From: an uncultured Opitutaceae bacterium
Lineage (GTDB): Bacteria > Verrucomicrobiota > Verrucomicrobiia > Opitutales > Opitutaceae
Direction: 5' to 3'
Assembly (NCBI GenBank): GCA_937902925.1
Contig: CALFNN010000061.1
Span: 1-50,737, forward strand
Length of the DNA: 50,737 bases
Part shown: positions 1-50,737 of the stretch, piece by piece
How positions within the stretch are numbered: the first letter of the stretch is position 1
How the letters are laid out: each line of letters opens with the position of its first letter
The notes under the pieces: generated by a model
Database searches by the model: none
The model's input: the letters and a program-made list of their open reading frames with translations, nothing else
Told to the model about the DNA's origin: nothing
Program-made: the position numbers and the translations under genes

Positions 1-356
1 GCTGGGCACCCGGCACAATTCAGCTGCCGCGGCGGTGATGGCGTGCAACAATGTCGTTGCCTTCGTTTCTTCGACCGATGGACCTATTCGTGGCTTCGCT
101 AAAGATTATCAGACCTTGATCTGCTGGCCTGATTTTCGGGCGTCAATGTTCACCCACGACATCGGCTAGTGGCGACGGTGTCGACCGCGAGCGCCTACGC
201 TGCCGGGTGATGGGCAGATAATGCCGACGCCATCTATTGATCGATCGCTTCGTAAAGCAGTTCCTCTCGAGGGGTAGCCCGTGCTCACTCCGCCGGAGAA
301 TCTAGCGGTTCGACGTCACGTCGAAATCAATCAGCTCCGTCCACCCATTCTTAAGA
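1..356. other. Left-edge region without a convincing gene
   Basis: No recognisable gene. One frame on the plus strand is open from base 2 to a TAG at 167-169 (56 codons, beginning LGTRHNSAAAA and ending FTHDIG). It could be the 3' end of a gene that starts outside the window, but nothing in it is recognisable. Bases 170-356 show no coding signal; the repeat block described next begins at 357. Confidence 0.3.
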
Positions 357-442
357 GACATTTGACCTGAGAACTGGACGTTAGACCCGAGAACTGCGTG
401 ACATTAGATTTGAGAACTGGACGTGACATTTGATTTGAGCAA
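357..442 (+). repeat. Cluster of direct repeats, left block
   Basis: Three to four imperfect copies of a unit of about 18-25 bp of the form GACATTTGAyyTGAGAACTG follow one another here: copies start at 357, about 381 (shortened), 400 and 425. The first copy (357-374) is an exact reverse complement of 1155-1172, and a further inverted relative lies at 1222-1242. Multiple short repeats at element ends are known from IS21-type insertion sequences, so this may be one end of a decayed element; no transposase remnant is visible between the blocks. The repeat itself is seen directly, the IS interpretation is inference. Confidence 0.6.
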
Positions 443-488
443 TTCGCCTCAGCTTAACTCGCCTTGTCGGCGAATCTTGGGGTCTCCA

Positions 489-890
489 CTATGCAGCATA
501 TTGCTCGTAACGATGCCCAAGATGCGAGAACGCTCGCCGGTCTCGCGCCACCACCGTCGCGCTAGCGCACTCTGCGCAAGCCATCTGCCAGGCATCGTTC
601 TCGCCAAACCGTCGACCGGATTGGCGCGCGCGACGCTGTAGGACAGCGCATTTTTTGGCTTGGTTGAAGCCAAGGGTTTGCGGGATAAAACGGACGATGA
701 ACTCAAGCCCACGTTTCTCGTCCGCGAACCCTTCGAGGAATTCGGCGATGGAAACGCTGGAGACTAACAGCGGTCTATCGGCCATATTGCGGCTGCGACG
801 CAACCACGCTATCGCTGGGCCGGCCTGGCCTGATTCGATCTCGCGTTCGAGATCGATTAAAAAGGAGGCGTCAAGCAGCGCGGGATGCAC
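489..890 (-). CDS. VapC-like PIN-domain toxin
   Basis: A 133-residue PIN-domain protein, the usual VapC size. PIN toxins are Mg-dependent ribonucleases that cleave tRNA, rRNA or mRNA when their antitoxin is lost. The expected acidic residues are present: D7 in LLDASFLID, E50 in SIAEF, D99 in GENDAWQ and D117 in VVARDRRAF, so the active site appears intact. The start is GTG at 888-890, which overlaps the end of the upstream antitoxin gene by 20 bases, the normal arrangement for co-translated toxin-antitoxin pairs. The pair lies between inverted copies of a short repeat, suggesting it is a mobile passenger. Substrate cannot be predicted. Confidence 0.85.
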   Translation of the reverse strand: MHPALLDASFLIDLEREIESGQAGPAIAWLRRSRNMADRPLLVSSVSIAEFLEGFADEKRGLEFIVRFIPQTLGFNQAKKCAVLQRRARQSGRRFGENDAWQMACAECASATVVARDRRAFSHLGHRYEQYAA

Positions 891-1083
891 GGCGGTGTTT
901 GCGTTCGGCGTTCTGAGCGAGTGCCGCCTCGGCCCAATCGGCGAGTTCGTGCGTCGTCACAATTTTGCCAAGGGAACGAACACGGATCAGCTCGGCGCGC
1001 GAGAGCTTCACGGCCCGAGCCGTGCGGTCGAGTTGCTTCAGTTCCCCAGCGGTGTAGCGGGTAGAAATGGGAAAGTCCTTCAT
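871..1083 (-). CDS. VapB-like antitoxin
   Basis: A 70-residue protein starting at the ATG at 1081-1083 (MKDFPISTRYTAGEL). An open frame extends 23 codons further upstream, but that extension would run through the paired palindromes of the promoter, so the inner start is preferred. The first 35 residues fit a ribbon-helix-helix DNA-binding fold (short strand PISTRY, then two helices), and the C-terminal half is charged and would wrap the toxin. The gene precedes and overlaps the PIN toxin, fitting an antitoxin that also represses the operon. No strong Shine-Dalgarno sequence is seen. The family is inferred from position and fold rather than a clear sequence motif. Confidence 0.65.
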   Translation of the reverse strand: MKDFPISTRYTAGELKQLDRTARAVKLSRAELIRVRSLGKIVTTHELADWAEAALAQNAERKHRRASRAA

Positions 1084-1101
1084 GCGGGAAAACAAAACGG
1101 A

Positions 1102-1132
1102 ACTACGGGCGTAGTCAACTACGCATGTAGTT
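1102..1132 (-). promoter_or_regulatory. Paired palindromes, probable antitoxin operator
   Basis: Two palindromes sit just upstream of the antitoxin ATG: ACTAC-GGGC-GTAGT (1102-1115) and AACTAC-GCAT-GTAGTT (1117-1132). Both have ACTAC/GTAGT arms around a 4-bp spacer and their centres are 16 bp apart. Paired operators of this kind are typical binding sites for antitoxin-toxin complexes. The palindromes are seen directly; their role is inferred. Confidence 0.6.
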
Positions 1133-1154
1133 GAGAATTCAAAAGTCCGCACTC

Positions 1155-1242
1155 GTTCTCAGGTCAAATGTCGTGCGTCAGAATCGTCTTCGTTGATTTT
1201 CAACTCTTTAAGAGTCGGTGTCAGTTCCCAGATTAAATGTCG
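1155..1242 (-). repeat. Inverted copies of the left repeat block
   Basis: 1155-1172 is the exact 18-bp reverse complement of 357-374. A second, diverged copy is at 1222-1242 (GACATTTAATCTGGGAACTG on the minus strand). The second copy supplies the stop codon TAA and the last residues (HDI) of the HEPN-like gene that ends at 1233. The two blocks therefore face each other across the VapBC pair. Confidence 0.6.
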
Positions 1243-1934
1243 TGGGAGACCCACCACGTTCCGGGTGCCGCAAGCTGCTCCGGTCCCACCTCGCCGAAGC
1301 GGGCGACAATCGAACGCAGGACGGTCGCGAGCCACATGACGTCGAAATGAATCAGCCGCTTGATAGCAAACGCGTCGGTGAGGGTGCCGCGGTTCGAGTA
1401 GCTCACGCCCGCCGTCAGCTGGGTCATCGGATTCAAAGTCGCGTCTTCGGTGAGGTGGAATTCGTGCACCAATCCGCAGCGCACGTGTTTGTAAAATAGG
1501 GCGGGATAGGAAAAACCGTGGAGAGCCTGCACCGTCAGGCCGAGTTGCAGCGCAGTGATTTCGCCCTCGGTCATGTCGACCTCTGGCCCAATGAGAATGC
1601 GGGTCGCGTGACCGGGACCGAACATATTCGGCCGCGCGGCCTCCAGTTTGTTCGCGGCCGCCGTTTGACCGGTCTTCCGGAGGTGTTGCACGAGCAGGGG
1701 CACGCTGATTTTCAACGGCGAGAACTGCGGATCGGCAAAGCGCGCCCAAAGTTCGATAAACTTTTTTCGATCGGCCCCCTCGACCGACCAGACGTCGGCC
1801 GAGATTCCGCTCGAAAGCGCTGCCAGGACGATCGCTGCCTCGGTGTAGCCTCCGCCGCAACCGCCCGCATTCAACTCGAGCGCGACCTCGATTTTTTCAG
1901 CACGAACGTCAAATAGGACATGAGGCAAGCGCAC
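1233..1934 (-). CDS. HEPN-like protein of unknown function, possibly 3'-truncated
   Basis: A 233-residue soluble protein with no signal peptide. It has an R-x4-H motif (R152 to H157, in KHVRCGLVHEF), the signature of HEPN RNases and nucleotidyl-transfer antitoxin partners, set in a predicted helical region. The N-terminal half (YTEAAIVLAAL, DRKKFIELWARF) is not recognisable. The start is GTG at 1932-1934 and overlaps the divergent TniQ-like frame by 15 bases. The C-terminus, VSHDI-stop, is encoded by the repeat at 1222-1242, so the original gene may have continued further and been cut by repeat insertion. Not assigned to a named family; HEPN is a motif-level suggestion. Confidence 0.55.
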   Translation of the reverse strand: MRLPHVLFDVRAEKIEVALELNAGGCGGGYTEAAIVLAALSSGISADVWSVEGADRKKFIELWARFADPQFSPLKISVPLLVQHLRKTGQTAAANKLEAARPNMFGPGHATRILIGPEVDMTEGEITALQLGLTVQALHGFSYPALFYKHVRCGLVHEFHLTEDATLNPMTQLTAGVSYSNRGTLTDAFAIKRLIHFDVMWLATVLRSIVARFGEVGPEQLAAPGTWWVSHDI

Positions 1935-2942
1935 TGTGTTTCATCACACGTGCTGTTTGCCCACGTGATTGTCCCCAATGACCCCATCCTTCTAGAAATC
2001 TCAGCGAGTATACTGCTCGGAAATGTTTCGGGCTATTGCTTCCACACAGCCTCCCAGCACATCTGCGGAGTGCTTGAGAAGTTGACTCTTTGCACAGGTC
2101 TCGACCGCCTTACCGGCGTTGCGATTAGACAGGTCTTTAGCAAAAACGTCGGCGTGCGCGGTTCGGCGGGATCGCCAAACGCTTGGTGTGCTCGTTGCTA
2201 TAGTGAACAACCCATACGTTACAATCCACTGATTTGGTCGTTCGTGTGCCTGACGCACTGCCCAATTCATGGGACGCTGTTATCGACCACGTGTCCTACA
2301 TGCGGCGCCCCCCAGAAAGAGCGCTTTGGCCCGACACCGATTGGCTTGTGTTGGCGATGTGGAATCGATCTAGGAGCCACTCTTTCCGCACCGACTACAA
2401 TGTGGTCCGAAGAAGGTAGGTTTTCCGCAGATTGGGTAAGATCGAGTGTCAAGTTTCTCCAAGCCAATCCAGATTTTAATTCAGAGTCAGTTCGGTTGGC
2501 GCTTTTTCATATCCGGCGCAACATGCCGCGCGAGAGGCGTCGTAAGCTCGCAGCGTTCCTGGGAGTTTCCGTGTGTGTCTTGCACCGCTGGTTGCAGCCA
2601 GATGCGAGAATCAAATTCAGTAGCTGTTTGCACATTTGTCGGTGCATGCGAATAAGTCTCGACGATTTATTAAAAGGCGTGGCGGCGTGGCGACTCGTCC
2701 CCGAAGAGCAAATTTATCGCATCATTCGACGATTACGGAAACCGCCGGTGCAATTCGATCGCGACAGACTTAGCCGGGCACTTGATCGCGCCGCGGCTGC
2801 CCGCTCGCCCAAAAGCACCACTCGCATCGCCGCCGAGCACGGTGTATTGCCTCACAACCTACGCAGTGTCAATCGAAAGGCCTACGACAGCATAGCCCAT
2901 CGGGCAAGTCCGCGCCGGAGAGTCTTGGATCTTCGATGGTAA
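1920..2942 (+). CDS. TniQ-like transposition protein
   Basis: A 340-residue protein carrying the zinc-ribbon core of TniQ/TnsD proteins: C90-x2-C93, then a C114-P-I-H117-G step, C125-x2-C128 and C144-x2-C147, followed by a helical C-terminal region with a possible DNA-binding segment near residues 205-225 and another near the end. TniQ proteins direct target choice for Tn7- and Tn5053-like transposons and some CRISPR-associated transposons. No TnsA, TnsB or TnsC partner is visible, and the usual N-terminal TniQ stretch before the zinc fingers is short and poorly matched, so this may be a remnant with a replaced start. Cysteine-rich, AT-richer composition than the housekeeping genes to the right supports foreign origin. 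Confidence 0.7.
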   Translation: MRQAHCVSSHVLFAHVIVPNDPILLEISASILLGNVSGYCFHTASQHICGVLEKLTLCTGLDRLTGVAIRQVFSKNVGVRGSAGSPNAWCARCYSEQPIRYNPLIWSFVCLTHCPIHGTLLSTTCPTCGAPQKERFGPTPIGLCWRCGIDLGATLSAPTTMWSEEGRFSADWVRSSVKFLQANPDFNSESVRLALFHIRRNMPRERRRKLAAFLGVSVCVLHRWLQPDARIKFSSCLHICRCMRISLDDLLKGVAAWRLVPEEQIYRIIRRLRKPPVQFDRDRLSRALDRAAAARSPKSTTRIAAEHGVLPHNLRSVNRKAYDSIAHRASPRRRVLDLRW

Positions 2943-3126
2943 GTGGCCTCGCAACGCGCCGAGCGAACTGCTTTCGTTCGGGTGAATCGAAGGGGCCGTC
3001 GATGACGATCGTCGGTCCAAAGCCCATGAGGCGCGCATCGCCTTCGACCGTGCGCAGAAAATCCGCGAGGTCGGTTGAGGGAACCAACGCGTCAGCGCGG
3101 AATGAGAAATGATAGCTAAAGCCCAT
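2869..3126 (-). pseudogene. N-terminal fragment of a small conserved-looking protein
   Basis: The frame starts at an ATG at 3124-3126 with MGFSYHFSFRADA and continues through a regular alpha/beta-looking sequence (FLRTVEGDARLMGFGPTIV), then runs into the 3' end of the TniQ-like gene on the other strand and stops at 2869. The first 60 residues read like a true protein start and the remainder looks like read-through, so this is probably a gene whose 3' part was removed when the accessory DNA was inserted. I do not recognise a function. It would be a hypothetical protein if intact. Confidence 0.4.
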
Positions 3127-3186
3127 GATCAGGAGAGATGATAAACCCTACTCCGAGTGGGGCGCTCCAATGCTCGGAAGCATAAT

Positions 3187-3231
3187 TTGTCACACCCCGG
3201 CGTGGAAGCAAAAGGCGTCAATCTGTGACAA
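3187..3231. repeat. Short inverted repeat near tRNA-Gly
   Basis: TTGTCACA at 3187-3194 is matched by its reverse complement TGTGACAA at 3224-3231, with 29 bases between. It lies in the 150-bp gap between the truncated gene and tRNA-Gly. TGTCA-type short repeats occur at ends of Tn7/Tn5053-like transposons, and a TniQ gene is nearby, but a promoter operator for the truncated gene is equally possible. Confidence 0.35.
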
Positions 3232-3275
3232 CTTATGGTTCCATTCACACACTAACTCATTGTTTATCTTATATT

Positions 3276-3349
3276 TGGAGCGGGCGGACGGAATCGAACC
3301 GACGATACCGCTTTGGAAGAGCGGAGTTTTACCACTAAACTACGCCCGC
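3276..3349 (-). tRNA. tRNA-Gly (anticodon UCC)
   Basis: The minus strand folds into a standard cloverleaf: acceptor GCGGGCG pairs with CGCCCGC, D-loop with GTTTAGTGGTAAAAC, anticodon arm CCGCT-CTTCCAA-AGCGG with UCC read as glycine, T-arm with GGTTCGATTCC. The discriminator is U, as in bacterial tRNA-Gly, and CCA is encoded at the 3' end (3276-3278). The 3' end faces the accessory DNA at 1-3.1 kb; tRNA 3' ends are common integration sites, although no att duplication was found. Confidence 0.95.
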
Positions 3350-3423
3350 ATTTGGCGTGGGCAGGAAGTTTCCCGCCCGGTCCCCGACCGTCAAGCCCGC
3401 AACCGCGACCGGGAGGGGCGTCG

Positions 3424-4269
3424 CTACCCTTGCGCAGGTGGCACGATGTGCGCCCAGTGCATCCCCATGACCAGCATGGCGACCAGTCCAAAATACAAGA
3501 CGGCCATCGTGCTGCGCTGCTCCGCGGTCACCTCGAAATAGCGCTTTTCCGCATCGGATTTCGCGCGGAAAAGCGACCAGACCCGTGGCAGCGACACGAG
3601 GAGAATCACGATCAGAATCAGCTGAGGTTGCAGGACGATCATCGTCACAAGGACCGCCAGCCCCGCGATCCAAAGCCAGGGTGAAAGCGCCGTCACGATC
3701 CGCCCACCGTCGAGGAAGCCAATCGGGGCAAGATTGAACAAGTTCAGGAGAAATCCCGTGTAGGCGAGAGCCCGGAAGATCGGTTCGCCCGTCAATTGGT
3801 AGATGCCCGCGCAGGCGGCCGCTCCCAGGGCCCCGAGGAGCGGTCCGCCGATCCCGACGCAGGCCTCGATCCAGGCGTTGCGGGGCGCCTCTTTGAGCGC
3901 AATGAATGCGCCCATGAACGGGATGAACACCGGCGCCCCCACCTTGAGCCCGAACCGGCGCGCCACGAGCAAGTGCCCGCATTCGTGGACAAAAATCAGC
4001 ACCACAAAGCCCACCGCAAACCACCAGCCCCAGGCCAGGGCGTAAACCCACACGGACAGAAACATCGTGCCGCCCGTTTTCACGACGGGCAGTCCGAATT
4101 TCAGGACGGGGAGCAGGATGAATTTCAGTTTCGCAAAAAATTTCGCGATCATCACGAGGATGACACCAAAGGGCCCCAGCCTTTTCGTCAGCCGCTGCCA
4201 CGCGGTCGGCTTCGCCGGGGCCGCCGGCGGGTCCGGGTTCGCGGGCGCTTCGGATGGCAATTCGTTCAT
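3424..4269 (-). CDS. Site-2 protease family (M50) membrane metalloprotease
   Basis: A 281-residue polytopic membrane protein. It has the M50 zinc motif HECGH (residues 95-99) inside a membrane segment, and the second motif NLAPIGFLDGG (179-189) whose aspartate completes zinc binding. The family cleaves substrates within the membrane, such as anti-sigma factors. The N-terminus is a proline/alanine-rich cytoplasmic tail of about 25 residues followed by amphipathic and hydrophobic helices. No PDZ domain is present, so it belongs to the short, PDZ-less group. It lies 67 bases downstream of the ECF-like gene on the same strand and may be co-transcribed. Substrate unknown. Confidence 0.85.
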   Translation of the reverse strand: MNELPSEAPANPDPPAAPAKPTAWQRLTKRLGPFGVILVMIAKFFAKLKFILLPVLKFGLPVVKTGGTMFLSVWVYALAWGWWFAVGFVVLIFVHECGHLLVARRFGLKVGAPVFIPFMGAFIALKEAPRNAWIEACVGIGGPLLGALGAAACAGIYQLTGEPIFRALAYTGFLLNLFNLAPIGFLDGGRIVTALSPWLWIAGLAVLVTMIVLQPQLILIVILLVSLPRVWSLFRAKSDAEKRYFEVTAEQRSTMAVLYFGLVAMLVMGMHWAHIVPPAQG

Positions 4270-4336
4270 GGACGATTCCGGCCGGAAAAAACCTGTGGCA
4301 CGAGATGCCTGACGACAGCCTCGGGACGGGAAAGGA

Positions 4337-4870
4337 TCATCGCTCTCCGCCCGGCGACTTCGGATAAAACCAGACGAGGGCGGCGTTGATCGCCGCCAAT
4401 GCCGCCAAGCCCGCGAGCGCGCTGACCAGCGAGCGCGCGAGATCCATGGCCGGCGCCGTGGGAGCGAGGAGCACCATCGTCACCATTTTCGCGCCCACGT
4501 AGCCCAGCGGCGCGATCAAGGCGAACCGCCCCAACCGGCGCACGGCCCAGGCCGTCACGAGGGCAAAGATCGCGAGTTCCACGGCCATCTCTCCATGAAA
4601 TCTCCAAGCCGGGAGCCCCGTCACGAGGAGATTGATCGCCGGGGAAAACAAACCCACCAAGAGCCCGATCCTCGCGCCGTAAAAATAAGCCGCGACAAAC
4701 GTCGCCCAGAACATGGGCAGGAGATAGACCCCGAGCGGCCGTTCGCCCGACCACGGCACCAAGTGCACGACGAACGGCACCAGCCATGCGACCCCCAAAA
4801 GCACCGTCGTCTCGCGCAAGCCCGCCTTCTTGAATAGAGGTTCGGCGGCGACCATCTCGGCTGGGTTCAT
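4337..4870 (-). CDS. ECF transporter S component-like membrane protein
   Basis: A 177-residue hydrophobic protein with five to six predicted membrane segments, starting at the ATG at 4868-4870 (MNPAEMVAAEPLF); a longer open frame upstream overlaps rsmE on the other strand and is not used. The segment YLLPMFWATFVAAY...GLLVGLFSPAINLLVTG followed by a second helical pair with MAVELA is the pattern of energy-coupling-factor S components, which bind a vitamin or metal in the membrane and dock onto a shared T/A module. No EcfA or EcfT gene is near, so it would use a module encoded elsewhere. Substrate cannot be told from sequence; the family assignment is by pattern only. Confidence 0.55.
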   Translation of the reverse strand: MNPAEMVAAEPLFKKAGLRETTVLLGVAWLVPFVVHLVPWSGERPLGVYLLPMFWATFVAAYFYGARIGLLVGLFSPAINLLVTGLPAWRFHGEMAVELAIFALVTAWAVRRLGRFALIAPLGYVGAKMVTMVLLAPTAPAMDLARSLVSALAGLAALAAINAALVWFYPKSPGGER

Positions 4871-4933
4871 GACAGCGCCGAAATTACGACGCGACACCTC
4901 CCGCGCAATCCGCAATGTGCTCAAGCTTCCCTC

Positions 4934-5650
4934 TTGAACCTCGTCCTGTTCGAACCCGCCGAGACGGCGGCGCCCCTGCCGCGCCACGACCCTCGCGCGC
5001 GCCACCTCCTCGAGGTGCTGCGCCGCGGGGTCGGCGACACGTTTGACGCCGGCTTGGTCGACGGCCCGCGGGGCAAGGGGACGATCGCCGCCCTCGCGAC
5101 CGGGTTCCTCACCCTTACTTTTTCCTGGGACGCGGCTCCTCCGCCCCCGCCCGACCCGATCGCGATCATCGTCGGCCTGCCGCGTCCGCAAACCGCCCGC
5201 GATCTCCTCCGCGACTGCACCACCCTCGGGGTCGCCTCCCTGGACTTTATCGTGACCGACAAGGGCGACCCCAACTACGCCACGAGTTCGCTTTGGAAGT
5301 CCGGCGAGTGGCGCCGCCACTTGGTCGCCGGAGCGCAGCAGGCCTTCGCCACTCGTCTGCCGACGGTGGCCCACGGCCGCACTCTCGAGGAAACGCTCGC
5401 CAAGATTTCCGGCGCCGCCTCCCGCCTCGCCCTCGACAACTACGAGTCGCCCCAATCGCTCGCCGCCGTCGCCCTTTCCCCGCCGGTTGCCCTCGCCCTC
5501 GGCCCCGAACGCGGCTGGTCGGAGGGCGAGCGCAAACTTCTCCGCCTGCGCGGATTCTCCCTCGTGCACCTGGGAAAACGCGTCCTGCGAACCGAGACCG
5601 CGGCGATCGCCGCCCTCACCCTTGTCCGCAGCAGGCTGGGCTTGATGTGA
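4934..5650 (+). CDS. rsmE: 16S rRNA (uracil1498-N3)-methyltransferase RsmE
   Basis: A 238-residue SPOUT methyltransferase that methylates U1498 in helix 44 of 16S rRNA. The C-terminal SPOUT knot is clear: ALGPERGWSEGE (the GPEGG-type SAM loop) followed by LGKRVLRTETAAIAAL, the most conserved RsmE signature. The N-terminal PUA-like part contains RHLLEVLRRGVGD. The start is TTG at 4934-4936, since no ATG or GTG is available in frame; this gives the normal family length. It is divergent from the ECF-like gene and converges on rsmD, another 16S methyltransferase gene. Confidence 0.93.
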   Translation: MNLVLFEPAETAAPLPRHDPRARHLLEVLRRGVGDTFDAGLVDGPRGKGTIAALATGFLTLTFSWDAAPPPPPDPIAIIVGLPRPQTARDLLRDCTTLGVASLDFIVTDKGDPNYATSSLWKSGEWRRHLVAGAQQAFATRLPTVAHGRTLEETLAKISGAASRLALDNYESPQSLAAVALSPPVALALGPERGWSEGERKLLRLRGFSLVHLGKRVLRTETAAIAALTLVRSRLGLM

Positions 5651-5671
5651 AATCCGCCCGGGTCGGACGTG

Positions 5672-6235
5672 TCAGCCCCGCCGGAAAAACGCCACGGTCG
5701 GCTGCCTCGCTCCCTTGCCGAGTCGCTTCACGAGCGTCCACCCCGCGGGAAGGAGGTCGAGTTCGCCCGGCAGTTCGAAGACCACCAGGGCCTCGGGCCG
5801 CAGCGCCAGCCCCTCGGCCAGCCGCGCGAAAAGTCCCGGCGCAACCTCGGCGATGATTTTATAGGGCGGGTCGATAAAGACCAAGTCCGGCACTTCGCCT
5901 CCGCCAAAGGGTGCGGTGCGCGCGTCGGCCTGCAGCACCGTGAGACCCTGCGGCTCGCGGCCGAGACTCTTGCAGACCGCCGCAAGATTCACCCGCACGC
6001 AGGCCGCCGCCTTGGCGTTCTGCTCCACAAACACCCCGCCCGCGGCACCGCGGCTCAAGGCCTCGAGTCCATAGGCACCACTGCCCGCGAAGAGATCCAG
6101 AAAGTGCGCCCCGGACACCCTTGCTCCAAGACTCGAAAAAACCGCCTGCCGCATTCCATCGGTCGCCGGCCGGACGGCGTCGCCCTTCGGCGCCACGAGC
6201 GGAATCCCGCGGGCCCCACCGCCGCTTATGCGCAT
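5672..6235 (-). CDS. rsmD: 16S rRNA (guanine966-N2)-methyltransferase RsmD
   Basis: A 187-residue Rossmann-fold methyltransferase that modifies G966 of 16S rRNA. The N-terminus MRISGGGARGIPL and RPATDGMRQAVFSSL are typical RsmD, followed by SAM motif I LDLFAGSGAYGLEALSRGA and the catalytic FIDPPYK (D/N-PPY motif). Length matches the family. It converges on rsmE with 21 bases between stops and is divergent from the hydrolase gene that starts at 6302. Confidence 0.93.
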   Translation of the reverse strand: MRISGGGARGIPLVAPKGDAVRPATDGMRQAVFSSLGARVSGAHFLDLFAGSGAYGLEALSRGAAGGVFVEQNAKAAACVRVNLAAVCKSLGREPQGLTVLQADARTAPFGGGEVPDLVFIDPPYKIIAEVAPGLFARLAEGLALRPEALVVFELPGELDLLPAGWTLVKRLGKGARQPTVAFFRRG

Positions 6236-6301
6236 GACGGGGCCTCCTCACCGGTAATTTGCCTTGCCCCTGAAAAGGGATTCATAACGACCACGCCTGT
6301 G

Positions 6302-7258
6302 ATGACACCCCCGCTCTCCGACCACTTCAACGGGAAAACCTTTTTTCAGCCGGGCGGGGACCCAAACGGGCGCTTCAAAGACTTTCTCCGCTGGCAGTTT
6401 TCGCGCCGCGCCGCGCCGTGGCCCGATCGCGTGACGCTCCGGGCCCAAGCACCCCCGCCGAAACCACGGGGCGACGAGATCGTCGCCACATGGGTCGGGC
6501 ACGCGACCTTTCTTTTCCAGACCGCTCGGGGCAATTTCCTGACCGATCCGGTTTTCTCGGACCGGGTGAGTCCGGTGCGCTGGGCGGGCCCGCGCCGCGT
6601 GCACCCGCCGGGGCTGCTTTTCGAATCGCTGCCGCGGATCGACGCCGTCCTTTTGAGCCACGACCACTACGATCACTGCGACCTGACGACCCTGCGGCGG
6701 CTCGCCGCGACGCACGATCCCGAGTTTCTCGCGCCCTGGCGCCACCGCGACCTCCTCGCGGCCGCGGGCGCACGCAAGATTGTCGAACTCGACTGGTGGC
6801 AAACGCACGCCCTCGGCGGCGGAATTGCCGCCACCCTTGCGCCGACGAGGCACTGGACGAACCGCTTCGGGACACCGCGCAACCACCGGCTCTGGGGTGG
6901 ATTTTTTCTCGATTGTGGCGCGCGCCGTGTCTGGTTCGCCGGCGACTCGGGCTACGACAGAGACCTTTTCAAGGCGATTCGGGAGCGCTGCGGTGCGCCC
7001 GATCTCGCGTGCATTCCCATCGGCGCCTACGAGCCGCGTTGGTTCATGGCCCCGATGCACATGAACCCCGCCGAAGCCGTCCAGGCCCATCTCGACCTCG
7101 GCTCGCCGTGCAGCCTGGCAATGCACTGGGGCACCTTTCAACTGACCGACGAAGCGCGCGACGACCCGCCCAAGGCGCTCGCCGCTGCCCGGGCCGCCGC
7201 CGGCGTCGAACCGGGGGCTTTCCCCATCTTGAGTCCGGGAGAAAGTGTTGTCCGCTAG
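6302..7258 (+). CDS. Metallo-beta-lactamase-fold hydrolase (NAPE-PLD/UlaG-like)
   Basis: A 318-residue protein with the metal-binding motif H120-D-H122-Y-D124-H125 (LLSHDHYDHCD), an upstream GHATFLFQ strand and downstream APTRHW, FAGDSGYD and AMHWGTF motifs that supply the remaining metal ligands. This set is typical of the N-acyl-phosphatidylethanolamine phospholipase D-like and L-ascorbate-6-phosphate lactonase-like branch of the superfamily. The start is the ATG at 6302; an in-frame open stretch upstream overlaps rsmD and has a different composition. No signal peptide. The physiological substrate is not predictable. Confidence 0.85.
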   Translation: MTPPLSDHFNGKTFFQPGGDPNGRFKDFLRWQFSRRAAPWPDRVTLRAQAPPPKPRGDEIVATWVGHATFLFQTARGNFLTDPVFSDRVSPVRWAGPRRVHPPGLLFESLPRIDAVLLSHDHYDHCDLTTLRRLAATHDPEFLAPWRHRDLLAAAGARKIVELDWWQTHALGGGIAATLAPTRHWTNRFGTPRNHRLWGGFFLDCGARRVWFAGDSGYDRDLFKAIRERCGAPDLACIPIGAYEPRWFMAPMHMNPAEAVQAHLDLGSPCSLAMHWGTFQLTDEARDDPPKALAAARAAAGVEPGAFPILSPGESVVR

Positions 7259-7467
7259 GCGGCGCATCCTCTGCGGCACACCAGTCGTAGGTTTGGGTCG
7301 GAACAGAACCGTCAAATGGGGTTCCACATTAACCACATAGAATTTGCACCGCGCCGCCAACCTGCCACGTTCTGGCCCCTGAATCTCACGAACCGCCTTG
7401 GAGATCGCCGACTTCGCTCCATCGCCCGCGGGACGCGCCGTCGCGTCCGAATTTGCGAACTGCTACC

Positions 7468-8946
7468 ATGAAAACCCTTCGTCTCACCGCCCTCCTCGGC
7501 GTCGCCGCCGCGGCGGTGGCGACGCGCGTGGGCGCCGACGAACACGAGCGGCACACGTGGGCGCTGGGCGTCGAGCGGACCGACGACGCCGGCCAGGTCA
7601 CGTCATGGAGTGCAGCCGGACCACTGCTATTTTCGAAGCGCACGCCCGAGGGCGGAACGATCGGCGGGTTCCGGCCGTTCTGGGTGCAGACGAAAAACGC
7701 CGGCGGCGACCTGCGGGCGGCGCAGTTCCTCTATCCGGTCTTCTCTTACCGCGCCGACGGGGAGACCTATGCCTGGAGCCTCCTCGAACTCGTGAAACGC
7801 GCCGGCCGGCGCGCGGGCGCTCCCGCGCCGCGCAGCCCGCTCGAGGACGGCGAGGCCTTCGACATCTGGCCTTTCTGGTTTTCCCGCCACTCCGCCGATC
7901 CCAGGGAAAGTTACCACGCGCTGTTTCCCGTGGCCGGCACGATCAAGAGTCGCCTCGGCTACGACCGGCTGTCGTGGGCGCTCTGGCCCTTCTATTTCGA
8001 GTCGGAAAAACACGGCGCCGTGACGACGCAGACCCCGTGGCCCATCGTGCGCACGATTCACGGTGCCGCGCACGGGTTCGCGCTCTGGCCGCTCTTCGGC
8101 TGGGAGGAACGACCGGGAGTTTCGCGGGAGGAGTTCTACCTCTGGCCGCTCGGCTACAACAACACGATCGCCCCGGCCGCCGACGCCCCCGCGGGCACGC
8201 CGCCGGAGCGCGACGTGGCGGCGCTGCCGCTTTTTGCCCGCTCGACGAAACCAGGATTCGTCAACCAGGATTTCCTCTGGCCGTTCTTCGGCTATACCGA
8301 CCGCACCGCGCCGTCCACTTATCACGAGACGCGCTACCTCTGGCCGTTTCTCGTGCAGGGCCGCGGCGACGATCGTTTCGTCAATCGCTGGGGTCCCTTC
8401 TATACGCATTCCACCGTCAAAGGTCACGACAAGACCTGGGTCGCGTGGCCGCTTTTTCGCCACGAAACATGGTCGGACGAGGGACTCGCGCAGACGAAAA
8501 CCCAATTCCTGTATTTCCTCTATTGGTCGCTCCAGGAGCGCAGTAGGGCCAATCCCTCGCTCGCCCCGGCGTCGATCACGCACGTGTGGCCGCTTTTCAG
8601 CACGTGGGACAATGGCGCGGGGCGCCGGCAGGTGCAGGTCTTGAGTCCCTTCGAGGTTTTTTTCCCCGGCAACGAAAAGGTGCGCGAGGCCTGGTCGCCG
8701 CTCTTCGCCCTTTTTCGTTACGACGAGCGCGACGGCGGCCGCGAACACTTTTCGCTCCTCTGGGACCTCATCACCTGGGAGCGCCACCCGTCCGTCGGCG
8801 CCGCCGTGGTCCGCCCCCAAACCGAGCGGGTCGCCCTGGCCGGCGGGCTCGTCGGCCTGAAGCGCAACCCCGGCCAGCGGGCCTGGCGGCTCTTCTGGTT
8901 AGATTTTCCCCGAAAACACGCTAGTAGTGCGAGCCCGTCGCAGTGA
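7468..8946 (+). CDS. Exported WPF/WPL-repeat protein, first gene of the mla operon
   Basis: A 492-residue protein with a signal peptide (MKTLRLTALLGVAAAAVA, cleavage near residue 23). The mature part carries a repeated aromatic motif xLWPFzz or WPLFz, seen at residues 131-138, 171-177, 189-193, 204-210, 224-230, 269-276, 290-296 and 325-330 and again in the C-terminal third, usually followed by a charged turn and another aromatic strand. The pattern suggests repeated beta-hairpins, possibly an outer-membrane barrel or beta-propeller-like surface. I do not recognise the family. The start is ATG 7468; TTG 7453 is in frame but less likely. The stop lies one base before the mlaE start, so it is co-transcribed and probably works with the lipid transporter. 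Confidence 0.75.
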   Translation: MKTLRLTALLGVAAAAVATRVGADEHERHTWALGVERTDDAGQVTSWSAAGPLLFSKRTPEGGTIGGFRPFWVQTKNAGGDLRAAQFLYPVFSYRADGETYAWSLLELVKRAGRRAGAPAPRSPLEDGEAFDIWPFWFSRHSADPRESYHALFPVAGTIKSRLGYDRLSWALWPFYFESEKHGAVTTQTPWPIVRTIHGAAHGFALWPLFGWEERPGVSREEFYLWPLGYNNTIAPAADAPAGTPPERDVAALPLFARSTKPGFVNQDFLWPFFGYTDRTAPSTYHETRYLWPFLVQGRGDDRFVNRWGPFYTHSTVKGHDKTWVAWPLFRHETWSDEGLAQTKTQFLYFLYWSLQERSRANPSLAPASITHVWPLFSTWDNGAGRRQVQVLSPFEVFFPGNEKVREAWSPLFALFRYDERDGGREHFSLLWDLITWERHPSVGAAVVRPQTERVALAGGLVGLKRNPGQRAWRLFWLDFPRKHASSASPSQ

Positions 8947-8947
8947 A

Positions 8948-9700
8948 ATGAAGCAACTCATCCAGATTCTTGAAGGCCTCGGCAGCACGCTGCAGCTCCT
9001 GATGCGCGCGGCGTCCTACGCGGGCACCCTGCCCCGGCAAATCGGGCGTTTCGTGGAACAGTGCTACACGATCGGCTACACCACGCTGCCGATCGTGGCG
9101 ATCCTGAGTTTCTTCATCGGCAGTGTGCTCGCGCTCCAGTCCGGCCATGCCGCGGAGAATTTCGGCCCGAAGCAGTTCATCGGCCTCCTGGTCGGGCTTT
9201 CCATGGCGGCAGAATTGGGGCCGGTCATGGTTGCCGTGCTCCTCGCGGGGCGCGTCGGTTCGGCCATCGCCGCGGAGCTCGCATCGATGAAGGTCTATCA
9301 GGAAATCGATGCCCTCGAGACGATGAACATCCCGCCGGCGCGGATCCTCGTCCTGCCCCGGCTGGCCGCGATCCTCGTCATGATGCCCGTCCTCACGATC
9401 ATCGCCGACCTGGTCGGCTGGTTCGGCGGCGCGATCGTGGCAAAATACACCCACTTCATCTCGATCGAGCCGGAATCCTACTTCGCGACGATGCGGCAAT
9501 ACATGGAGTTCCGGGATGTCTGGAACGGCCTCGTGAAGGCGGAGGTGTTCGGTTTCGTCATCGTCCTTGTCTCCTGCAACATCGGGCTCAACACCCGGGG
9601 CGGCCCGCGCGAGATCGGCGCCTCGGTGACGCGCGCCGTCGTCGTTTCCCTGATCCTGATCCTGGTGCTCGATTACTTCGTCACCAAAGCCCTGATGTAA
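8948..9700 (+). CDS. mlaE: MlaE-family ABC permease for lipid transport
   Basis: A 250-residue MlaE/YrbE-type permease with about five membrane helices. The segment MAAELGPVMVAVLLAGRVGSAIAAELASM is the hallmark of the family, followed by EIDALETMNI and ARILVLPR. In Gram-negative bacteria MlaE with MlaF and MlaD forms the inner-membrane complex that moves phospholipids between membranes. The start at ATG 8948 is one base after the stop of the WPF-repeat gene and three bases separate the stop from mlaF, so the genes are tightly coupled. MlaB and MlaC homologues are not in this window. Confidence 0.93.
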   Translation: MKQLIQILEGLGSTLQLLMRAASYAGTLPRQIGRFVEQCYTIGYTTLPIVAILSFFIGSVLALQSGHAAENFGPKQFIGLLVGLSMAAELGPVMVAVLLAGRVGSAIAAELASMKVYQEIDALETMNIPPARILVLPRLAAILVMMPVLTIIADLVGWFGGAIVAKYTHFISIEPESYFATMRQYMEFRDVWNGLVKAEVFGFVIVLVSCNIGLNTRGGPREIGASVTRAVVVSLILILVLDYFVTKALM

Positions 9701-9703
9701 CCC

Positions 9704-10513
9704 ATGGCCGAAGCTCCCAGCACGACCCGCAATCCCTTTACGCACGTCGAGACGCCCGCCGTCGGCGTCGCGGTCGAGGACCTGTGCAAGAGTTTTGGCA
9801 CGTTCGAGGTGCTGAAACACGTCTCGTTCTCCGTCGCCCCGGGCGAAATCTTTGTCCTCATGGGCCCCAGCGGCTCGGGCAAGAGCGTCCTCCTGAAGCA
9901 CATCGTCGGCCTCGAACTGCCTTCGTCCGGCCGCGTGACCGTCGACAACCGCGACGCCGCCGCCGAGGAGACCCGCGAACAGGTCCGCATGGCGCTGGTC
10001 TTTCAGGCCGGAGCGCTCTTCAACTCGATGACGGTTTACGACAATCTCGCCCTTTATCCGCGCGAGCACCGGATCGCCGACGAGGCGGGCATCCGCGAAA
10101 AGGTCATGCGCGCCCTCCAGATTCTCTCCCTCGAAAACGCCGCGGAGAAATTCCCGTCCGAGCTTTCCGGCGGCATGAAGAAACGCGTGGCCATCGCGCG
10201 CGCCCTCGTCATGGAGCCGCAACTCATGCTCTACGACGAACCGACGAGCGAACTCGATCCGGTGATGTCCGCCACCATCGCCGAGATCATCGCGACCCTG
10301 AAGGACCAGTATCGCGTCACGACGATCGTCGTTTCCCACGACCGCGACCTCGCCCTGAACATTTCCGACCGGGTCGGCATCCTCATGGGCGGCGAGTTGC
10401 TGTTCCTCGGCACGCCCGCGGAACTGCGCACGCCGACCGACCCGCGCGTCGCCGACTTTCTCAACCCGAAAATCGATTTGCAGAACCCACGATTCAAAAA
10501 ACTGGAGACCTGA
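9704..10513 (+). CDS. mlaF: MlaF-family ABC ATPase
   Basis: A 269-residue ATPase of the lipid transport complex. Walker A is GPSGSGKS (residues 54-61), the Q-loop is LVFQAGALF, the ABC signature is LSGGMKKRVAIARAL and Walker B is LMLYDEPTSELDP, followed by the switch histidine in VVSHD. LSGGM and DEPTSELDP match the Mla/Ttg2A branch rather than general importers. The first 20 residues are an extra, proline/threonine-rich lead. It hydrolyses ATP to drive MlaE and MlaD. It lies three bases from mlaE and three from mlaD. Confidence 0.93.
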   Translation: MAEAPSTTRNPFTHVETPAVGVAVEDLCKSFGTFEVLKHVSFSVAPGEIFVLMGPSGSGKSVLLKHIVGLELPSSGRVTVDNRDAAAEETREQVRMALVFQAGALFNSMTVYDNLALYPREHRIADEAGIREKVMRALQILSLENAAEKFPSELSGGMKKRVAIARALVMEPQLMLYDEPTSELDPVMSATIAEIIATLKDQYRVTTIVVSHDRDLALNISDRVGILMGGELLFLGTPAELRTPTDPRVADFLNPKIDLQNPRFKKLET

Positions 10514-10516
10514 GCC

Positions 10517-11509
10517 ATGATCAACATGCAACAAACCGCCCGTGTCGGGCTATTCTTCCTCCTCGGCCTGGCCCTCATCTGGGTGACGTTCGAAACCCTG
10601 AGTGGCGGCAAGGTTTTCAAGGACAAGGGCTATCAGATCGTCGCCGGCTTCGAGAGCCTGAAGGAACTCAAGGAGGGCGACGACGTGCGGATGGCCGGCG
10701 TCAAGATCGGCACCGTCGCGAGCACCCGCCTCGCCGGGCGTCGCGCCGAGGCCGTCCTCCGCATCGATTCGGACGTCAAGATCAAGGAGGACGCCACCGC
10801 GTCGATCGTGATGTCCGGCCTCATCGGCACCAACTACATCGGCGTCGACCTCGGCTCGGCCGGCGCCGGCGACCTCCGCCCCGGCGCCGAGATCCACACC
10901 AAGGTCACGCCCGACATCAATTCGGTCATGACGCAACTCGGGTCCCTCGGCGCCAAGCTCGAGGACACGCTGGGGAGCCTCGGCACCGCGATGAACGGCA
11001 ACGGCAAGGGCCCGGGCCTGCTCCAGAAAATCGACAAACTCGTCAGCGACAATGGCGAGAATGTCACCGCCACGATGGCGAATGTCCGGCAGGTGTCGGA
11101 AAAACTCAACAAGGGCGAGGGCACGCTCGGCAAATTGATCAACGACCCCAAGCTGCACGACGACCTGGTTGCCAGCGTGGCCGAGATCAAGAGCACGGCG
11201 ACCGAGGCCAGGAATTTCGTCGCCGATGCCCAGAACATCGTCGACCAGGTGAAGGCCGGCCGGGGGACCCTCGGCGCCCTCGTCTACGACGACACGACGG
11301 GCAACAATATCAAGGTGACGGCGGCCAATCTCCGGTCGGTCTCCGACAAGCTCGCCCGCGGCGAAGGCACGCTCGGCAAACTGATCAACGACGACAGCAC
11401 CCTCCGCGACGCCCAAGCGGTGATGAAAAAGGCCAACACCGCACTCGACGGGCTCGGCGACTCCGGGCCGATCACCGCGGTCGGCATCGTCGCGAAGTCG
11501 CTCTTCTGA
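10517..11509 (+). CDS. mlaD: MlaD-like MCE-domain protein
   Basis: A 330-residue protein with one N-terminal membrane anchor (GLFFLLGLALIWVTF) and an MCE domain of about 90 residues (LKEGDDVRMAGVKIGTV, GLIGTNYIGVDLG). MCE proteins form hexamers that bind lipid in the periplasm. The C-terminal half is helical and repeats the module GEGTLGKLINDD, seen three times in variants (KGEGTLGKLINDP, GRGTLGALVYDD, RGEGTLGKLINDD), giving an extended coiled stem. That is longer than E. coli MlaD and similar to other longer MCE proteins. It is the last gene of the operon and is followed by an intrinsic terminator. Confidence 0.9.
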   Translation: MINMQQTARVGLFFLLGLALIWVTFETLSGGKVFKDKGYQIVAGFESLKELKEGDDVRMAGVKIGTVASTRLAGRRAEAVLRIDSDVKIKEDATASIVMSGLIGTNYIGVDLGSAGAGDLRPGAEIHTKVTPDINSVMTQLGSLGAKLEDTLGSLGTAMNGNGKGPGLLQKIDKLVSDNGENVTATMANVRQVSEKLNKGEGTLGKLINDPKLHDDLVASVAEIKSTATEARNFVADAQNIVDQVKAGRGTLGALVYDDTTGNNIKVTAANLRSVSDKLARGEGTLGKLINDDSTLRDAQAVMKKANTALDGLGDSGPITAVGIVAKSLF

Positions 11510-11540
11510 GGCCGCCGGAAAGCCGGGCGGGGTCTCCACG

Positions 11541-11570
11541 GAGCCGGTCGCAGGACCGGCTCTATTTTTT
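11541..11570 (+). terminator. Intrinsic terminator after mlaD
   Basis: GAGCCGGTC (11541-11549) pairs perfectly with GACCGGCTC (11554-11562) around a 4-base loop, followed by TATTTTTT. It lies 31 bases after the mlaD stop and overlaps the stop codon of the convergent gene at 11562. Confidence 0.8.
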
Positions 11571-12110
11571 CCTCGTGTAACGACCGTCGAAGGCAATCTG
11601 CCAGCTCTTCTGTCCATCGGTCGACTGCTCCCAGAGCTGCCGCACGCTCCCGTCGGGATTCGGCGTCCAGGTGATGCGCTCGACCACATGCCGGGCGCGC
11701 ACGTCGTGCTCGCCGCTCAAAACCATTTTGCCACCGGCGAGTCCGCCCGTCAGTTCGAGCACGCCGCCGCCGCTGCCGATCCAAAACTGCTGCCACCGCT
11801 GCTTCGAGCGATCAAAGGCGTTCAGGCTTTTCCCGTCGCCGCCATTCGTGCCCGCAGGACTTCCCGGCGGCGGCGCACCCTGCCAGTTTTCCAGGAGCCC
11901 GTGGCCGCCCGCGACGGATTCGATGCGACTGGTGCCGGCCAGCACTCCCTGCGGATCGCGCACCTCCCATTCACCAATCCAGAAATCGAAGTCGTGATTC
12001 ACCGCGGCCGGCGCCGGTGGGGCGATCGCCGGCGCGGTTGCGGGAGTTTGGGCGACTGTCGATACGACGCTGGCGAGGAAAAGCCCGAGGACGAGTTTGC
12101 GGGGAATCAT
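11562..12110 (-). CDS. Exported protein with DFDFWIGEWEV motif
   Basis: A 182-residue protein with a signal peptide (MIPRKLVLGLFLASVVSTVAQ) and a proline/alanine-rich linker before a domain that begins DFDFWIGEWEV and continues through ENWQGAPPPG, RWQQFWIGSGG and ERITWTPNPDGSVRQLWEQS. This is the pattern of a widespread lipocalin-like or DUF1579-like family of small secreted proteins, function unknown. It is a paralogue of the gene just upstream (12107-12634), whose stop overlaps its start by 4 bases, so the two are a translationally coupled tandem duplication. Confidence 0.7.
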   Translation of the reverse strand: MIPRKLVLGLFLASVVSTVAQTPATAPAIAPPAPAAVNHDFDFWIGEWEVRDPQGVLAGTSRIESVAGGHGLLENWQGAPPPGSPAGTNGGDGKSLNAFDRSKQRWQQFWIGSGGGVLELTGGLAGGKMVLSGEHDVRARHVVERITWTPNPDGSVRQLWEQSTDGQKSWQIAFDGRYTRKK

Positions 12111-12634
12111 GGAGGTTTGGTGTGGCTGGAGTTCCGGCGATAGATGGCGTCATAGCCGACTTTCCAGGTCTTGCCGCCATCCTCGGACTGCTCGATCACT
12201 TGATGCACGGTGCCGTCGGCCAAGGGTGTCAGCGTCGTCTGGTCGATGATTTTGCGCCCGCCGCGCAGCGGAATCTCACCGCGAAAGCGGATGCCGCCCT
12301 CCGGCAAAATCCCGACGAGCGTCTTCTCCTTCACGAAGCCGCCATCGGTCACCCAGACCTGCTTCCAACGATTTTCCGGAACGTAAAAGTAAAACCAGCT
12401 CTTGCCCTCGTGTCCGTCGGAGTCGTGCCAGTTTTCCACGATCGCCGCGCCCGCGAGCACCCGCTCCACGCGGTCCGTCCCATCGAGCCTCCCGTCCGCG
12501 AACACTTCCCAGTCGCCGAGCCAGAAATCCAGCTCGTGGTGCGTCCCTGTTGCAACCGGCGCTGCCGCCGGCAGCGATGCCGCCATCGCCAGCGCGATCA
12601 ATGCGCAACGACTGCCTGCCATCGTTGTCTTCAC
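12107..12634 (-). CDS. Exported paralogue with ELDFWLGDWEV motif
   Basis: A 175-residue protein with a signal peptide (ALIALAMAASLPAAAPVA) and the same domain as its downstream neighbour: ELDFWLGDWEV, ENWHDSDGHEGKSW, RWKQVWVTDGG, then TLTPLADGTVHQVIEQSEDGGKTW. The two proteins align over their length with moderate identity. A second ATG four codons in (MAGSRCALIAL) is a possible alternative start. Function unknown; binding of a small hydrophobic ligand would fit a lipocalin-like fold but is not shown. Confidence 0.7.
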   Translation of the reverse strand: MKTTMAGSRCALIALAMAASLPAAAPVATGTHHELDFWLGDWEVFADGRLDGTDRVERVLAGAAIVENWHDSDGHEGKSWFYFYVPENRWKQVWVTDGGFVKEKTLVGILPEGGIRFRGEIPLRGGRKIIDQTTLTPLADGTVHQVIEQSEDGGKTWKVGYDAIYRRNSSHTKPP

Positions 12635-12707
12635 GGGCAGACAACGGACATCCGCAAGGCCCGGCGGCGAGCCGGTTGCGACGAGCGGACGAAACTTCGC
12701 GGCGAAC

Positions 12708-13934
12708 TCAGACCTTCGGGCCGCCCTGCGCCAGGTTGCGCGCGCGGAGCCGGAGCCCGTTCAGGCGGATGAAGCCGGTCGCGTCGGTCTGGTTATACCA
12801 GCTCTTCACGCCTTCCATCGAGGCGATGTTCATGTCGTAGAGCGAATACTTCGACTTCCGGCCGCAGGTGATGATGTTGCCCTTGTAGAGCTTCAACCGC
12901 ACGAGGCCGGAGACGTAGCGCTGGCTCTCGTCGACCAGCGCCTGCAAGGCCTCGCGCTCGGGGGCAAACCAGAAGCCGTAGTAAACCAGCTCGGCGTATT
13001 TCGGGATGAGCGAGTCGCGCAGGTGCATGACCTCGCGGTCCATGGTAAGCGACTCCACCTGGCGATGGGCCTGCATGAGAATCGTGCCGCCGGGCGTCTC
13101 GTAGACGCCGCGCGACTTCATGCCGACAAAACGGTTCTCGACGAGGTCCACGCGGCCGATGCCGTGTTTGCCACCGAGCTGGTTCAGCGTTTGCAGGACG
13201 CCCGCCGGCGTGAGCTTTTTGCCATTCACCGCGATGCAGTTGCCCTTCGCAAATTCGAGTTCGACGTATTCCGGACGGTCCGGGGCATCCTCCGGCGAGA
13301 CCGAAAGCTTGAACATGCCCTTGTTCGCCTTCGTCGTCGGGTCGAACCACGGGTCCTCGAGGATGCCGGCCTCATACGAAATATGGAGGAGATTGCGGTC
13401 CATCGAATACGGCTTTTTCAGCGAAGCCTCGACCGGGATTTTGTTTTCACGGCAATAGGCGATCATCTCCGCGCGACCGGGAAATTTTTCGCGGAACGCC
13501 TCGAGTTTCCACGGCGCAATGATCGCGAGTCGCGGGTCGAGCGCCATGTAGGTCAGCTCGAAGCGGCACTGGTCGTTGCCCTTGCCGGTCGCCCCGTGCG
13601 CCACGGTGTCGGCCTTTTCCTTCTTCGCGATATCGACCTGGGCCTTGGCGATCAGCGGCCGTGCGATCGAGGTGCCGAGGTAATACTGCCCCTCGTAGAT
13701 CGCGTTCGCCCGAACCATCGGATAGATGAAATCGCGCGCGAATTCCTCCACGAGATCGAGGGTGTAGTGTTTCGACGCTCCGGTCTTCCGGGCCTTCTGG
13801 GGCAGCCCGCGCAGTTCCTCTTCCTGGCCGATATCGGCTGCAAACGTGACGATCTCGGCGTCATACGATTCGCGGAGCCACTTGACGATCACGGACGTGT
13901 CGAGGCCGCCCGAGTAAGCGAGGACGATTTTCAT
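12708..13934 (-). CDS. argG: Argininosuccinate synthase
   Basis: A 408-residue enzyme that condenses citrulline and aspartate using ATP, the seventh step to arginine. The N-terminus [20 protein letters not shown] carries the ATP pyrophosphatase P-loop SGGLDTS. Downstream are [13 protein letters not shown] and the family motifs [11 protein letters not shown] and [16 protein letters not shown]. The start is the ATG at 13932-13934; the longer open frame has no homology. Length fits the family. It is separated from the other arg genes by a prepilin gene and argF; argH is not in the window. Confidence 0.96.
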
Positions 13935-14070
13935 GGAGGGTCGAGTGTGGTGAAACCGGCCCCCGCCGCGCAAAAGAAAAACGCACCCCTTCCGCCACAC
14001 CTGGCCGTCGATGCCAGCGCGGGGTGTGCCGGAACGCCCGTAAGGCAAAAATGAGATTAACGCGGCATTT

Positions 14071-14083
14071 ACTCCTAGGGAGT
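14071..14083. promoter_or_regulatory. Small palindrome between argG and the prepilin gene
   Basis: ACTCC-TAG-GGAGT is a perfect palindrome in the 228-bp divergent promoter region. It is operator-like in size and position, but short, so the assignment is weak. Confidence 0.25.
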
Positions 14084-14162
14084 TGAGCTCATGCTTCCAT
14101 TCGGGATAATCGGGGGCGTTAGATTCGATTATTATTCATCATCCCAATGCCTCCATCCCTCC

Positions 14163-14645
14163 ATGAAAACTTCCACCCACTGGCCACCGCGGCGCCGCCG
14201 CGCGGGCTTTACCCTCGTGGAGATCATGATCGTTGTCCTGATCATCGGTCTCCTCGCTGCCATGGCGATCCCCATGTTCGGCCGGGTTCGCGAACATACT
14301 CAGAATAGCCGCTTCGTCTCCGATCTGCGCACCTTTTCGCAGGCATTTGAAACCTATGCGATGAAGAACGGCGACTGGCCGCCGAACGCCGGCACGGGCG
14401 TCGTGCCGGCCGGCATGTCGGGCGAGATGAAAGACTCGGCTTGGACCACGCTGAAGAATTCCGTCGGCGGCCGCTGGAACTGGGACCGCAACAATTACGG
14501 CGGTGCTGCCGTGATCTCCGTGGCCAATGCGACCGCGTCCGATGCGCAAATGACTGCAATCGACGCCCAAATCGACGATGGCGATCTGAGCACGGGAAAC
14601 TTTCAAAAGGTCAGCAACCGCTTCTGCTATATTCTGGAGCACTAG
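14163..14645 (+). CDS. Prepilin-like protein (type IV pilin / type II pseudopilin class)
   Basis: A 160-residue protein with a classical prepilin leader: a basic stretch (WPPRRRRAG), cleavage between G15 and F16, then FTLVEIMIVVLIIGLLAAMAIPMF, with E20 as the conserved glutamate at mature position 5. The start is the ATG at 14163; an upstream in-frame extension lacks leader character. The C-terminal domain (WDRNNYGGAAVISV, NRFCYILEH) is short and not recognised. No pilus assembly or secretion genes are adjacent. Such orphan prepilins are frequent in Opitutaceae-like genomes; processing would need a prepilin peptidase encoded elsewhere. Confidence 0.85.
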   Translation: MKTSTHWPPRRRRAGFTLVEIMIVVLIIGLLAAMAIPMFGRVREHTQNSRFVSDLRTFSQAFETYAMKNGDWPPNAGTGVVPAGMSGEMKDSAWTTLKNSVGGRWNWDRNNYGGAAVISVANATASDAQMTAIDAQIDDGDLSTGNFQKVSNRFCYILEH

Positions 14646-14676
14646 CCGGATCAGCCCCGGGGCCGCGGCTCGAGGG

Positions 14677-15624
14677 TCAGGCTTTGGCCGCCGCCGCCAG
14701 TCTGGCCATGATGGCTTTTTGCACGTGGAGCCGGTTTTCCGCCTCGTCGAAGATCACGGAGCGTGGATTATCCAGCACGGCCTGCTCGACCTCCTCGCCC
14801 GGATGCGCCGGCAGGCAGTGCATGAACAGTGCGTCCTTCTTCGCCGCCGCAAACAGTTTTGCCGTCACCGCATAGCGCCCCAACTTGGCCGCCCGGCGCT
14901 TCGCCTCTTCCTCCTGGCCCATGCTGGTCCACACATCCGTGTAGACAATATCCGCGTCCGCCACCGCCTCGAACGGATCCATCGTGAACTGATACTCGGC
15001 TTTCCGGCGCTCGGTCTTCAACTGCGACCTGATCGCCGCGGCGGGCTCGAAGCCCTTGGGACCGGCGAGCGCGATCTTCATCCCAAAGAGACTCGCGCCG
15101 AGAATCCACGAGTTCGCCATGTTGAAGCAGGTATCGCCGACGTAGGCGATCTTGCGTCCGCGCAGCGCCGCGACCAGGTCCTCGCCCGGCCCCGCCCACC
15201 GCTCCGCCGCGGTGAACGCATCCGTGTAGATCTGGCAGGGGTGCAAAAAGTCCGTCAGGGCGTTGATGACCGGCACGCCCCCCGCCGCCGCCAGCCGCTC
15301 GACGTCGGCGTGCTCAAATGTGCGCACCACGAGTCCGTGCACGAAGCGCGACAATACGCGCGCCGTGTCCTCGATCGTTTCCCCCCGGCCCAGCTGGATG
15401 TCGTTCTTGTTGAGAAACAGCGGATGGCCGCCAAGTTCGTGGATGCCGACTTCGAACGAGACCCGGGTGCGCGTGCTCGATTTCGAAAAAACCATCGCCC
15501 AAGTCTGACCCGCCAGCACCCCGTTCGAGGCGCGACCCCGCGATCGCTTGAACTCGCGCGCCATCGCAAAGATCTCGGCCGCCTCCCGTGGCCCAAAGTC
15601 GGTCTCTTTGAGGAAATGTTTCAT
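14677..15624 (-). CDS. argF: Ornithine carbamoyltransferase
   Basis: A 315-residue enzyme that transfers carbamoyl from carbamoyl phosphate to ornithine, giving citrulline. It shows the carbamoyl-phosphate motif SSTRTR (in MVFSKSSTRTRVSFE), HPCQ, the ornithine-side HCLPA and the ENRLH segment at the C-terminus. Length is normal. HCLPAHPGEEV has a proline where many relatives have arginine, which is tolerated in some. It faces away from the prepilin gene end (31 bases between stops) and is likely part of the arginine supply with argG, argD and argB. Confidence 0.95.
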   Translation of the reverse strand: MKHFLKETDFGPREAAEIFAMAREFKRSRGRASNGVLAGQTWAMVFSKSSTRTRVSFEVGIHELGGHPLFLNKNDIQLGRGETIEDTARVLSRFVHGLVVRTFEHADVERLAAAGGVPVINALTDFLHPCQIYTDAFTAAERWAGPGEDLVAALRGRKIAYVGDTCFNMANSWILGASLFGMKIALAGPKGFEPAAAIRSQLKTERRKAEYQFTMDPFEAVADADIVYTDVWTSMGQEEEAKRRAAKLGRYAVTAKLFAAAKKDALFMHCLPAHPGEEVEQAVLDNPRSVIFDEAENRLHVQKAIMARLAAAAKA

Positions 15625-15755
15625 GCGCGAAACGTCGAACCTAGGCGCCCACCCCGCTCCGACCAGCTCAAAATCGACGCCATTCCCCGCGCCACCAACA
15701 GCGCGTCAATTATTTCGACCAGGACTGCCCCGCGGGTGCCCGACCCCGCGCCCGA

Positions 15756-16808
15756 TCACCCACCGCCGGGAGTGACGATGATCGGATCGACCGGGACTGT
15801 TGGCGTCGACGGCACTGCCGTTACCGGCGCCACTTCGATCGGACCCGTCGCAGCGACCGCCACGGTGGACCCCACCGCCACCTGCGCCGTGGCGGTCACG
15901 ACGCCGGTAATCGCGATCGCACTCGCCGGATAGAGGACGACGCCGTTGGTCACATCCGCTCCGTCGCGCTCGATCCGACCCTGGATCGACTGCACGCCCA
16001 GATACACCCCGAGCGAACTCGTGCCCGACACCATGAGTATCGTCTCAAATCCCTTGGTTTGGATCGCCTGACCATTGGGCTGGAGGAGACTGCCACCCGC
16101 CACGGACAAACGCCCGAATTGCGAGCCGTCGTCAAACCAGAGGACCGGTATCGCGTCGTCGTAGGCGGCAACATCACCCACAATCACCGGGCCTTGGACC
16201 CTCACCGCCGGCGCGTAGATGCCGGTAATGCCCTCGGTCGCGAAAAACCGCACATTGCCCGCCCGGATCCCGCCGAACGCGGACGTTCCATCCCGCTGCA
16301 TCGTTGCGGCCACGATCTCGATTCGCGCGATGTCTGCAAATCCGTCGTAAGTCACGCCGTCGCGAAACAGCGTCTGGTTGACTGCATTGATCCGCCCCAC
16401 CGAGAAGACGGAGACGTTGGTCGTCGCGTCCGCTCCGGTAATCGCAATCGAAGCGTGGCCGCGCATATATTCGATTCCGGGCTGATTATACTTGGCGGGA
16501 GCCATCGGGCCCGAGAAGTCTTCGAGCGAAACCGTCAGCGACCCGGCGCCGCTGAACTCCACCTGGACAATATCGTCGGTCAGGTCGAGAAACGATACGC
16601 GCGTCATCTGGCCCGGATCGGCCTCCACCGTTCCAACTGGACCGCGCAGCAACACTTGATCGTAGATCCCGCCGTTCGCGTGCCCGATGTCCGAGGCAAC
16701 TTCGACCGCATCGCCGGACGTCGAGGCCGCGTTCATCGCCGTGCCCGGTAACAAAAACCCGAGTCCGACTCCAACGATACGGGAAAGCAATAGTCTCCGG
16801 GGTGTCAT
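15756..16808 (-). CDS. Exported protein of unknown function inside the arg cluster
   Basis: A 350-residue protein with a signal peptide starting at the ATG at 16806-16808 (RRLLLSRIVGVGLGFLLPGTAMNAA). The open frame continues upstream but without protein-like sequence. The mature part is beta-rich, glycine/valine-rich and hydrophobic with few charged residues (VRFFATEGITGIYAPAVRV, VYLGVQSIQGRIERDG) and ends in a long alanine/valine/proline tail (VAPVTAVPSTPTVPVDP). Repetitive beta strands of similar length suggest a beta-helix or surface-layer-type domain. I recognise no family. It interrupts the arg genes between argF and argD, so it may be an unrelated insertion or a separate transcription unit. 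Confidence 0.55.
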   Translation of the reverse strand: MTPRRLLLSRIVGVGLGFLLPGTAMNAASTSGDAVEVASDIGHANGGIYDQVLLRGPVGTVEADPGQMTRVSFLDLTDDIVQVEFSGAGSLTVSLEDFSGPMAPAKYNQPGIEYMRGHASIAITGADATTNVSVFSVGRINAVNQTLFRDGVTYDGFADIARIEIVAATMQRDGTSAFGGIRAGNVRFFATEGITGIYAPAVRVQGPVIVGDVAAYDDAIPVLWFDDGSQFGRLSVAGGSLLQPNGQAIQTKGFETILMVSGTSSLGVYLGVQSIQGRIERDGADVTNGVVLYPASAIAITGVVTATAQVAVGSTVAVAATGPIEVAPVTAVPSTPTVPVDPIIVTPGGG

Positions 16809-16996
16809 CTCACAGTAGGTTTCGGCCAGGGTCCGTGAGTTAGTCGGGGCGAATTGAGGCCACCCAAACTTCCGGACGACCGTCCCGACTAAACGCAAAC
16901 CTCTGGCCGACTCAAGCTCATTGGGAGGCACCCGAAGCCCGCCACTGCAGAGGCACGGGCCAACCCAACGGCGGAAGGCGCCGGCCGGCCAACGGT

Positions 16997-18217
16997 TCAA
17001 CTTTTCGCCGTCAGGACCGCCCGGAAGATTTCGACCGACTTCGCCAGCTCGCCGGGCGTCGCAATCAGCGGGGGGAGCAGGCGGATGACGTTGTTACCCG
17101 ACGGCACAACCAAAAGTCCGCGCTCGCGCAGGGCGGCGACATACGGTGTCGGATCGCCGGCCATCTGCACGCCAACAAGGAATCCACGGCCGCGCACCGC
17201 CAAGACCTGCGCAGGAAAGTCGCCCATCATCGCAGTCAGGCTCGCGTGCCACGGATCGCTGGCACGCGTCACCTGCGCCAGCAGTTGATCGCGCTCGATG
17301 ACGTCGAGCACCGCACACGCGGCGGCACATGCGAGCGGCGTGCCGCCGAAGGTCGTCCCATGCGAACCCGGTTGAAAAAGCTCCGCGGCAGTCTCGCCCA
17401 CCCAGACCGCCCCAATGGGGAACCCCCCGCCGAGGCCCTTCGCCATCGCGATCGCGTCGGGACGGACGCCCGCATGTTCGAAAGCGTAGAACTTGCCCGT
17501 GCGTCCCAAGCCGCATTGCACCTCGTCGAGCATCAGCAGCAGGTTGTGCCGATCGCAAAGCTGGCGGAGCCCGAGCAGGAATTCCGGCGTGCACGGGTTG
17601 ATGCCGCTCTCGCCCTGGATGCTCTCGACCAGGATCGCCGCCGTCCCCGCGTCGATCAGATCGGCGAAACTCTGGAGATGGTTCAGCTCGCCAAACGAGA
17701 AGCCCGGCACAAGCGGGCGAAAGCCTTTCTGGATTTTTTCCTGCGGCGTCGCGCTCATCCCGCCAAACATCCGGCCGTGAAAGGCGTTTTTCGCCGCGAT
17801 GATCTTGTAGCACTTGCCCTCTTCGCCCCCGGCCTTTCGCATGCCGTGCAACCGCGCGAGCTTGATCATCGCCTCGTCCGCCTCCGCACCGCTGTTGCAG
17901 AAAAACACCCGCCCGGGTCCGGCGTAGCCGACGAGGCGCCGCGCGAGTTCGCCCTGGTTCGGCGTGCGAAACAGATTGCTGACATGGATGAGTTCACCCG
18001 CCTGCCGCTGAATCGCCGCGACCCAGTGTGGATGACAATGTCCCAGCGCACTCACCGCGATGCCCGACGTGAAATCGAGGTAGCTCTTGCCCGCGTCGTC
18101 CCACACCTGCGCACCGCGGCCGCGCACGAGCGTGATCGCAGGGCGCCCGTAGTTTTTCATCACGTGCGCATCGTAGAGCTCGGCCGTATTGGTCCGGATA
18201 ACGGAAGGGGAGTTCAT
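16997..18217 (-). CDS. argD: Acetylornithine aminotransferase
   Basis: A 406-residue PLP-dependent class III aminotransferase that makes N-acetylornithine from N-acetylglutamate semialdehyde. K260 in AIAMAKGLGGG is the PLP lysine; CNSGAEADEAMIK, AFHGRMFGGMSATPQEK and LLMLDEVQCGLGRTG are the usual family blocks, and HGTTFGGTPLACA follows. Start ATG at 18217 gives the normal length. It is followed at a 110-base distance by argB upstream on the same strand. Ornithine aminotransferases are a close alternative, but the arg context favours argD. Confidence 0.93.
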   Translation of the reverse strand: MNSPSVIRTNTAELYDAHVMKNYGRPAITLVRGRGAQVWDDAGKSYLDFTSGIAVSALGHCHPHWVAAIQRQAGELIHVSNLFRTPNQGELARRLVGYAGPGRVFFCNSGAEADEAMIKLARLHGMRKAGGEEGKCYKIIAAKNAFHGRMFGGMSATPQEKIQKGFRPLVPGFSFGELNHLQSFADLIDAGTAAILVESIQGESGINPCTPEFLLGLRQLCDRHNLLLMLDEVQCGLGRTGKFYAFEHAGVRPDAIAMAKGLGGGFPIGAVWVGETAAELFQPGSHGTTFGGTPLACAAACAVLDVIERDQLLAQVTRASDPWHASLTAMMGDFPAQVLAVRGRGFLVGVQMAGDPTPYVAALRERGLLVVPSGNNVIRLLPPLIATPGELAKSVEIFRAVLTAKS

Positions 18218-18327
18218 GTTCTAGACCTCGCTAGTTCGCACAGCTGGGACGAAATTGGAATCAGAACCGGTGGCAGTTCCCGCACAGCATCGCAGCACAA
18301 GGGCCCGCCGGTGTGCGGCCGCGGCGC

Positions 18328-19209
18328 TCAGCCGTGCACGATCTCGGTGCCGATGCCCTTGTCGGTGAAAATCTCGAGCAGCAGCGAATGCGCGAGCCGG
18401 CCGTCGATGAAATGCACCCGTTGCACGCCTTCCTGCAGGGCGCGGATCGCACTCTGCACCTTCGGGCGCATGCCCTTGTCGATGACCCCCTTCTTTTTCA
18501 GATCGTCCACCTGGCTGATCTTGAGCGTGGAGATGAGCGACTCGGGATTGGCGGGATCGCCCAGCAAACCCGGCACATCACTCATGTAGACCAGCCGCCG
18601 CGCCCGCAGCGCGCTCGCCACCCGGCCGGCGGCGAGGTCGGCGTTCACGTTGTAGGGCTTGCCGTCGTGGCCCTCGGCCACCGGTGAAATCACCGGCACG
18701 AAGCCCTCGGCGATTTCCTTCTTGATGAGCTTGATCTTCACCTCGGTGACGTCGCCCACGTAGCCAAGGTCGACGGGTTGGCCGTTGTCGTCCGTGGTGA
18801 GCTTCTCGCACACCAGCACGCTGTCGCCGGGCATGCCCCGCGGCTTGCCCCGTGCCGTCGCGATCGCGTCGCACACGTCCTTGTTCACGATCTCGTCGAG
18901 CGTTTTCTTCACGACCGCGATCGTGGCCTCGTCGGTCACGCGGAGCCCGTTGACAAAATTGGCCTTCAGACCCGACGACTCCATCACCTTCGTGATCGCC
19001 TTGCCGCCGCCATGAACGACCACGACGTTGATGCCGCACGCGGCGAGGAACGCGATGTCGAAGGCGACCCGCGTGCGGGCCGCCGGGTCGGGATCATCCA
19101 TGAAGCTCCCGCCGTATTTGACCACGAAAGTGGCGCCGTGAAAATCCTGGATGTAAGGCAGCGCCTCGAGGAGCACCTTGGCCTTGGCGGTGACTTCAGC
19201 GACGTTCAT
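18328..19209 (-). CDS. argB: N-acetylglutamate kinase
   Basis: A 293-residue amino-acid kinase that phosphorylates N-acetylglutamate. It contains [10 protein letters not shown], the [10 protein letters not shown] glycine-rich loop, [19 protein letters not shown] and the nucleotide-binding [12 protein letters not shown]. The N-terminal helix of about 25 residues ([21 protein letters not shown]) before the kinase core is characteristic of hexameric, arginine-inhibited enzymes, so feedback inhibition is plausible. It is divergent from argJ across a 197-bp promoter region and is read towards argD. Confidence 0.93.
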
Positions 19210-19406
19210 CAGCGGTCAGGGCGCGCGGCCGGCGGCCGCGGAATGGTGTAGGAGACGATGGAGAGCGCTCACGTGTAGGACGAAGAGAAGAATGCAATAA
19301 GGCACACGCGGCGCGCATTTCCACTAAAATTTTCGCCGGGTGCACGGCGCGGGAGTTTTTCCGCGTCGAGATTCGGCTTCACTCCACGGCGTGGCTTGCC
19401 CACTTC

Positions 19407-20729
19407 TTGCGCGTGCCCAGCACCAACCTCACGTTTTCGAACCGTTCCGAACATCGCGCGTGGCTCGCCACGCAGGCTGCGCTGCCCGCGGGATTCCGCG
19501 TGGGCACAACGCGTTTCGACTTCACGCCCCGCGAGGCGCCGAAGCCGGCGAAGATGACTCTGACCCTCCTGGCCCTCGACCGGCCCACGGCAGACTTCGC
19601 CGCGGTGTTCACGAAGAACGCATTTCCGGGCGCACCCGTGGTGATCGGCCGCCGCCGCCTCGAGGAACCAACGCTCGGCGCGATCATCATCAATAATAAG
19701 ATTTCCAACGTCTGCGCACCCGGCGGCGTCGAGGCCAGTGAACGCATCTGCGCGGAGACGAGCCGGCTGCTCGGTCTCTCCGCCGGTCACGTGCTCCCGA
19801 GTTCCACCGGAGTAATCGGCTGGGGCCTGCCAGTGGACACGATGATCGCCGCGCTGCCGCAGGCCGTGTCGGCACTTGCCGGCCCGTCGGTGCTTCCCGC
19901 GGCGGAGGGCATCGTTACGACGGATCTCTATCCCAAGGTGCGCCGCGCCGCCGTTGGCGCTGGAAGCATCGTCGGCATCGCCAAGGGCGCAGGCATGATC
20001 GAGCCGAACCTCGCGACGATGCTCGTTTACCTGCTCACCGACGTCGCCGTGCCGCGGGCCGAGTTGCGGGCGATGCTGCGGCGGACGATCGACGACAGCT
20101 TCAACTCAATCAGCGTCGACAGCGACACCAGCACTTCCGACACGGTCGCACTGGTCTCGTCCGGCCGGGTGCCGATTGGCGACCTCGGTGAGTTTGAGCG
20201 GGCACTGCAGACCGTCTGTCGCGATCTGGCGGAGGACATCGTGCGCAACGGCGAGGGCGTGCGGCACGTCATCCGAGTGTCGGTGCAGAACGCCGCCAGC
20301 CCGAGCCTCGCCCGCGCGCTTGGCAAGGCCATCGTCAACGCCCCACTGTTCAAGTGCGCGGTCGCTGGCAACGACCCAAACGTCGGCCGGCTGGTGCAGG
20401 CGATCGGCAAGCAGGTGGGCGCCCACGGCGCGGATACCGATCTTTCCCGGCTGCGGGCACGGATGGGCGGCGTTGAAATTTTTTCCGGCGGTGTGTTCCA
20501 GCTCAACCCGGCGAAGGAGACCGCGCTCGTCGCGCACCTGCGGGGCGCCGAACTTTACACGAGCGCGCCGCCCAAGGACGGGGTCTTTTCCGCCGCGATC
20601 GATTTTCCCCCGCATGAGCGTTGCGTCGAGATCGAGGTCGACGTCGGCAATGGCACGGCTGCGGCGACGGTGCTGGGCGGCGACCTCACGCACGAATACG
20701 TCAGCGAGAACGCGGATTACCGGAGCTGA
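19407..20729 (+). CDS. argJ: ArgJ ornithine/glutamate N-acetyltransferase
   Basis: A 440-residue member of the ArgJ family, which moves the acetyl group from N-acetylornithine to glutamate and in many species also acetylates glutamate from acetyl-CoA. The oxyanion motif SSTGVIGWGLP, the self-cleavage site ATMLVYLLTD (nucleophile T) and the C-terminal ADYRS are present, so maturation into alpha and beta chains is expected. In place of the common VNSGNAN block it has INNKISNVCAPGG, a divergent branch. The start is TTG 19407 or GTG 19413. It lies alone on the plus strand between argB and the polyamine genes. Confidence 0.9.
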   Translation: MRVPSTNLTFSNRSEHRAWLATQAALPAGFRVGTTRFDFTPREAPKPAKMTLTLLALDRPTADFAAVFTKNAFPGAPVVIGRRRLEEPTLGAIIINNKISNVCAPGGVEASERICAETSRLLGLSAGHVLPSSTGVIGWGLPVDTMIAALPQAVSALAGPSVLPAAEGIVTTDLYPKVRRAAVGAGSIVGIAKGAGMIEPNLATMLVYLLTDVAVPRAELRAMLRRTIDDSFNSISVDSDTSTSDTVALVSSGRVPIGDLGEFERALQTVCRDLAEDIVRNGEGVRHVIRVSVQNAASPSLARALGKAIVNAPLFKCAVAGNDPNVGRLVQAIGKQVGAHGADTDLSRLRARMGGVEIFSGGVFQLNPAKETALVAHLRGAELYTSAPPKDGVFSAAIDFPPHERCVEIEVDVGNGTAAATVLGGDLTHEYVSENADYRS

Positions 20730-20755
20730 TTGCGCCGGCGGCGCGGTTGCGCGAT

Positions 20756-21895
20756 CTAACGGTTTTCGTGCACCACCTTCGCCGGCGGGAAACCGTTGAA
20801 GTAGGTCGCCGACGCATGGCTGTAGGCGCCGATGTTCACGCTATAGACCAGGTCGCCGCGTTCGAGCTCGGGCAGATTCTCGGCCATCGAGACCACGTCG
20901 AGCGCATCGCAAGTCGGACCGAAGACGGAGCAGATCGACGTCGGCCCCTTCTTGAATGACTTCACCGGATATTTGCAGTGGTCGAAGATGACGCCCGAGT
21001 AGGTATGATAGACCCCGTCGTTGATGTAATAGCAGGTCTTCCCGTCGCGCACCGCCTTGCCGATGACCGACGACACCGAGGTGCCGCACACCGCCGCGAG
21101 AAACCGTCCCGGCTCGGCGAGCACCTGGATGTCCGCGGGAAACAGCCGTTCGATCTCGGTGTTGATGACCTTGGCGAGTTCGCGGAACGGCCGCACCGTC
21201 GAGTCGTAGGGTGCGGGGAAACCGCCCCCGATATCGAGGAGGTTCATCTTCGTGTAGCCGCGATCCTGCGCCTCCTTGAAGATGTTGGCGGTCAGGTTCA
21301 GCGCCTGGACGTAGTTCTCGAAATTCGTCGTCTGGCTGCCCACGTGAAAACTGATGCCCTCGACGGTCAGCCCGAGGCGGTCGGCCTCGAGGATGAGATC
21401 GACGGCTTCGCCCGGTGACGCACCAAACTTGGAGGACAGCTCCACCATCGCGCCGGTATTCGGCACCTTGAGCCGCAGCGCCAGGCCGGCATTCGGCGCG
21501 TGCCGCTTGATCTTGTAGATTTCCTCGCGGTTGTCGAAGGTGACGAGCGGCTTGTATTGGTTGAGCTGCTCGAGCGTGTCGGTCGGCTTCGTTGGATTGG
21601 CGTAGATGATCTTGTCCCAGATCCAGTCCTGCCGCTTTTTCGCCGGGAACTTCTTGATGTTCTCGTGAACGATCATGAACTCCGGCATCGAGGCGACGTC
21701 GAAGCTGGCGCCCTCCTCGAAGAGCGTGCGCACGATGAAGGGATCGGGGTTCGCCTTGACGGCGTAGTATACCTGCACGCGCGGCAGGTGCCGGCGAAAC
21801 TCCCGGTAGGCCTTCCGCAACGCGTCGTGATCGATCACGAACAGCGGCGTGCCGTGTTGTTTTGCAAGCTGCTGCAGCCGGGAGAGCGTGATCAT
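20756..21895 (-). CDS. Ornithine decarboxylase-like PLP enzyme (fold type III)
   Basis: A 379-residue alanine-racemase-fold decarboxylase. K47 in VYYAVKANP binds PLP; FDVASMPEF, FHVGSQTTNF, LLDIGGGFPAPY and LAEPGRFLAAVCG follow, and C329 in FGPTCDALD matches the catalytic cysteine block of ornithine decarboxylases. It would make putrescine from ornithine. The size and FGPTCDALD also fit lysine/ornithine decarboxylases and carboxynorspermidine decarboxylase relatives, but the next gene is homospermidine synthase, which uses putrescine, so ornithine is the best guess. It is 13 bases from homospermidine synthase and likely in one operon. Confidence 0.8.
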   Translation of the reverse strand: MITLSRLQQLAKQHGTPLFVIDHDALRKAYREFRRHLPRVQVYYAVKANPDPFIVRTLFEEGASFDVASMPEFMIVHENIKKFPAKKRQDWIWDKIIYANPTKPTDTLEQLNQYKPLVTFDNREEIYKIKRHAPNAGLALRLKVPNTGAMVELSSKFGASPGEAVDLILEADRLGLTVEGISFHVGSQTTNFENYVQALNLTANIFKEAQDRGYTKMNLLDIGGGFPAPYDSTVRPFRELAKVINTEIERLFPADIQVLAEPGRFLAAVCGTSVSSVIGKAVRDGKTCYYINDGVYHTYSGVIFDHCKYPVKSFKKGPTSICSVFGPTCDALDVVSMAENLPELERGDLVYSVNIGAYSHASATYFNGFPPAKVVHENR

Positions 21896-21908
21896 GGCGG
21901 CGTGACGG

Positions 21909-23369
21909 TCAGCCCGCGTGATCCGTCAGGAGGAAGTTCTTGAACTGCCACGGATCCTTCAGGTCGAGATCGGGCTGGTTGTAACCCTTGAACGGATTGA
22001 CGCGGTTCTGGAGCGGCGTCCAGTCCTTCGGCTTCGAGATCCAGCGGCCGAGATAAGGCTTTGAAACCTTGAGGACGAATTCGTGTGGCAGATCGTCCGG
22101 CACGCAGATGCCCTCGGTGGGATGAGTGATCATCCACATCGACGCCGCGACCACCGAGATCGCCACCTGCATCGTGGTCGCGTTCTGATGCGGCACCAGT
22201 TTGCGCGATTGTTCGATGCTGAGGTCGCTGCCGACCCACCACGAATTGTAGGGGTGCCCCATGATCAGCGCGCCGAGGATGTCCGCGCCGCTCGTGATCT
22301 CGTCGTTCATGATGCGCTGGTTCTCGTTGAGATGGTAGTTGTAGCCGCGCATCTCGTTGAGCGAGGAGATCGCCTCGTCGCAGCAGCAGTAGGCGTAGTG
22401 CATCGTCGGCCGGTAGACGGCCTTCTTGCCCTGCCACACCGTGAGCTTGTCGGAAATCGTGAACGCTTCGCCGTGGCGGACGACCATGCCGTGGATCGGA
22501 TAGTCGGGCACCCACGAACGGACCCAGGTGTTGATGCCCATCCGCGCGAGGCAGATTTGGTTTCGCGGGCCCTCCTTGTGCTCGTAGGCGAGCGCGGGCA
22601 GCTGCTTCTCGTGCGTGCCCCAGCCCATCTCGGCCGTCGTCGTGCCCTCCTCGCGAAACCCCTCGATGCTCCACGTGTTGACGAACTCGTCGATCTGCTT
22701 CGGCTGGTCCGTGATCTGCGTGTCGCGCTCGCTGCAATGGATGACCTTCACGCCGAGCGCCTGCGAAAGAAAGTTGAACTTTTGCTCCGCGATCAACCCG
22801 GCGATGTTCTCGGCCGCGCGACCCTTGACCTTTTTGTCGGCGATCAGCCGCTGGCCGATGTCGATCAGACCCTGCTTCACGAAATGAGAGATCAGGCCCG
22901 GGTTCGCGCCGTGCTCGATGACGGCCGTGGCTCCCTTGGTCCCCCACTTCGCCATCAGCCGGCGAAGGTTCATGTGCCGCCAGTAAAGCGTCTTCGTCGT
23001 CGGGTGTGCGTTGGGGCCGCTGGCGTAGGGGTCCCAGAGCTCGGTCGACGTGTTGATGTAGAGCACGCCGTGGTCGCGGCACCACTGGAGAATCTCGCCG
23101 GCGTCGATGTTCCACGCGAGGTCGATGAGCAGGTCGCCCGCACCGACGTGCTTCGCCAGCAACCGGCCCATGTTGTCCTCGGTCACGCGGTCGCGGACGA
23201 AGCGCACGCCCTTCGCGGTCCACGGCTTCAACTTCGCGGCGCGGTTTTCAAAATCCATCACCGTAACGTTTTTCGCCGGCACCTTGAGGTGCTTGAACAG
23301 GATCGGCAGTGTGCATTCGGCCACGGCGCCGTAACCGACGAAGAGGATTTTGTTTTTGAATTCGATCAT
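21909..23369 (-). CDS. Homospermidine synthase
   Basis: A 486-residue saccharopine-dehydrogenase-related enzyme that condenses two putrescines, or putrescine and spermidine, to sym-homospermidine with NAD as cofactor. The N-terminal Rossmann loop is LFVGYGAVAECTLP; the motifs EHGANPGLISHFVKQGL, NTWSIEGFREEG and HPYNSWWVGSDLS are typical of the bacterial enzyme and length agrees (about 480). It precedes the ornithine decarboxylase-like gene with 13 bases between. In bacteria homospermidine often replaces spermidine, which fits this lineage. Confidence 0.9.
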   Translation of the reverse strand: MIEFKNKILFVGYGAVAECTLPILFKHLKVPAKNVTVMDFENRAAKLKPWTAKGVRFVRDRVTEDNMGRLLAKHVGAGDLLIDLAWNIDAGEILQWCRDHGVLYINTSTELWDPYASGPNAHPTTKTLYWRHMNLRRLMAKWGTKGATAVIEHGANPGLISHFVKQGLIDIGQRLIADKKVKGRAAENIAGLIAEQKFNFLSQALGVKVIHCSERDTQITDQPKQIDEFVNTWSIEGFREEGTTTAEMGWGTHEKQLPALAYEHKEGPRNQICLARMGINTWVRSWVPDYPIHGMVVRHGEAFTISDKLTVWQGKKAVYRPTMHYAYCCCDEAISSLNEMRGYNYHLNENQRIMNDEITSGADILGALIMGHPYNSWWVGSDLSIEQSRKLVPHQNATTMQVAISVVAASMWMITHPTEGICVPDDLPHEFVLKVSKPYLGRWISKPKDWTPLQNRVNPFKGYNQPDLDLKDPWQFKNFLLTDHAG

Positions 23370-23519
23370 GGTGTCAGGACGGGGGAGCGCAGGCCGGGCC
23401 GGGGCGACTCACCCCGGACTTGTCCCGCTGCGCGCGCGACGTGCAAGAAGCGAACTCTGCGCGAGCGCCGCGCGAAGTGACAAGAGTTTTTCCGTGACGG
23501 TCGCGTGGCGGGGCGACGG

Positions 23520-24545
23520 TCAAACCAGGCCCGCCGTCTCGTCGAAGCCGCACCAAAGGTTCATGATCTGGACCGCCTGGCCGCTCGCACCCTTCATGAG
23601 GTTATCCTCGGCCGAGGTCAGGACGAAATTTCCCGTGCGCGGATCGTGGACGGCGGAGATGTCGATCCGGTTCGTGCCGACGGTATGCGCGGTATCCGGC
23701 GTTTCTCCGGTCGGAAGCACCTGGATAAAAGGCCGGGCGCTGTAGGCCGCCCGCCACGCGGCGTAGACCTGCTCGATCGTGCCGCCGGGCGTCGACGGCA
23801 CCGTGATCGTGGTCGCGATGCCGCGCCGCATCGGCGCAAGATGGGGATTGAACTGGATGATCGTCTTCGCCCCGGTTTGCAGGGCGAGCTGCTCCTCGAT
23901 CTCCGCCAAGTGACGATGCTTCACGAGGCCGTAGGCCTTGGCGCTCTCGGCGCGTTCCACAAACAGGTAGGTCTCCTCGACCTTCCGGCCCGCTCCGCTG
24001 ACGCCGCTGAAGGAATTGACGACAATGTGCTCCCGCGTGACCACGCCGGCTTTCAGCAGCGGGACCAGCGGCACGAGCACACTGGTCGGGTAGCAACCCG
24101 GCGCGGCGACGAGCTTCGCGTCCGTCTTCCACGAGGGCGGCGTCAGTTCCGGCAACACAAAGCGGGCCGCCGGCAAGAGGTCGGGCGCGTGGTGCTCGCC
24201 ATAATATTTTTGGTAGGTCGCGAGATCGGCGATGCGGAAATCGGCGCTCAGGTCGATGACCCGCTTGCCCGCCGCGACCAGCGCCTTGGCGTAGACCGCC
24301 GCGGCGCCATGCGGCAGCGCGAGGAAAAACAGCTCGATGTCGCCCGCCGCCAGCGCGACGGGGTCGGAATCGACAAACTTCAAGCCCCGGTCGGCGCCGC
24401 GCACCGCCGGCATCACCGAGGCCAGGGGTTTCCCGGCGTGGGTGCGCGAGGTCACCGCCGCCAGCGTGACGCGGGGATGACCGAGGAGAAGTTTGACGAG
24501 GACCTCGCCGGAGTAACCGGACGCGCCGACGATGCCGACTTTCAT
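23520..24545 (-). CDS. argC: N-acetyl-gamma-glutamyl-phosphate reductase
   Basis: A 341-residue enzyme that reduces N-acetylglutamyl phosphate to the semialdehyde. The Rossmann loop is VGIVGASGYSGEVLVKLL and the catalytic cysteine is C151 in AAPGCYPTS; HRHLAEIEEQL and GIATTITVPS match the family. The start is the ATG at 24543-24545, since the earlier in-frame start gives an extra unmatched lead. It is placed upstream of homospermidine synthase on the same strand, with a gap of 150 bases, and completes the acetylated pathway with argB, argD and argJ. Confidence 0.95.
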   Translation of the reverse strand: MKVGIVGASGYSGEVLVKLLLGHPRVTLAAVTSRTHAGKPLASVMPAVRGADRGLKFVDSDPVALAAGDIELFFLALPHGAAAVYAKALVAAGKRVIDLSADFRIADLATYQKYYGEHHAPDLLPAARFVLPELTPPSWKTDAKLVAAPGCYPTSVLVPLVPLLKAGVVTREHIVVNSFSGVSGAGRKVEETYLFVERAESAKAYGLVKHRHLAEIEEQLALQTGAKTIIQFNPHLAPMRRGIATTITVPSTPGGTIEQVYAAWRAAYSARPFIQVLPTGETPDTAHTVGTNRIDISAVHDPRTGNFVLTSAEDNLMKGASGQAVQIMNLWCGFDETAGLV

Positions 24546-24601
24546 GATTGGAAGGATTAACTGCATCCGCGCACGACCGGGGGTCAAACCACAAAGCAAA
24601 A

Positions 24602-24627
24602 CAGCCCGCGCGAAATCGCGCGGGCTG
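24602..24627 (-). terminator. Intrinsic terminator between the porin gene and argC
   Basis: CAGCCCGCGCGA (24602-24613) and TCGCGCGGGCTG (24616-24627) form a perfect 12-bp stem. Read on the minus strand it is followed by TTTTGCTTTG, so it ends transcription of the gene stopping at 24664 before argC. Confidence 0.75.
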
Positions 24628-24663
24628 CTGTGGGTCAGGCAGTCGCCGGGAACTGCGCTAAGA

Positions 24664-25443
24664 TCAGAACGTCACGGCATAACTGAGGCTCACCACGCCG
24701 CGGCCGAGGGCCGCCGTGTTGACCACCTTCGGTGAGGTTCCCTGCTTGAGGAAGTTATCCGAGCCCTCGGTGTAGGCAAAACCAACCGTGAACTTGGAGT
24801 CCTTGGTGATCTGGAACGGCGCGGCCACGCCGATCAGCCAGTAGTTACCCACGTTTTTCACGTCGGGAAACGTGTTCTGGGCGGCTTCCTTCCACTTGAA
24901 CGTTCCGACCGTGCCCGTGAAATCGAGCTCGGTGCCCAGATCCTTCAACGGCACCGCATACGCAGCCGACAGCTCATACGTCGGACCGTGGAGGATGAAG
25001 TCATAGTAGTATTTCGGCGTCAGTTTGACGTCGCCGAGCGTATAGTTCAGCGCGATGCTGGGCTCCGCCGTCGTCACGTAGAAGCCGTTTTGCTCGTTTG
25101 CGCTCGGGTAGTAGTAGATCGTGCCACCAGTGACGACGCTCAGCTTGTCATTGATCGTCTGGGTGTAGGATCCGTAGAAGTCGAATTCCGGGTCCGAGGT
25201 GCCGGGCACCTTGTCCGCCATTGGCGTGTTATTCCAGATGCCGACGGCAACATTGCCGGAATCGAATTCAACCGAGGGCTGAAACGACGGCCCGCCGAGA
25301 CGCGCGCCGCGGAACATATATTGGGACACGAACGAGGGCGTGACCACCCACGAGGAGGACGGAGCCGCAGCCGTCTGGGCCCGCAAGCCAAAGGCGCCCA
25401 AGGAAAGGGCACCCGCGAGAACGATGAGGAGTTTTCGGTTCAT
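24664..25443 (-). CDS. TorF/Gcw_chp-type putative outer-membrane porin
   Basis: A 259-residue protein with a signal peptide (LLIVLAGALSLGAFGLRAQ) and a beta-barrel pattern. The segment FVSQYMFRGARLGGPSFQPSVEF is the hallmark of the TorF/Gcw_chp family, and the protein ends in an aromatic C-terminus (SLSYAVTF) as outer-membrane proteins do. The start ATG at 25441-25443 is preceded by a purine run; the longer frame is discarded. It is divergent from the next porin across 330 bp containing a sigma-54-like promoter. Some members are linked to nutrient-limited growth; a role in nitrogen uptake is inference from location. Confidence 0.75.
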   Translation of the reverse strand: MNRKLLIVLAGALSLGAFGLRAQTAAAPSSSWVVTPSFVSQYMFRGARLGGPSFQPSVEFDSGNVAVGIWNNTPMADKVPGTSDPEFDFYGSYTQTINDKLSVVTGGTIYYYPSANEQNGFYVTTAEPSIALNYTLGDVKLTPKYYYDFILHGPTYELSAAYAVPLKDLGTELDFTGTVGTFKWKEAAQNTFPDVKNVGNYWLIGVAAPFQITKDSKFTVGFAYTEGSDNFLKQGTSPKVVNTAALGRGVVSLSYAVTF

Positions 25444-25773
25444 TTGATGTTTTTTGCTAGGTTTGCGACCACCCATGAAGGCAATCGATGGATTGTAGAG
25501 CATGGTCCGGGCCAATTGTTCCACAGGTAAACGATAGCACAAATCCGTCCATTTCCCCTGTGTAAAGCGGATTCTCTCCTTCCGCCGTCCGCAGACGGAA
25601 AAGCCCCCGACCGCGGGGACGTGTGCCCCGGCCGTTCAGCGCCGCGCCTGCACCCCCGCGTCATACTTCTCGGTCAGGCCCGGGGATTGGCAAGGTTGCT
25701 GCTAAACCGTCGCGGGCATCGGGTTTTGTTTCCCACGCCCCGTTAAAACCACACATCCAAACCATCATCCTAA
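25444..25773. other. Divergent promoter region between two porin genes
   Basis: 330 bases without a gene. It contains the sigma-54-like promoter given separately and a GC-rich stretch near 25590-25640 with partial inverted symmetry (CCGTCCGCAGACGG). No other clear element was seen. Confidence 0.5.
25688..25703 (+). promoter_or_regulatory. Candidate sigma-54 (-24/-12) promoter
   Basis: TGGCAAGGTTGCTGCT fits the consensus TGGCACG-N4-TTGCW at about 10 of 12 fixed positions, including the invariant GG and GC dinucleotides separated by 10 bases. Transcription would start near 25714, about 60 bases before the porin ATG at 25774. A nitrogen-controlled sigma-54 promoter would suit the urea genes downstream. 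No clear NtrC site was found. Confidence 0.5.
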
Positions 25774-26739
25774 ATGAACACTCGTCTCAAAATCGCGTCG
25801 GCGCTTTTCCTCGCCACCTCGCTGACCGCCCTCGCCGAGGTCAAACTCAACGACAATTTCTCCGTCAGCGGCTATATCGAGGGATCGTATCAGGCCACCT
25901 CGCCCAAACCCGGCCCGTCGACCGACAGTTTCAACATCGACTCCTCCCAGTTGCTTTTCACCACCACGTTCAAGCCGGTGACCGCGGTCGTGAGCACGTT
26001 CTACGTGCCGAACGCAACCCATGAAACCACCGTGCTGGATGCCTACGCCACCTACGACGCCGGCGGTGGCGTCACGGTGACCGGTGGCAAGTTCCTGAGC
26101 TATCTCGGCTACGAGTCGTTCTTCACCGTCAACAATCCCGAGATCTCCTTCGCCAACGGCGATTTTCTCGGCGTCATCCCGGGCTACCACGACGGCGTGA
26201 AACTCGACTATTCGGACAAGGATGTCGGCGCCGGCTTCGCGCTGGTTGACTCGGTCTTTTCCGGCCCGAACTACCTGAAAGGCGACGGCGAACTGAAGCA
26301 CAACGCAGGCTTCGAGGGCTATCTCACCTACAAATCCATCCCCAACCTCACCTTGTGGGGCGGCTTCGCTTACGACACCAAGGGCAGCTTCGAAACGCAT
26401 TCCGTGCTCTCGGCCGATTTCTGGCTCCAATATCAGGTCGATAAGGCGACCTCGTTCGCGGCCGAATACGCCTACAAGGACGGCGGCCTCGGCGCCAAGG
26501 GCTACAACTGGCTCGGTCTGGTGACCTATGCGTTCACCGACAAGGTCTCGACCGCCTTCCGCATCAGCGGCGAGAAAATGAGCGATGGCGGCCCGGGCTT
26601 CACGAAGTTCACGATCGCCCCCGGCTACGCGGTCACGGACAAGCTCACCGTTCGCGCCGAATACTCCTACTACGACTATTCGAACAACGTTAAGGACAGC
26701 GCGTCGTTCTTCGGCGTCCAGGCTTACTTCAAATTCTAA
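25774..26739 (+). CDS. Outer-membrane porin, likely urea or amide uptake
   Basis: A 321-residue beta-barrel protein with a signal peptide ([21 protein letters not shown]) and a C-terminal [10 protein letters not shown] typical of barrel proteins. The body consists of alternating aromatic/hydrophobic strands with [10 protein letters not shown] near the start. It belongs by pattern to the BBP2-type porin-like proteins common in Verrucomicrobia and Planctomycetes. It is directly upstream of urtA on the same strand, so it probably lets urea pass the outer membrane. Substrate is inferred from position only. Confidence 0.65.
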
Positions 26740-26900
26740 CCACCGCGCCACCGCGGCAACCAGGCGCGAGCGCTCGAACCCGACGCTCGCGCTTCGCGCC
26801 GAACGGCGCCGTTCCTCACTTCCTCCGTCCCTTTGCGGGCTGGCCAGCTACTGCTGTGTCCGCCGGCCCGCCGCTTCCCACCTCCCCCACACACAACATC

Positions 26901-28166
26901 ATGATTAAAAAACTCACCACACTGCTCGGCGCCGGGGCCCTCGCCCTGTCCGCCTCGTTGTCGACCGCTCGCGCGCAAGACACGGTCAAGGTCGGCGTTC
27001 TCCACGACCTTTCCGGCACCATGGCGATCAGCGAAACCTCGCTGCGCGACATCCTGCTCTTCACCTTCGACGAAATTAACGCCAAGGGCGGCGTCCTCGG
27101 CAAAAAGATCGTGCCCGTGATCGAGGACCCGGGCTCCGACTGGCCCACATTTGCCGAGAAAGCCAAGCTGCTGTTGGAACAGGAAAAGGTCGCCGTGACC
27201 TTCGGCTGCTGGACGTCCGTCAGCCGCAAATCCTGTCTCCCTGTCTTCGAGAAGGACAACGGCCTGCTCTTCTACCCCGTGCAATACGAGGGTGAGGAGG
27301 AAAGCCCGAACGTGTGCTACACTGCCGAGGCGGTGAACCAGCAGGCCATCCCCGCGGTGGACTACTACCTCGCGCAGGGCAAAAAGAAGTTCTACCTGCT
27401 GGGCACCGACTACGTTTATCCGCAGACCACGAACCTCGTGCTGCTGGAATACCTCCGCAGCAAAGGCGTGCCGCTCGATAATATTGGCGGCGGCTTCAAG
27501 AAGGATGGCTCCGGCAAGATCATCTCCGCCGGCAAATACACGCCGTTCGGTCACAAAGACTACCAGCAGATCATCGCCGAGATCAAAGATTTCGCCGCCA
27601 GCGGCGATGCGTGCGTGATCAGCACGCTCAACGGCGACACCAACCCGCCGTTCTTCAAGGAATACGCCGCCGCCGGTCTCACTGCCGACACCTGCCCCGT
27701 GGTTTCCTACTCGATCGCCGAGGATGAATTCCGCAGCCTGCCCGCCAAGGATCTCGTCGGTCAGCTCGGCTGCTGGACCTACTTCCAGTCGATCAATACG
27801 CCGGCCAACAAGAAATTCCTCGCGGACTTTCAGGCCTGGCTGAAGACGACCACCGCCGACGGCGTCGTCAAGGAAGGGCGCGTCGTGGATTCCCCGATGG
27901 TGCTCAGCTACGATGGTGTTTACCTCTGGAAAGCCTGCGTTGAAAAGGCCGGCTCGTTCGACGTCGACGCGGTCCGCGCGGCTTGGAAGAGCGGCGTTTC
28001 CTTCGACGGCCCCGGCGGCAAGGTCACGACCCAGCCCAACATGCACCTGACGAAGACCGTCTACATCGGCGAGACCAAGGCCGACGGCCAGTTCAAGATC
28101 CTGAAGACCTTCCCTGACGTCTACGGCGAACCCCACTTGAAAGGCACCTTCAAGGCCAAGGAATAA
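26901..28166 (+). CDS. urtA: Urea ABC transporter, substrate-binding protein UrtA
   Basis: A 421-residue periplasmic binding protein with a signal peptide ([22 protein letters not shown]). The mature start [19 protein letters not shown] and the blocks [48 protein letters not shown] and YFLL-type [11 protein letters not shown] are diagnostic for UrtA, distinguishing it from amide-binding relatives. Start ATG at 26901. It binds urea for UrtBCDE. A hairpin terminator lies 48 bases after its stop, so urtA may be made in excess of the membrane genes. Confidence 0.95.
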
Positions 28167-28213
28167 GAAACTTTCGCGCGCCAGCGCCTCCGGGTTCTAG
28201 CCCGGTTGCTTTC

Positions 28214-28246
28214 AGGGGTGGGTTCCTTGCGGAATCCACCCCTTTT
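28214..28246 (+). terminator. Hairpin terminator or attenuator after urtA
   Basis: AGGGGTGGGTTCC (28214-28226) pairs with GGAATCCACCCCT (28231-28243), 13 bp with one G-T wobble and a TTGC loop, followed by TTTT. It stands between urtA and urtB, so it can reduce read-through into the permease genes. Confidence 0.75.
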
Positions 28247-28348
28247 CATTTTCCCGGAAAGCCCGTGGCTGCTGATTAAAAAAACCGACCCGGCATCCGG
28301 CCTGCTAATCAAGAGCCTCAAACCCCCGAAGTCGTCCTCTCTTTAATT

Positions 28349-30103
28349 GTGACTATTCTGCCGCGCCTGCCCAAATTCCTCATCCCACTTCTGCTCGCAG
28401 CGTTGTCGTCGATGCCCACACCGCACGCTGCCGGTGCGGAACCAACCAGACAGACCGATACCGCCCGCCAGACGATTGTCCGGGCCATCCTCACCGACGA
28501 CGACGCCCAGAAACGCACGATCATCGGTTCTCTCGTGGGTCAGGGCGACGAGGCGATCGGCGAGCTTTTTACCGCATGGCGTCAGGACAGCCTGTTTATT
28601 TACGCGGCGCCCGACGGCGCCAAGGTTCCCGTCGAACTCACCGGTGACAAGGATGCCAACGGCGCCCAGACGGCCGTCAAGGTGATCGATGGCGCTCCGC
28701 TGGTCGATGTGGTCGGCCATCCGATCCGGTTGGTGGGAACCGACCTGACGGCGGTGGAACACGACTCGCGACTGCGGCTCGCGATGAAAAATGTCGTCGA
28801 CCTGCTCGACCTCGGCTCGCCCATTTTGAGCAAACGCCTGCACGCCATCCAGACGATCGGCTTCGCCCAGAAGCCCGACAAGCTGCCGGCGTTGGAGGCG
28901 CGCAGCCGGATCGAAACCGATGCCGCGGCGAAGACCGAGTTGCGCGAGGCGATTGCGTTGATCCAGTTGGCGGACCCGGACGATGCCGTGAAGCTCCAGG
29001 CGCTCACCGTGCTGCGGGAGCTGCACAACTCGTCGAGTTACGATGTGATCAAGGCCGCCCGCACCAAGGCGGACGCCGCCGCGAAAACGTCGGTGGCCAA
29101 GGCGGCCGACGCCGCCCTCACCGCCATCGAGCATCACAAATCCGTGGTCAATTTCTTCGGCACCCTCTTCCGCGGTCTCAGCGCGGGCAGCATCCTGCTC
29201 GTGGTGGCGCTCGGCCTCGCGATCACCTTCGGCCTGATGGGCGTGATCAACATGGCCCATGGTGAGATGATCACGGTCGGCGCATATGCGACCTACATCA
29301 CGCAAAACGTCTTTGGTGACGGCATGAATTTCACCCTGCCGTTCATTCGCGTCGCCATCCATCTGCCCGGCCTCCACCTGACCGGCTGGACCTATCAGCT
29401 CTACTTCGTCGCCGCGATCCCGATTGGATTCGTCAGCGCCGCCCTCGTCGGAATCCTGCTTGAACGCAGCGTCATCCGGTTCCTCTACCGGCGTCCGCTC
29501 GAGAGCCTGCTCGCGACCTGGGGCGTCTCCCTGATCCTGCAGCAACTTTTCAAGCTCACGTTTGGCTCCAACAACGTGAACGTGGACAGCCCCGTTTATC
29601 TGAGCAGCAACTGGACGTTCTTCGACATCACCTTCGACTGGAACCGCGTCTTCGTCATCGGATTCGCCGCCGTGATCGTGTTCGGCGTCTGGTTGGCGCT
29701 GACCAAGACGCCGCTCGGCCTCCTTATTCGTTGCGTCATGCAGAACCGGACGATGGCCGCGTGCATGGGCGTGCGCACCGAGCGCGTGAATATGCTCACC
29801 TTCGGCCTCGGCAGCGGGCTGGCCGGGCTCGCCGGTGTGTTTGTCACTCAGCTCGGCACGGTCGGCCCCTCGATGGGCCAGGAATACATCGTCGACAGCT
29901 TCATGACCGTGGTCGTGGGCGGCGTCGGCAGCATCTTCGGCACCGTCGTCAGCGCGCTCGGCATCGGGATGGCCGACCAGTCGATTCAACAAATCCTCCT
30001 CAACCCCGTGCTCGGAAAGATTCTCGTGCTGGTCGCGATCATCCTGTTCCTGCAATGGCGGCCCACCGGGCTGTTCGCGGCCAAGAGCCGCAGCCTCGAC
30101 TGA
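28349..30103 (+). CDS. urtB: Urea ABC transporter permease UrtB
   Basis: A 584-residue permease starting with GTG. After a signal-like N-terminus it has an extra periplasmic, helical domain to about residue 260 with HEAT-like repeats ([27 protein letters not shown]), then the LivH-type membrane core beginning [35 protein letters not shown] large N-terminal domain of this kind is the normal mark of UrtB compared with amino-acid permeases. It pairs with UrtC to form the channel. It follows the terminator after urtA by about 100 bases. Confidence 0.93.
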
Positions 30104-30131
30104 GCGCCCGACCCGACGACCGCCCACCCGC

Positions 30132-31313
30132 ATGACTTCACCCGCCACTGGACCCTCTTTTCTCCGTTCCCGTCATCTCGAATTCAAGGTGATCGGCGTC
30201 TTGCTGGTATTGTTGACGGTGATCTTTCCCGTCCTCAACGCCCACGGCGTGATCAGCGATTTCACGCTCACCCTCTGGGGCAAATATCTCTGCTACGCGC
30301 TGCTGGCCTTGTCGGTGGACATTCTCTGGGGCTACACCGGACTGCTGAGTCTCGGCCAGGCTTTGTTCTTCAGCCTCGGCGGCTACATGCTCGGCATGCA
30401 CCTCATGTTGTTGATCGGCCCGCTCGGCAGCTACGCCAAGGCCGGCCAGAATCCCGCCGGGCTCCCGGACTTCATGGTGTTTCTCGGGCATACGTTTCTC
30501 CCCGCGTTCTGGCGGCCGTTCTACTCCTTCGGCTTTGCCGCGCTGATGGTGTTCGTCCTCCCCGGCGCCGTGGCCCTCATCTTCGGCTTCCTCGCCTTCC
30601 GCTCGCGGATCAAGGGCGTCTATTTCTCGATCCTCACGCAGGCGCTGACCTACGCGGCCTCGATTCTGTTTTTCCGCAACGCCCTCCTGATGGGCGGCAA
30701 CAACGGTTTCACCGATTTCAAGCTCATCCTCGGGCACTCGCTCGTCGACAAGGATACCGGCCCCGCGACGATGCGCGGCTTGTTTATCGCGAGCGCCGTC
30801 GCGGTCTTGGTAGTTTGTGCCTTTTGCCACTGGTTGAACGGCACTAAATTCGGCCTCGTCCGGCAGGCGATCCGCGACGGCGAAAACCGCGTGCTCTTCA
30901 GCGGCTACGCCACCGCCCATTTCAAGCTGTTTGTCTTCGTCGTGGCCGCGATGATCGCGGCCGTCGGCGGCGCGCTGTTTGTCCCGCAGGCCGGCATCAT
31001 CAATCCCGACCAGATGACTCCCGCCAAATCGATCGAGGCCGTCGTCTGGGTCGCGGTCGGCGGACGCGGCACGCTCATCGGCCCGATCATCGGCGCGATC
31101 GCGATCAACGCGCTCCGGAGCTGGGCCACCCACGCCTATCCGGATTCGTGGCTCATCATCCTTGGCGCAATCTTCCTCGTCGTCGTGCTTTTCCTCCCGG
31201 GCGGCATCGTCAGTCTGCCCGCCAAGCTCCAGGCCTTCTGGCAACGCCGCCGCAAGTCTTCCGTTCCTGAGCCGACGCCGCTGCAGGTCGAACCCGAAAA
31301 TCCCAAATCGTAA
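30132..31313 (+). CDS. urtC: Urea ABC transporter permease UrtC
   Basis: A 393-residue LivM-type permease with about 8-9 membrane helices. [36 protein letters not shown] and [24 protein letters not shown] are typical of UrtC. It is 28 bases after urtB and 6 bases before urtD. Urea passes through the UrtB/UrtC heterodimer. The C-terminal tail ([17 protein letters not shown]) is short and proline-rich. Confidence 0.93.
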
Positions 31314-31319
31314 ACCGCC

Positions 31320-32081
31320 GTGCCGCACCCGCTGCTCACCGTCGAGGACGTTTCCAAGACTTACGATGGCTTCAAAGCCATCACGAAGCTCACCTTTTAC
31401 CTGTTCGAAGGCGAGCTGCGCACCGTCATCGGCCCGAATGGCGCCGGCAAGTCCACGTTCTTCGACCTCATCACCGGCCGCGCCCAGCCCGACGTGGGCA
31501 AGATCGAGTTCGGCAATCACGATCTCACGCAGCTCAACGAATACGAGATCAACCGCCTCGGCATCGGGCGGAAATTCCAGACGCCCAGCGTCTACACCGA
31601 GCATACCGTCTGGGACAACCTCGTCCTTTCGCTCAAGGGTCCGCGCGGCGTCTTCGCCTCGCTTTTCCAACGCCTCTCCTCGACTGACCACGATCGCCTC
31701 GACGAGTTGCTCAAGCTCATCCGGCTCGACGCCAAGCGCCACTGGAAGGCCGGCCTGCTCGCCCACGGTGAAAAGCAGTGGCTCGAGATCGGCATGCTGC
31801 TCGCGGCCGAGCCGAAAGTCCTCCTCGTCGACGAGCCCGCCGCCGGCATGACCGACGAGGAGACGCACCGCACCGGCGAACTCCTCATCAGCCTCGCCGG
31901 CAAACACAGCATCATCGTCATCGAACACGACATGGCCTTTGTCCGCCAGATCGCCCGCGACAACAACGTCACCGTCCTTCACCAGGGCAGCGTCCTCTGC
32001 GAGGGCAAGTTCGAGGAGGTGCAGTCCAACCCCAAGGTCCGCGAAGTCTATCTCGGCCGCGGCAAACACGGCAACCGATGA
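31320..32081 (+). CDS. urtD: Urea ABC transporter ATPase UrtD
   Basis: A 253-residue ATPase with GTG start. Walker A is GPNGAGKS (residues 38-45), Walker B is VLLVDEPAAGMTDEE, and the signature region reads AHGEKQWLEIGMLL, a UrtD/LivG form. FELITGRAQPDVGKIEFG-like spacing and RLGIGRKFQTPSVY are family features. It energises the UrtBC permease together with UrtE, whose start overlaps its stop by 4 bases, so translation is coupled. Confidence 0.93.
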   Translation: MPHPLLTVEDVSKTYDGFKAITKLTFYLFEGELRTVIGPNGAGKSTFFDLITGRAQPDVGKIEFGNHDLTQLNEYEINRLGIGRKFQTPSVYTEHTVWDNLVLSLKGPRGVFASLFQRLSSTDHDRLDELLKLIRLDAKRHWKAGLLAHGEKQWLEIGMLLAAEPKVLLVDEPAAGMTDEETHRTGELLISLAGKHSIIVIEHDMAFVRQIARDNNVTVLHQGSVLCEGKFEEVQSNPKVREVYLGRGKHGNR

Positions 32082-32875
32082 GCGCCCTGCTGCAACTCGC
32101 GTCGGTCGAGACCGACATCGGCGGCTCGCGCATCCTGCGCGGCGTCAATCTCGAGGTGAACTCCGGCGAGGTCGTCGCCCTCATGGGCCGCAACGGCGTC
32201 GGAAAAACGACCACGCTGAAGTCGATCACCGGCCTGCTTCCGATCCGCACCGGCACGATCATGTTCGACGGCCAGCGCATCGACCAGCTCCCGCCCGACG
32301 CGCGCGCACGCGCCGGCATCGGCTACGTGCCGCAGGGTCGCGATATTTTTCCGCACCTCACCATCGGTGAAAACCTCCGCGTCGGCCTCGTCGTCCACGG
32401 CCGCGGTCGCGTCTCAGACCAAGAGGGACTGGAGAAAGTCTTTTCGCTCTTCCCCGTGTTGAAGGAGATGCTCTCCCGCAAAGGCGGCGTTCTCTCCGGC
32501 GGGCAGCAACAACAACTCGCCATCGCGCGCGCGTTGCTCACCAAGCCCAAGCTGCTGATTCTCGACGAGCCCACGGAGGGCATCCAGCCGTCGATCATCG
32601 AGCAGATCGGCGACACGCTGAAGAAGCTCAAGATCAGCAACACTTCCGAGGAAGAGGCGACCGCGCAGGCGCGACGCGAGTCGGCCGAAATCCAGCACGC
32701 CGTCCAGGAACTAAAAAAAGAGCGCGCCCTCGCCATCCTGCTCGTCGAGCAATACGTCGATTTCTGCCGCGACGTCGCCGACCGCTACTACGCGATGGAC
32801 CGCGGCGCCGTCGTCGTCTCGGGCCCCATCGCGACCCTCACCGACGAAGTCGTGAAAAAGCATCTGCAGGTTTGA
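32078..32875 (+). CDS. urtE: Urea ABC transporter ATPase UrtE, with insertion
   Basis: A 265-residue ATPase. Walker A is GRNGVGKT (37-44), the signature LSGGQQQQLAIARAL begins at 139 and Walker B is LLILDEPTEGIQPS; the EGIQPS step is typical of UrtE. It is longer than the usual 230 residues because a charged helical stretch (about residues 185-212, with SEEEATAQARRESAEIQ) is inserted between LKKLK and the switch region ALAILLVEQY. The insert lies on the surface and looks like a coiled segment rather than damage. Start ATG overlaps urtD. Confidence 0.92.
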   Translation: MSALLQLASVETDIGGSRILRGVNLEVNSGEVVALMGRNGVGKTTTLKSITGLLPIRTGTIMFDGQRIDQLPPDARARAGIGYVPQGRDIFPHLTIGENLRVGLVVHGRGRVSDQEGLEKVFSLFPVLKEMLSRKGGVLSGGQQQQLAIARALLTKPKLLILDEPTEGIQPSIIEQIGDTLKKLKISNTSEEEATAQARRESAEIQHAVQELKKERALAILLVEQYVDFCRDVADRYYAMDRGAVVVSGPIATLTDEVVKKHLQV

Positions 32876-32890
32876 AAAACCACAGTCATC

Positions 32891-32952
32891 AATTCAGAAG
32901 CCATAAAGCCACGGACCAGATCGCTTGTCCTTGGTTTCCCGGCTTCTGAATT
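32891..32952 (+). promoter_or_regulatory. Long imperfect hairpin before ureA
   Basis: AATTCAGAAGCC (32891-32902) is the exact reverse complement of GGCTTCTGAATT (32941-32952). Inside, AAGCCACGGAC pairs with GTCCTTGGTTT with one mismatch and a G-T pair, leaving a 10-base loop (CAGATCGCTT). The 62-base structure lies 16 bases before the ureA ATG. It has no T-run, so it is more likely a regulatory RNA hairpin or an inserted palindromic element than a terminator. Confidence 0.6.
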
Positions 32953-32968
32953 CATTCTCCTTCGTGCC

Positions 32969-33271
32969 ATGCACCTCACCCCCCGCGAACGCGAAAAACT
33001 CCTGGTCGTCACGGCCGCCGATCTCAGCCGCCGTCGTCAAGCCCGCGGTCTCAAGCTCAATTATCCCGAAGCCATCGCGATCATCACCTACGAAATCATG
33101 GAGGGCGCGCGCGACGGCAAATCGGTCGCCGATCTCATGAGCTACGGCACGACGATCCTAAAAATCTCCGACGTGATGGAAGGCGTCGCCGAGATGATCC
33201 ACGAGGTGCAGGTCGAGGCCACGTTTCCCGACGGCACCAAGCTCGTCACCGTCCACAACCCGATCCGCTGA
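32969..33271 (+). CDS. ureA: Urease gamma subunit
   Basis: A 100-residue UreA with [46 protein letters not shown], and [24 protein letters not shown], which match the family almost throughout. It forms the gamma part of the (UreABC)3 urease, which hydrolyses urea to ammonia and carbamate. It stands first in the ure operon after the hairpin and is 4 bases from ureB. Confidence 0.98.
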
Positions 33272-33275
33272 CACC

Positions 33276-33638
33276 ATGATTCCCGGCGAAATCATCACCG
33301 CCCCCGACGCGCCGCCGCTCGACGCCAACGGCGGCTTGAAAACCATCGCCCTCGACATCGCCAACACCGGTGATCGTCCGATTCAAGTTGGCTCGCATTA
33401 CCATTTCTTCGAGACGAACACCGCGCTCCGCTTCGACCGCGCCGCCGCACGCGGCTTCCGGCTCAACATTCCCGCCGGCACCGCCGTCCGGTTCGAGGCC
33501 GGCGACACCAAACGCGTCGAGCTCGTCGCCCTCGCCGGCGCCCGGGAAGTCTGGGGCCTCAATGCGAAAATCAACGGCAAACTCGATTTGAAATCAAAGC
33601 CCAACCCCACGTCACAGAGGCCACGGAGAAAGAAATGA
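33276..33638 (+). CDS. ureB: Urease beta subunit
   Basis: A 120-residue Ure[39 protein letters not shown] and [21 protein letters not shown] are the standard core. The C-terminal tail ([23 protein letters not shown]) is a little longer and basic, partly because it reads into the repeat that follows. It is part of the urease trimer with UreA and UreC. Confidence 0.97.
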
Positions 33639-33696
33639 GGTCACGGAGCTAACCAATGTCTCTGTGATCTCTGTGTCTGCCTCCGTGCCCTCTGTG
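33613..33696. repeat. CTCTGTG/CACAGAG inverted repeat between ureB and ureC
   Basis: CACAGAGGCCACGGAG (33613-33628) is matched by CTCCGTGCCCTCTGTG (33681-33696) with one mismatch, and the 52 bases between contain further degenerate CTCTGTG and CACGGAG units. Several such short units cluster here. Similar degenerate CTCTGTG/CACAGAG blocks are recalled from other Verrucomicrobia, but that is not checked. The first arm overlaps the end of ureB and stretches its reading frame. Confidence 0.6.
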
Positions 33697-33715
33697 TCTC
33701 AAATCCGATTTTCCC

Positions 33716-35485
33716 ATGGCTCTTAAACTCAGCCGCCGCCAATACGCCGAGATGTTCGGCCCCACCACGGGCGACCAGGTCCGGCTCGCCGACACCGATC
33801 TCTTCGTGCAGGTCGAGCGCGACCTCATCGCCGAGGGCGGCGGTTACGGCAACGAGATCAAGTTTGGCGGCGGCAAGGTCATTCGCGACGGCATGGGCCA
33901 GTCGTCCACGGCTTCCGACGCCGAGTCGCTCGATCTCGTTATCACCAACGCGCTGATTCTCGATCCCATCCTCGGCATCATCAAGGCCGACATCGGCATC
34001 AAGCACGGCCACATCGTCGGCATCGGCCACGCCGGCAATCCGGGCATCCAATCCGGCCTTGGCTCGATCTATCCCGACCCGCGCACGAAAAAGAAAAACC
34101 CGATGATCGTCGGTGCTGGCACCGAGGCGCTCGCGGGTGAGGGCTGCATCGTCACCGCTGGTGGCATCGACAGCCACATCCACTTCATCTGCCCGCAGCA
34201 AATCGACGAGGCCATCAGTTCCGGCGTCACCACGATGCTCGGCGGCGGCACGGGCCCGGCCCACGGAACGCTCGCCACGACCTGCACGCCCGGCGCGTGG
34301 AATATCCACCGCATGCTCGAGGCCGCCGAAGCCTACCCGATGAATCTCGGCTTCCTCGGCAAGGGGAATTGCTCGACGCCAAAGCCGCTCCGCGAACAAG
34401 TCCTCGCCGGTGCCATCGGCCTGAAGCTCCACGAGGACTGGGGCACCACGCCCGCCGCCATCGACACCTGCCTTGGCGTCGCCGAGGAACTCGACGTGCA
34501 GGTCGCGATCCACACCGACACGCTCAACGAGTCCGGCTTCGTCGACGACTCCATCCGCGCCTTCAAGGGGCGCGCGATTCACACCTACCATTCCGAGGGC
34601 GCCGGCGGCGGTCATGCGCCCGACATCATTCGCGTCTGCGGCGAGCCCAACGTCCTCCCCTCGTCCACCAATCCGACGCGTCCCTTCACCGTCAACACCA
34701 TCGACGAGCATCTCGACATGCTCATGGTGTGCCACCACCTCGACTCAAAAATACCCGAGGACGTTGCCTTCGCCGAGTCCCGCATCCGGCCCGAGACCAT
34801 CGCCGCCGAGGACCGCCTGCACGATCTCGGCGCGATCTCGATGATGTCGTCCGACTCGCAGGCCATGGGCCGCATCGGCGAGGTGATCTGCCGCACGTGG
34901 CAGACGGCGCACAAGATGAAGACGCAATTCGGCAAACTCGCGGGCCCGTCGCATGCCGCCGCCGATAATTTCCGCGTTCTCCGCTACCTCGCGAAATATA
35001 CGATCAACCCCGCCATCACGCACGGCATGGGCCATGTGATTGGCTCGCTCGAAGTCGGGAAGCTCGCGGACCTTGTGATCTTCAAGCCCGCGCTCTTCGG
35101 CGTGAAGCCGGAGCTGATTCTGAAGGGCGGCTTCATCGCCTGGGCCAACATGGGCGACCCCAATGCCTCGATTCCCGCGCCGCAGCCGACGTTTTATCGT
35201 CCGCAGTTCGGCGCCGCCGGCAAGGCGCTGGGCAGCACGAGCCTCACCTTCGTGAGTGCCGCGTCGCTGCGCAGCAAAACCGGCCCGAAACAGCTCGATC
35301 TCAGCCGCCAGCTCGTCGCCGTGAAGCGTTGCCGGAAGATCGGCAAACGCGACATGGTCCTCAACGACGCACTCCCGAAAATCGAGGTCGACCCCGAGAC
35401 CTACACCGTGAAAGCCGATGGCGAGCACCTGACCTGCGAGCCCGCCAAAGTGCTGCCGCTGGCGCAGCGGTATTTTCTGTTTTGA
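33716..35485 (+). CDS. ureC: Urease alpha (catalytic) subunit
   Basis: A 589-residue UreC, about 20 longer than the usual 567-572. The nickel-site ligands are intact: H154 and H156 in [11 protein letters not shown], the carbamylated K237 in [10 protein letters not shown]266, H292, and D380 in [13 protein letters not shown]339-H340 in MVCHHL form the flap. All are shifted by 20 from the Klebsiella numbering, consistent with an extra loop near residues 113-130 ([16 protein letters not shown]) ahead of the first histidines. It makes urease active with nickel delivered by UreDEFG. Confidence 0.97.
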
Positions 35486-35487
35486 AC

Positions 35488-36441
35488 TTAAAGCTGCCCC
35501 CGCTGAACGTGTGCTTCGGCAACCACCAACCAGCCAGTCTCCGGATGGGATTCATATGCGACAGCAGTAACTCGTCCGTGAATCCTTTCAATCGACGCCA
35601 ATCGGAGACCCGCGCCGTCTATTTTCATTGCCGGGTAAAGTGACTGGTTTCCGGAGATCACATCGATCCATCCGGTGGTCGGATCGTTGGGATTTGGGAA
35701 ATTGCGATGCAGGATCACCTTTTCGAGCTTCACGTCAACGATCGTCAGCTGCCGCTTTTCGGCCCATGTTGCGTCGAGTTTCTTGAGGTCGGCCAAGATG
35801 GACTCAGTGGAGCGTCTCTGTTTGAGAGCCATCGTAATTTTTTCCAGCGCCTCACGTTTGGCTGCAATAGCCAGGTTGATGCAATAGACCAGACCTGCAC
35901 TCAAGAAGCTCGCGACAGGGCTGTCTTTGGCCTCCCTGCTCGCACTCTTAAGATGCTTCCGCAGCTTCGGGCCAAATGTGGCGACATCGAGGGACTCAGG
36001 GTAAAATGCAGTGCTTTGATTTTTCAGGTCGGAAGGCAGCTCTTGGCCCTCTTGCCGAATCATGATCGTTCCCCGGCGCTGACTGTGGCGGACGCCGAGT
36101 TCATACCAAACGTTGGGTTTGTCGTCAGTCAAAACCGCCAAAACGACGTCGGTGCATGCGAGATCGTCCATGATCGTCCTCACGAAATTATCTTCGGTTG
36201 CCTCAGACCGTCTCGCCCGATACCGGCACTCAGCTAACGCCGGCTTGAGAAAATTAAGAAAGAAATGATCCCAGTATTTTTCATCCCGGTAGTCGCGCGT
36301 TTTCGAGAACGGCATGATGACAAAACAATCTCTGAAATCGTTCTTCTGACGCTCTTCTTTCTCCAGCCATTCACAAAGGCGCCGCTGGCCCTCGGCATCG
36401 AGATTCTCGATGGCCGCTTTCAGGTCATTGATCGAGTGCAT
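35488..36441 (-). CDS. TIR/nucleoside deoxyribosyltransferase-like protein, defence candidate
   Basis: A 317-residue soluble protein. After a short helical lead it has CFVIMPFSKTRDY (FVIMPF at 40-45), a central RTIMDDLACTDVVLAVLTDDKPN and NVWYELGVRHS (110-120, with E114 in the position of the catalytic glutamate), the pattern of TIR-like or nucleoside 2-deoxyribosyltransferase-like proteins. Relatives of this fold act as NAD-cleaving effectors or nucleotide sensors in bacterial defence. The C-terminal half (LVYCINLAIAAKREALEKI, then beta strands) is unassigned. It lies on the opposite strand right after the ureC stop, is visibly AT-richer than the urease genes and looks acquired. No sensor partner gene is seen. 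Confidence 0.6.
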   Translation of the reverse strand: MHSINDLKAAIENLDAEGQRRLCEWLEKEERQKNDFRDCFVIMPFSKTRDYRDEKYWDHFFLNFLKPALAECRYRARRSEATEDNFVRTIMDDLACTDVVLAVLTDDKPNVWYELGVRHSQRRGTIMIRQEGQELPSDLKNQSTAFYPESLDVATFGPKLRKHLKSASREAKDSPVASFLSAGLVYCINLAIAAKREALEKITMALKQRRSTESILADLKKLDATWAEKRQLTIVDVKLEKVILHRNFPNPNDPTTGWIDVISGNQSLYPAMKIDGAGLRLASIERIHGRVTAVAYESHPETGWLVVAEAHVQRGQL

Positions 36442-36579
36442 GGCTTCCGTTAACAGTTTGCTCGCATAAATCGACTGACAATTAGTCGGGCTTCGTTCGG
36501 AAACGACTCTCCATTGATCCGTCGCCCGGCTTGATTCTACCGCCTTGCCTCAAAGACCATCGTCGGTAGTTTTCCTTCC

Positions 36580-36771
36580 ATGAACACCGCCGAGTTGACC
36601 GAGCAGATCGTAGCATTGCCGGAGGAGGAACGCGCCCGGCTCATCGAACAACTGCACGCGAACGCGCCGGCTTGGATTCCCGCGTCCTTTCGCGAAGGCA
36701 TGGTGGACATTGCCGCCGGGCGGGTCGTCGAACTGGACGAAGCGCTCCGGCCGCCGCCGCCAGGCCAATGA
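36580..36771 (+). CDS. Addiction-module antitoxin-like protein
   Basis: A 63-residue protein, MNTAELTEQIVALPEEERARLIEQL, with a charged N-terminal helix and a C-terminal segment (VDIAAGRVVELDEALRPP) that fits the short addiction-module antitoxin family found with RelE/ParE toxins. Its stop overlaps the next start in an ATGA junction (36768-36771), so the pair is co-translated. The DNA-binding part is not obvious. It follows a 138-base gap after the start of the TIR-like gene, which can hold its promoter. Confidence 0.65.
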   Translation: MNTAELTEQIVALPEEERARLIEQLHANAPAWIPASFREGMVDIAAGRVVELDEALRPPPPGQ

Positions 36772-37043
36772 AGTATCGGTTTCGCGCGGCGCGCAGTTTT
36801 TGGAAGAATTTCGCGAAGCTTCCCGGGCGCCAGCAGGAAGCCGCCCGGCGAAAGTTTGAGATTTTCAAGACCGACCCCTTCGATCCCCGTTTGCGCGCCC
36901 ACAAAATCAACAGCCTCTCGGCTCACTACCGGCGAACGATCTACGCGGTGGAAATCGAGGGCGATCTGCGCGCCGTCTTCTTCGTCGAAGCCGATGTGGT
37001 GTTCACCGTGGATATTGGCAGTCACGCGATCTATCGCGTGTGA
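36768..37043 (+). CDS. RelE/ParE-type toxin
   Basis: A 91-residue basic protein, MKYRFRAARSFWKNFAKLPGRQQ, with the RelE/ParE barrel pattern: LPGRQQEAARRKFEIFKTDPFDPRLRAHKI, then SAHYRRTIYAVEIEGDLRAVFFVEADVVFTVDIGSHAIYRV. RelE-type members cut mRNA at the ribosome and ParE-type members block gyrase; the sequence alone does not separate these. ATG at 36768 overlaps the antitoxin stop. The pair sits between the TIR-like gene and ureE, seven bases before ureE. Confidence 0.75.
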   Translation: MKYRFRAARSFWKNFAKLPGRQQEAARRKFEIFKTDPFDPRLRAHKINSLSAHYRRTIYAVEIEGDLRAVFFVEADVVFTVDIGSHAIYRV

Positions 37044-37049
37044 AGCGCC

Positions 37050-37514
37050 ATGTTGCACCCCGTCAACTCACCCATCGCCCAACCCGACTCGGCCCTCCCC
37101 GAAATCGCCCTCCGCGTCGAACGGTCCACCATCTTGAAACGCCTCTGGCGCGGCACAGCGAACGACGGCACCGAATTCGGCTTCGAGCTCTCCGCCCCGC
37201 TCCAACACGGCGACACGGTCTTTCAATCCGCCAACGCCCGCTACGTCATTCGCCAACAACCCGAGCCCGTCGTGGAAATCCCGCTCGATGTCGCGCCGTC
37301 CGCCGCCGCCGGCATCGGCTGGGCGGTCGGCAATCTTCACCTCGAACTGGCGGCCGAACCGACGCGGCTCCTCGCGCCGGACGAGCCGGCGGTCCGCAAT
37401 CTCCTCGATCGCCTCAAGGTTCCGTTCCGCGCGACGACCGCGATCTTCCGCCCGGGTCGTTTCGCCCGGGGCAACCTGCCTTCCCATGAACTCGGCCCCA
37501 GCCACCAGCACTGA
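37050..37514 (+). CDS. ureE: Urease accessory protein UreE (nickel chaperone)
   Basis: A 154-residue UreE, which carries nickel to the apo-urease complex. N-terminal ERSTILKRLWRGTANDGTEFGFEL and GWAVGNLHLELAAEPTRLLAPDEPAVRNLLDRL match the family, and a short histidine tail ([10 protein letters not shown]) at the C-terminus is a nickel-binding end. It starts seven bases after the toxin gene, so it may be transcribed from the urease promoter across the insert or from the toxin-antitoxin promoter. ureF starts 29 bases before its stop. Confidence 0.88.
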   Translation: MLHPVNSPIAQPDSALPEIALRVERSTILKRLWRGTANDGTEFGFELSAPLQHGDTVFQSANARYVIRQQPEPVVEIPLDVAPSAAAGIGWAVGNLHLELAAEPTRLLAPDEPAVRNLLDRLKVPFRATTAIFRPGRFARGNLPSHELGPSHQH

Positions 37515-38199
37515 CACCGCTTGGCTCTGCAGCCTGCTGCAGGCGGGAGATTCGTTCTACCCGACCGGAAGCTACGCTCATTCGTTCGGTCTCGAAGGCC
37601 TCGTGCAGGAGGGCGTGATCCGCGATCGCGAGACGCTGCGACAGTTTCTCCTGCAATCGGTGCTGCCCACCCTGCGTCACACGGAGCTGCCCATCGCCGC
37701 CCACGCGTGGCGGGCGTTCGACCAGCCCGAGTGGCTCCTGATTGGCGAACTCTGCGTGCTGTCATCGGCGTTGAAAACCGCTCGCGAAGCGCGGCTCGCC
37801 TCCGAGAACATCGGCCGTCAACGCGCAGAACTCGCCGCCAATCTCCACGCCTCGGCCCTCGCGCAGGAATTCGTCCGCCGCGCCGCCGCCGAAAACTGGC
37901 CGCACTCCTCCGCCGTGGCCGCCGCCCTCGAGGGCCGCGCGCTCGGCGCCCCGCTGCCGGCTGTCCTCGCCGGCCTGGCTTACACCACTCTCGCCGCTAA
38001 CCTCGCCGCCGCGATGAAGATTCTTCGCCTCGGCCAGAACGCCGCGCAGTCCCTGCTCACCGAGACGCTCGCTGTCGTGCCGGCCGTAATCGCCGACGCC
38101 GAGTCCACCCCGCGCGACCAAATCGGCTGGTTCAATCCCTGGCTCGACATCGCGGCGGCCCGCCACGAGACCGCCGATGCCCGCATGTTCATTTCCTAA
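37486..38199 (+). CDS. ureF: Urease accessory protein UreF
   Basis: A 237-residue helical protein that with UreD and UreG forms the urease activation complex. [29 protein letters not shown] is the family signature (PTGSYAHS), and a helical body follows with [11 protein letters not shown]. Start ATG at 37486 overlaps ureE by 29 bases; no longer start is supported. It sits in the usual E-F-G-D order. Confidence 0.93.
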
Positions 38200-38201
38200 C
38201 C

Positions 38202-38837
38202 ATGCCTGCCAATCGTCCACCTCGCATCGGCATCGGCGGCCCCGTTGGATCGGGCAAGACGATGCTCTGTCTCAAACTCTGCCAGCGCCTGCGCGAGCGC
38301 TACTCGATGGCCGTCGTCACGAACGATATCTACTGCTCCGAGGACGCGCAGTTCCTCATCAAACAGAGCGCACTGTCCGCGGAACGAATCGCCGGCGTCG
38401 AGACGGGCGGCTGTCCGCATACCGCAATCCGCGACGACACGACGATGAACGAACAGGCGTGTCGCGCATTGGAAGCCAGGTTTCCCGATCTCCAACTCCT
38501 GCTCGTCGAAAGCGGCGGCGACAACCTCACGGCCACGTTTTCGCCCGAGCTCGTCGACGCGTTCATCTACGTGATCGATGTCGCGGAAGGCGACAAAATC
38601 CCCCGCAAGGGCGGCCCGGCGATCCGGTTCAGCGATCTGCTCATCATCAACAAAATTGACCTCGCGCCGCTCGTCGGCGCCGATCTCGGTGTGATGGAGC
38701 GCGACGCCAGGGCGCAGCGCGGCGCCCGGCCATTTCTCTTTTGCGACCTGAAACGCGAACACAACCTCGACGCCGTGATCAACTGGCTCGAGCACGACGT
38801 GCTGTTTGCCGCCAGACCGGCGGGCGCACCGCGCTGA
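38202..38837 (+). CDS. ureG: Urease accessory GTPase UreG
   Basis: A 211-residue GTPase that provides energy for nickel insertion into urease. P-loop is GPVGSGKT (13-20); the metal motif C71-P-H73 is in [15 protein letters not shown], with [26 protein letters not shown] and [14 protein letters not shown] following. It starts two bases after ureF and its stop overlaps the ureD start by one base (TGATG). Confidence 0.97.
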
Positions 38838-39661
38838 TGGCGGAATTCTCGGGACATCTTTCGCTGCGGGCCGCCGCCCGGTCCGACGGCCGGACCGCTC
38901 TCGCCGCGCAGTCGTTTCGCGCGCCCTATCATCTCAGCAAACCTTACTGGGACGAGAGCGCCCGCGTCCTGCTGATGCAGGTCGTCAATCCGACCGCCGG
39001 AATTCTTGCCGGCGACCAGTTGCAGTCGGAAATCCTGGTCGACGGCGGCGCGGCATTGCTTGTCACCACTCCCAGCGCGAGCCGTGTCTTCCGGATGAAA
39101 GCCGGCTCCGCCGAGTGCCGACAGCATTTCGCAGTGGCTGCCGGCGGCTGGCTGGAAGTGTTGCCCGAGCCCCTCGTGCCCCACCGCGATTCGCGCTACC
39201 GGCAGACCACGATCGTCGACATCGAATCCGGCGGCGGGCTTTTCTTCGTCGACCAACTCACTGCCGGCCGCGTGGCGCACGATGAGGCATGGTCGTGGGA
39301 CCGCCTTTGCCTCGAAATCGACGTCCGCCTCGACGGCGAACTCATCCTGCGCGAACGCCTCGATCAGAGCGGCGAGAGCCTGCGCGCGCTGGCGGAATTC
39401 GCCGGCTCGGGTCCCGCCGCCTGTCTCGTCAGCGCGGTGCTAATCGCACCCGACGCCGCGGTGGAAACACCGTGGCGGGCCACGGTCTCGTCGCTCCATG
39501 GCGACGGCCTGTGGGTCGGCGTGAGTGCGCTGCGTCGCGGCGGCTGGAGCCTGAAATTCGTGGCGCGCGATTCCGTTCGCCTGCGTCAGGCAGTGCGCGA
39601 CGCGCGAACCCTGCTTTCCGCGTCGTTCCCCCGGCTCGCTTGCGATCCGCGCAAGCTTTAG
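38837..39661 (+). CDS. ureD: Urease accessory protein UreD
   Basis: A 274-residue UreD (UreH), which holds apo-urease and forms the nickel tunnel with UreF and UreG. Features include LLMQVVNPTAGILAGDQLQ, VTTPSASRVFRMKAG, WLEVLPEPLVPHRDSRY and GRVAHDEAWSWDRL. ATG at 38837 overlaps the ureG stop by one base. It is the last gene of the operon and 14 bases before the stop of a convergent small gene. Confidence 0.93.
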   Translation: MAEFSGHLSLRAAARSDGRTALAAQSFRAPYHLSKPYWDESARVLLMQVVNPTAGILAGDQLQSEILVDGGAALLVTTPSASRVFRMKAGSAECRQHFAVAAGGWLEVLPEPLVPHRDSRYRQTTIVDIESGGGLFFVDQLTAGRVAHDEAWSWDRLCLEIDVRLDGELILRERLDQSGESLRALAEFAGSGPAACLVSAVLIAPDAAVETPWRATVSSLHGDGLWVGVSALRRGGWSLKFVARDSVRLRQAVRDARTLLSASFPRLACDPRKL

Positions 39662-39674
39662 CGCCGGTAATCGG

Positions 39675-39938
39675 TCAATCGCGACGATCGCTACTGCGCC
39701 GGCGCACGGCGGCACTCAGGCGCTCGCCGCCCGCGCCGACCAGTCGGGCCAGCGCCCACGCCGACGTGACCAGGACAAGCGCACAGGCCATGGTCGCCAA
39801 CGGATGACCAGCAAGGTGCCCGGCGCTGAAGTCCCACGTCAGTTCGTGCCCATCGTGCCCCGGATGGGCCTGCGCGAGGCCAGCGGAGGCGAATAACGCT
39901 GCAGCCAGGGGGAGCGAGCGACGAAAGGATGGCTTCAT
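39675..39938 (-). CDS. Small histidine-rich exported membrane protein, unknown
   Basis: An 87-residue protein with a signal peptide (FRRSLPLAAALFASAGLAQA), a histidine-rich mature start (HPGHDGHELTWDFSAGHLAGHP) and one C-terminal membrane helix (ATMACALVLVTSAWALARLV), then a basic end. It lies convergent to ureD. The histidines could bind nickel or copper; the start resembles the N-terminus of HupE/UreJ-type proteins but the protein is far too short for that family. An earlier start at 39968 is possible. Function not known. Confidence 0.5.
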   Translation of the reverse strand: MKPSFRRSLPLAAALFASAGLAQAHPGHDGHELTWDFSAGHLAGHPLATMACALVLVTSAWALARLVGAGGERLSAAVRRRSSDRRD

Positions 39939-40015
39939 GGGCCGCATAATAAGCACGCCGCGTTCCATTTCGCCACCCGGAATCGCCAGCCCGGCGGCCC
40001 GGTGCGCACGCCACC

Positions 40016-40050
40016 AAAAAAAGAACCGCCCGCGGTGAGGCGGGCGGTTC
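40016..40050 (-). terminator. Intrinsic terminator after rpsI
   Basis: GAACCGCCCGC (40023-40033) pairs perfectly with GCGGGCGGTTC (40040-40050) around a 6-base loop. Read on the minus strand it is followed by seven T (40016-40022). It ends the rplM-rpsI transcript. Confidence 0.85.
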
Positions 40051-40107
40051 GGATAAAACAGGGTTTTGGCGTAGCGTGAAACCGGCCGGGCGGCGCGGAA
40101 TGGAAAC

Positions 40108-40512
40108 TCAGCGCTTCGAGAACTGGAAGCGCTTGCGAGCGCCGGGCTGGCCGGCCTTTTTGCGCTCTTTCTCGCGCGGGTCGCGCTTGATGTGGCCCGC
40201 CTTCTTGAGCGCCGGGCGGAGCTCGGCGTTCATCTTCTGGAGGGCGCGGGCGATGCCATGGGCCACGGCGCCGGCCTGGCCGGCGACGCCGCCACCGGCG
40301 ACGTTGGCGGTCACGTCGATCTTTTCGCGCAGGTCGACGGTGAGGAGCGGCGCATAGGCCTGCTTCGAGAAATTTTCGTGGGAGAAATAGGCGTCGAAAT
40401 CGCGTCCGTTGACGATCAGCTTGCCGCTGCCTTCGGTGACGCGCACGCGGGCGGTCGAGGTCTTGCGGCGTCCGGTGCCGAGGAAAATGTTGGCGGGGGC
40501 GGTGGTGCTCAT
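40108..40512 (-). CDS. rpsI: Small ribosomal subunit protein uS9
   Basis: A 134-residue S9 of the 30S subunit. [54 protein letters not shown] and [21 protein letters not shown] are conserved, and it ends in the typical QFSKR tail that reaches the P-site tRNA. It follows rplM by 15 bases. Confidence 0.98.
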
Positions 40513-40527
40513 GGGCTAAACGAAAAA

Positions 40528-40956
40528 TCAGACGGCGATCTTGACGGGATTGTTGGCCTCGTGCGTGTGCTTCGGGCCGGCGAAGACGCGCAGCTTGGTC
40601 AGCATCTTGGCGGCGATCCGGTTCTTCGGGAGCATGCCCTTGACGGCGTGCTCGATGATGAACTCGGGATGACGCTCGCGTTGCTCGGAAAGCTTGCGGT
40701 AGCTCTCACCGCCGACGAAGCCCGAGAAAAACATATACTTGTTCTGCACTTCCTTCTTGCCGGTGAGGGCGACCTTCTCGGCGTTGATCACGACCACGTA
40801 GTCGCCGGTGTCGACGCTGGGCGTATAGGAAGCCTTGTGGCGGCCGCGAATGAGGTTGGCGGCCTTGACGGCGAGACGGCCGAGCACAACACCCTCGGCA
40901 TCGATCAGATGCCACTTGGGTTGCACTGTCTCCTTCTTGGCGAGGAACGTTTTCAT
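40528..40956 (-). CDS. rplM: Large ribosomal subunit protein uL13
   Basis: A 142-residue L13 of the 50S subunit, with WHLIDAEGVVLGRLAVKAANLIRGRHK, DTGDYVVVINAEKVALTGKK and HAVKGMLPKNRIAAKMLTKLRVFAG. Start ATG at 40954-40956 removes five extra residues of the longer frame. It is the first gene of the conserved rplM-rpsI operon and is divergent from the DUF423 gene. Confidence 0.98.
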   Translation of the reverse strand: MKTFLAKKETVQPKWHLIDAEGVVLGRLAVKAANLIRGRHKASYTPSVDTGDYVVVINAEKVALTGKKEVQNKYMFFSGFVGGESYRKLSEQRERHPEFIIEHAVKGMLPKNRIAAKMLTKLRVFAGPKHTHEANNPVKIAV

Positions 40957-41094
40957 GGGAAAAGAGGCCAAAAGGTGAGGTTTCGAGAGGGGCTGTCAAC
41001 CCTCGTTTTCAGGAGCAAAAACTTCCCGTCGAACCCGCTCCCCGCCGGGCAAGAGCGGTCTTGTTTCGAGGCGGCATTGTGCGAGCTTTTCCGG

Positions 41095-41484
41095 ATGAAT
41101 CACCGCTCGACCCTCGTCGCCGCCGGCCTTCTGGGCGCATCCGGAGTCGCCCTCGGCGCCCTCGGCGCTCATGCCTTGGAGGCTTTTTTGGCCGAGAAAG
41201 GCACTGCGCACGCTTGGGAGACGGCGTCGCGCTATCATATCGTGCATGCGGTGGCCTTGCTGGCCATCGCCGTCTGGCTGCGCCATGCGACCGGAACCGC
41301 CGCCCGGCGGGCGGGCTGGGTGGCGCGATGCTGGACGGTGGGGGTGGTGCTGTTTTCCGGCTCCCTCTATGGCCTCGCTCTCGGCGGGCCGCGCTGGCTC
41401 GGACCGGTCACGCCGCTTGGCGGCCTGGCGCTCATCGCGGGCTGGTTGTTTGTCGTGGCGGGAGCGGTCGCGAAGGACGAATGA
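41095..41484 (+). CDS. DUF423-family membrane protein
   Basis: A 129-residue protein with four membrane segments. GLLGASGVALGALGAHAL, SRYHIVHAVALLAIAV and FSGSLYGLAL...PRWLGPVTPLGGLALIAGWL are the hallmarks of the small DUF423 family; function unknown. The start is ATG 41095. Its stop overlaps the start of the CCA-type gene by 4 bases (ATGA), so the two are co-translated. Confidence 0.85.
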   Translation: MNHRSTLVAAGLLGASGVALGALGAHALEAFLAEKGTAHAWETASRYHIVHAVALLAIAVWLRHATGTAARRAGWVARCWTVGVVLFSGSLYGLALGGPRWLGPVTPLGGLALIAGWLFVVAGAVAKDE

Positions 41485-42890
41485 CCGCGCCCCTCCAGCT
41501 TCCCGCCGATCTTCGGGCCATGCTCGACGCCGTGCGGCGCGTCGGCCGGCCGCGCCTGGTTGGCGGCGGCGTGCGTGACTGGCTGCTCGGGCTCGAGCCA
41601 AAGGATTTTGACGTCGAGGTCGCGGGCGTGGATTTCGAAACGCTGCAGCGCGCACTCGCGTCGTTCGGGTCAACCGACGTCGTCGGTCGCAGCTTCGGTG
41701 TCCTCAAAGTCCGAAATCGCCGCGGCACGGAATACGATTTCAGCCTCCCGCGGCGCGAATCCAAGACCGGCGCCGGCCATCGTGGTTTCGCCGTGGAACC
41801 GGACCCGACCTTGAGCGACGCCGAGGCCGCAGCGCGACGCGACTTCACCATCAACGCGATCGCCCTCGATCCGTTCACCGGTGAACTCGTCGATCCGCAC
41901 GGCGGACGGCGCGACCTCGACGCCCGCGTGCTGCGACACACGAGCGCAGCGTTCAGCGAAGATCCGTTGCGCGTGCTGCGCGCGATGCAGCTGGCCGCGA
42001 GATTCCAACTCACACTCGCGCCGGAAACGGCGGCGCTCTGCCGCTCGATCGCCGGGACGTTTGCCGAACTGCCCGTCGAGCGCGTCTGGCACGAGTGGGA
42101 AAAATGGGCGACAAAGTCCACCCAGCCTTCCCGCGGACTCGCCGTCCTCGAGGAGACCGGCTGGCTGCATCATTTTCCGGAGGTCGCGGCGCTGCGCGGC
42201 ACACCGCAGGAACCGGAGTGGCACCCCGAAGGCGATGTCTTTGTGCATACGCAGTTGTGTCTCGACGCCCTTGTCGCGCTCGACACGTGGCGGGCCGCTG
42301 CGCCCGGGCAGCGCCGCATCCTGACGTTCGCCGTGCTCGCCCATGATTTCGGCAAGCCCACGACCACGGAGCGGGCCGAGCGACGGGGTGCGCTGCGTTG
42401 GATCAGCCCAGGGCACGAGGCCGCCGGTGGGCCGATCGCGGAAATGTTTCTCCGGCGGATCGGGGCGCCGCTCGACGTCGATCCCGCTGTGCGCTCACTG
42501 GTCGTCAACCATCTGGCCCACCACCACGGCCAGACGACCTTCACCGACCCCAGCGTGCGGCGGCTCGCACGACGGCTCGCGCCGGCGACCATCGACGAAC
42601 TCGCCGCCGTCATGCGTGCGGATAGCAACGGCCGCCCGCCGCTCACCTCGCCGGAAACGCACGCTCGAATCGACGAACTCGTCGCCCGCGCTCATGCCCT
42701 GGCGCTCGCCGACGCCGCCCCCAAGCCCATCCTCCTCGGCCGTCATCTCGTAACCCTCGGTCATCGACCGGGACCCGAGTTCAAGCCCGTCCTCGAGGCC
42801 GCGTTCGAAGCCCAACTCGACGGCGCCTTCGCCGACGAGGCCGGCGGCCTGGCGTGGCTCAGAACCCACCTCGCCTCCCGCATCCCGTGA
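41481..42890 (+). CDS. cca: CCA tRNA nucleotidyltransferase-like protein with HD domain
   Basis: A 469-residue protein. The head is the polymerase-beta-like nucleotidyltransferase domain, PRLVGGGVRDWLLGLEPKDFDVEV, followed by RRDFTINAIALDPFTGELVDPHGG and ARVLRHTSAAFSEDPLRVLRAMQLAARF, the tRNA-head recognition part. A C-terminal HD-type region (HPEGDVFVHTQLCLDAL, LAHDFGKPTTTE) is typical of the bacterial multifunctional form. It adds or repairs CCA ends of tRNA; HD domains may give phosphodiesterase activity. The tRNA-Gly in this window already encodes CCA, so repair is the likely use for it. Confidence 0.85.
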   Translation: MTAPLQLPADLRAMLDAVRRVGRPRLVGGGVRDWLLGLEPKDFDVEVAGVDFETLQRALASFGSTDVVGRSFGVLKVRNRRGTEYDFSLPRRESKTGAGHRGFAVEPDPTLSDAEAAARRDFTINAIALDPFTGELVDPHGGRRDLDARVLRHTSAAFSEDPLRVLRAMQLAARFQLTLAPETAALCRSIAGTFAELPVERVWHEWEKWATKSTQPSRGLAVLEETGWLHHFPEVAALRGTPQEPEWHPEGDVFVHTQLCLDALVALDTWRAAAPGQRRILTFAVLAHDFGKPTTTERAERRGALRWISPGHEAAGGPIAEMFLRRIGAPLDVDPAVRSLVVNHLAHHHGQTTFTDPSVRRLARRLAPATIDELAAVMRADSNGRPPLTSPETHARIDELVARAHALALADAAPKPILLGRHLVTLGHRPGPEFKPVLEAAFEAQLDGAFADEAGGLAWLRTHLASRIP

Positions 42891-42899
42891 GCGGGGAGC

Positions 42900-42920
42900 T
42901 TGTCAACTATTAGTTGACAA
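42900..42920. promoter_or_regulatory. Perfect 21-base palindrome between convergent genes
   Basis: TTGTCAACTA-T-TAGTTGACAA is perfect with 10-base arms around one central base, 10 bases after the cca stop. It is AT-rich with no space for a hairpin loop, so it is more like a dimeric repressor operator than a terminator. Its location between two gene ends is odd for an operator. Confidence 0.45.
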
Positions 42921-42946
42921 ATGCCGGCGGCGCGAGGGCCCCTGCG

Positions 42947-43447
42947 TCAGGAGACTTCCTGGGACGGCCCGAGCTCGACGGGGCCGATGCGCAGTTCGCC
43001 GTCTGTCACGACCTTCGCCCGCAAGCCGCCGCGACCCTTCAACCATTCCTCCGCGCCGGGCGCCACGACCGAGTCCATCCAATAGCACGGACGCGACTCG
43101 ACCACGCCCTCGAACTCCACGCCGCCGAGCGCAAAGCGACGATCAATGAGGGCGTTCAGGTCGACGCCCTCGACCACAACGTTGCGCCGGAACGCACCCG
43201 GCGAAAGCGCCGGCACGCCGAACTGCTCGCGCGCGGCGAGAAAAGTTTCCCAGGCGAAAAAAGTGACCTGCCCCTTGTAGTCCGGACGATAACCGTAGAA
43301 ACGATCGCCCTCGAGCCCCCAGCCCGCCCGACACCGGACCGCCGGCACGTCGCGCGCCGGATGGCCGCCGGCGGGCTCGCCATAACGGCCGAAAAAATTA
43401 TGCCCGGGCGAAATGAAAATGTGGCGGATTGCGACGCGCTCGTTCAC
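42947..43447 (-). CDS. MOSC-domain protein
   Basis: A 166-residue protein with the MOSC domain that binds the sulfur of molybdenum cofactor and related ligands. GWGLEGDRFYGY, PGAFRRNVVVEGVDLNALIDRRFALGGVEFEG and RPCYWMDSVVAPGAEEWLKGRGGLRAKVVTDGE are typical; the cysteine in SRPCYWMD is the family residue. It is a stand-alone single-domain form. The substrate is unknown. It is divergent from the GH20-like gene. Confidence 0.85.
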   Translation of the reverse strand: MNERVAIRHIFISPGHNFFGRYGEPAGGHPARDVPAVRCRAGWGLEGDRFYGYRPDYKGQVTFFAWETFLAAREQFGVPALSPGAFRRNVVVEGVDLNALIDRRFALGGVEFEGVVESRPCYWMDSVVAPGAEEWLKGRGGLRAKVVTDGELRIGPVELGPSQEVS

Positions 43448-43502
43448 GACAGTGCATCATGACCACGTTGCGTGCCGCGCGCAATGAGACTTCCTCATCG
43501 CA

Positions 43503-45269
43503 ATGATTCGCGCTTTTCAATGGGATCTCGCGCGTCAGGTCGAACGCCTCGACTGGCTGCTGGCCCAGCTGCCGCGTTATGCCGCATGGGGCTACAATGA
43601 GCTTTATCTGCATCTCGAGGACGCGGTCGAATTTCCCAGCTTGCCCGGAGTGGCGCGCCGCGACGCCTACACCCGCCGCCAATTCGCGCAACTCGTAAAT
43701 GCTGCGACGCGCACGGGGATCAAGGTGGTGCCGATCGTCAATCTCCTCGGGCACACGCAATATCTCATCAAGGTCCCGGACCTGCGCGACCTGAACGAGC
43801 TCCGTGGGCCGGACGGTTCGCCGCTCGAGCGCGGCCAGATCTGCCCGCTACATCCGCGCACGATCGAGGTCGCCGAAAAGTTGTTGCGCGACGTCGCGCC
43901 ATTTTGCACGGCGGGCAAAGTCCATGTCGGGCTCGACGAGTCGTTCCACCTGGGAAAGCACCCGCTCAGCCAGCGTGAGATCGCCCGCATTGGCCGCGCC
44001 GCGCACTTCGCCCGCTATGTCCGCCGGCTGCATGCGCTGACGCACTCGCTTGGGTTGCGCATGGGCCTGTGGGCGGACATGCTGTATTTCCTGCCGGAAG
44101 CGATCCCGCTGTTGCCACGCGACATCGTCGCCTACGAGTGGTATTACTACAAGTTCGCGAATCGCCCGCGGGTGGAGCTGTTCAATTTTGCCGAGAGCAA
44201 GATTGGCGAACGGTTGCGGGCACGGGGCATCGAATACTGGGGCTGTCCGATGAACGGCGCGTTCCGCCACGAGCCATTGCCGAATTTCGGCGACCGGATC
44301 GACAACCTCGTTTCATGGTGGCGGCATTGCCGGCGCATGGAGGCCACGGGATTTCTCGTGACTTCGTGGGAGCCGAGCCGGGTGGCGATAGAGCTGACCA
44401 CCGTGATCGATGCGGCTGCCGCGAGCCTTTGGCTCGACCCAGGGGTGAGGGACCGGCAGACGATGCTGGAAAAAGGCTTCGCCCGCGTGTTCGGCCGCGC
44501 GACGGCAAAGGCGGCGGCGCGCACGGCGCTGGCCTGCGATCGTTTTCCGTTTGGCGGCTACCCGCGCTGGCAGATCAACGAGCGGTGGGACGTGGTTTCG
44601 CGGCGGGAATCCCCCGAACCATACCAGCAGGAAGAGCAATTCTTCAGGAATCTCTCCCGGCACGGCCGTCGGCTGCCGTTGCCCCTGCGCGCAAGCGTGG
44701 CGTTCCGGCACTACCTTTCGGCGCGGGACGTGTTCGTGCGGGCCGCCGGCCCGCGGCCGACGCCGCCACGTGAGATCATGGCACTGTGGGCGCGAACCCG
44801 AAAAGGCCGGGGCCCCAACGATACCATGGTGAACGCCGACCGTCGGCGACGCGTGAACGCGGGTTGGCAGCTCTGCTATCGCGTAAAAAATATCGCCCCG
44901 GCATCCCAGTTCGTCGGGGTCGAACAGCAACGCACGGACGGCACATGGGAACTGCGCCAAGGTTGCCATACCATCGAGTTCCAGACGCGGGCGGCACGAC
45001 GACGCACCGGCATGACGCGGGAACATGCGGCACCGGTGGAGTGGGACGGCCTGGCGGGGAGATTGCCGCGGCTGCGTCTCATCTTGCGTGGCGTCGGACA
45101 AGTTAAGGTCGAAGACCTTGAGCTGAGAGATGGGCAGGTCGCGTGGCGCGCGTCGCCAGCGGTCGCGATCCTCGGCCGCCCCGCGCCGCGACACGGCTGG
45201 CCGAATCCGGACTGGGGAAAAAACCAGGCGGTTCTTCCGGTCGTTTTCCATCGACCCAAGCGAGCGTAA
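43503..45269 (+). CDS. Glycoside hydrolase family 20-like protein
   Basis: A 588-residue protein with a beta/alpha-barrel like that of GH20 hexosaminidases. YNELYLHLEDAVEFPSLPGVAR, KVVPIVNLLGHTQYL, and the D145-E146 pair in VHVGLDESFHLG agree with the catalytic acid region. A further conserved GLWADMLYFLPE and YEWYYYKF follow. No signal peptide is visible, so it may act in the cytoplasm on N-acetylhexosaminides or be a carbohydrate-processing enzyme of a different specificity. The C-terminal 200 residues are not assigned. It ends just before the terminator at 45268. Confidence 0.7.
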   Translation: MIRAFQWDLARQVERLDWLLAQLPRYAAWGYNELYLHLEDAVEFPSLPGVARRDAYTRRQFAQLVNAATRTGIKVVPIVNLLGHTQYLIKVPDLRDLNELRGPDGSPLERGQICPLHPRTIEVAEKLLRDVAPFCTAGKVHVGLDESFHLGKHPLSQREIARIGRAAHFARYVRRLHALTHSLGLRMGLWADMLYFLPEAIPLLPRDIVAYEWYYYKFANRPRVELFNFAESKIGERLRARGIEYWGCPMNGAFRHEPLPNFGDRIDNLVSWWRHCRRMEATGFLVTSWEPSRVAIELTTVIDAAAASLWLDPGVRDRQTMLEKGFARVFGRATAKAAARTALACDRFPFGGYPRWQINERWDVVSRRESPEPYQQEEQFFRNLSRHGRRLPLPLRASVAFRHYLSARDVFVRAAGPRPTPPREIMALWARTRKGRGPNDTMVNADRRRRVNAGWQLCYRVKNIAPASQFVGVEQQRTDGTWELRQGCHTIEFQTRAARRRTGMTREHAAPVEWDGLAGRLPRLRLILRGVGQVKVEDLELRDGQVAWRASPAVAILGRPAPRHGWPNPDWGKNQAVLPVVFHRPKRA

Positions 45270-45296
45270 AAAAGGCGCTCCCGGAATGGGAGCGCC
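45268..45296 (-). terminator. Intrinsic terminator after the TonB receptor gene
   Basis: GGCGCTCCC (45274-45282) pairs with GGGAGCGCC (45288-45296) around GGAAT, and on the minus strand is followed by six T (45268-45273). It follows the receptor stop by about 30 bases. An almost identical copy lies at 50593-50623. Confidence 0.85.
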
Positions 45297-45325
45297 TTGT
45301 CAGCAGAAGGTCGGGAGACCAGTGC

Positions 45326-48178
45326 TTAGAATTTCTGCGAGAAGCGCGCGTAGACGTAGCGGCCCTTCACGTCACCCACGCCCGCCGGAACAAAGTTGTT
45401 CAGGGCATACGAGGTGAGCGGCGGCAGCACGTTGAATGCGTTCTCGACGCCCAGTGTGAGCACCGACTTCGTCCACGGCAGCTTGTAGGACGCCTGGAAG
45501 TCCCACGTGTTGAACGAGGGCAGGTAATCGCGGTTGTAGACTGAATCGAAGCCGTCCTCGAGCTTGGTCCGCTGGTTGAAGTGATACGTCGCGTTCGCGC
45601 CGACACCCTTCCAGTTCCAGCCCAGGACGCTCGACGCGCGCCACTTCGGCCACGCACCCTCGAATGACGAGGAATACACGCCCGCGAGCTTGTCGTAAGC
45701 TTCGCCAACGAGCGCCTGATAATCAAACGCCCGCGTATACGTGGCCTTCAGGTCGAGCGAGAAGGTGCCCATGTCCGGCGTGTTGTAGGCGTAGTTGCCG
45801 CTGATATCGAAACCGTCCGTCTTGGTGCCGGCGAGGTTGGTGCGATAGACACCCGTCTCCGCGACATTGTTCTGCGACAAACCGCCGAGGCCGTTCGAAC
45901 CGCCGTCCGGATCCCACTCCACCGTGACGCCGGTCTGGGTCTTGATCTGCGCGACCGCGGCGGCGAGGGTGGTCGGGTTGCGGGCGGCTGCATCGCGCGC
46001 TGCGTCGGAGGAGCCGAGCGCTTCCCAGAAACGCTTGGCAACGATCGCCGCGTAGTTTTCCGCGGTCGAAACCACATTCGTCTGCTTGATGTTCCAGTAA
46101 TCGAGCGAGAGCGTCAGGCCCTTGATCTCCTTGGGCGACCAGGCGACACCGACGTTATACATGTCGGCCTTTTCCGGCTGGAGGTTCGGATTACCGACGC
46201 GGGTGATCGAAACCTGGTTCGCCCCACCCCACGTGCCGTCCCACGTGCCGTCCGGCTTCGCGTTCTTCATCGTCGGATCGATAAACGTCGGGTTGGTGAT
46301 CTGCGGACCTTCGTGCAAATCGAGGATCGACGGGGCGAGGAAACCCTGGCCATACGAACCGCGGAACAGCACTTCCTTGGTCGGCTGGTAGCGCAGGGCG
46401 ATCTGCCCGACGTTGACGCCGCCGAAGTCGGAATAGTCGTCGTGCCGGCCGGCCACGCGGGCCGTGAAGTCCGTCACGATCGGAACGCTCGCCTCGGCCG
46501 ACACGCCCCACTGGGTGCGGTCGCCGTCGGTCGGATTCGGCGTGCCGTTGAAGCCGAGCGGCGTCGCCTGCGTGAGCGCATCGGGATGGCTGTAGGCCCG
46601 GAGCTTGTTCCACTCCAACGTCAGCGCGGTGTTGACCGGGCCCGCCGGCGCGTCGAACAACTTGCCATCAACCGTCGCCGAAAGATTCGACAGGCGGCTG
46701 CGATCGTTGACGTAGGCGTTCCGCCGGATCGTGTTCCAGATCGCGGTGTTCGCGTCGGTTTTGCTCGAGAACGGATTCAGCGCGTCCGGCGTCGTCAGCG
46801 CGAGGTATTGGTTGAGCAACTCGGCCGACGTGGTGTTGCCGCTGAGGAACTGGGTGAGATCCTGCGTGAACAGGCCCTCCACTTTCCAGTTCCAATCGGC
46901 CACCTTGCCCTCAACGCCGCCGTTGAACCAGATGCTCGTGGTTTCCGCGGTATCGAGACGCGGCCCGAGCGGGAACAGACGCCAGCCACCGGCGGTGATA
47001 TCCACGGCGTTGGCGCCAAAGATTTTCTGGTTCCAGTAGTTGGTCTTCGGGATCACGATCGCGCCCAAGGCGGGAATCGGCACCGCCGCCGGCGCCAGCG
47101 CGTTATACGAATAGGAGTAGCGATACATCAGGTCGCCGAAGATCTTCACGTTGTCGTTGAGCTGGTAGCTCGTGAACGTGAAGAAATTGTAGCGCTCCTC
47201 AGGGCGGAGCAGCGGCGTGTAGAGGTAGAACGGGAAGCCGTCGCCGCCGGCATCGGGGTTGGCCAGATTGGGGAGCGCGCCGTTGTAGAGGCGGAAATCC
47301 GAGGGAGAAGCCGCGTCGCGCGGGCCGCCCTCACCCGGCTTCCATTTGACGAGGTAGTTGCCGTTGCCCGTGGCCCCGGGGGTGAACAGGCTGTTCGGCA
47401 TCGTCATGCGGAAGGGGAACGTGTTGCTGGTCGGCCCCGGCGCGGCGCTCCAGAAATAGTCCGGGCTGTAGATGCCGCCCTGCTTGAAATACTGGCCGCC
47501 CACGAGCACATCGATCTTGTCGTTGGAGGCGTTGAACGAGAAGGCCCACTGCTTGCGGTCCAGATTGGTCTTCGTGTTGAACCCGTGGGTATCGCCGAAG
47601 TAGGCGTTGATTTCGCCGCCATTCTGGCCCTTGCGCGTGATAATGTTCACAACGCCACCGATCGCGTCCGAACCATACACGGCCGACGCGCCGCTGGTCA
47701 GCACTTCGACGTGGTCGACGGCTGTCACCGGCACCTGGTTCACGTCCACCGTGTTGCTCGTGCCCTGGTAGGCCAGGCGACGGCCGTTGATCAGCACCAA
47801 TGTGTAGGAGGTGCCGAGGCCGCGGAGATCGATGAAGCGACCGCCGGTGCCGCCATTGGTCACCGAGTCGTTGGTGTTACCGGCACCGGAGAACGCCGGA
47901 AATGCCTTCAGGTAGTCAGCGACCTCGACCACTGGAGTCTGGTCGATCTGCGTTTTCGAGATCAGCGTGATCGGAATGTCCGCCTGCGTCGCCGCCGTGC
48001 CGAAGCGCGAGCCGGTCGTGACGAATTCTTCCATCTTGACGGGCTCGTTGCCGGCGGCCCCGGAGGCCGGGGACGTGGTGGCGGCCGGCGCTTGCGCACG
48101 GGCCGTCACCGCGAATAGGCCGGCCGTCGCAAATAGCGACAGCACGGCCATGAACTTCCGCGAAGGGAGTTTGTTCAT
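45326..48178 (-). CDS. TonB-dependent outer-membrane receptor
   Basis: A 950-residue TonB-dependent receptor. It has a signal peptide (FMAVLSLFATAGLFAVTARAQ), a plug domain beginning KMEEFVTTGSRFGTAATQADIPITLISK and going through GRFIDLRGLGTSYTLVLINGRRLAYQG and HVEVLTSGASAVYGSDAIGGVVNIITRK, and a 22-strand barrel that ends with the aromatic RFSQKF. No N-terminal signalling domain or carboxypeptidase-like repeat is clear. The ligand is unknown; large complex glycans or iron chelates are usual. Upstream are the divergent-free LytTR/LytS genes on the same strand, with a 272-base gap (48179-48450) holding its promoter and no other feature seen. Confidence 0.93.
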   Translation of the reverse strand: MNKLPSRKFMAVLSLFATAGLFAVTARAQAPAATTSPASGAAGNEPVKMEEFVTTGSRFGTAATQADIPITLISKTQIDQTPVVEVADYLKAFPAFSGAGNTNDSVTNGGTGGRFIDLRGLGTSYTLVLINGRRLAYQGTSNTVDVNQVPVTAVDHVEVLTSGASAVYGSDAIGGVVNIITRKGQNGGEINAYFGDTHGFNTKTNLDRKQWAFSFNASNDKIDVLVGGQYFKQGGIYSPDYFWSAAPGPTSNTFPFRMTMPNSLFTPGATGNGNYLVKWKPGEGGPRDAASPSDFRLYNGALPNLANPDAGGDGFPFYLYTPLLRPEERYNFFTFTSYQLNDNVKIFGDLMYRYSYSYNALAPAAVPIPALGAIVIPKTNYWNQKIFGANAVDITAGGWRLFPLGPRLDTAETTSIWFNGGVEGKVADWNWKVEGLFTQDLTQFLSGNTTSAELLNQYLALTTPDALNPFSSKTDANTAIWNTIRRNAYVNDRSRLSNLSATVDGKLFDAPAGPVNTALTLEWNKLRAYSHPDALTQATPLGFNGTPNPTDGDRTQWGVSAEASVPIVTDFTARVAGRHDDYSDFGGVNVGQIALRYQPTKEVLFRGSYGQGFLAPSILDLHEGPQITNPTFIDPTMKNAKPDGTWDGTWGGANQVSITRVGNPNLQPEKADMYNVGVAWSPKEIKGLTLSLDYWNIKQTNVVSTAENYAAIVAKRFWEALGSSDAARDAAARNPTTLAAAVAQIKTQTGVTVEWDPDGGSNGLGGLSQNNVAETGVYRTNLAGTKTDGFDISGNYAYNTPDMGTFSLDLKATYTRAFDYQALVGEAYDKLAGVYSSSFEGAWPKWRASSVLGWNWKGVGANATYHFNQRTKLEDGFDSVYNRDYLPSFNTWDFQASYKLPWTKSVLTLGVENAFNVLPPLTSYALNNFVPAGVGDVKGRYVYARFSQKF

Positions 48179-48450
48179 AGTCTTGGATCAGTTGTGTTGT
48201 GGTGGTCAGGCCGCTTTTCCACGCCGGCCTGTTCGGTTGTATTCAACACGTTAGTGTGTTTGTCGGTCCTGCTACGTGCCCCGATATGACACATCAAATC
48301 GATATCGACGAAGCGCTCGTTTAACTTACCAGAACGCTATTTTAACGCGCCCAGACGCATCCTCCAGTTCCGGCAAATCTCACCAGAATGTAACCGGGCG
48401 CGACGGTTCTGTAAATCGTCGCTAAAACCTGAAATCCTGTCGCAGTCGCT

Positions 48451-49272
48451 TCAGACCGGCGGGGGCCGGCCCGCGATCAACGCCTGCAACTTGGCGCGGT
48501 AGTTGCGGCTCAACCGCAGCTTCGAGCCATCGCTCATGATGATCGAATAGTCGCCATAAAGCGCCGGAGTAACCTGCCGCACATGCGCGACATTCACCAC
48601 GAAGGATCGATGCGTGCGCATGAACTTCGCCCCATCCAGCCTGCCCTGAAAATTCTGGAGGGTTTCACGCACGAGGCGCGCCTGGCCGGTCGTCTGCACT
48701 TTCACGAAGTCGCCTTGAGCCTCGATCCAGATGATCTCCTGCGTCTTGATAAAATGGAGATCGCCGCCGGCCTTGACGACGAGATGGTCCGGTCGCTCGT
48801 CGCTGGACGCAGGCGCGGCCACGCCCCCGCCTTTCGCCCGGTTCGGGCCCGCGAGATGCACGAGAAGTTGGTCGACGCGGCGCACCAAGTCCTCGGTGCC
48901 GGCCTGGCGAATCTCGCTCTTCGCACGGGCCAGCGCCGCGGCAAAACGGCCGTCTTGAAAAGGCTTGAGGAGATAATCGACCGCGAAGAAATCGAACGCC
49001 TTCACGGCATACTGGTCATATGCGGTCACAAAAATCACCCGCGGTCGCTCCGCCGGCTTGAGTTCGGAGAGGACGGCGAAACCATCCCGTTTCGGCATCT
49101 GCACGTCGAGAAATACCAACTCGGGCCGTTGTCCCCGGATCGCCGTCAGCGCCGACTGGCCGTCCGCGCACAATCCAACGATCTCGATTTCCGGATCGGC
49201 CACAAGCATCGCCTCCACGCCCTCGCGCGCCAGCGGTTCGTCGTCCACAATGAGCGTCCGGATTTTTTTCAC
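48451..49272 (-). CDS. LytTR-family response regulator
   Basis: A 273-residue response regulator. The N-terminal receiver has DDEPLAREG, phosphorylation site D56 in LVFLDVQMP and the switch VTAYDQYAVKAF; the C-terminal LytTR DNA-binding domain shows DFVKVQTTGQARLVRETLQNF, FMRTHRSFVVN and SIIMSDGSKLRLSRNYRAKL. LytTR regulators control surface and virulence-type genes in Firmicutes, and often outer-membrane transporters in Bacteroidetes and Verrucomicrobia. Its start overlaps the kinase stop by 4 bases, and it lies between two TonB receptor genes it may control. Confidence 0.93.
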   Translation of the reverse strand: MKKIRTLIVDDEPLAREGVEAMLVADPEIEIVGLCADGQSALTAIRGQRPELVFLDVQMPKRDGFAVLSELKPAERPRVIFVTAYDQYAVKAFDFFAVDYLLKPFQDGRFAAALARAKSEIRQAGTEDLVRRVDQLLVHLAGPNRAKGGGVAAPASSDERPDHLVVKAGGDLHFIKTQEIIWIEAQGDFVKVQTTGQARLVRETLQNFQGRLDGAKFMRTHRSFVVNVAHVRQVTPALYGDYSIIMSDGSKLRLSRNYRAKLQALIAGRPPPV

Positions 49273-50459
49273 GATATCGGGGCGTTTTCTTCGGCGGGCG
49301 CCGGTTGCCAGGGCAAATTCAAGCTGACGAGCATCCCGCCATCCTCACGCGGCCTGACCGAAAAACCGTAGTCCACGCCGTAGAGCTTTTCCAGTCGAAG
49401 CCGTGTGTTTGTCAGACCGATGCCCGGGGACCGGCCGTTTGGGCCGGTCGGTTCCGGAAGAAGTTTCTCGGGGCCGTCGTTGGTGATCGCGATCTCCAAC
49501 CGGTCACCACTCCGGGTCGCGGAGATCGACAGGGCCCCCGGAGTCACCCGCTGGGAGATGCCATGCTTGATCGCATTCTCCACCAGCGGCTGCAAAACCA
49601 AGTTGGGGACCATCGCCCCGAGGCAGGCCGGATCGATCGCCCACGCGAACCTCAGCTTGTCGCCGAAGCGCACTTTCTCGATATCGAGATATTGCCGGAT
49701 AAAATCCATTTCGTGCTCCAGGGAAATGGTGGCTTGTCCGGTGCGGTCAAGCGCCCGCCGCAGCAGGGCGCTGAGCTGGGCGATGACCTCGACCGCAACG
49801 TCGTTTTTTTTCTGCCGCACCAGCGTCGCAACCGCGTTGAAGCTGTTGAAGAGAAAATGGGGATGCAGCTGGTCCCGCAATACGGCGAGTTCCGCCTGCG
49901 AGAGCTCGGACTGGAGCTGTGCCGCCGTGAGCTGAAGTTGCACGGCCTCGTCGGCGCGCTGCCGATAGCGGAAATAATAGTCGACCGCAAAGGAGATGGC
50001 GAAAAAAACGCAATAAGTCAGAAAGTCCATCGGCAGCAACACGAGCGTGGTATTGACGTAGGTCGGAAAGTCGGCAGGGACATCGCTCGCCGGCAGGAGC
50101 CACAGATTCGGGAGAACCCGGAGGCCGAATCGCAGGTTCGCCACGACGAGATAGAGCACGACGCTCCCCGCTACCAGGCCGGTCAGGCTGCGCTGGAGGT
50201 CATGGCGCGTGAGCGGAAACCGGCGGATGAGAACGAGCATCACCGGCGCAACGCCGAGCCAGACAAACCACGCAAATCCATCCCATCCCCGCAGGATCAA
50301 GGGCAGGTGACGGTCGTCGGCAAACCGGCGCCATTCGCGCTGTCCATGGTAGCCAAGGCTGAGAAGCACGCAGATGGCGAACACGAGAAGAAACTGAATC
50401 TTCATCGCCCGGCGCTCCTCGGGGGTTAATCGGACAAAGGAATGGAGGGAAGAAAACAT
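49269..50459 (-). CDS. LytS-type sensor histidine kinase
   Basis: A 396-residue membrane kinase with about four to six N-terminal helices (IQFLLVFAICVLLSLGY, FAWFVWLGVAPVMLVLI, GLVAGSVVLYLVVANL, PMDFLTYCVFFAISF). The cytoplasmic part has the His-kinase domain of the LytS group: QLHPHFLFNSFNAVATLVR, then NLVLQPLVENAIKHGIS and GIGLTNTRLRLEKLYG for ATP binding. The start ATG at 50457-50459 is chosen; an inner ATG at 50405 has a better Shine-Dalgarno (GAGGAG) and would give 378 residues. It pairs with the LytTR regulator by a 4-base overlap. Confidence 0.9.
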   Translation of the reverse strand: MFSSLHSFVRLTPEERRAMKIQFLLVFAICVLLSLGYHGQREWRRFADDRHLPLILRGWDGFAWFVWLGVAPVMLVLIRRFPLTRHDLQRSLTGLVAGSVVLYLVVANLRFGLRVLPNLWLLPASDVPADFPTYVNTTLVLLPMDFLTYCVFFAISFAVDYYFRYRQRADEAVQLQLTAAQLQSELSQAELAVLRDQLHPHFLFNSFNAVATLVRQKKNDVAVEVIAQLSALLRRALDRTGQATISLEHEMDFIRQYLDIEKVRFGDKLRFAWAIDPACLGAMVPNLVLQPLVENAIKHGISQRVTPGALSISATRSGDRLEIAITNDGPEKLLPEPTGPNGRSPGIGLTNTRLRLEKLYGVDYGFSVRPREDGGMLVSLNLPWQPAPAEENAPIS

Positions 50460-50592
50460 GGCCCGCGGGTGCGATGGCGCCCGAGGTAACAAGCCGGCCC
50501 GCCCTCGCGCAATGCCTTATGCGCCTCGCACAAGGCCGCCAAATGCAGGCTCGAAGCGTCGAAGAACGGCGGCGACGGCGCATGGTTCATCG

Positions 50593-50623
50593 AAAAAAAA
50601 GGCGCTCCCGGAATGGGAGCGCC
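50593..50623 (-). terminator. Intrinsic terminator, second copy
   Basis: GGCGCTCCC (50601-50609) and GGGAGCGCC (50615-50623) with the same GGAAT loop as at 45274-45296, and a longer A-run on the plus strand (50593-50600). It ends transcription from the partial receptor gene at the right edge. Confidence 0.85.
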
Positions 50624-50652
50624 TTGTCAGCAGAAGGTCGGGAGACCGGTGC

Positions 50653-50737
50653 TTAGAATTTCTGCGAGAAGCGCGCGTAGATGTAGCGGCCCTTCACGTC
50701 ACCCACGCCCGCCGGAACAAAGTTGTTCAGGGCATAC
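50653..50737 (-). CDS. TonB-dependent receptor, C-terminal end only (cut by window)
   Basis: The last 27 or so codons of a second receptor, ending RYIYARFSQKF. From the terminator through the last visible base the sequence is nearly identical to 45268-45408: in about 140 bases only two differences were found, one in the spacer after the stop and one silent-like change giving RYIY for RYVY. The rest of this gene lies beyond the window. Confidence 0.85.
   Translation of the reverse strand, partial: YALNNFVPAGVGDVKGRYIYARFSQKF

Follow-up and report, generated by a model that had tools for sequence, protein, structure and literature searches.

In Escherichia coli, the Mla system comprises MlaA-OmpC and MlaC together with MlaFEDB. 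Many diderm bacteria possess MlaEFD without MlaA and MlaC. For these, a 2023 survey proposes that a long MlaD spans the envelope unaided, in some lineages by means of a C-terminal barrel, and reports that no such barrel was found in the MlaD proteins of the PVC group (PMC10665443). Our inference from that survey is that the contact between MlaEFD and the outer membrane is unexplained in PVC bacteria, because the MlaD barrel is missing there (PMC10665443). A further variant, Mpc (MpcEFDA) of Brucella, has been described as a chimeric Mla-Pqi system (PMC12436622). Here we describe an operon in which mlaE, mlaF and a long form of mlaD are preceded by the gene for an exported protein with Trp-Pro-Phe (WPF) repeats, of which we found no report in the literature searched. 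This WPF protein is probably the hitherto unknown outer end of the transporter in Verrucomicrobiota.

A four-gene operon headed by the WPF gene

The window, that is, the whole stretch of 50,737 nucleotides analysed here, comes from an uncultured Opitutaceae bacterium (GenBank assembly GCA_937902925.1, contig CALFNN010000061.1). It contains the MlaEFD core of an Mla/MCE lipid ABC transporter, with permease, ATPase and MCE protein in one operon ordered WPF, mlaE, mlaF and mlaD and followed by a terminator-like hairpin (Table 1). The initial annotation had placed the WPF gene one base ahead of mlaE, and the coordinates agree, with the TGA of the former at 8944-8946 and the ATG of the latter at 8948; the mlaE reading frame is also open from a GTG at 8927. 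Between positions 7000 and 12500, 10 terminator-like sites were found (5.2 expected), among which the hairpin downstream of mlaD ranks first both in stem length and in the quality of its T run. The same interval yielded no sigma-70-type promoter pattern, and a search for ribosome-binding patterns at the operon performed no better than chance.

Table 1 Features of the WPF-mlaEFD operon (window coordinates)
Feature	Position	Strand	Basis or remark
WPF-repeat exported protein gene, 492 aa	7468..8946	+	operon gene 1; ORF translation
Stretch holding nine WP[FLI] motifs	7867..8595	+	residues 134-376
mlaE, lipid ABC transporter permease	8948..9700	+	PF02405 E 3e-76; TIGR00056 above cut-off
mlaF, ATPase	9704..10513	+	PF00005 (ABC_tran) E 8e-35; between mlaE and mlaD
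mlaD long form, 330 aa	10517..11509	+	PF02470 E 1e-16
MlaD C-terminal hydrophobic tail PITAVGIVAKSLF, proposed WPF docking peptide	11468..11506	+	tail-pattern counts
Terminator-like hairpin 3' of mlaD	11540..11573	+	10-pair stem, T run

The reading frame and a Sec-like signal peptide at about residues 1-23 uphold the earlier description of a secreted 492-residue protein; this signal, like all signal peptides and lipoboxes reported here, was called by eye. The WPF protein contains nine WP[FLI] motifs (mean of 0.35 and maximum of 6 in 10,000 shuffles) and 11 motifs of the form [WLF]P[FLIYV] (mean of 2.1 and maximum of 9 in 10,000 shuffles). The claim of at least a dozen motifs holds with the loose pattern xP[FLIV], of which 17 were counted by eye, but not with these stricter forms. 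A chance motif or artefact is ruled out by the shuffles and by the 45-68% identity across 80 loci on named contigs. At E <= 0.1, the protein matched no Pfam or NCBIfam family, the Pfam models of MlaA (PF04333) and MlaC (PF05494) included, and its best match among PDB sequences was no better than E 0.77; three distant homologues likewise matched no Pfam family at E <= 0.01.

The MlaD of the window consists of a membrane helix, an MCE domain and a helical extension. Its AlphaFold2 monomer model (mean pLDDT 61.7, about 38-55 in the C-terminal half) predicts only helices beyond the MCE domain and no C-terminal barrel.

Genomic linkage and alternation with MlaA and MlaC

Homologues of the WPF protein mostly lie directly before mlaE, as expected had they been dedicated to mla genes rather than scattered: this is the case in 28 of 30 near loci, counting that of the window (the other two, L027 and L029, show no mlaE within the stretch examined), in all 80 loci from Verrucomicrobiota on named contigs (the best 80 of 161 relatives) and in 45 of 56 distant loci, two more being cut by contig ends. 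The remaining nine distant homologues are not beside mlaE. These distant loci were hand-picked rather than random, the best matches being taken first, followed by weaker matches and by cases with MlaA, and two of them (L157 and L158) belong to one genome. The search beyond the phylum was limited to the single named-contig scan; judged by title, the best 80 of its 161 relatives were all Verrucomicrobiota. One genome (G238) carries two WPF genes and one MlaE. The gene upstream of WPF varies, encoding a beta-lactamase-fold hydrolase in some loci and being an rsmD-like gene on the opposite strand in others, whereas the downstream gene is constant; together with the occurrence of tailed MlaD proteins where WPF is unlinked (below), this led us to reject general synteny, with WPF as a mere passenger. 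One near locus (L022) joins WPF, without about its last 45 residues, to MlaE in one reading frame; this was not used as proof of contact, because a fusion of a periplasmic protein to the MlaE N terminus is topologically implausible and the genome is a draft.

The genome of the window, which is 95% complete, has no match to MlaA (PF04333) or MlaC (PF05494), as the initial annotation had supposed for this lineage. Across 57 relatives, 31 have WPF only, 15 MlaA/C only, one both and 10 neither, and the 387 genomes of the phylum divide into 152 with WPF only, 133 with MlaA only, 19 with both and 83 with neither (Fisher p for WPF versus MlaA, 1.8e-6 and 9e-26, respectively). These values overstate the case because the genomes are related; among 20 order-level genomes outside the family, the alternation gives p 0.13. 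The family of the window itself amounts to a natural exchange experiment, with the WPF operon in some genomes and an MlaC/A operon in others. Four of the 19 genomes with both were inspected: two (G220 and G384) carry a second operon of the MlaC/A type, and in the other two (G314 and G211) MlaA occurs without a recognised mlaEFD adjoining it. As for the 10 relatives with neither, four of which are less than 90% complete, eight have only an MlaE with a longer frame (368-405 aa) and two have no MlaE match, so that in none of the 10 does a WPF-type mlaE lack WPF. No hidden WPF gene, sought as an ORF with more than three motifs in 3.2-3.6 kb around MlaE, was found in those eight. Judging by frame length only, their MlaE is of the same type as the second MlaE in the genome of the window.

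The alternation extends to MlaD. Frames accompanying WPF have a median of 331 aa in 74 near loci and 330.5 aa in 42 distant ones, as against 147-183 aa in 18 of 19 recognised MlaA-linked operons. Long MlaD also occurs without WPF in four loci (L162, L166, L168 and L172), where no WPF-like protein was present in the ORF lists around mlaE. A hydrophobic MlaD tail (P-I-T...F at the carboxy end) was counted in 116 of 119 WPF operons versus none of 51 operons without WPF, two rows having been moved by hand, and each of nine further genomes, eight with unlinked WPF, has one MlaD with a similar tail. Common descent of these MlaD proteins, rather than docking, could also account for the tail. In the MlaE tree, the MlaC/A type forms one clade (100/98) and the WPF types fall elsewhere, the near and distant WPF-linked clades not being shown as one.

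Predicted structure and possible roles of the WPF protein

The AlphaFold2 model of the WPF protein (mean pLDDT 88.6) is all-beta, with about 43 short strands. The strands are joined by hydrophobic WPF turns and polar turns in alternation, and this spacing of the motifs lends support to the repeated beta-hairpins read from the sequence at the outset. No close solved fold was found for the model with Foldseek, VIA or a viral structure library, and with it no fold already assigned to an unrelated function, which would have told against the proposal. Among the best 50 of 689 Foldseek rows, TM-scores reached at most 0.24; a beta-propeller was rejected, since the top rows are WD40-type proteins and teneurins but query-normalised TM across the 50 rows was only 0.10-0.16 and rmsd at least 13 A. 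The best VIA rows for single-layer sheets were TCP10 (Z 8.6), OspA (8.3) and MORN1 (7.1), with rmsd of 13-19 A, and VIA itself notes that a Z of 7-8 is common for models lacking a clear match. Matches in the viral library were weak, and several were to MORN-repeat proteins. The single-layer sheets of OspA, CPAP TCP10 and MORN proteins resemble the WPF model in their local short antiparallel hairpins (VIA Z 7.1-8.6), but neither a common global fold nor a sequence link has been shown.

We propose, with a probability of roughly 0.65, that the WPF protein serves a four-component phospholipid transporter, WPF-MlaE-MlaF-MlaD, as its partner on the outer-membrane side (or in the periplasm), where it replaces MlaA and MlaC. 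The operon structure, the conserved linkage, the alternation with MlaA and MlaC, the long MlaD and the co-occurrence of its tail with WPF are observed directly. The initial annotation had suggested that a lineage devoid of MlaA and MlaC might have in this protein its missing partner in the outer membrane or periplasm, and this suggestion gains support from the linkage, the absence of an assigned fold, the alternation, the change in MlaD length and the restriction of the tail to MlaD proteins that accompany WPF; localisation at the outer membrane, docking and lipid contact are inferred. Under this model, MlaEF would act as the ATP-driven permease of the inner membrane, and six long MlaD chains would form, by analogy with known MCE proteins, an MCE ring and a helical needle across the periplasm. 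At the tip of this needle, the six hydrophobic tails may bind to the WPF protein or insert into it. A row of WPF turns, supplemented in some relatives by a lipid anchor, would keep this protein at the outer membrane, where it would hand phospholipids over between membrane and needle, in one direction or the other, making MlaA and the shuttle MlaC dispensable. A more specific version, which we offer only tentatively and consider doubtful as it stands, is that the protein represents a new kind of fold for lipid transport: a single-layer ribbon of great length, built from about 40 short antiparallel strands and edged on one side by a continuous row of Trp-Pro-Phe turns that are embedded in the inner leaflet of the outer membrane or line a lipid path, with the six MlaD tails docked on the ribbon.

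Three other explanations can be envisioned. The WPF protein might be a soluble periplasmic lipid carrier or conduit, functionally an MlaC, needed at the tip of the long MlaD needle. The plain Sec-type signals of the window protein and its near relatives fit such a carrier, as do the predicted strands, which at 4-8 residues are short, and which are polar on average, unlike classical transmembrane strands. We nonetheless regard it as unlikely: a lipobox lacking Asp after the Cys occurs in 13 of 56 distant homologues, which points to a membrane anchor, and the aromatic turn row suits a membrane interface. A loose lipobox pattern also occurs in 16 of 105 near WPF proteins, matches that were discounted because the Cys lies inside a hydrophobic stretch. 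The same short polar strands count against an integral outer-membrane beta-barrel standing in for OmpC of MlaA-OmpC or for the C-terminal barrel of Veillonella MlaD, as does the end of the chain, a variable low-confidence tail whose last residue is not aromatic. The all-beta model with 43 strands would suit a barrel, and porin, VDAC, TOM-complex and LptD chains do appear in the VIA list at Z 5.3-6.5, but the single-layer sheets of TCP10, OspA and MORN1 rank above them, even if such small differences in Z mean little; a barrel seems to us highly improbable.

We give least credence to an assembly factor or regulator of MlaEFD, or a merely co-expressed envelope protein with a separate job. Such a role is not contradicted by any biochemical data, there being none on the WPF protein, and the nine unlinked distant homologues would accord with it, but it leaves unexpected the alternation with MlaA and MlaC, the change in MlaD length and the presence of the tail even where WPF is unlinked.

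Comparison with known transporters

The proposed WPF-MlaEFD transporter shares with the E. coli Mla system an inner-membrane core identical in kind. It differs in the lack of any sequence match to MlaA or MlaC, in its long rather than short MlaD and in the separate clade of its MlaE, and its operon is found in related genomes where the MlaC/A operon is absent. In E. coli PqiABC, a collar encoded in the same operon, the PqiC octamer, is likewise proposed to fasten the C-terminal part of an MCE needle to the outer membrane, but PqiB has three MCE domains and PqiC is much shorter (construct residues 1-186, versus 492 residues for WPF) and of mixed helix and sheet (PMC10897342). Also setting WPF apart from PqiC-type lipoproteins are its lack of a Pfam match (E <= 0.1) and, by eye, of a lipobox in the window protein.

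Brucella Mpc combines an MlaEFD-like core and a long needle-like MlaD with an exported partner from the same operon, proposed as a needle cap at the outer membrane, and no MlaA-like protein or MlaC is reported there; MpcA, however, is a PqiC-homologous lipoprotein encoded by the last gene, whereas WPF has no Pfam match, an all-beta model and the first position (PMC12436622). MlaEFD of Veillonella parvula also has a long MlaD, no MlaA or MlaC and a proposed role as an envelope bridge, but there the outer-membrane end is the beta-barrel domain of MlaD itself (PMC10665443). The MlaD of the window, by contrast, has a tail of 13 residues at its end, and a separate protein would make up the outer part. 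Should the ribbon reading prove true, the outer ends of MCE transporters would come in four architectures, the other three being MlaA/MlaC, PqiC and the MlaD barrel. Given a dedicated partner in one large phylum that probably docks on a short MlaD tail, the question of how such transporters contact the outer membrane becomes testable.

Conservation of the WPF operon

The window corresponds to contig C61 of a 6.0-Mb genome in which a single copy of the gene for the exported WP[FLI]-repeat protein (hereafter the WPF protein) was found, as the first gene of an operon with mlaE, mlaF and mlaD (see the table). The protein contains nine WP[FLI] motifs, against a mean of 0.35 and a maximum of 6 in 10,000 shuffles. 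Neither Pfam nor NCBIfam has a family matching it at E <= 0.1, PDB sequences gave no match below E 0.77, and a Pfam scan of three of its divergent homologues from elsewhere in the phylum ('distant' WPF proteins) likewise returned no match.

Features of the WPF operon and its surroundings in the window
Feature	Position	Strand	Remark
rsmD-like gene	5672-6235	-	PF03602; upstream of the WPF operon
Beta-lactamase-fold hydrolase	5672-7258 region		PF12706; 529-aa ORF, first part opposite the rsmD-like gene; start probably downstream of this overlap
WPF protein gene	7468-8946	+	ORF of 492 aa, Sec-like start
mlaE	8948-9700	+	one base after the WPF ORF
mlaF	9704-10513	+	after mlaE
mlaD	10517-11509	+	after mlaF
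Hairpin with T run	from 11540		after mlaD
Type IV pilin / GspG-like pseudopilin, N-terminus	14091-14645		PF07963, E 2e-8

WPF homologues (33-68% identity) are present in 32 of 57 relatives, and mlaE is the next gene on the same strand in 28 of the 30 fetched loci closely related to the window operon ('near' loci, the window locus counted); no mlaE was detected in the fetched stretches of the remaining two, L027 and L029, profile search included. The genome_contigs scan yielded 161 stretches encoding a WPF relative. In the best 80 of these, mlaE follows without exception (80/80), as do mlaF and mlaD, save where a contig end cuts the operon (three without mlaF and four without mlaD). Across 387 Verrucomicrobiota genomes, profile searches recovered the WPF family in 171 and MlaE in 359. 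Among 56 distant WPF matches that we selected for fetching, the gene lies directly before mlaE in 45, reaches a contig end in two (L151 and L155) and is located away from mlaE in nine (L157-L160, L195, L212, L220, L221 and L227). Two near loci are irregular. In L022 (1423-3480), a single open frame joins WPF and MlaE with the end of WPF missing, and a true fusion or a draft-genome deletion remains undecided. The WPF gene of L027 (1363-2538), close to a frame whose start resembles that of rsmD, has an internal stop and is apparently a remnant in decay.

WPF alternating with MlaA/MlaC; two operon types

MlaA (PF04333) and MlaC (PF05494), the usual outer-membrane and periplasmic partners of Mla, occur in the same 16 of the 57 relatives. 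Of these relatives, 31 encode WPF only, 15 MlaA only, one both and 10 neither (Fisher p = 1.8e-6); the corresponding counts are 25, 10, 1 and 1 in the window's own family (n = 37; p = 3e-7), and 152, 133, 19 and 83 in the 387 Verrucomicrobiota genomes (p = 9e-26). Kinship is ignored in these values, which are too strong because related genomes are taken as independent; with the window's family left aside, the 20 remaining order-level genomes give p = 0.13. The sole relative with both (G023) is a 200-contig draft that contains an mlaC/A-type operon and, on a separate contig and cut by its end, a WPF-mlaE stretch. Of the 10 genomes devoid of both, eight have only one MlaE, encoded in a 368-405-aa frame, and no MlaE match was found in the other two. 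Since only long-frame MlaE or none is present, these genomes, as far as seen, lack the whole WPF-type operon and not merely WPF. The second MlaE copy of the window genome (contig C105) likewise has a longer, 419-aa frame. MlaE in such longer frames, of approximately 370-420 aa, was observed at L183 (5560-6816; the second copy of the window genome) and at L271-L278, the likeness resting on frame length only; at L183, the first ~200 residues match no Pfam family, and this MlaE is accompanied by a separate mlaF and by a long MlaD with a polar tail end.

We looked at 23 stretches around MlaA sites, of which 19 contained recognisable mlaE, mlaF and mlaD genes. The MlaD frame measured 147-183 aa in 18 of these (the exception, L236, was read as a 497-aa nested frame); no mlaEFD was recognised at L233, L240, L245 and L246. 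At L231, the neighbouring mlaD, mlaC and mlaA were confirmed by Pfam. MlaD frames of WPF operons have medians of 331 aa (74 near loci) and 330.5 aa (42 distant loci). In a tree of 97 MlaE proteins, from which a length filter had removed two of 43 distant rows, MlaC/A-type proteins share a single clade (support 100/98), near WPF-type proteins fall with L141 into a second (100/99), and a third (100/100) comprises 40 distant WPF-type proteins; the tree does not show the two WPF-linked clades joining into one. Many MlaA domains among the 387-genome matches (families f35, f40, f51 and others) belong to open frames spanning 600-880 aa, a length well above that of MlaA alone, and are perhaps fused to another domain.

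Proteobacteria-like mlaEFD operons, with a short MlaD beside MlaC and MlaA, occur in the window's family and other Verrucomicrobiota genomes (L184, L186, L187 and L231-L250), possibly via horizontal transfer. Section 9 of PMC10665443 describes short MlaD as confined to Proteobacteria, and the operons seen here add to the picture drawn there.

A carboxy-terminal MlaD tail accompanies WPF

The last residue is Phe or Leu in all 117 WPF-linked MlaDs found by script (74 near and 43 further, the latter including the window and near locus L230), of which 114 terminate in P[IVLA][TSNV]x(8-9)[FL] (not L156, L223 and L224). Two of the 53 rows initially grouped as lacking WPF, L190 and L208, were WPF loci missed by the script; both MlaDs are tailed, and moving them brings the pattern to 116 of 119 WPF-linked MlaDs and 0 of 51 MlaDs of operons without WPF. 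The 51 include 19 short MlaDs as well as second-system MlaDs from WPF-bearing genomes (for example, L183 of the window genome). They cannot be taken as independent, since L180 and L248 represent the same place and close kinship links several rows.

We also searched PF02470 in nine genomes, eight with an unlinked WPF gene and, in addition, G368, which belongs to the same genus as one of the eight and is of untested linkage. Among 20 matches, a long MlaD with a similar tail was present in all nine genomes, and the other MCE proteins listed have different endings. Five tails fit the pattern and four only loosely, with Thr for Pro in G238, G154 and G181 (as in L156) and Phe at the third place in G356. 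Since a tailed MlaD is present where WPF is unlinked, the co-occurrence of tail and WPF is, among these predicted proteins, independent of gene order.

Predicted fold, placement and proposed mechanism

The AlphaFold2 model of the WPF protein (65 sequences; mean pLDDT 88.6, pTM 0.73) contains 43 strands of 4-8 residues; past the signal, helix is confined to short stretches, chiefly at 394-413. On the interfacial scale used, the W/L/x-P-F/L turns score -0.13 to 0.78, most above 0.25, and the opposite turns mostly -0.26 to -1.1, with exceptions such as +0.46 after strand 14; the two kinds alternate along the model. Judging from strand and turn pattern rather than from coordinates, we interpret the model as a meandering chain of about 20 hairpins whose WPF turns line one edge. 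Foldseek against the PDB gave no global match (TM-score <= 0.24 among the 50 matches listed of 689). VIA-align ranked single-layer sheets first (CPAP TCP10, Z 8.6; OspA, 8.3; MORN1, 7.1), closely followed by ApoB (7.1) and porins (up to 6.5), all with large rmsd and at Z values that the tool warns are common. The low-confidence model of the window MlaD (mean pLDDT 61.7) shows a membrane helix followed by an MCE domain and further helices, and contains no barrel.

By eye, the signals of near WPF homologues are of the plain Sec type; matches to a loose lipobox pattern in 16 of 105 fall inside the hydrophobic stretch and were discounted. A lipobox at the signal end with a non-Asp residue after the Cys was seen, also by eye, in 13 of the 56 distant homologues (L147, L149, L152, L154, L156, L157, L158, L192, L194, L195, L199, L201 and L207). 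In E. coli, a residue other than Asp at this position directs lipoproteins to the outer membrane, and by this rule that placement is favoured for the 13.

We propose a needle of six long MlaD chains, as inferred from known MCE proteins, with its six hydrophobic tails expected to contact WPF at the outer membrane. Such an arrangement would dispense with MlaA and MlaC, which accompany short MlaD in the alternative kind of operon. Among the papers listed in our searches on Mla/MCE, on MlaE/MlaD in Verrucomicrobiota and on single-layer sheets in lipid transport, we found no report of a WPF-type protein. PMC10665443, the sole article among them on Mla in this group, makes no mention of one in its accessible part, where PVC-group MlaD is described as lacking a barrel and room is left for as yet unidentified proteins aiding barrel folding. 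Comparative genomics lends good support to the WPF protein as a new MlaEFD partner that is widespread in Verrucomicrobiota; its exact place and action are inferred. It has no sequence relation in Pfam to PqiC or MpcA, yet the MlaD-WPF pair would work like the proposed PqiB-PqiC (PMC10897342) and Brucella MpcD-MpcA (PMC12436622) pairs.
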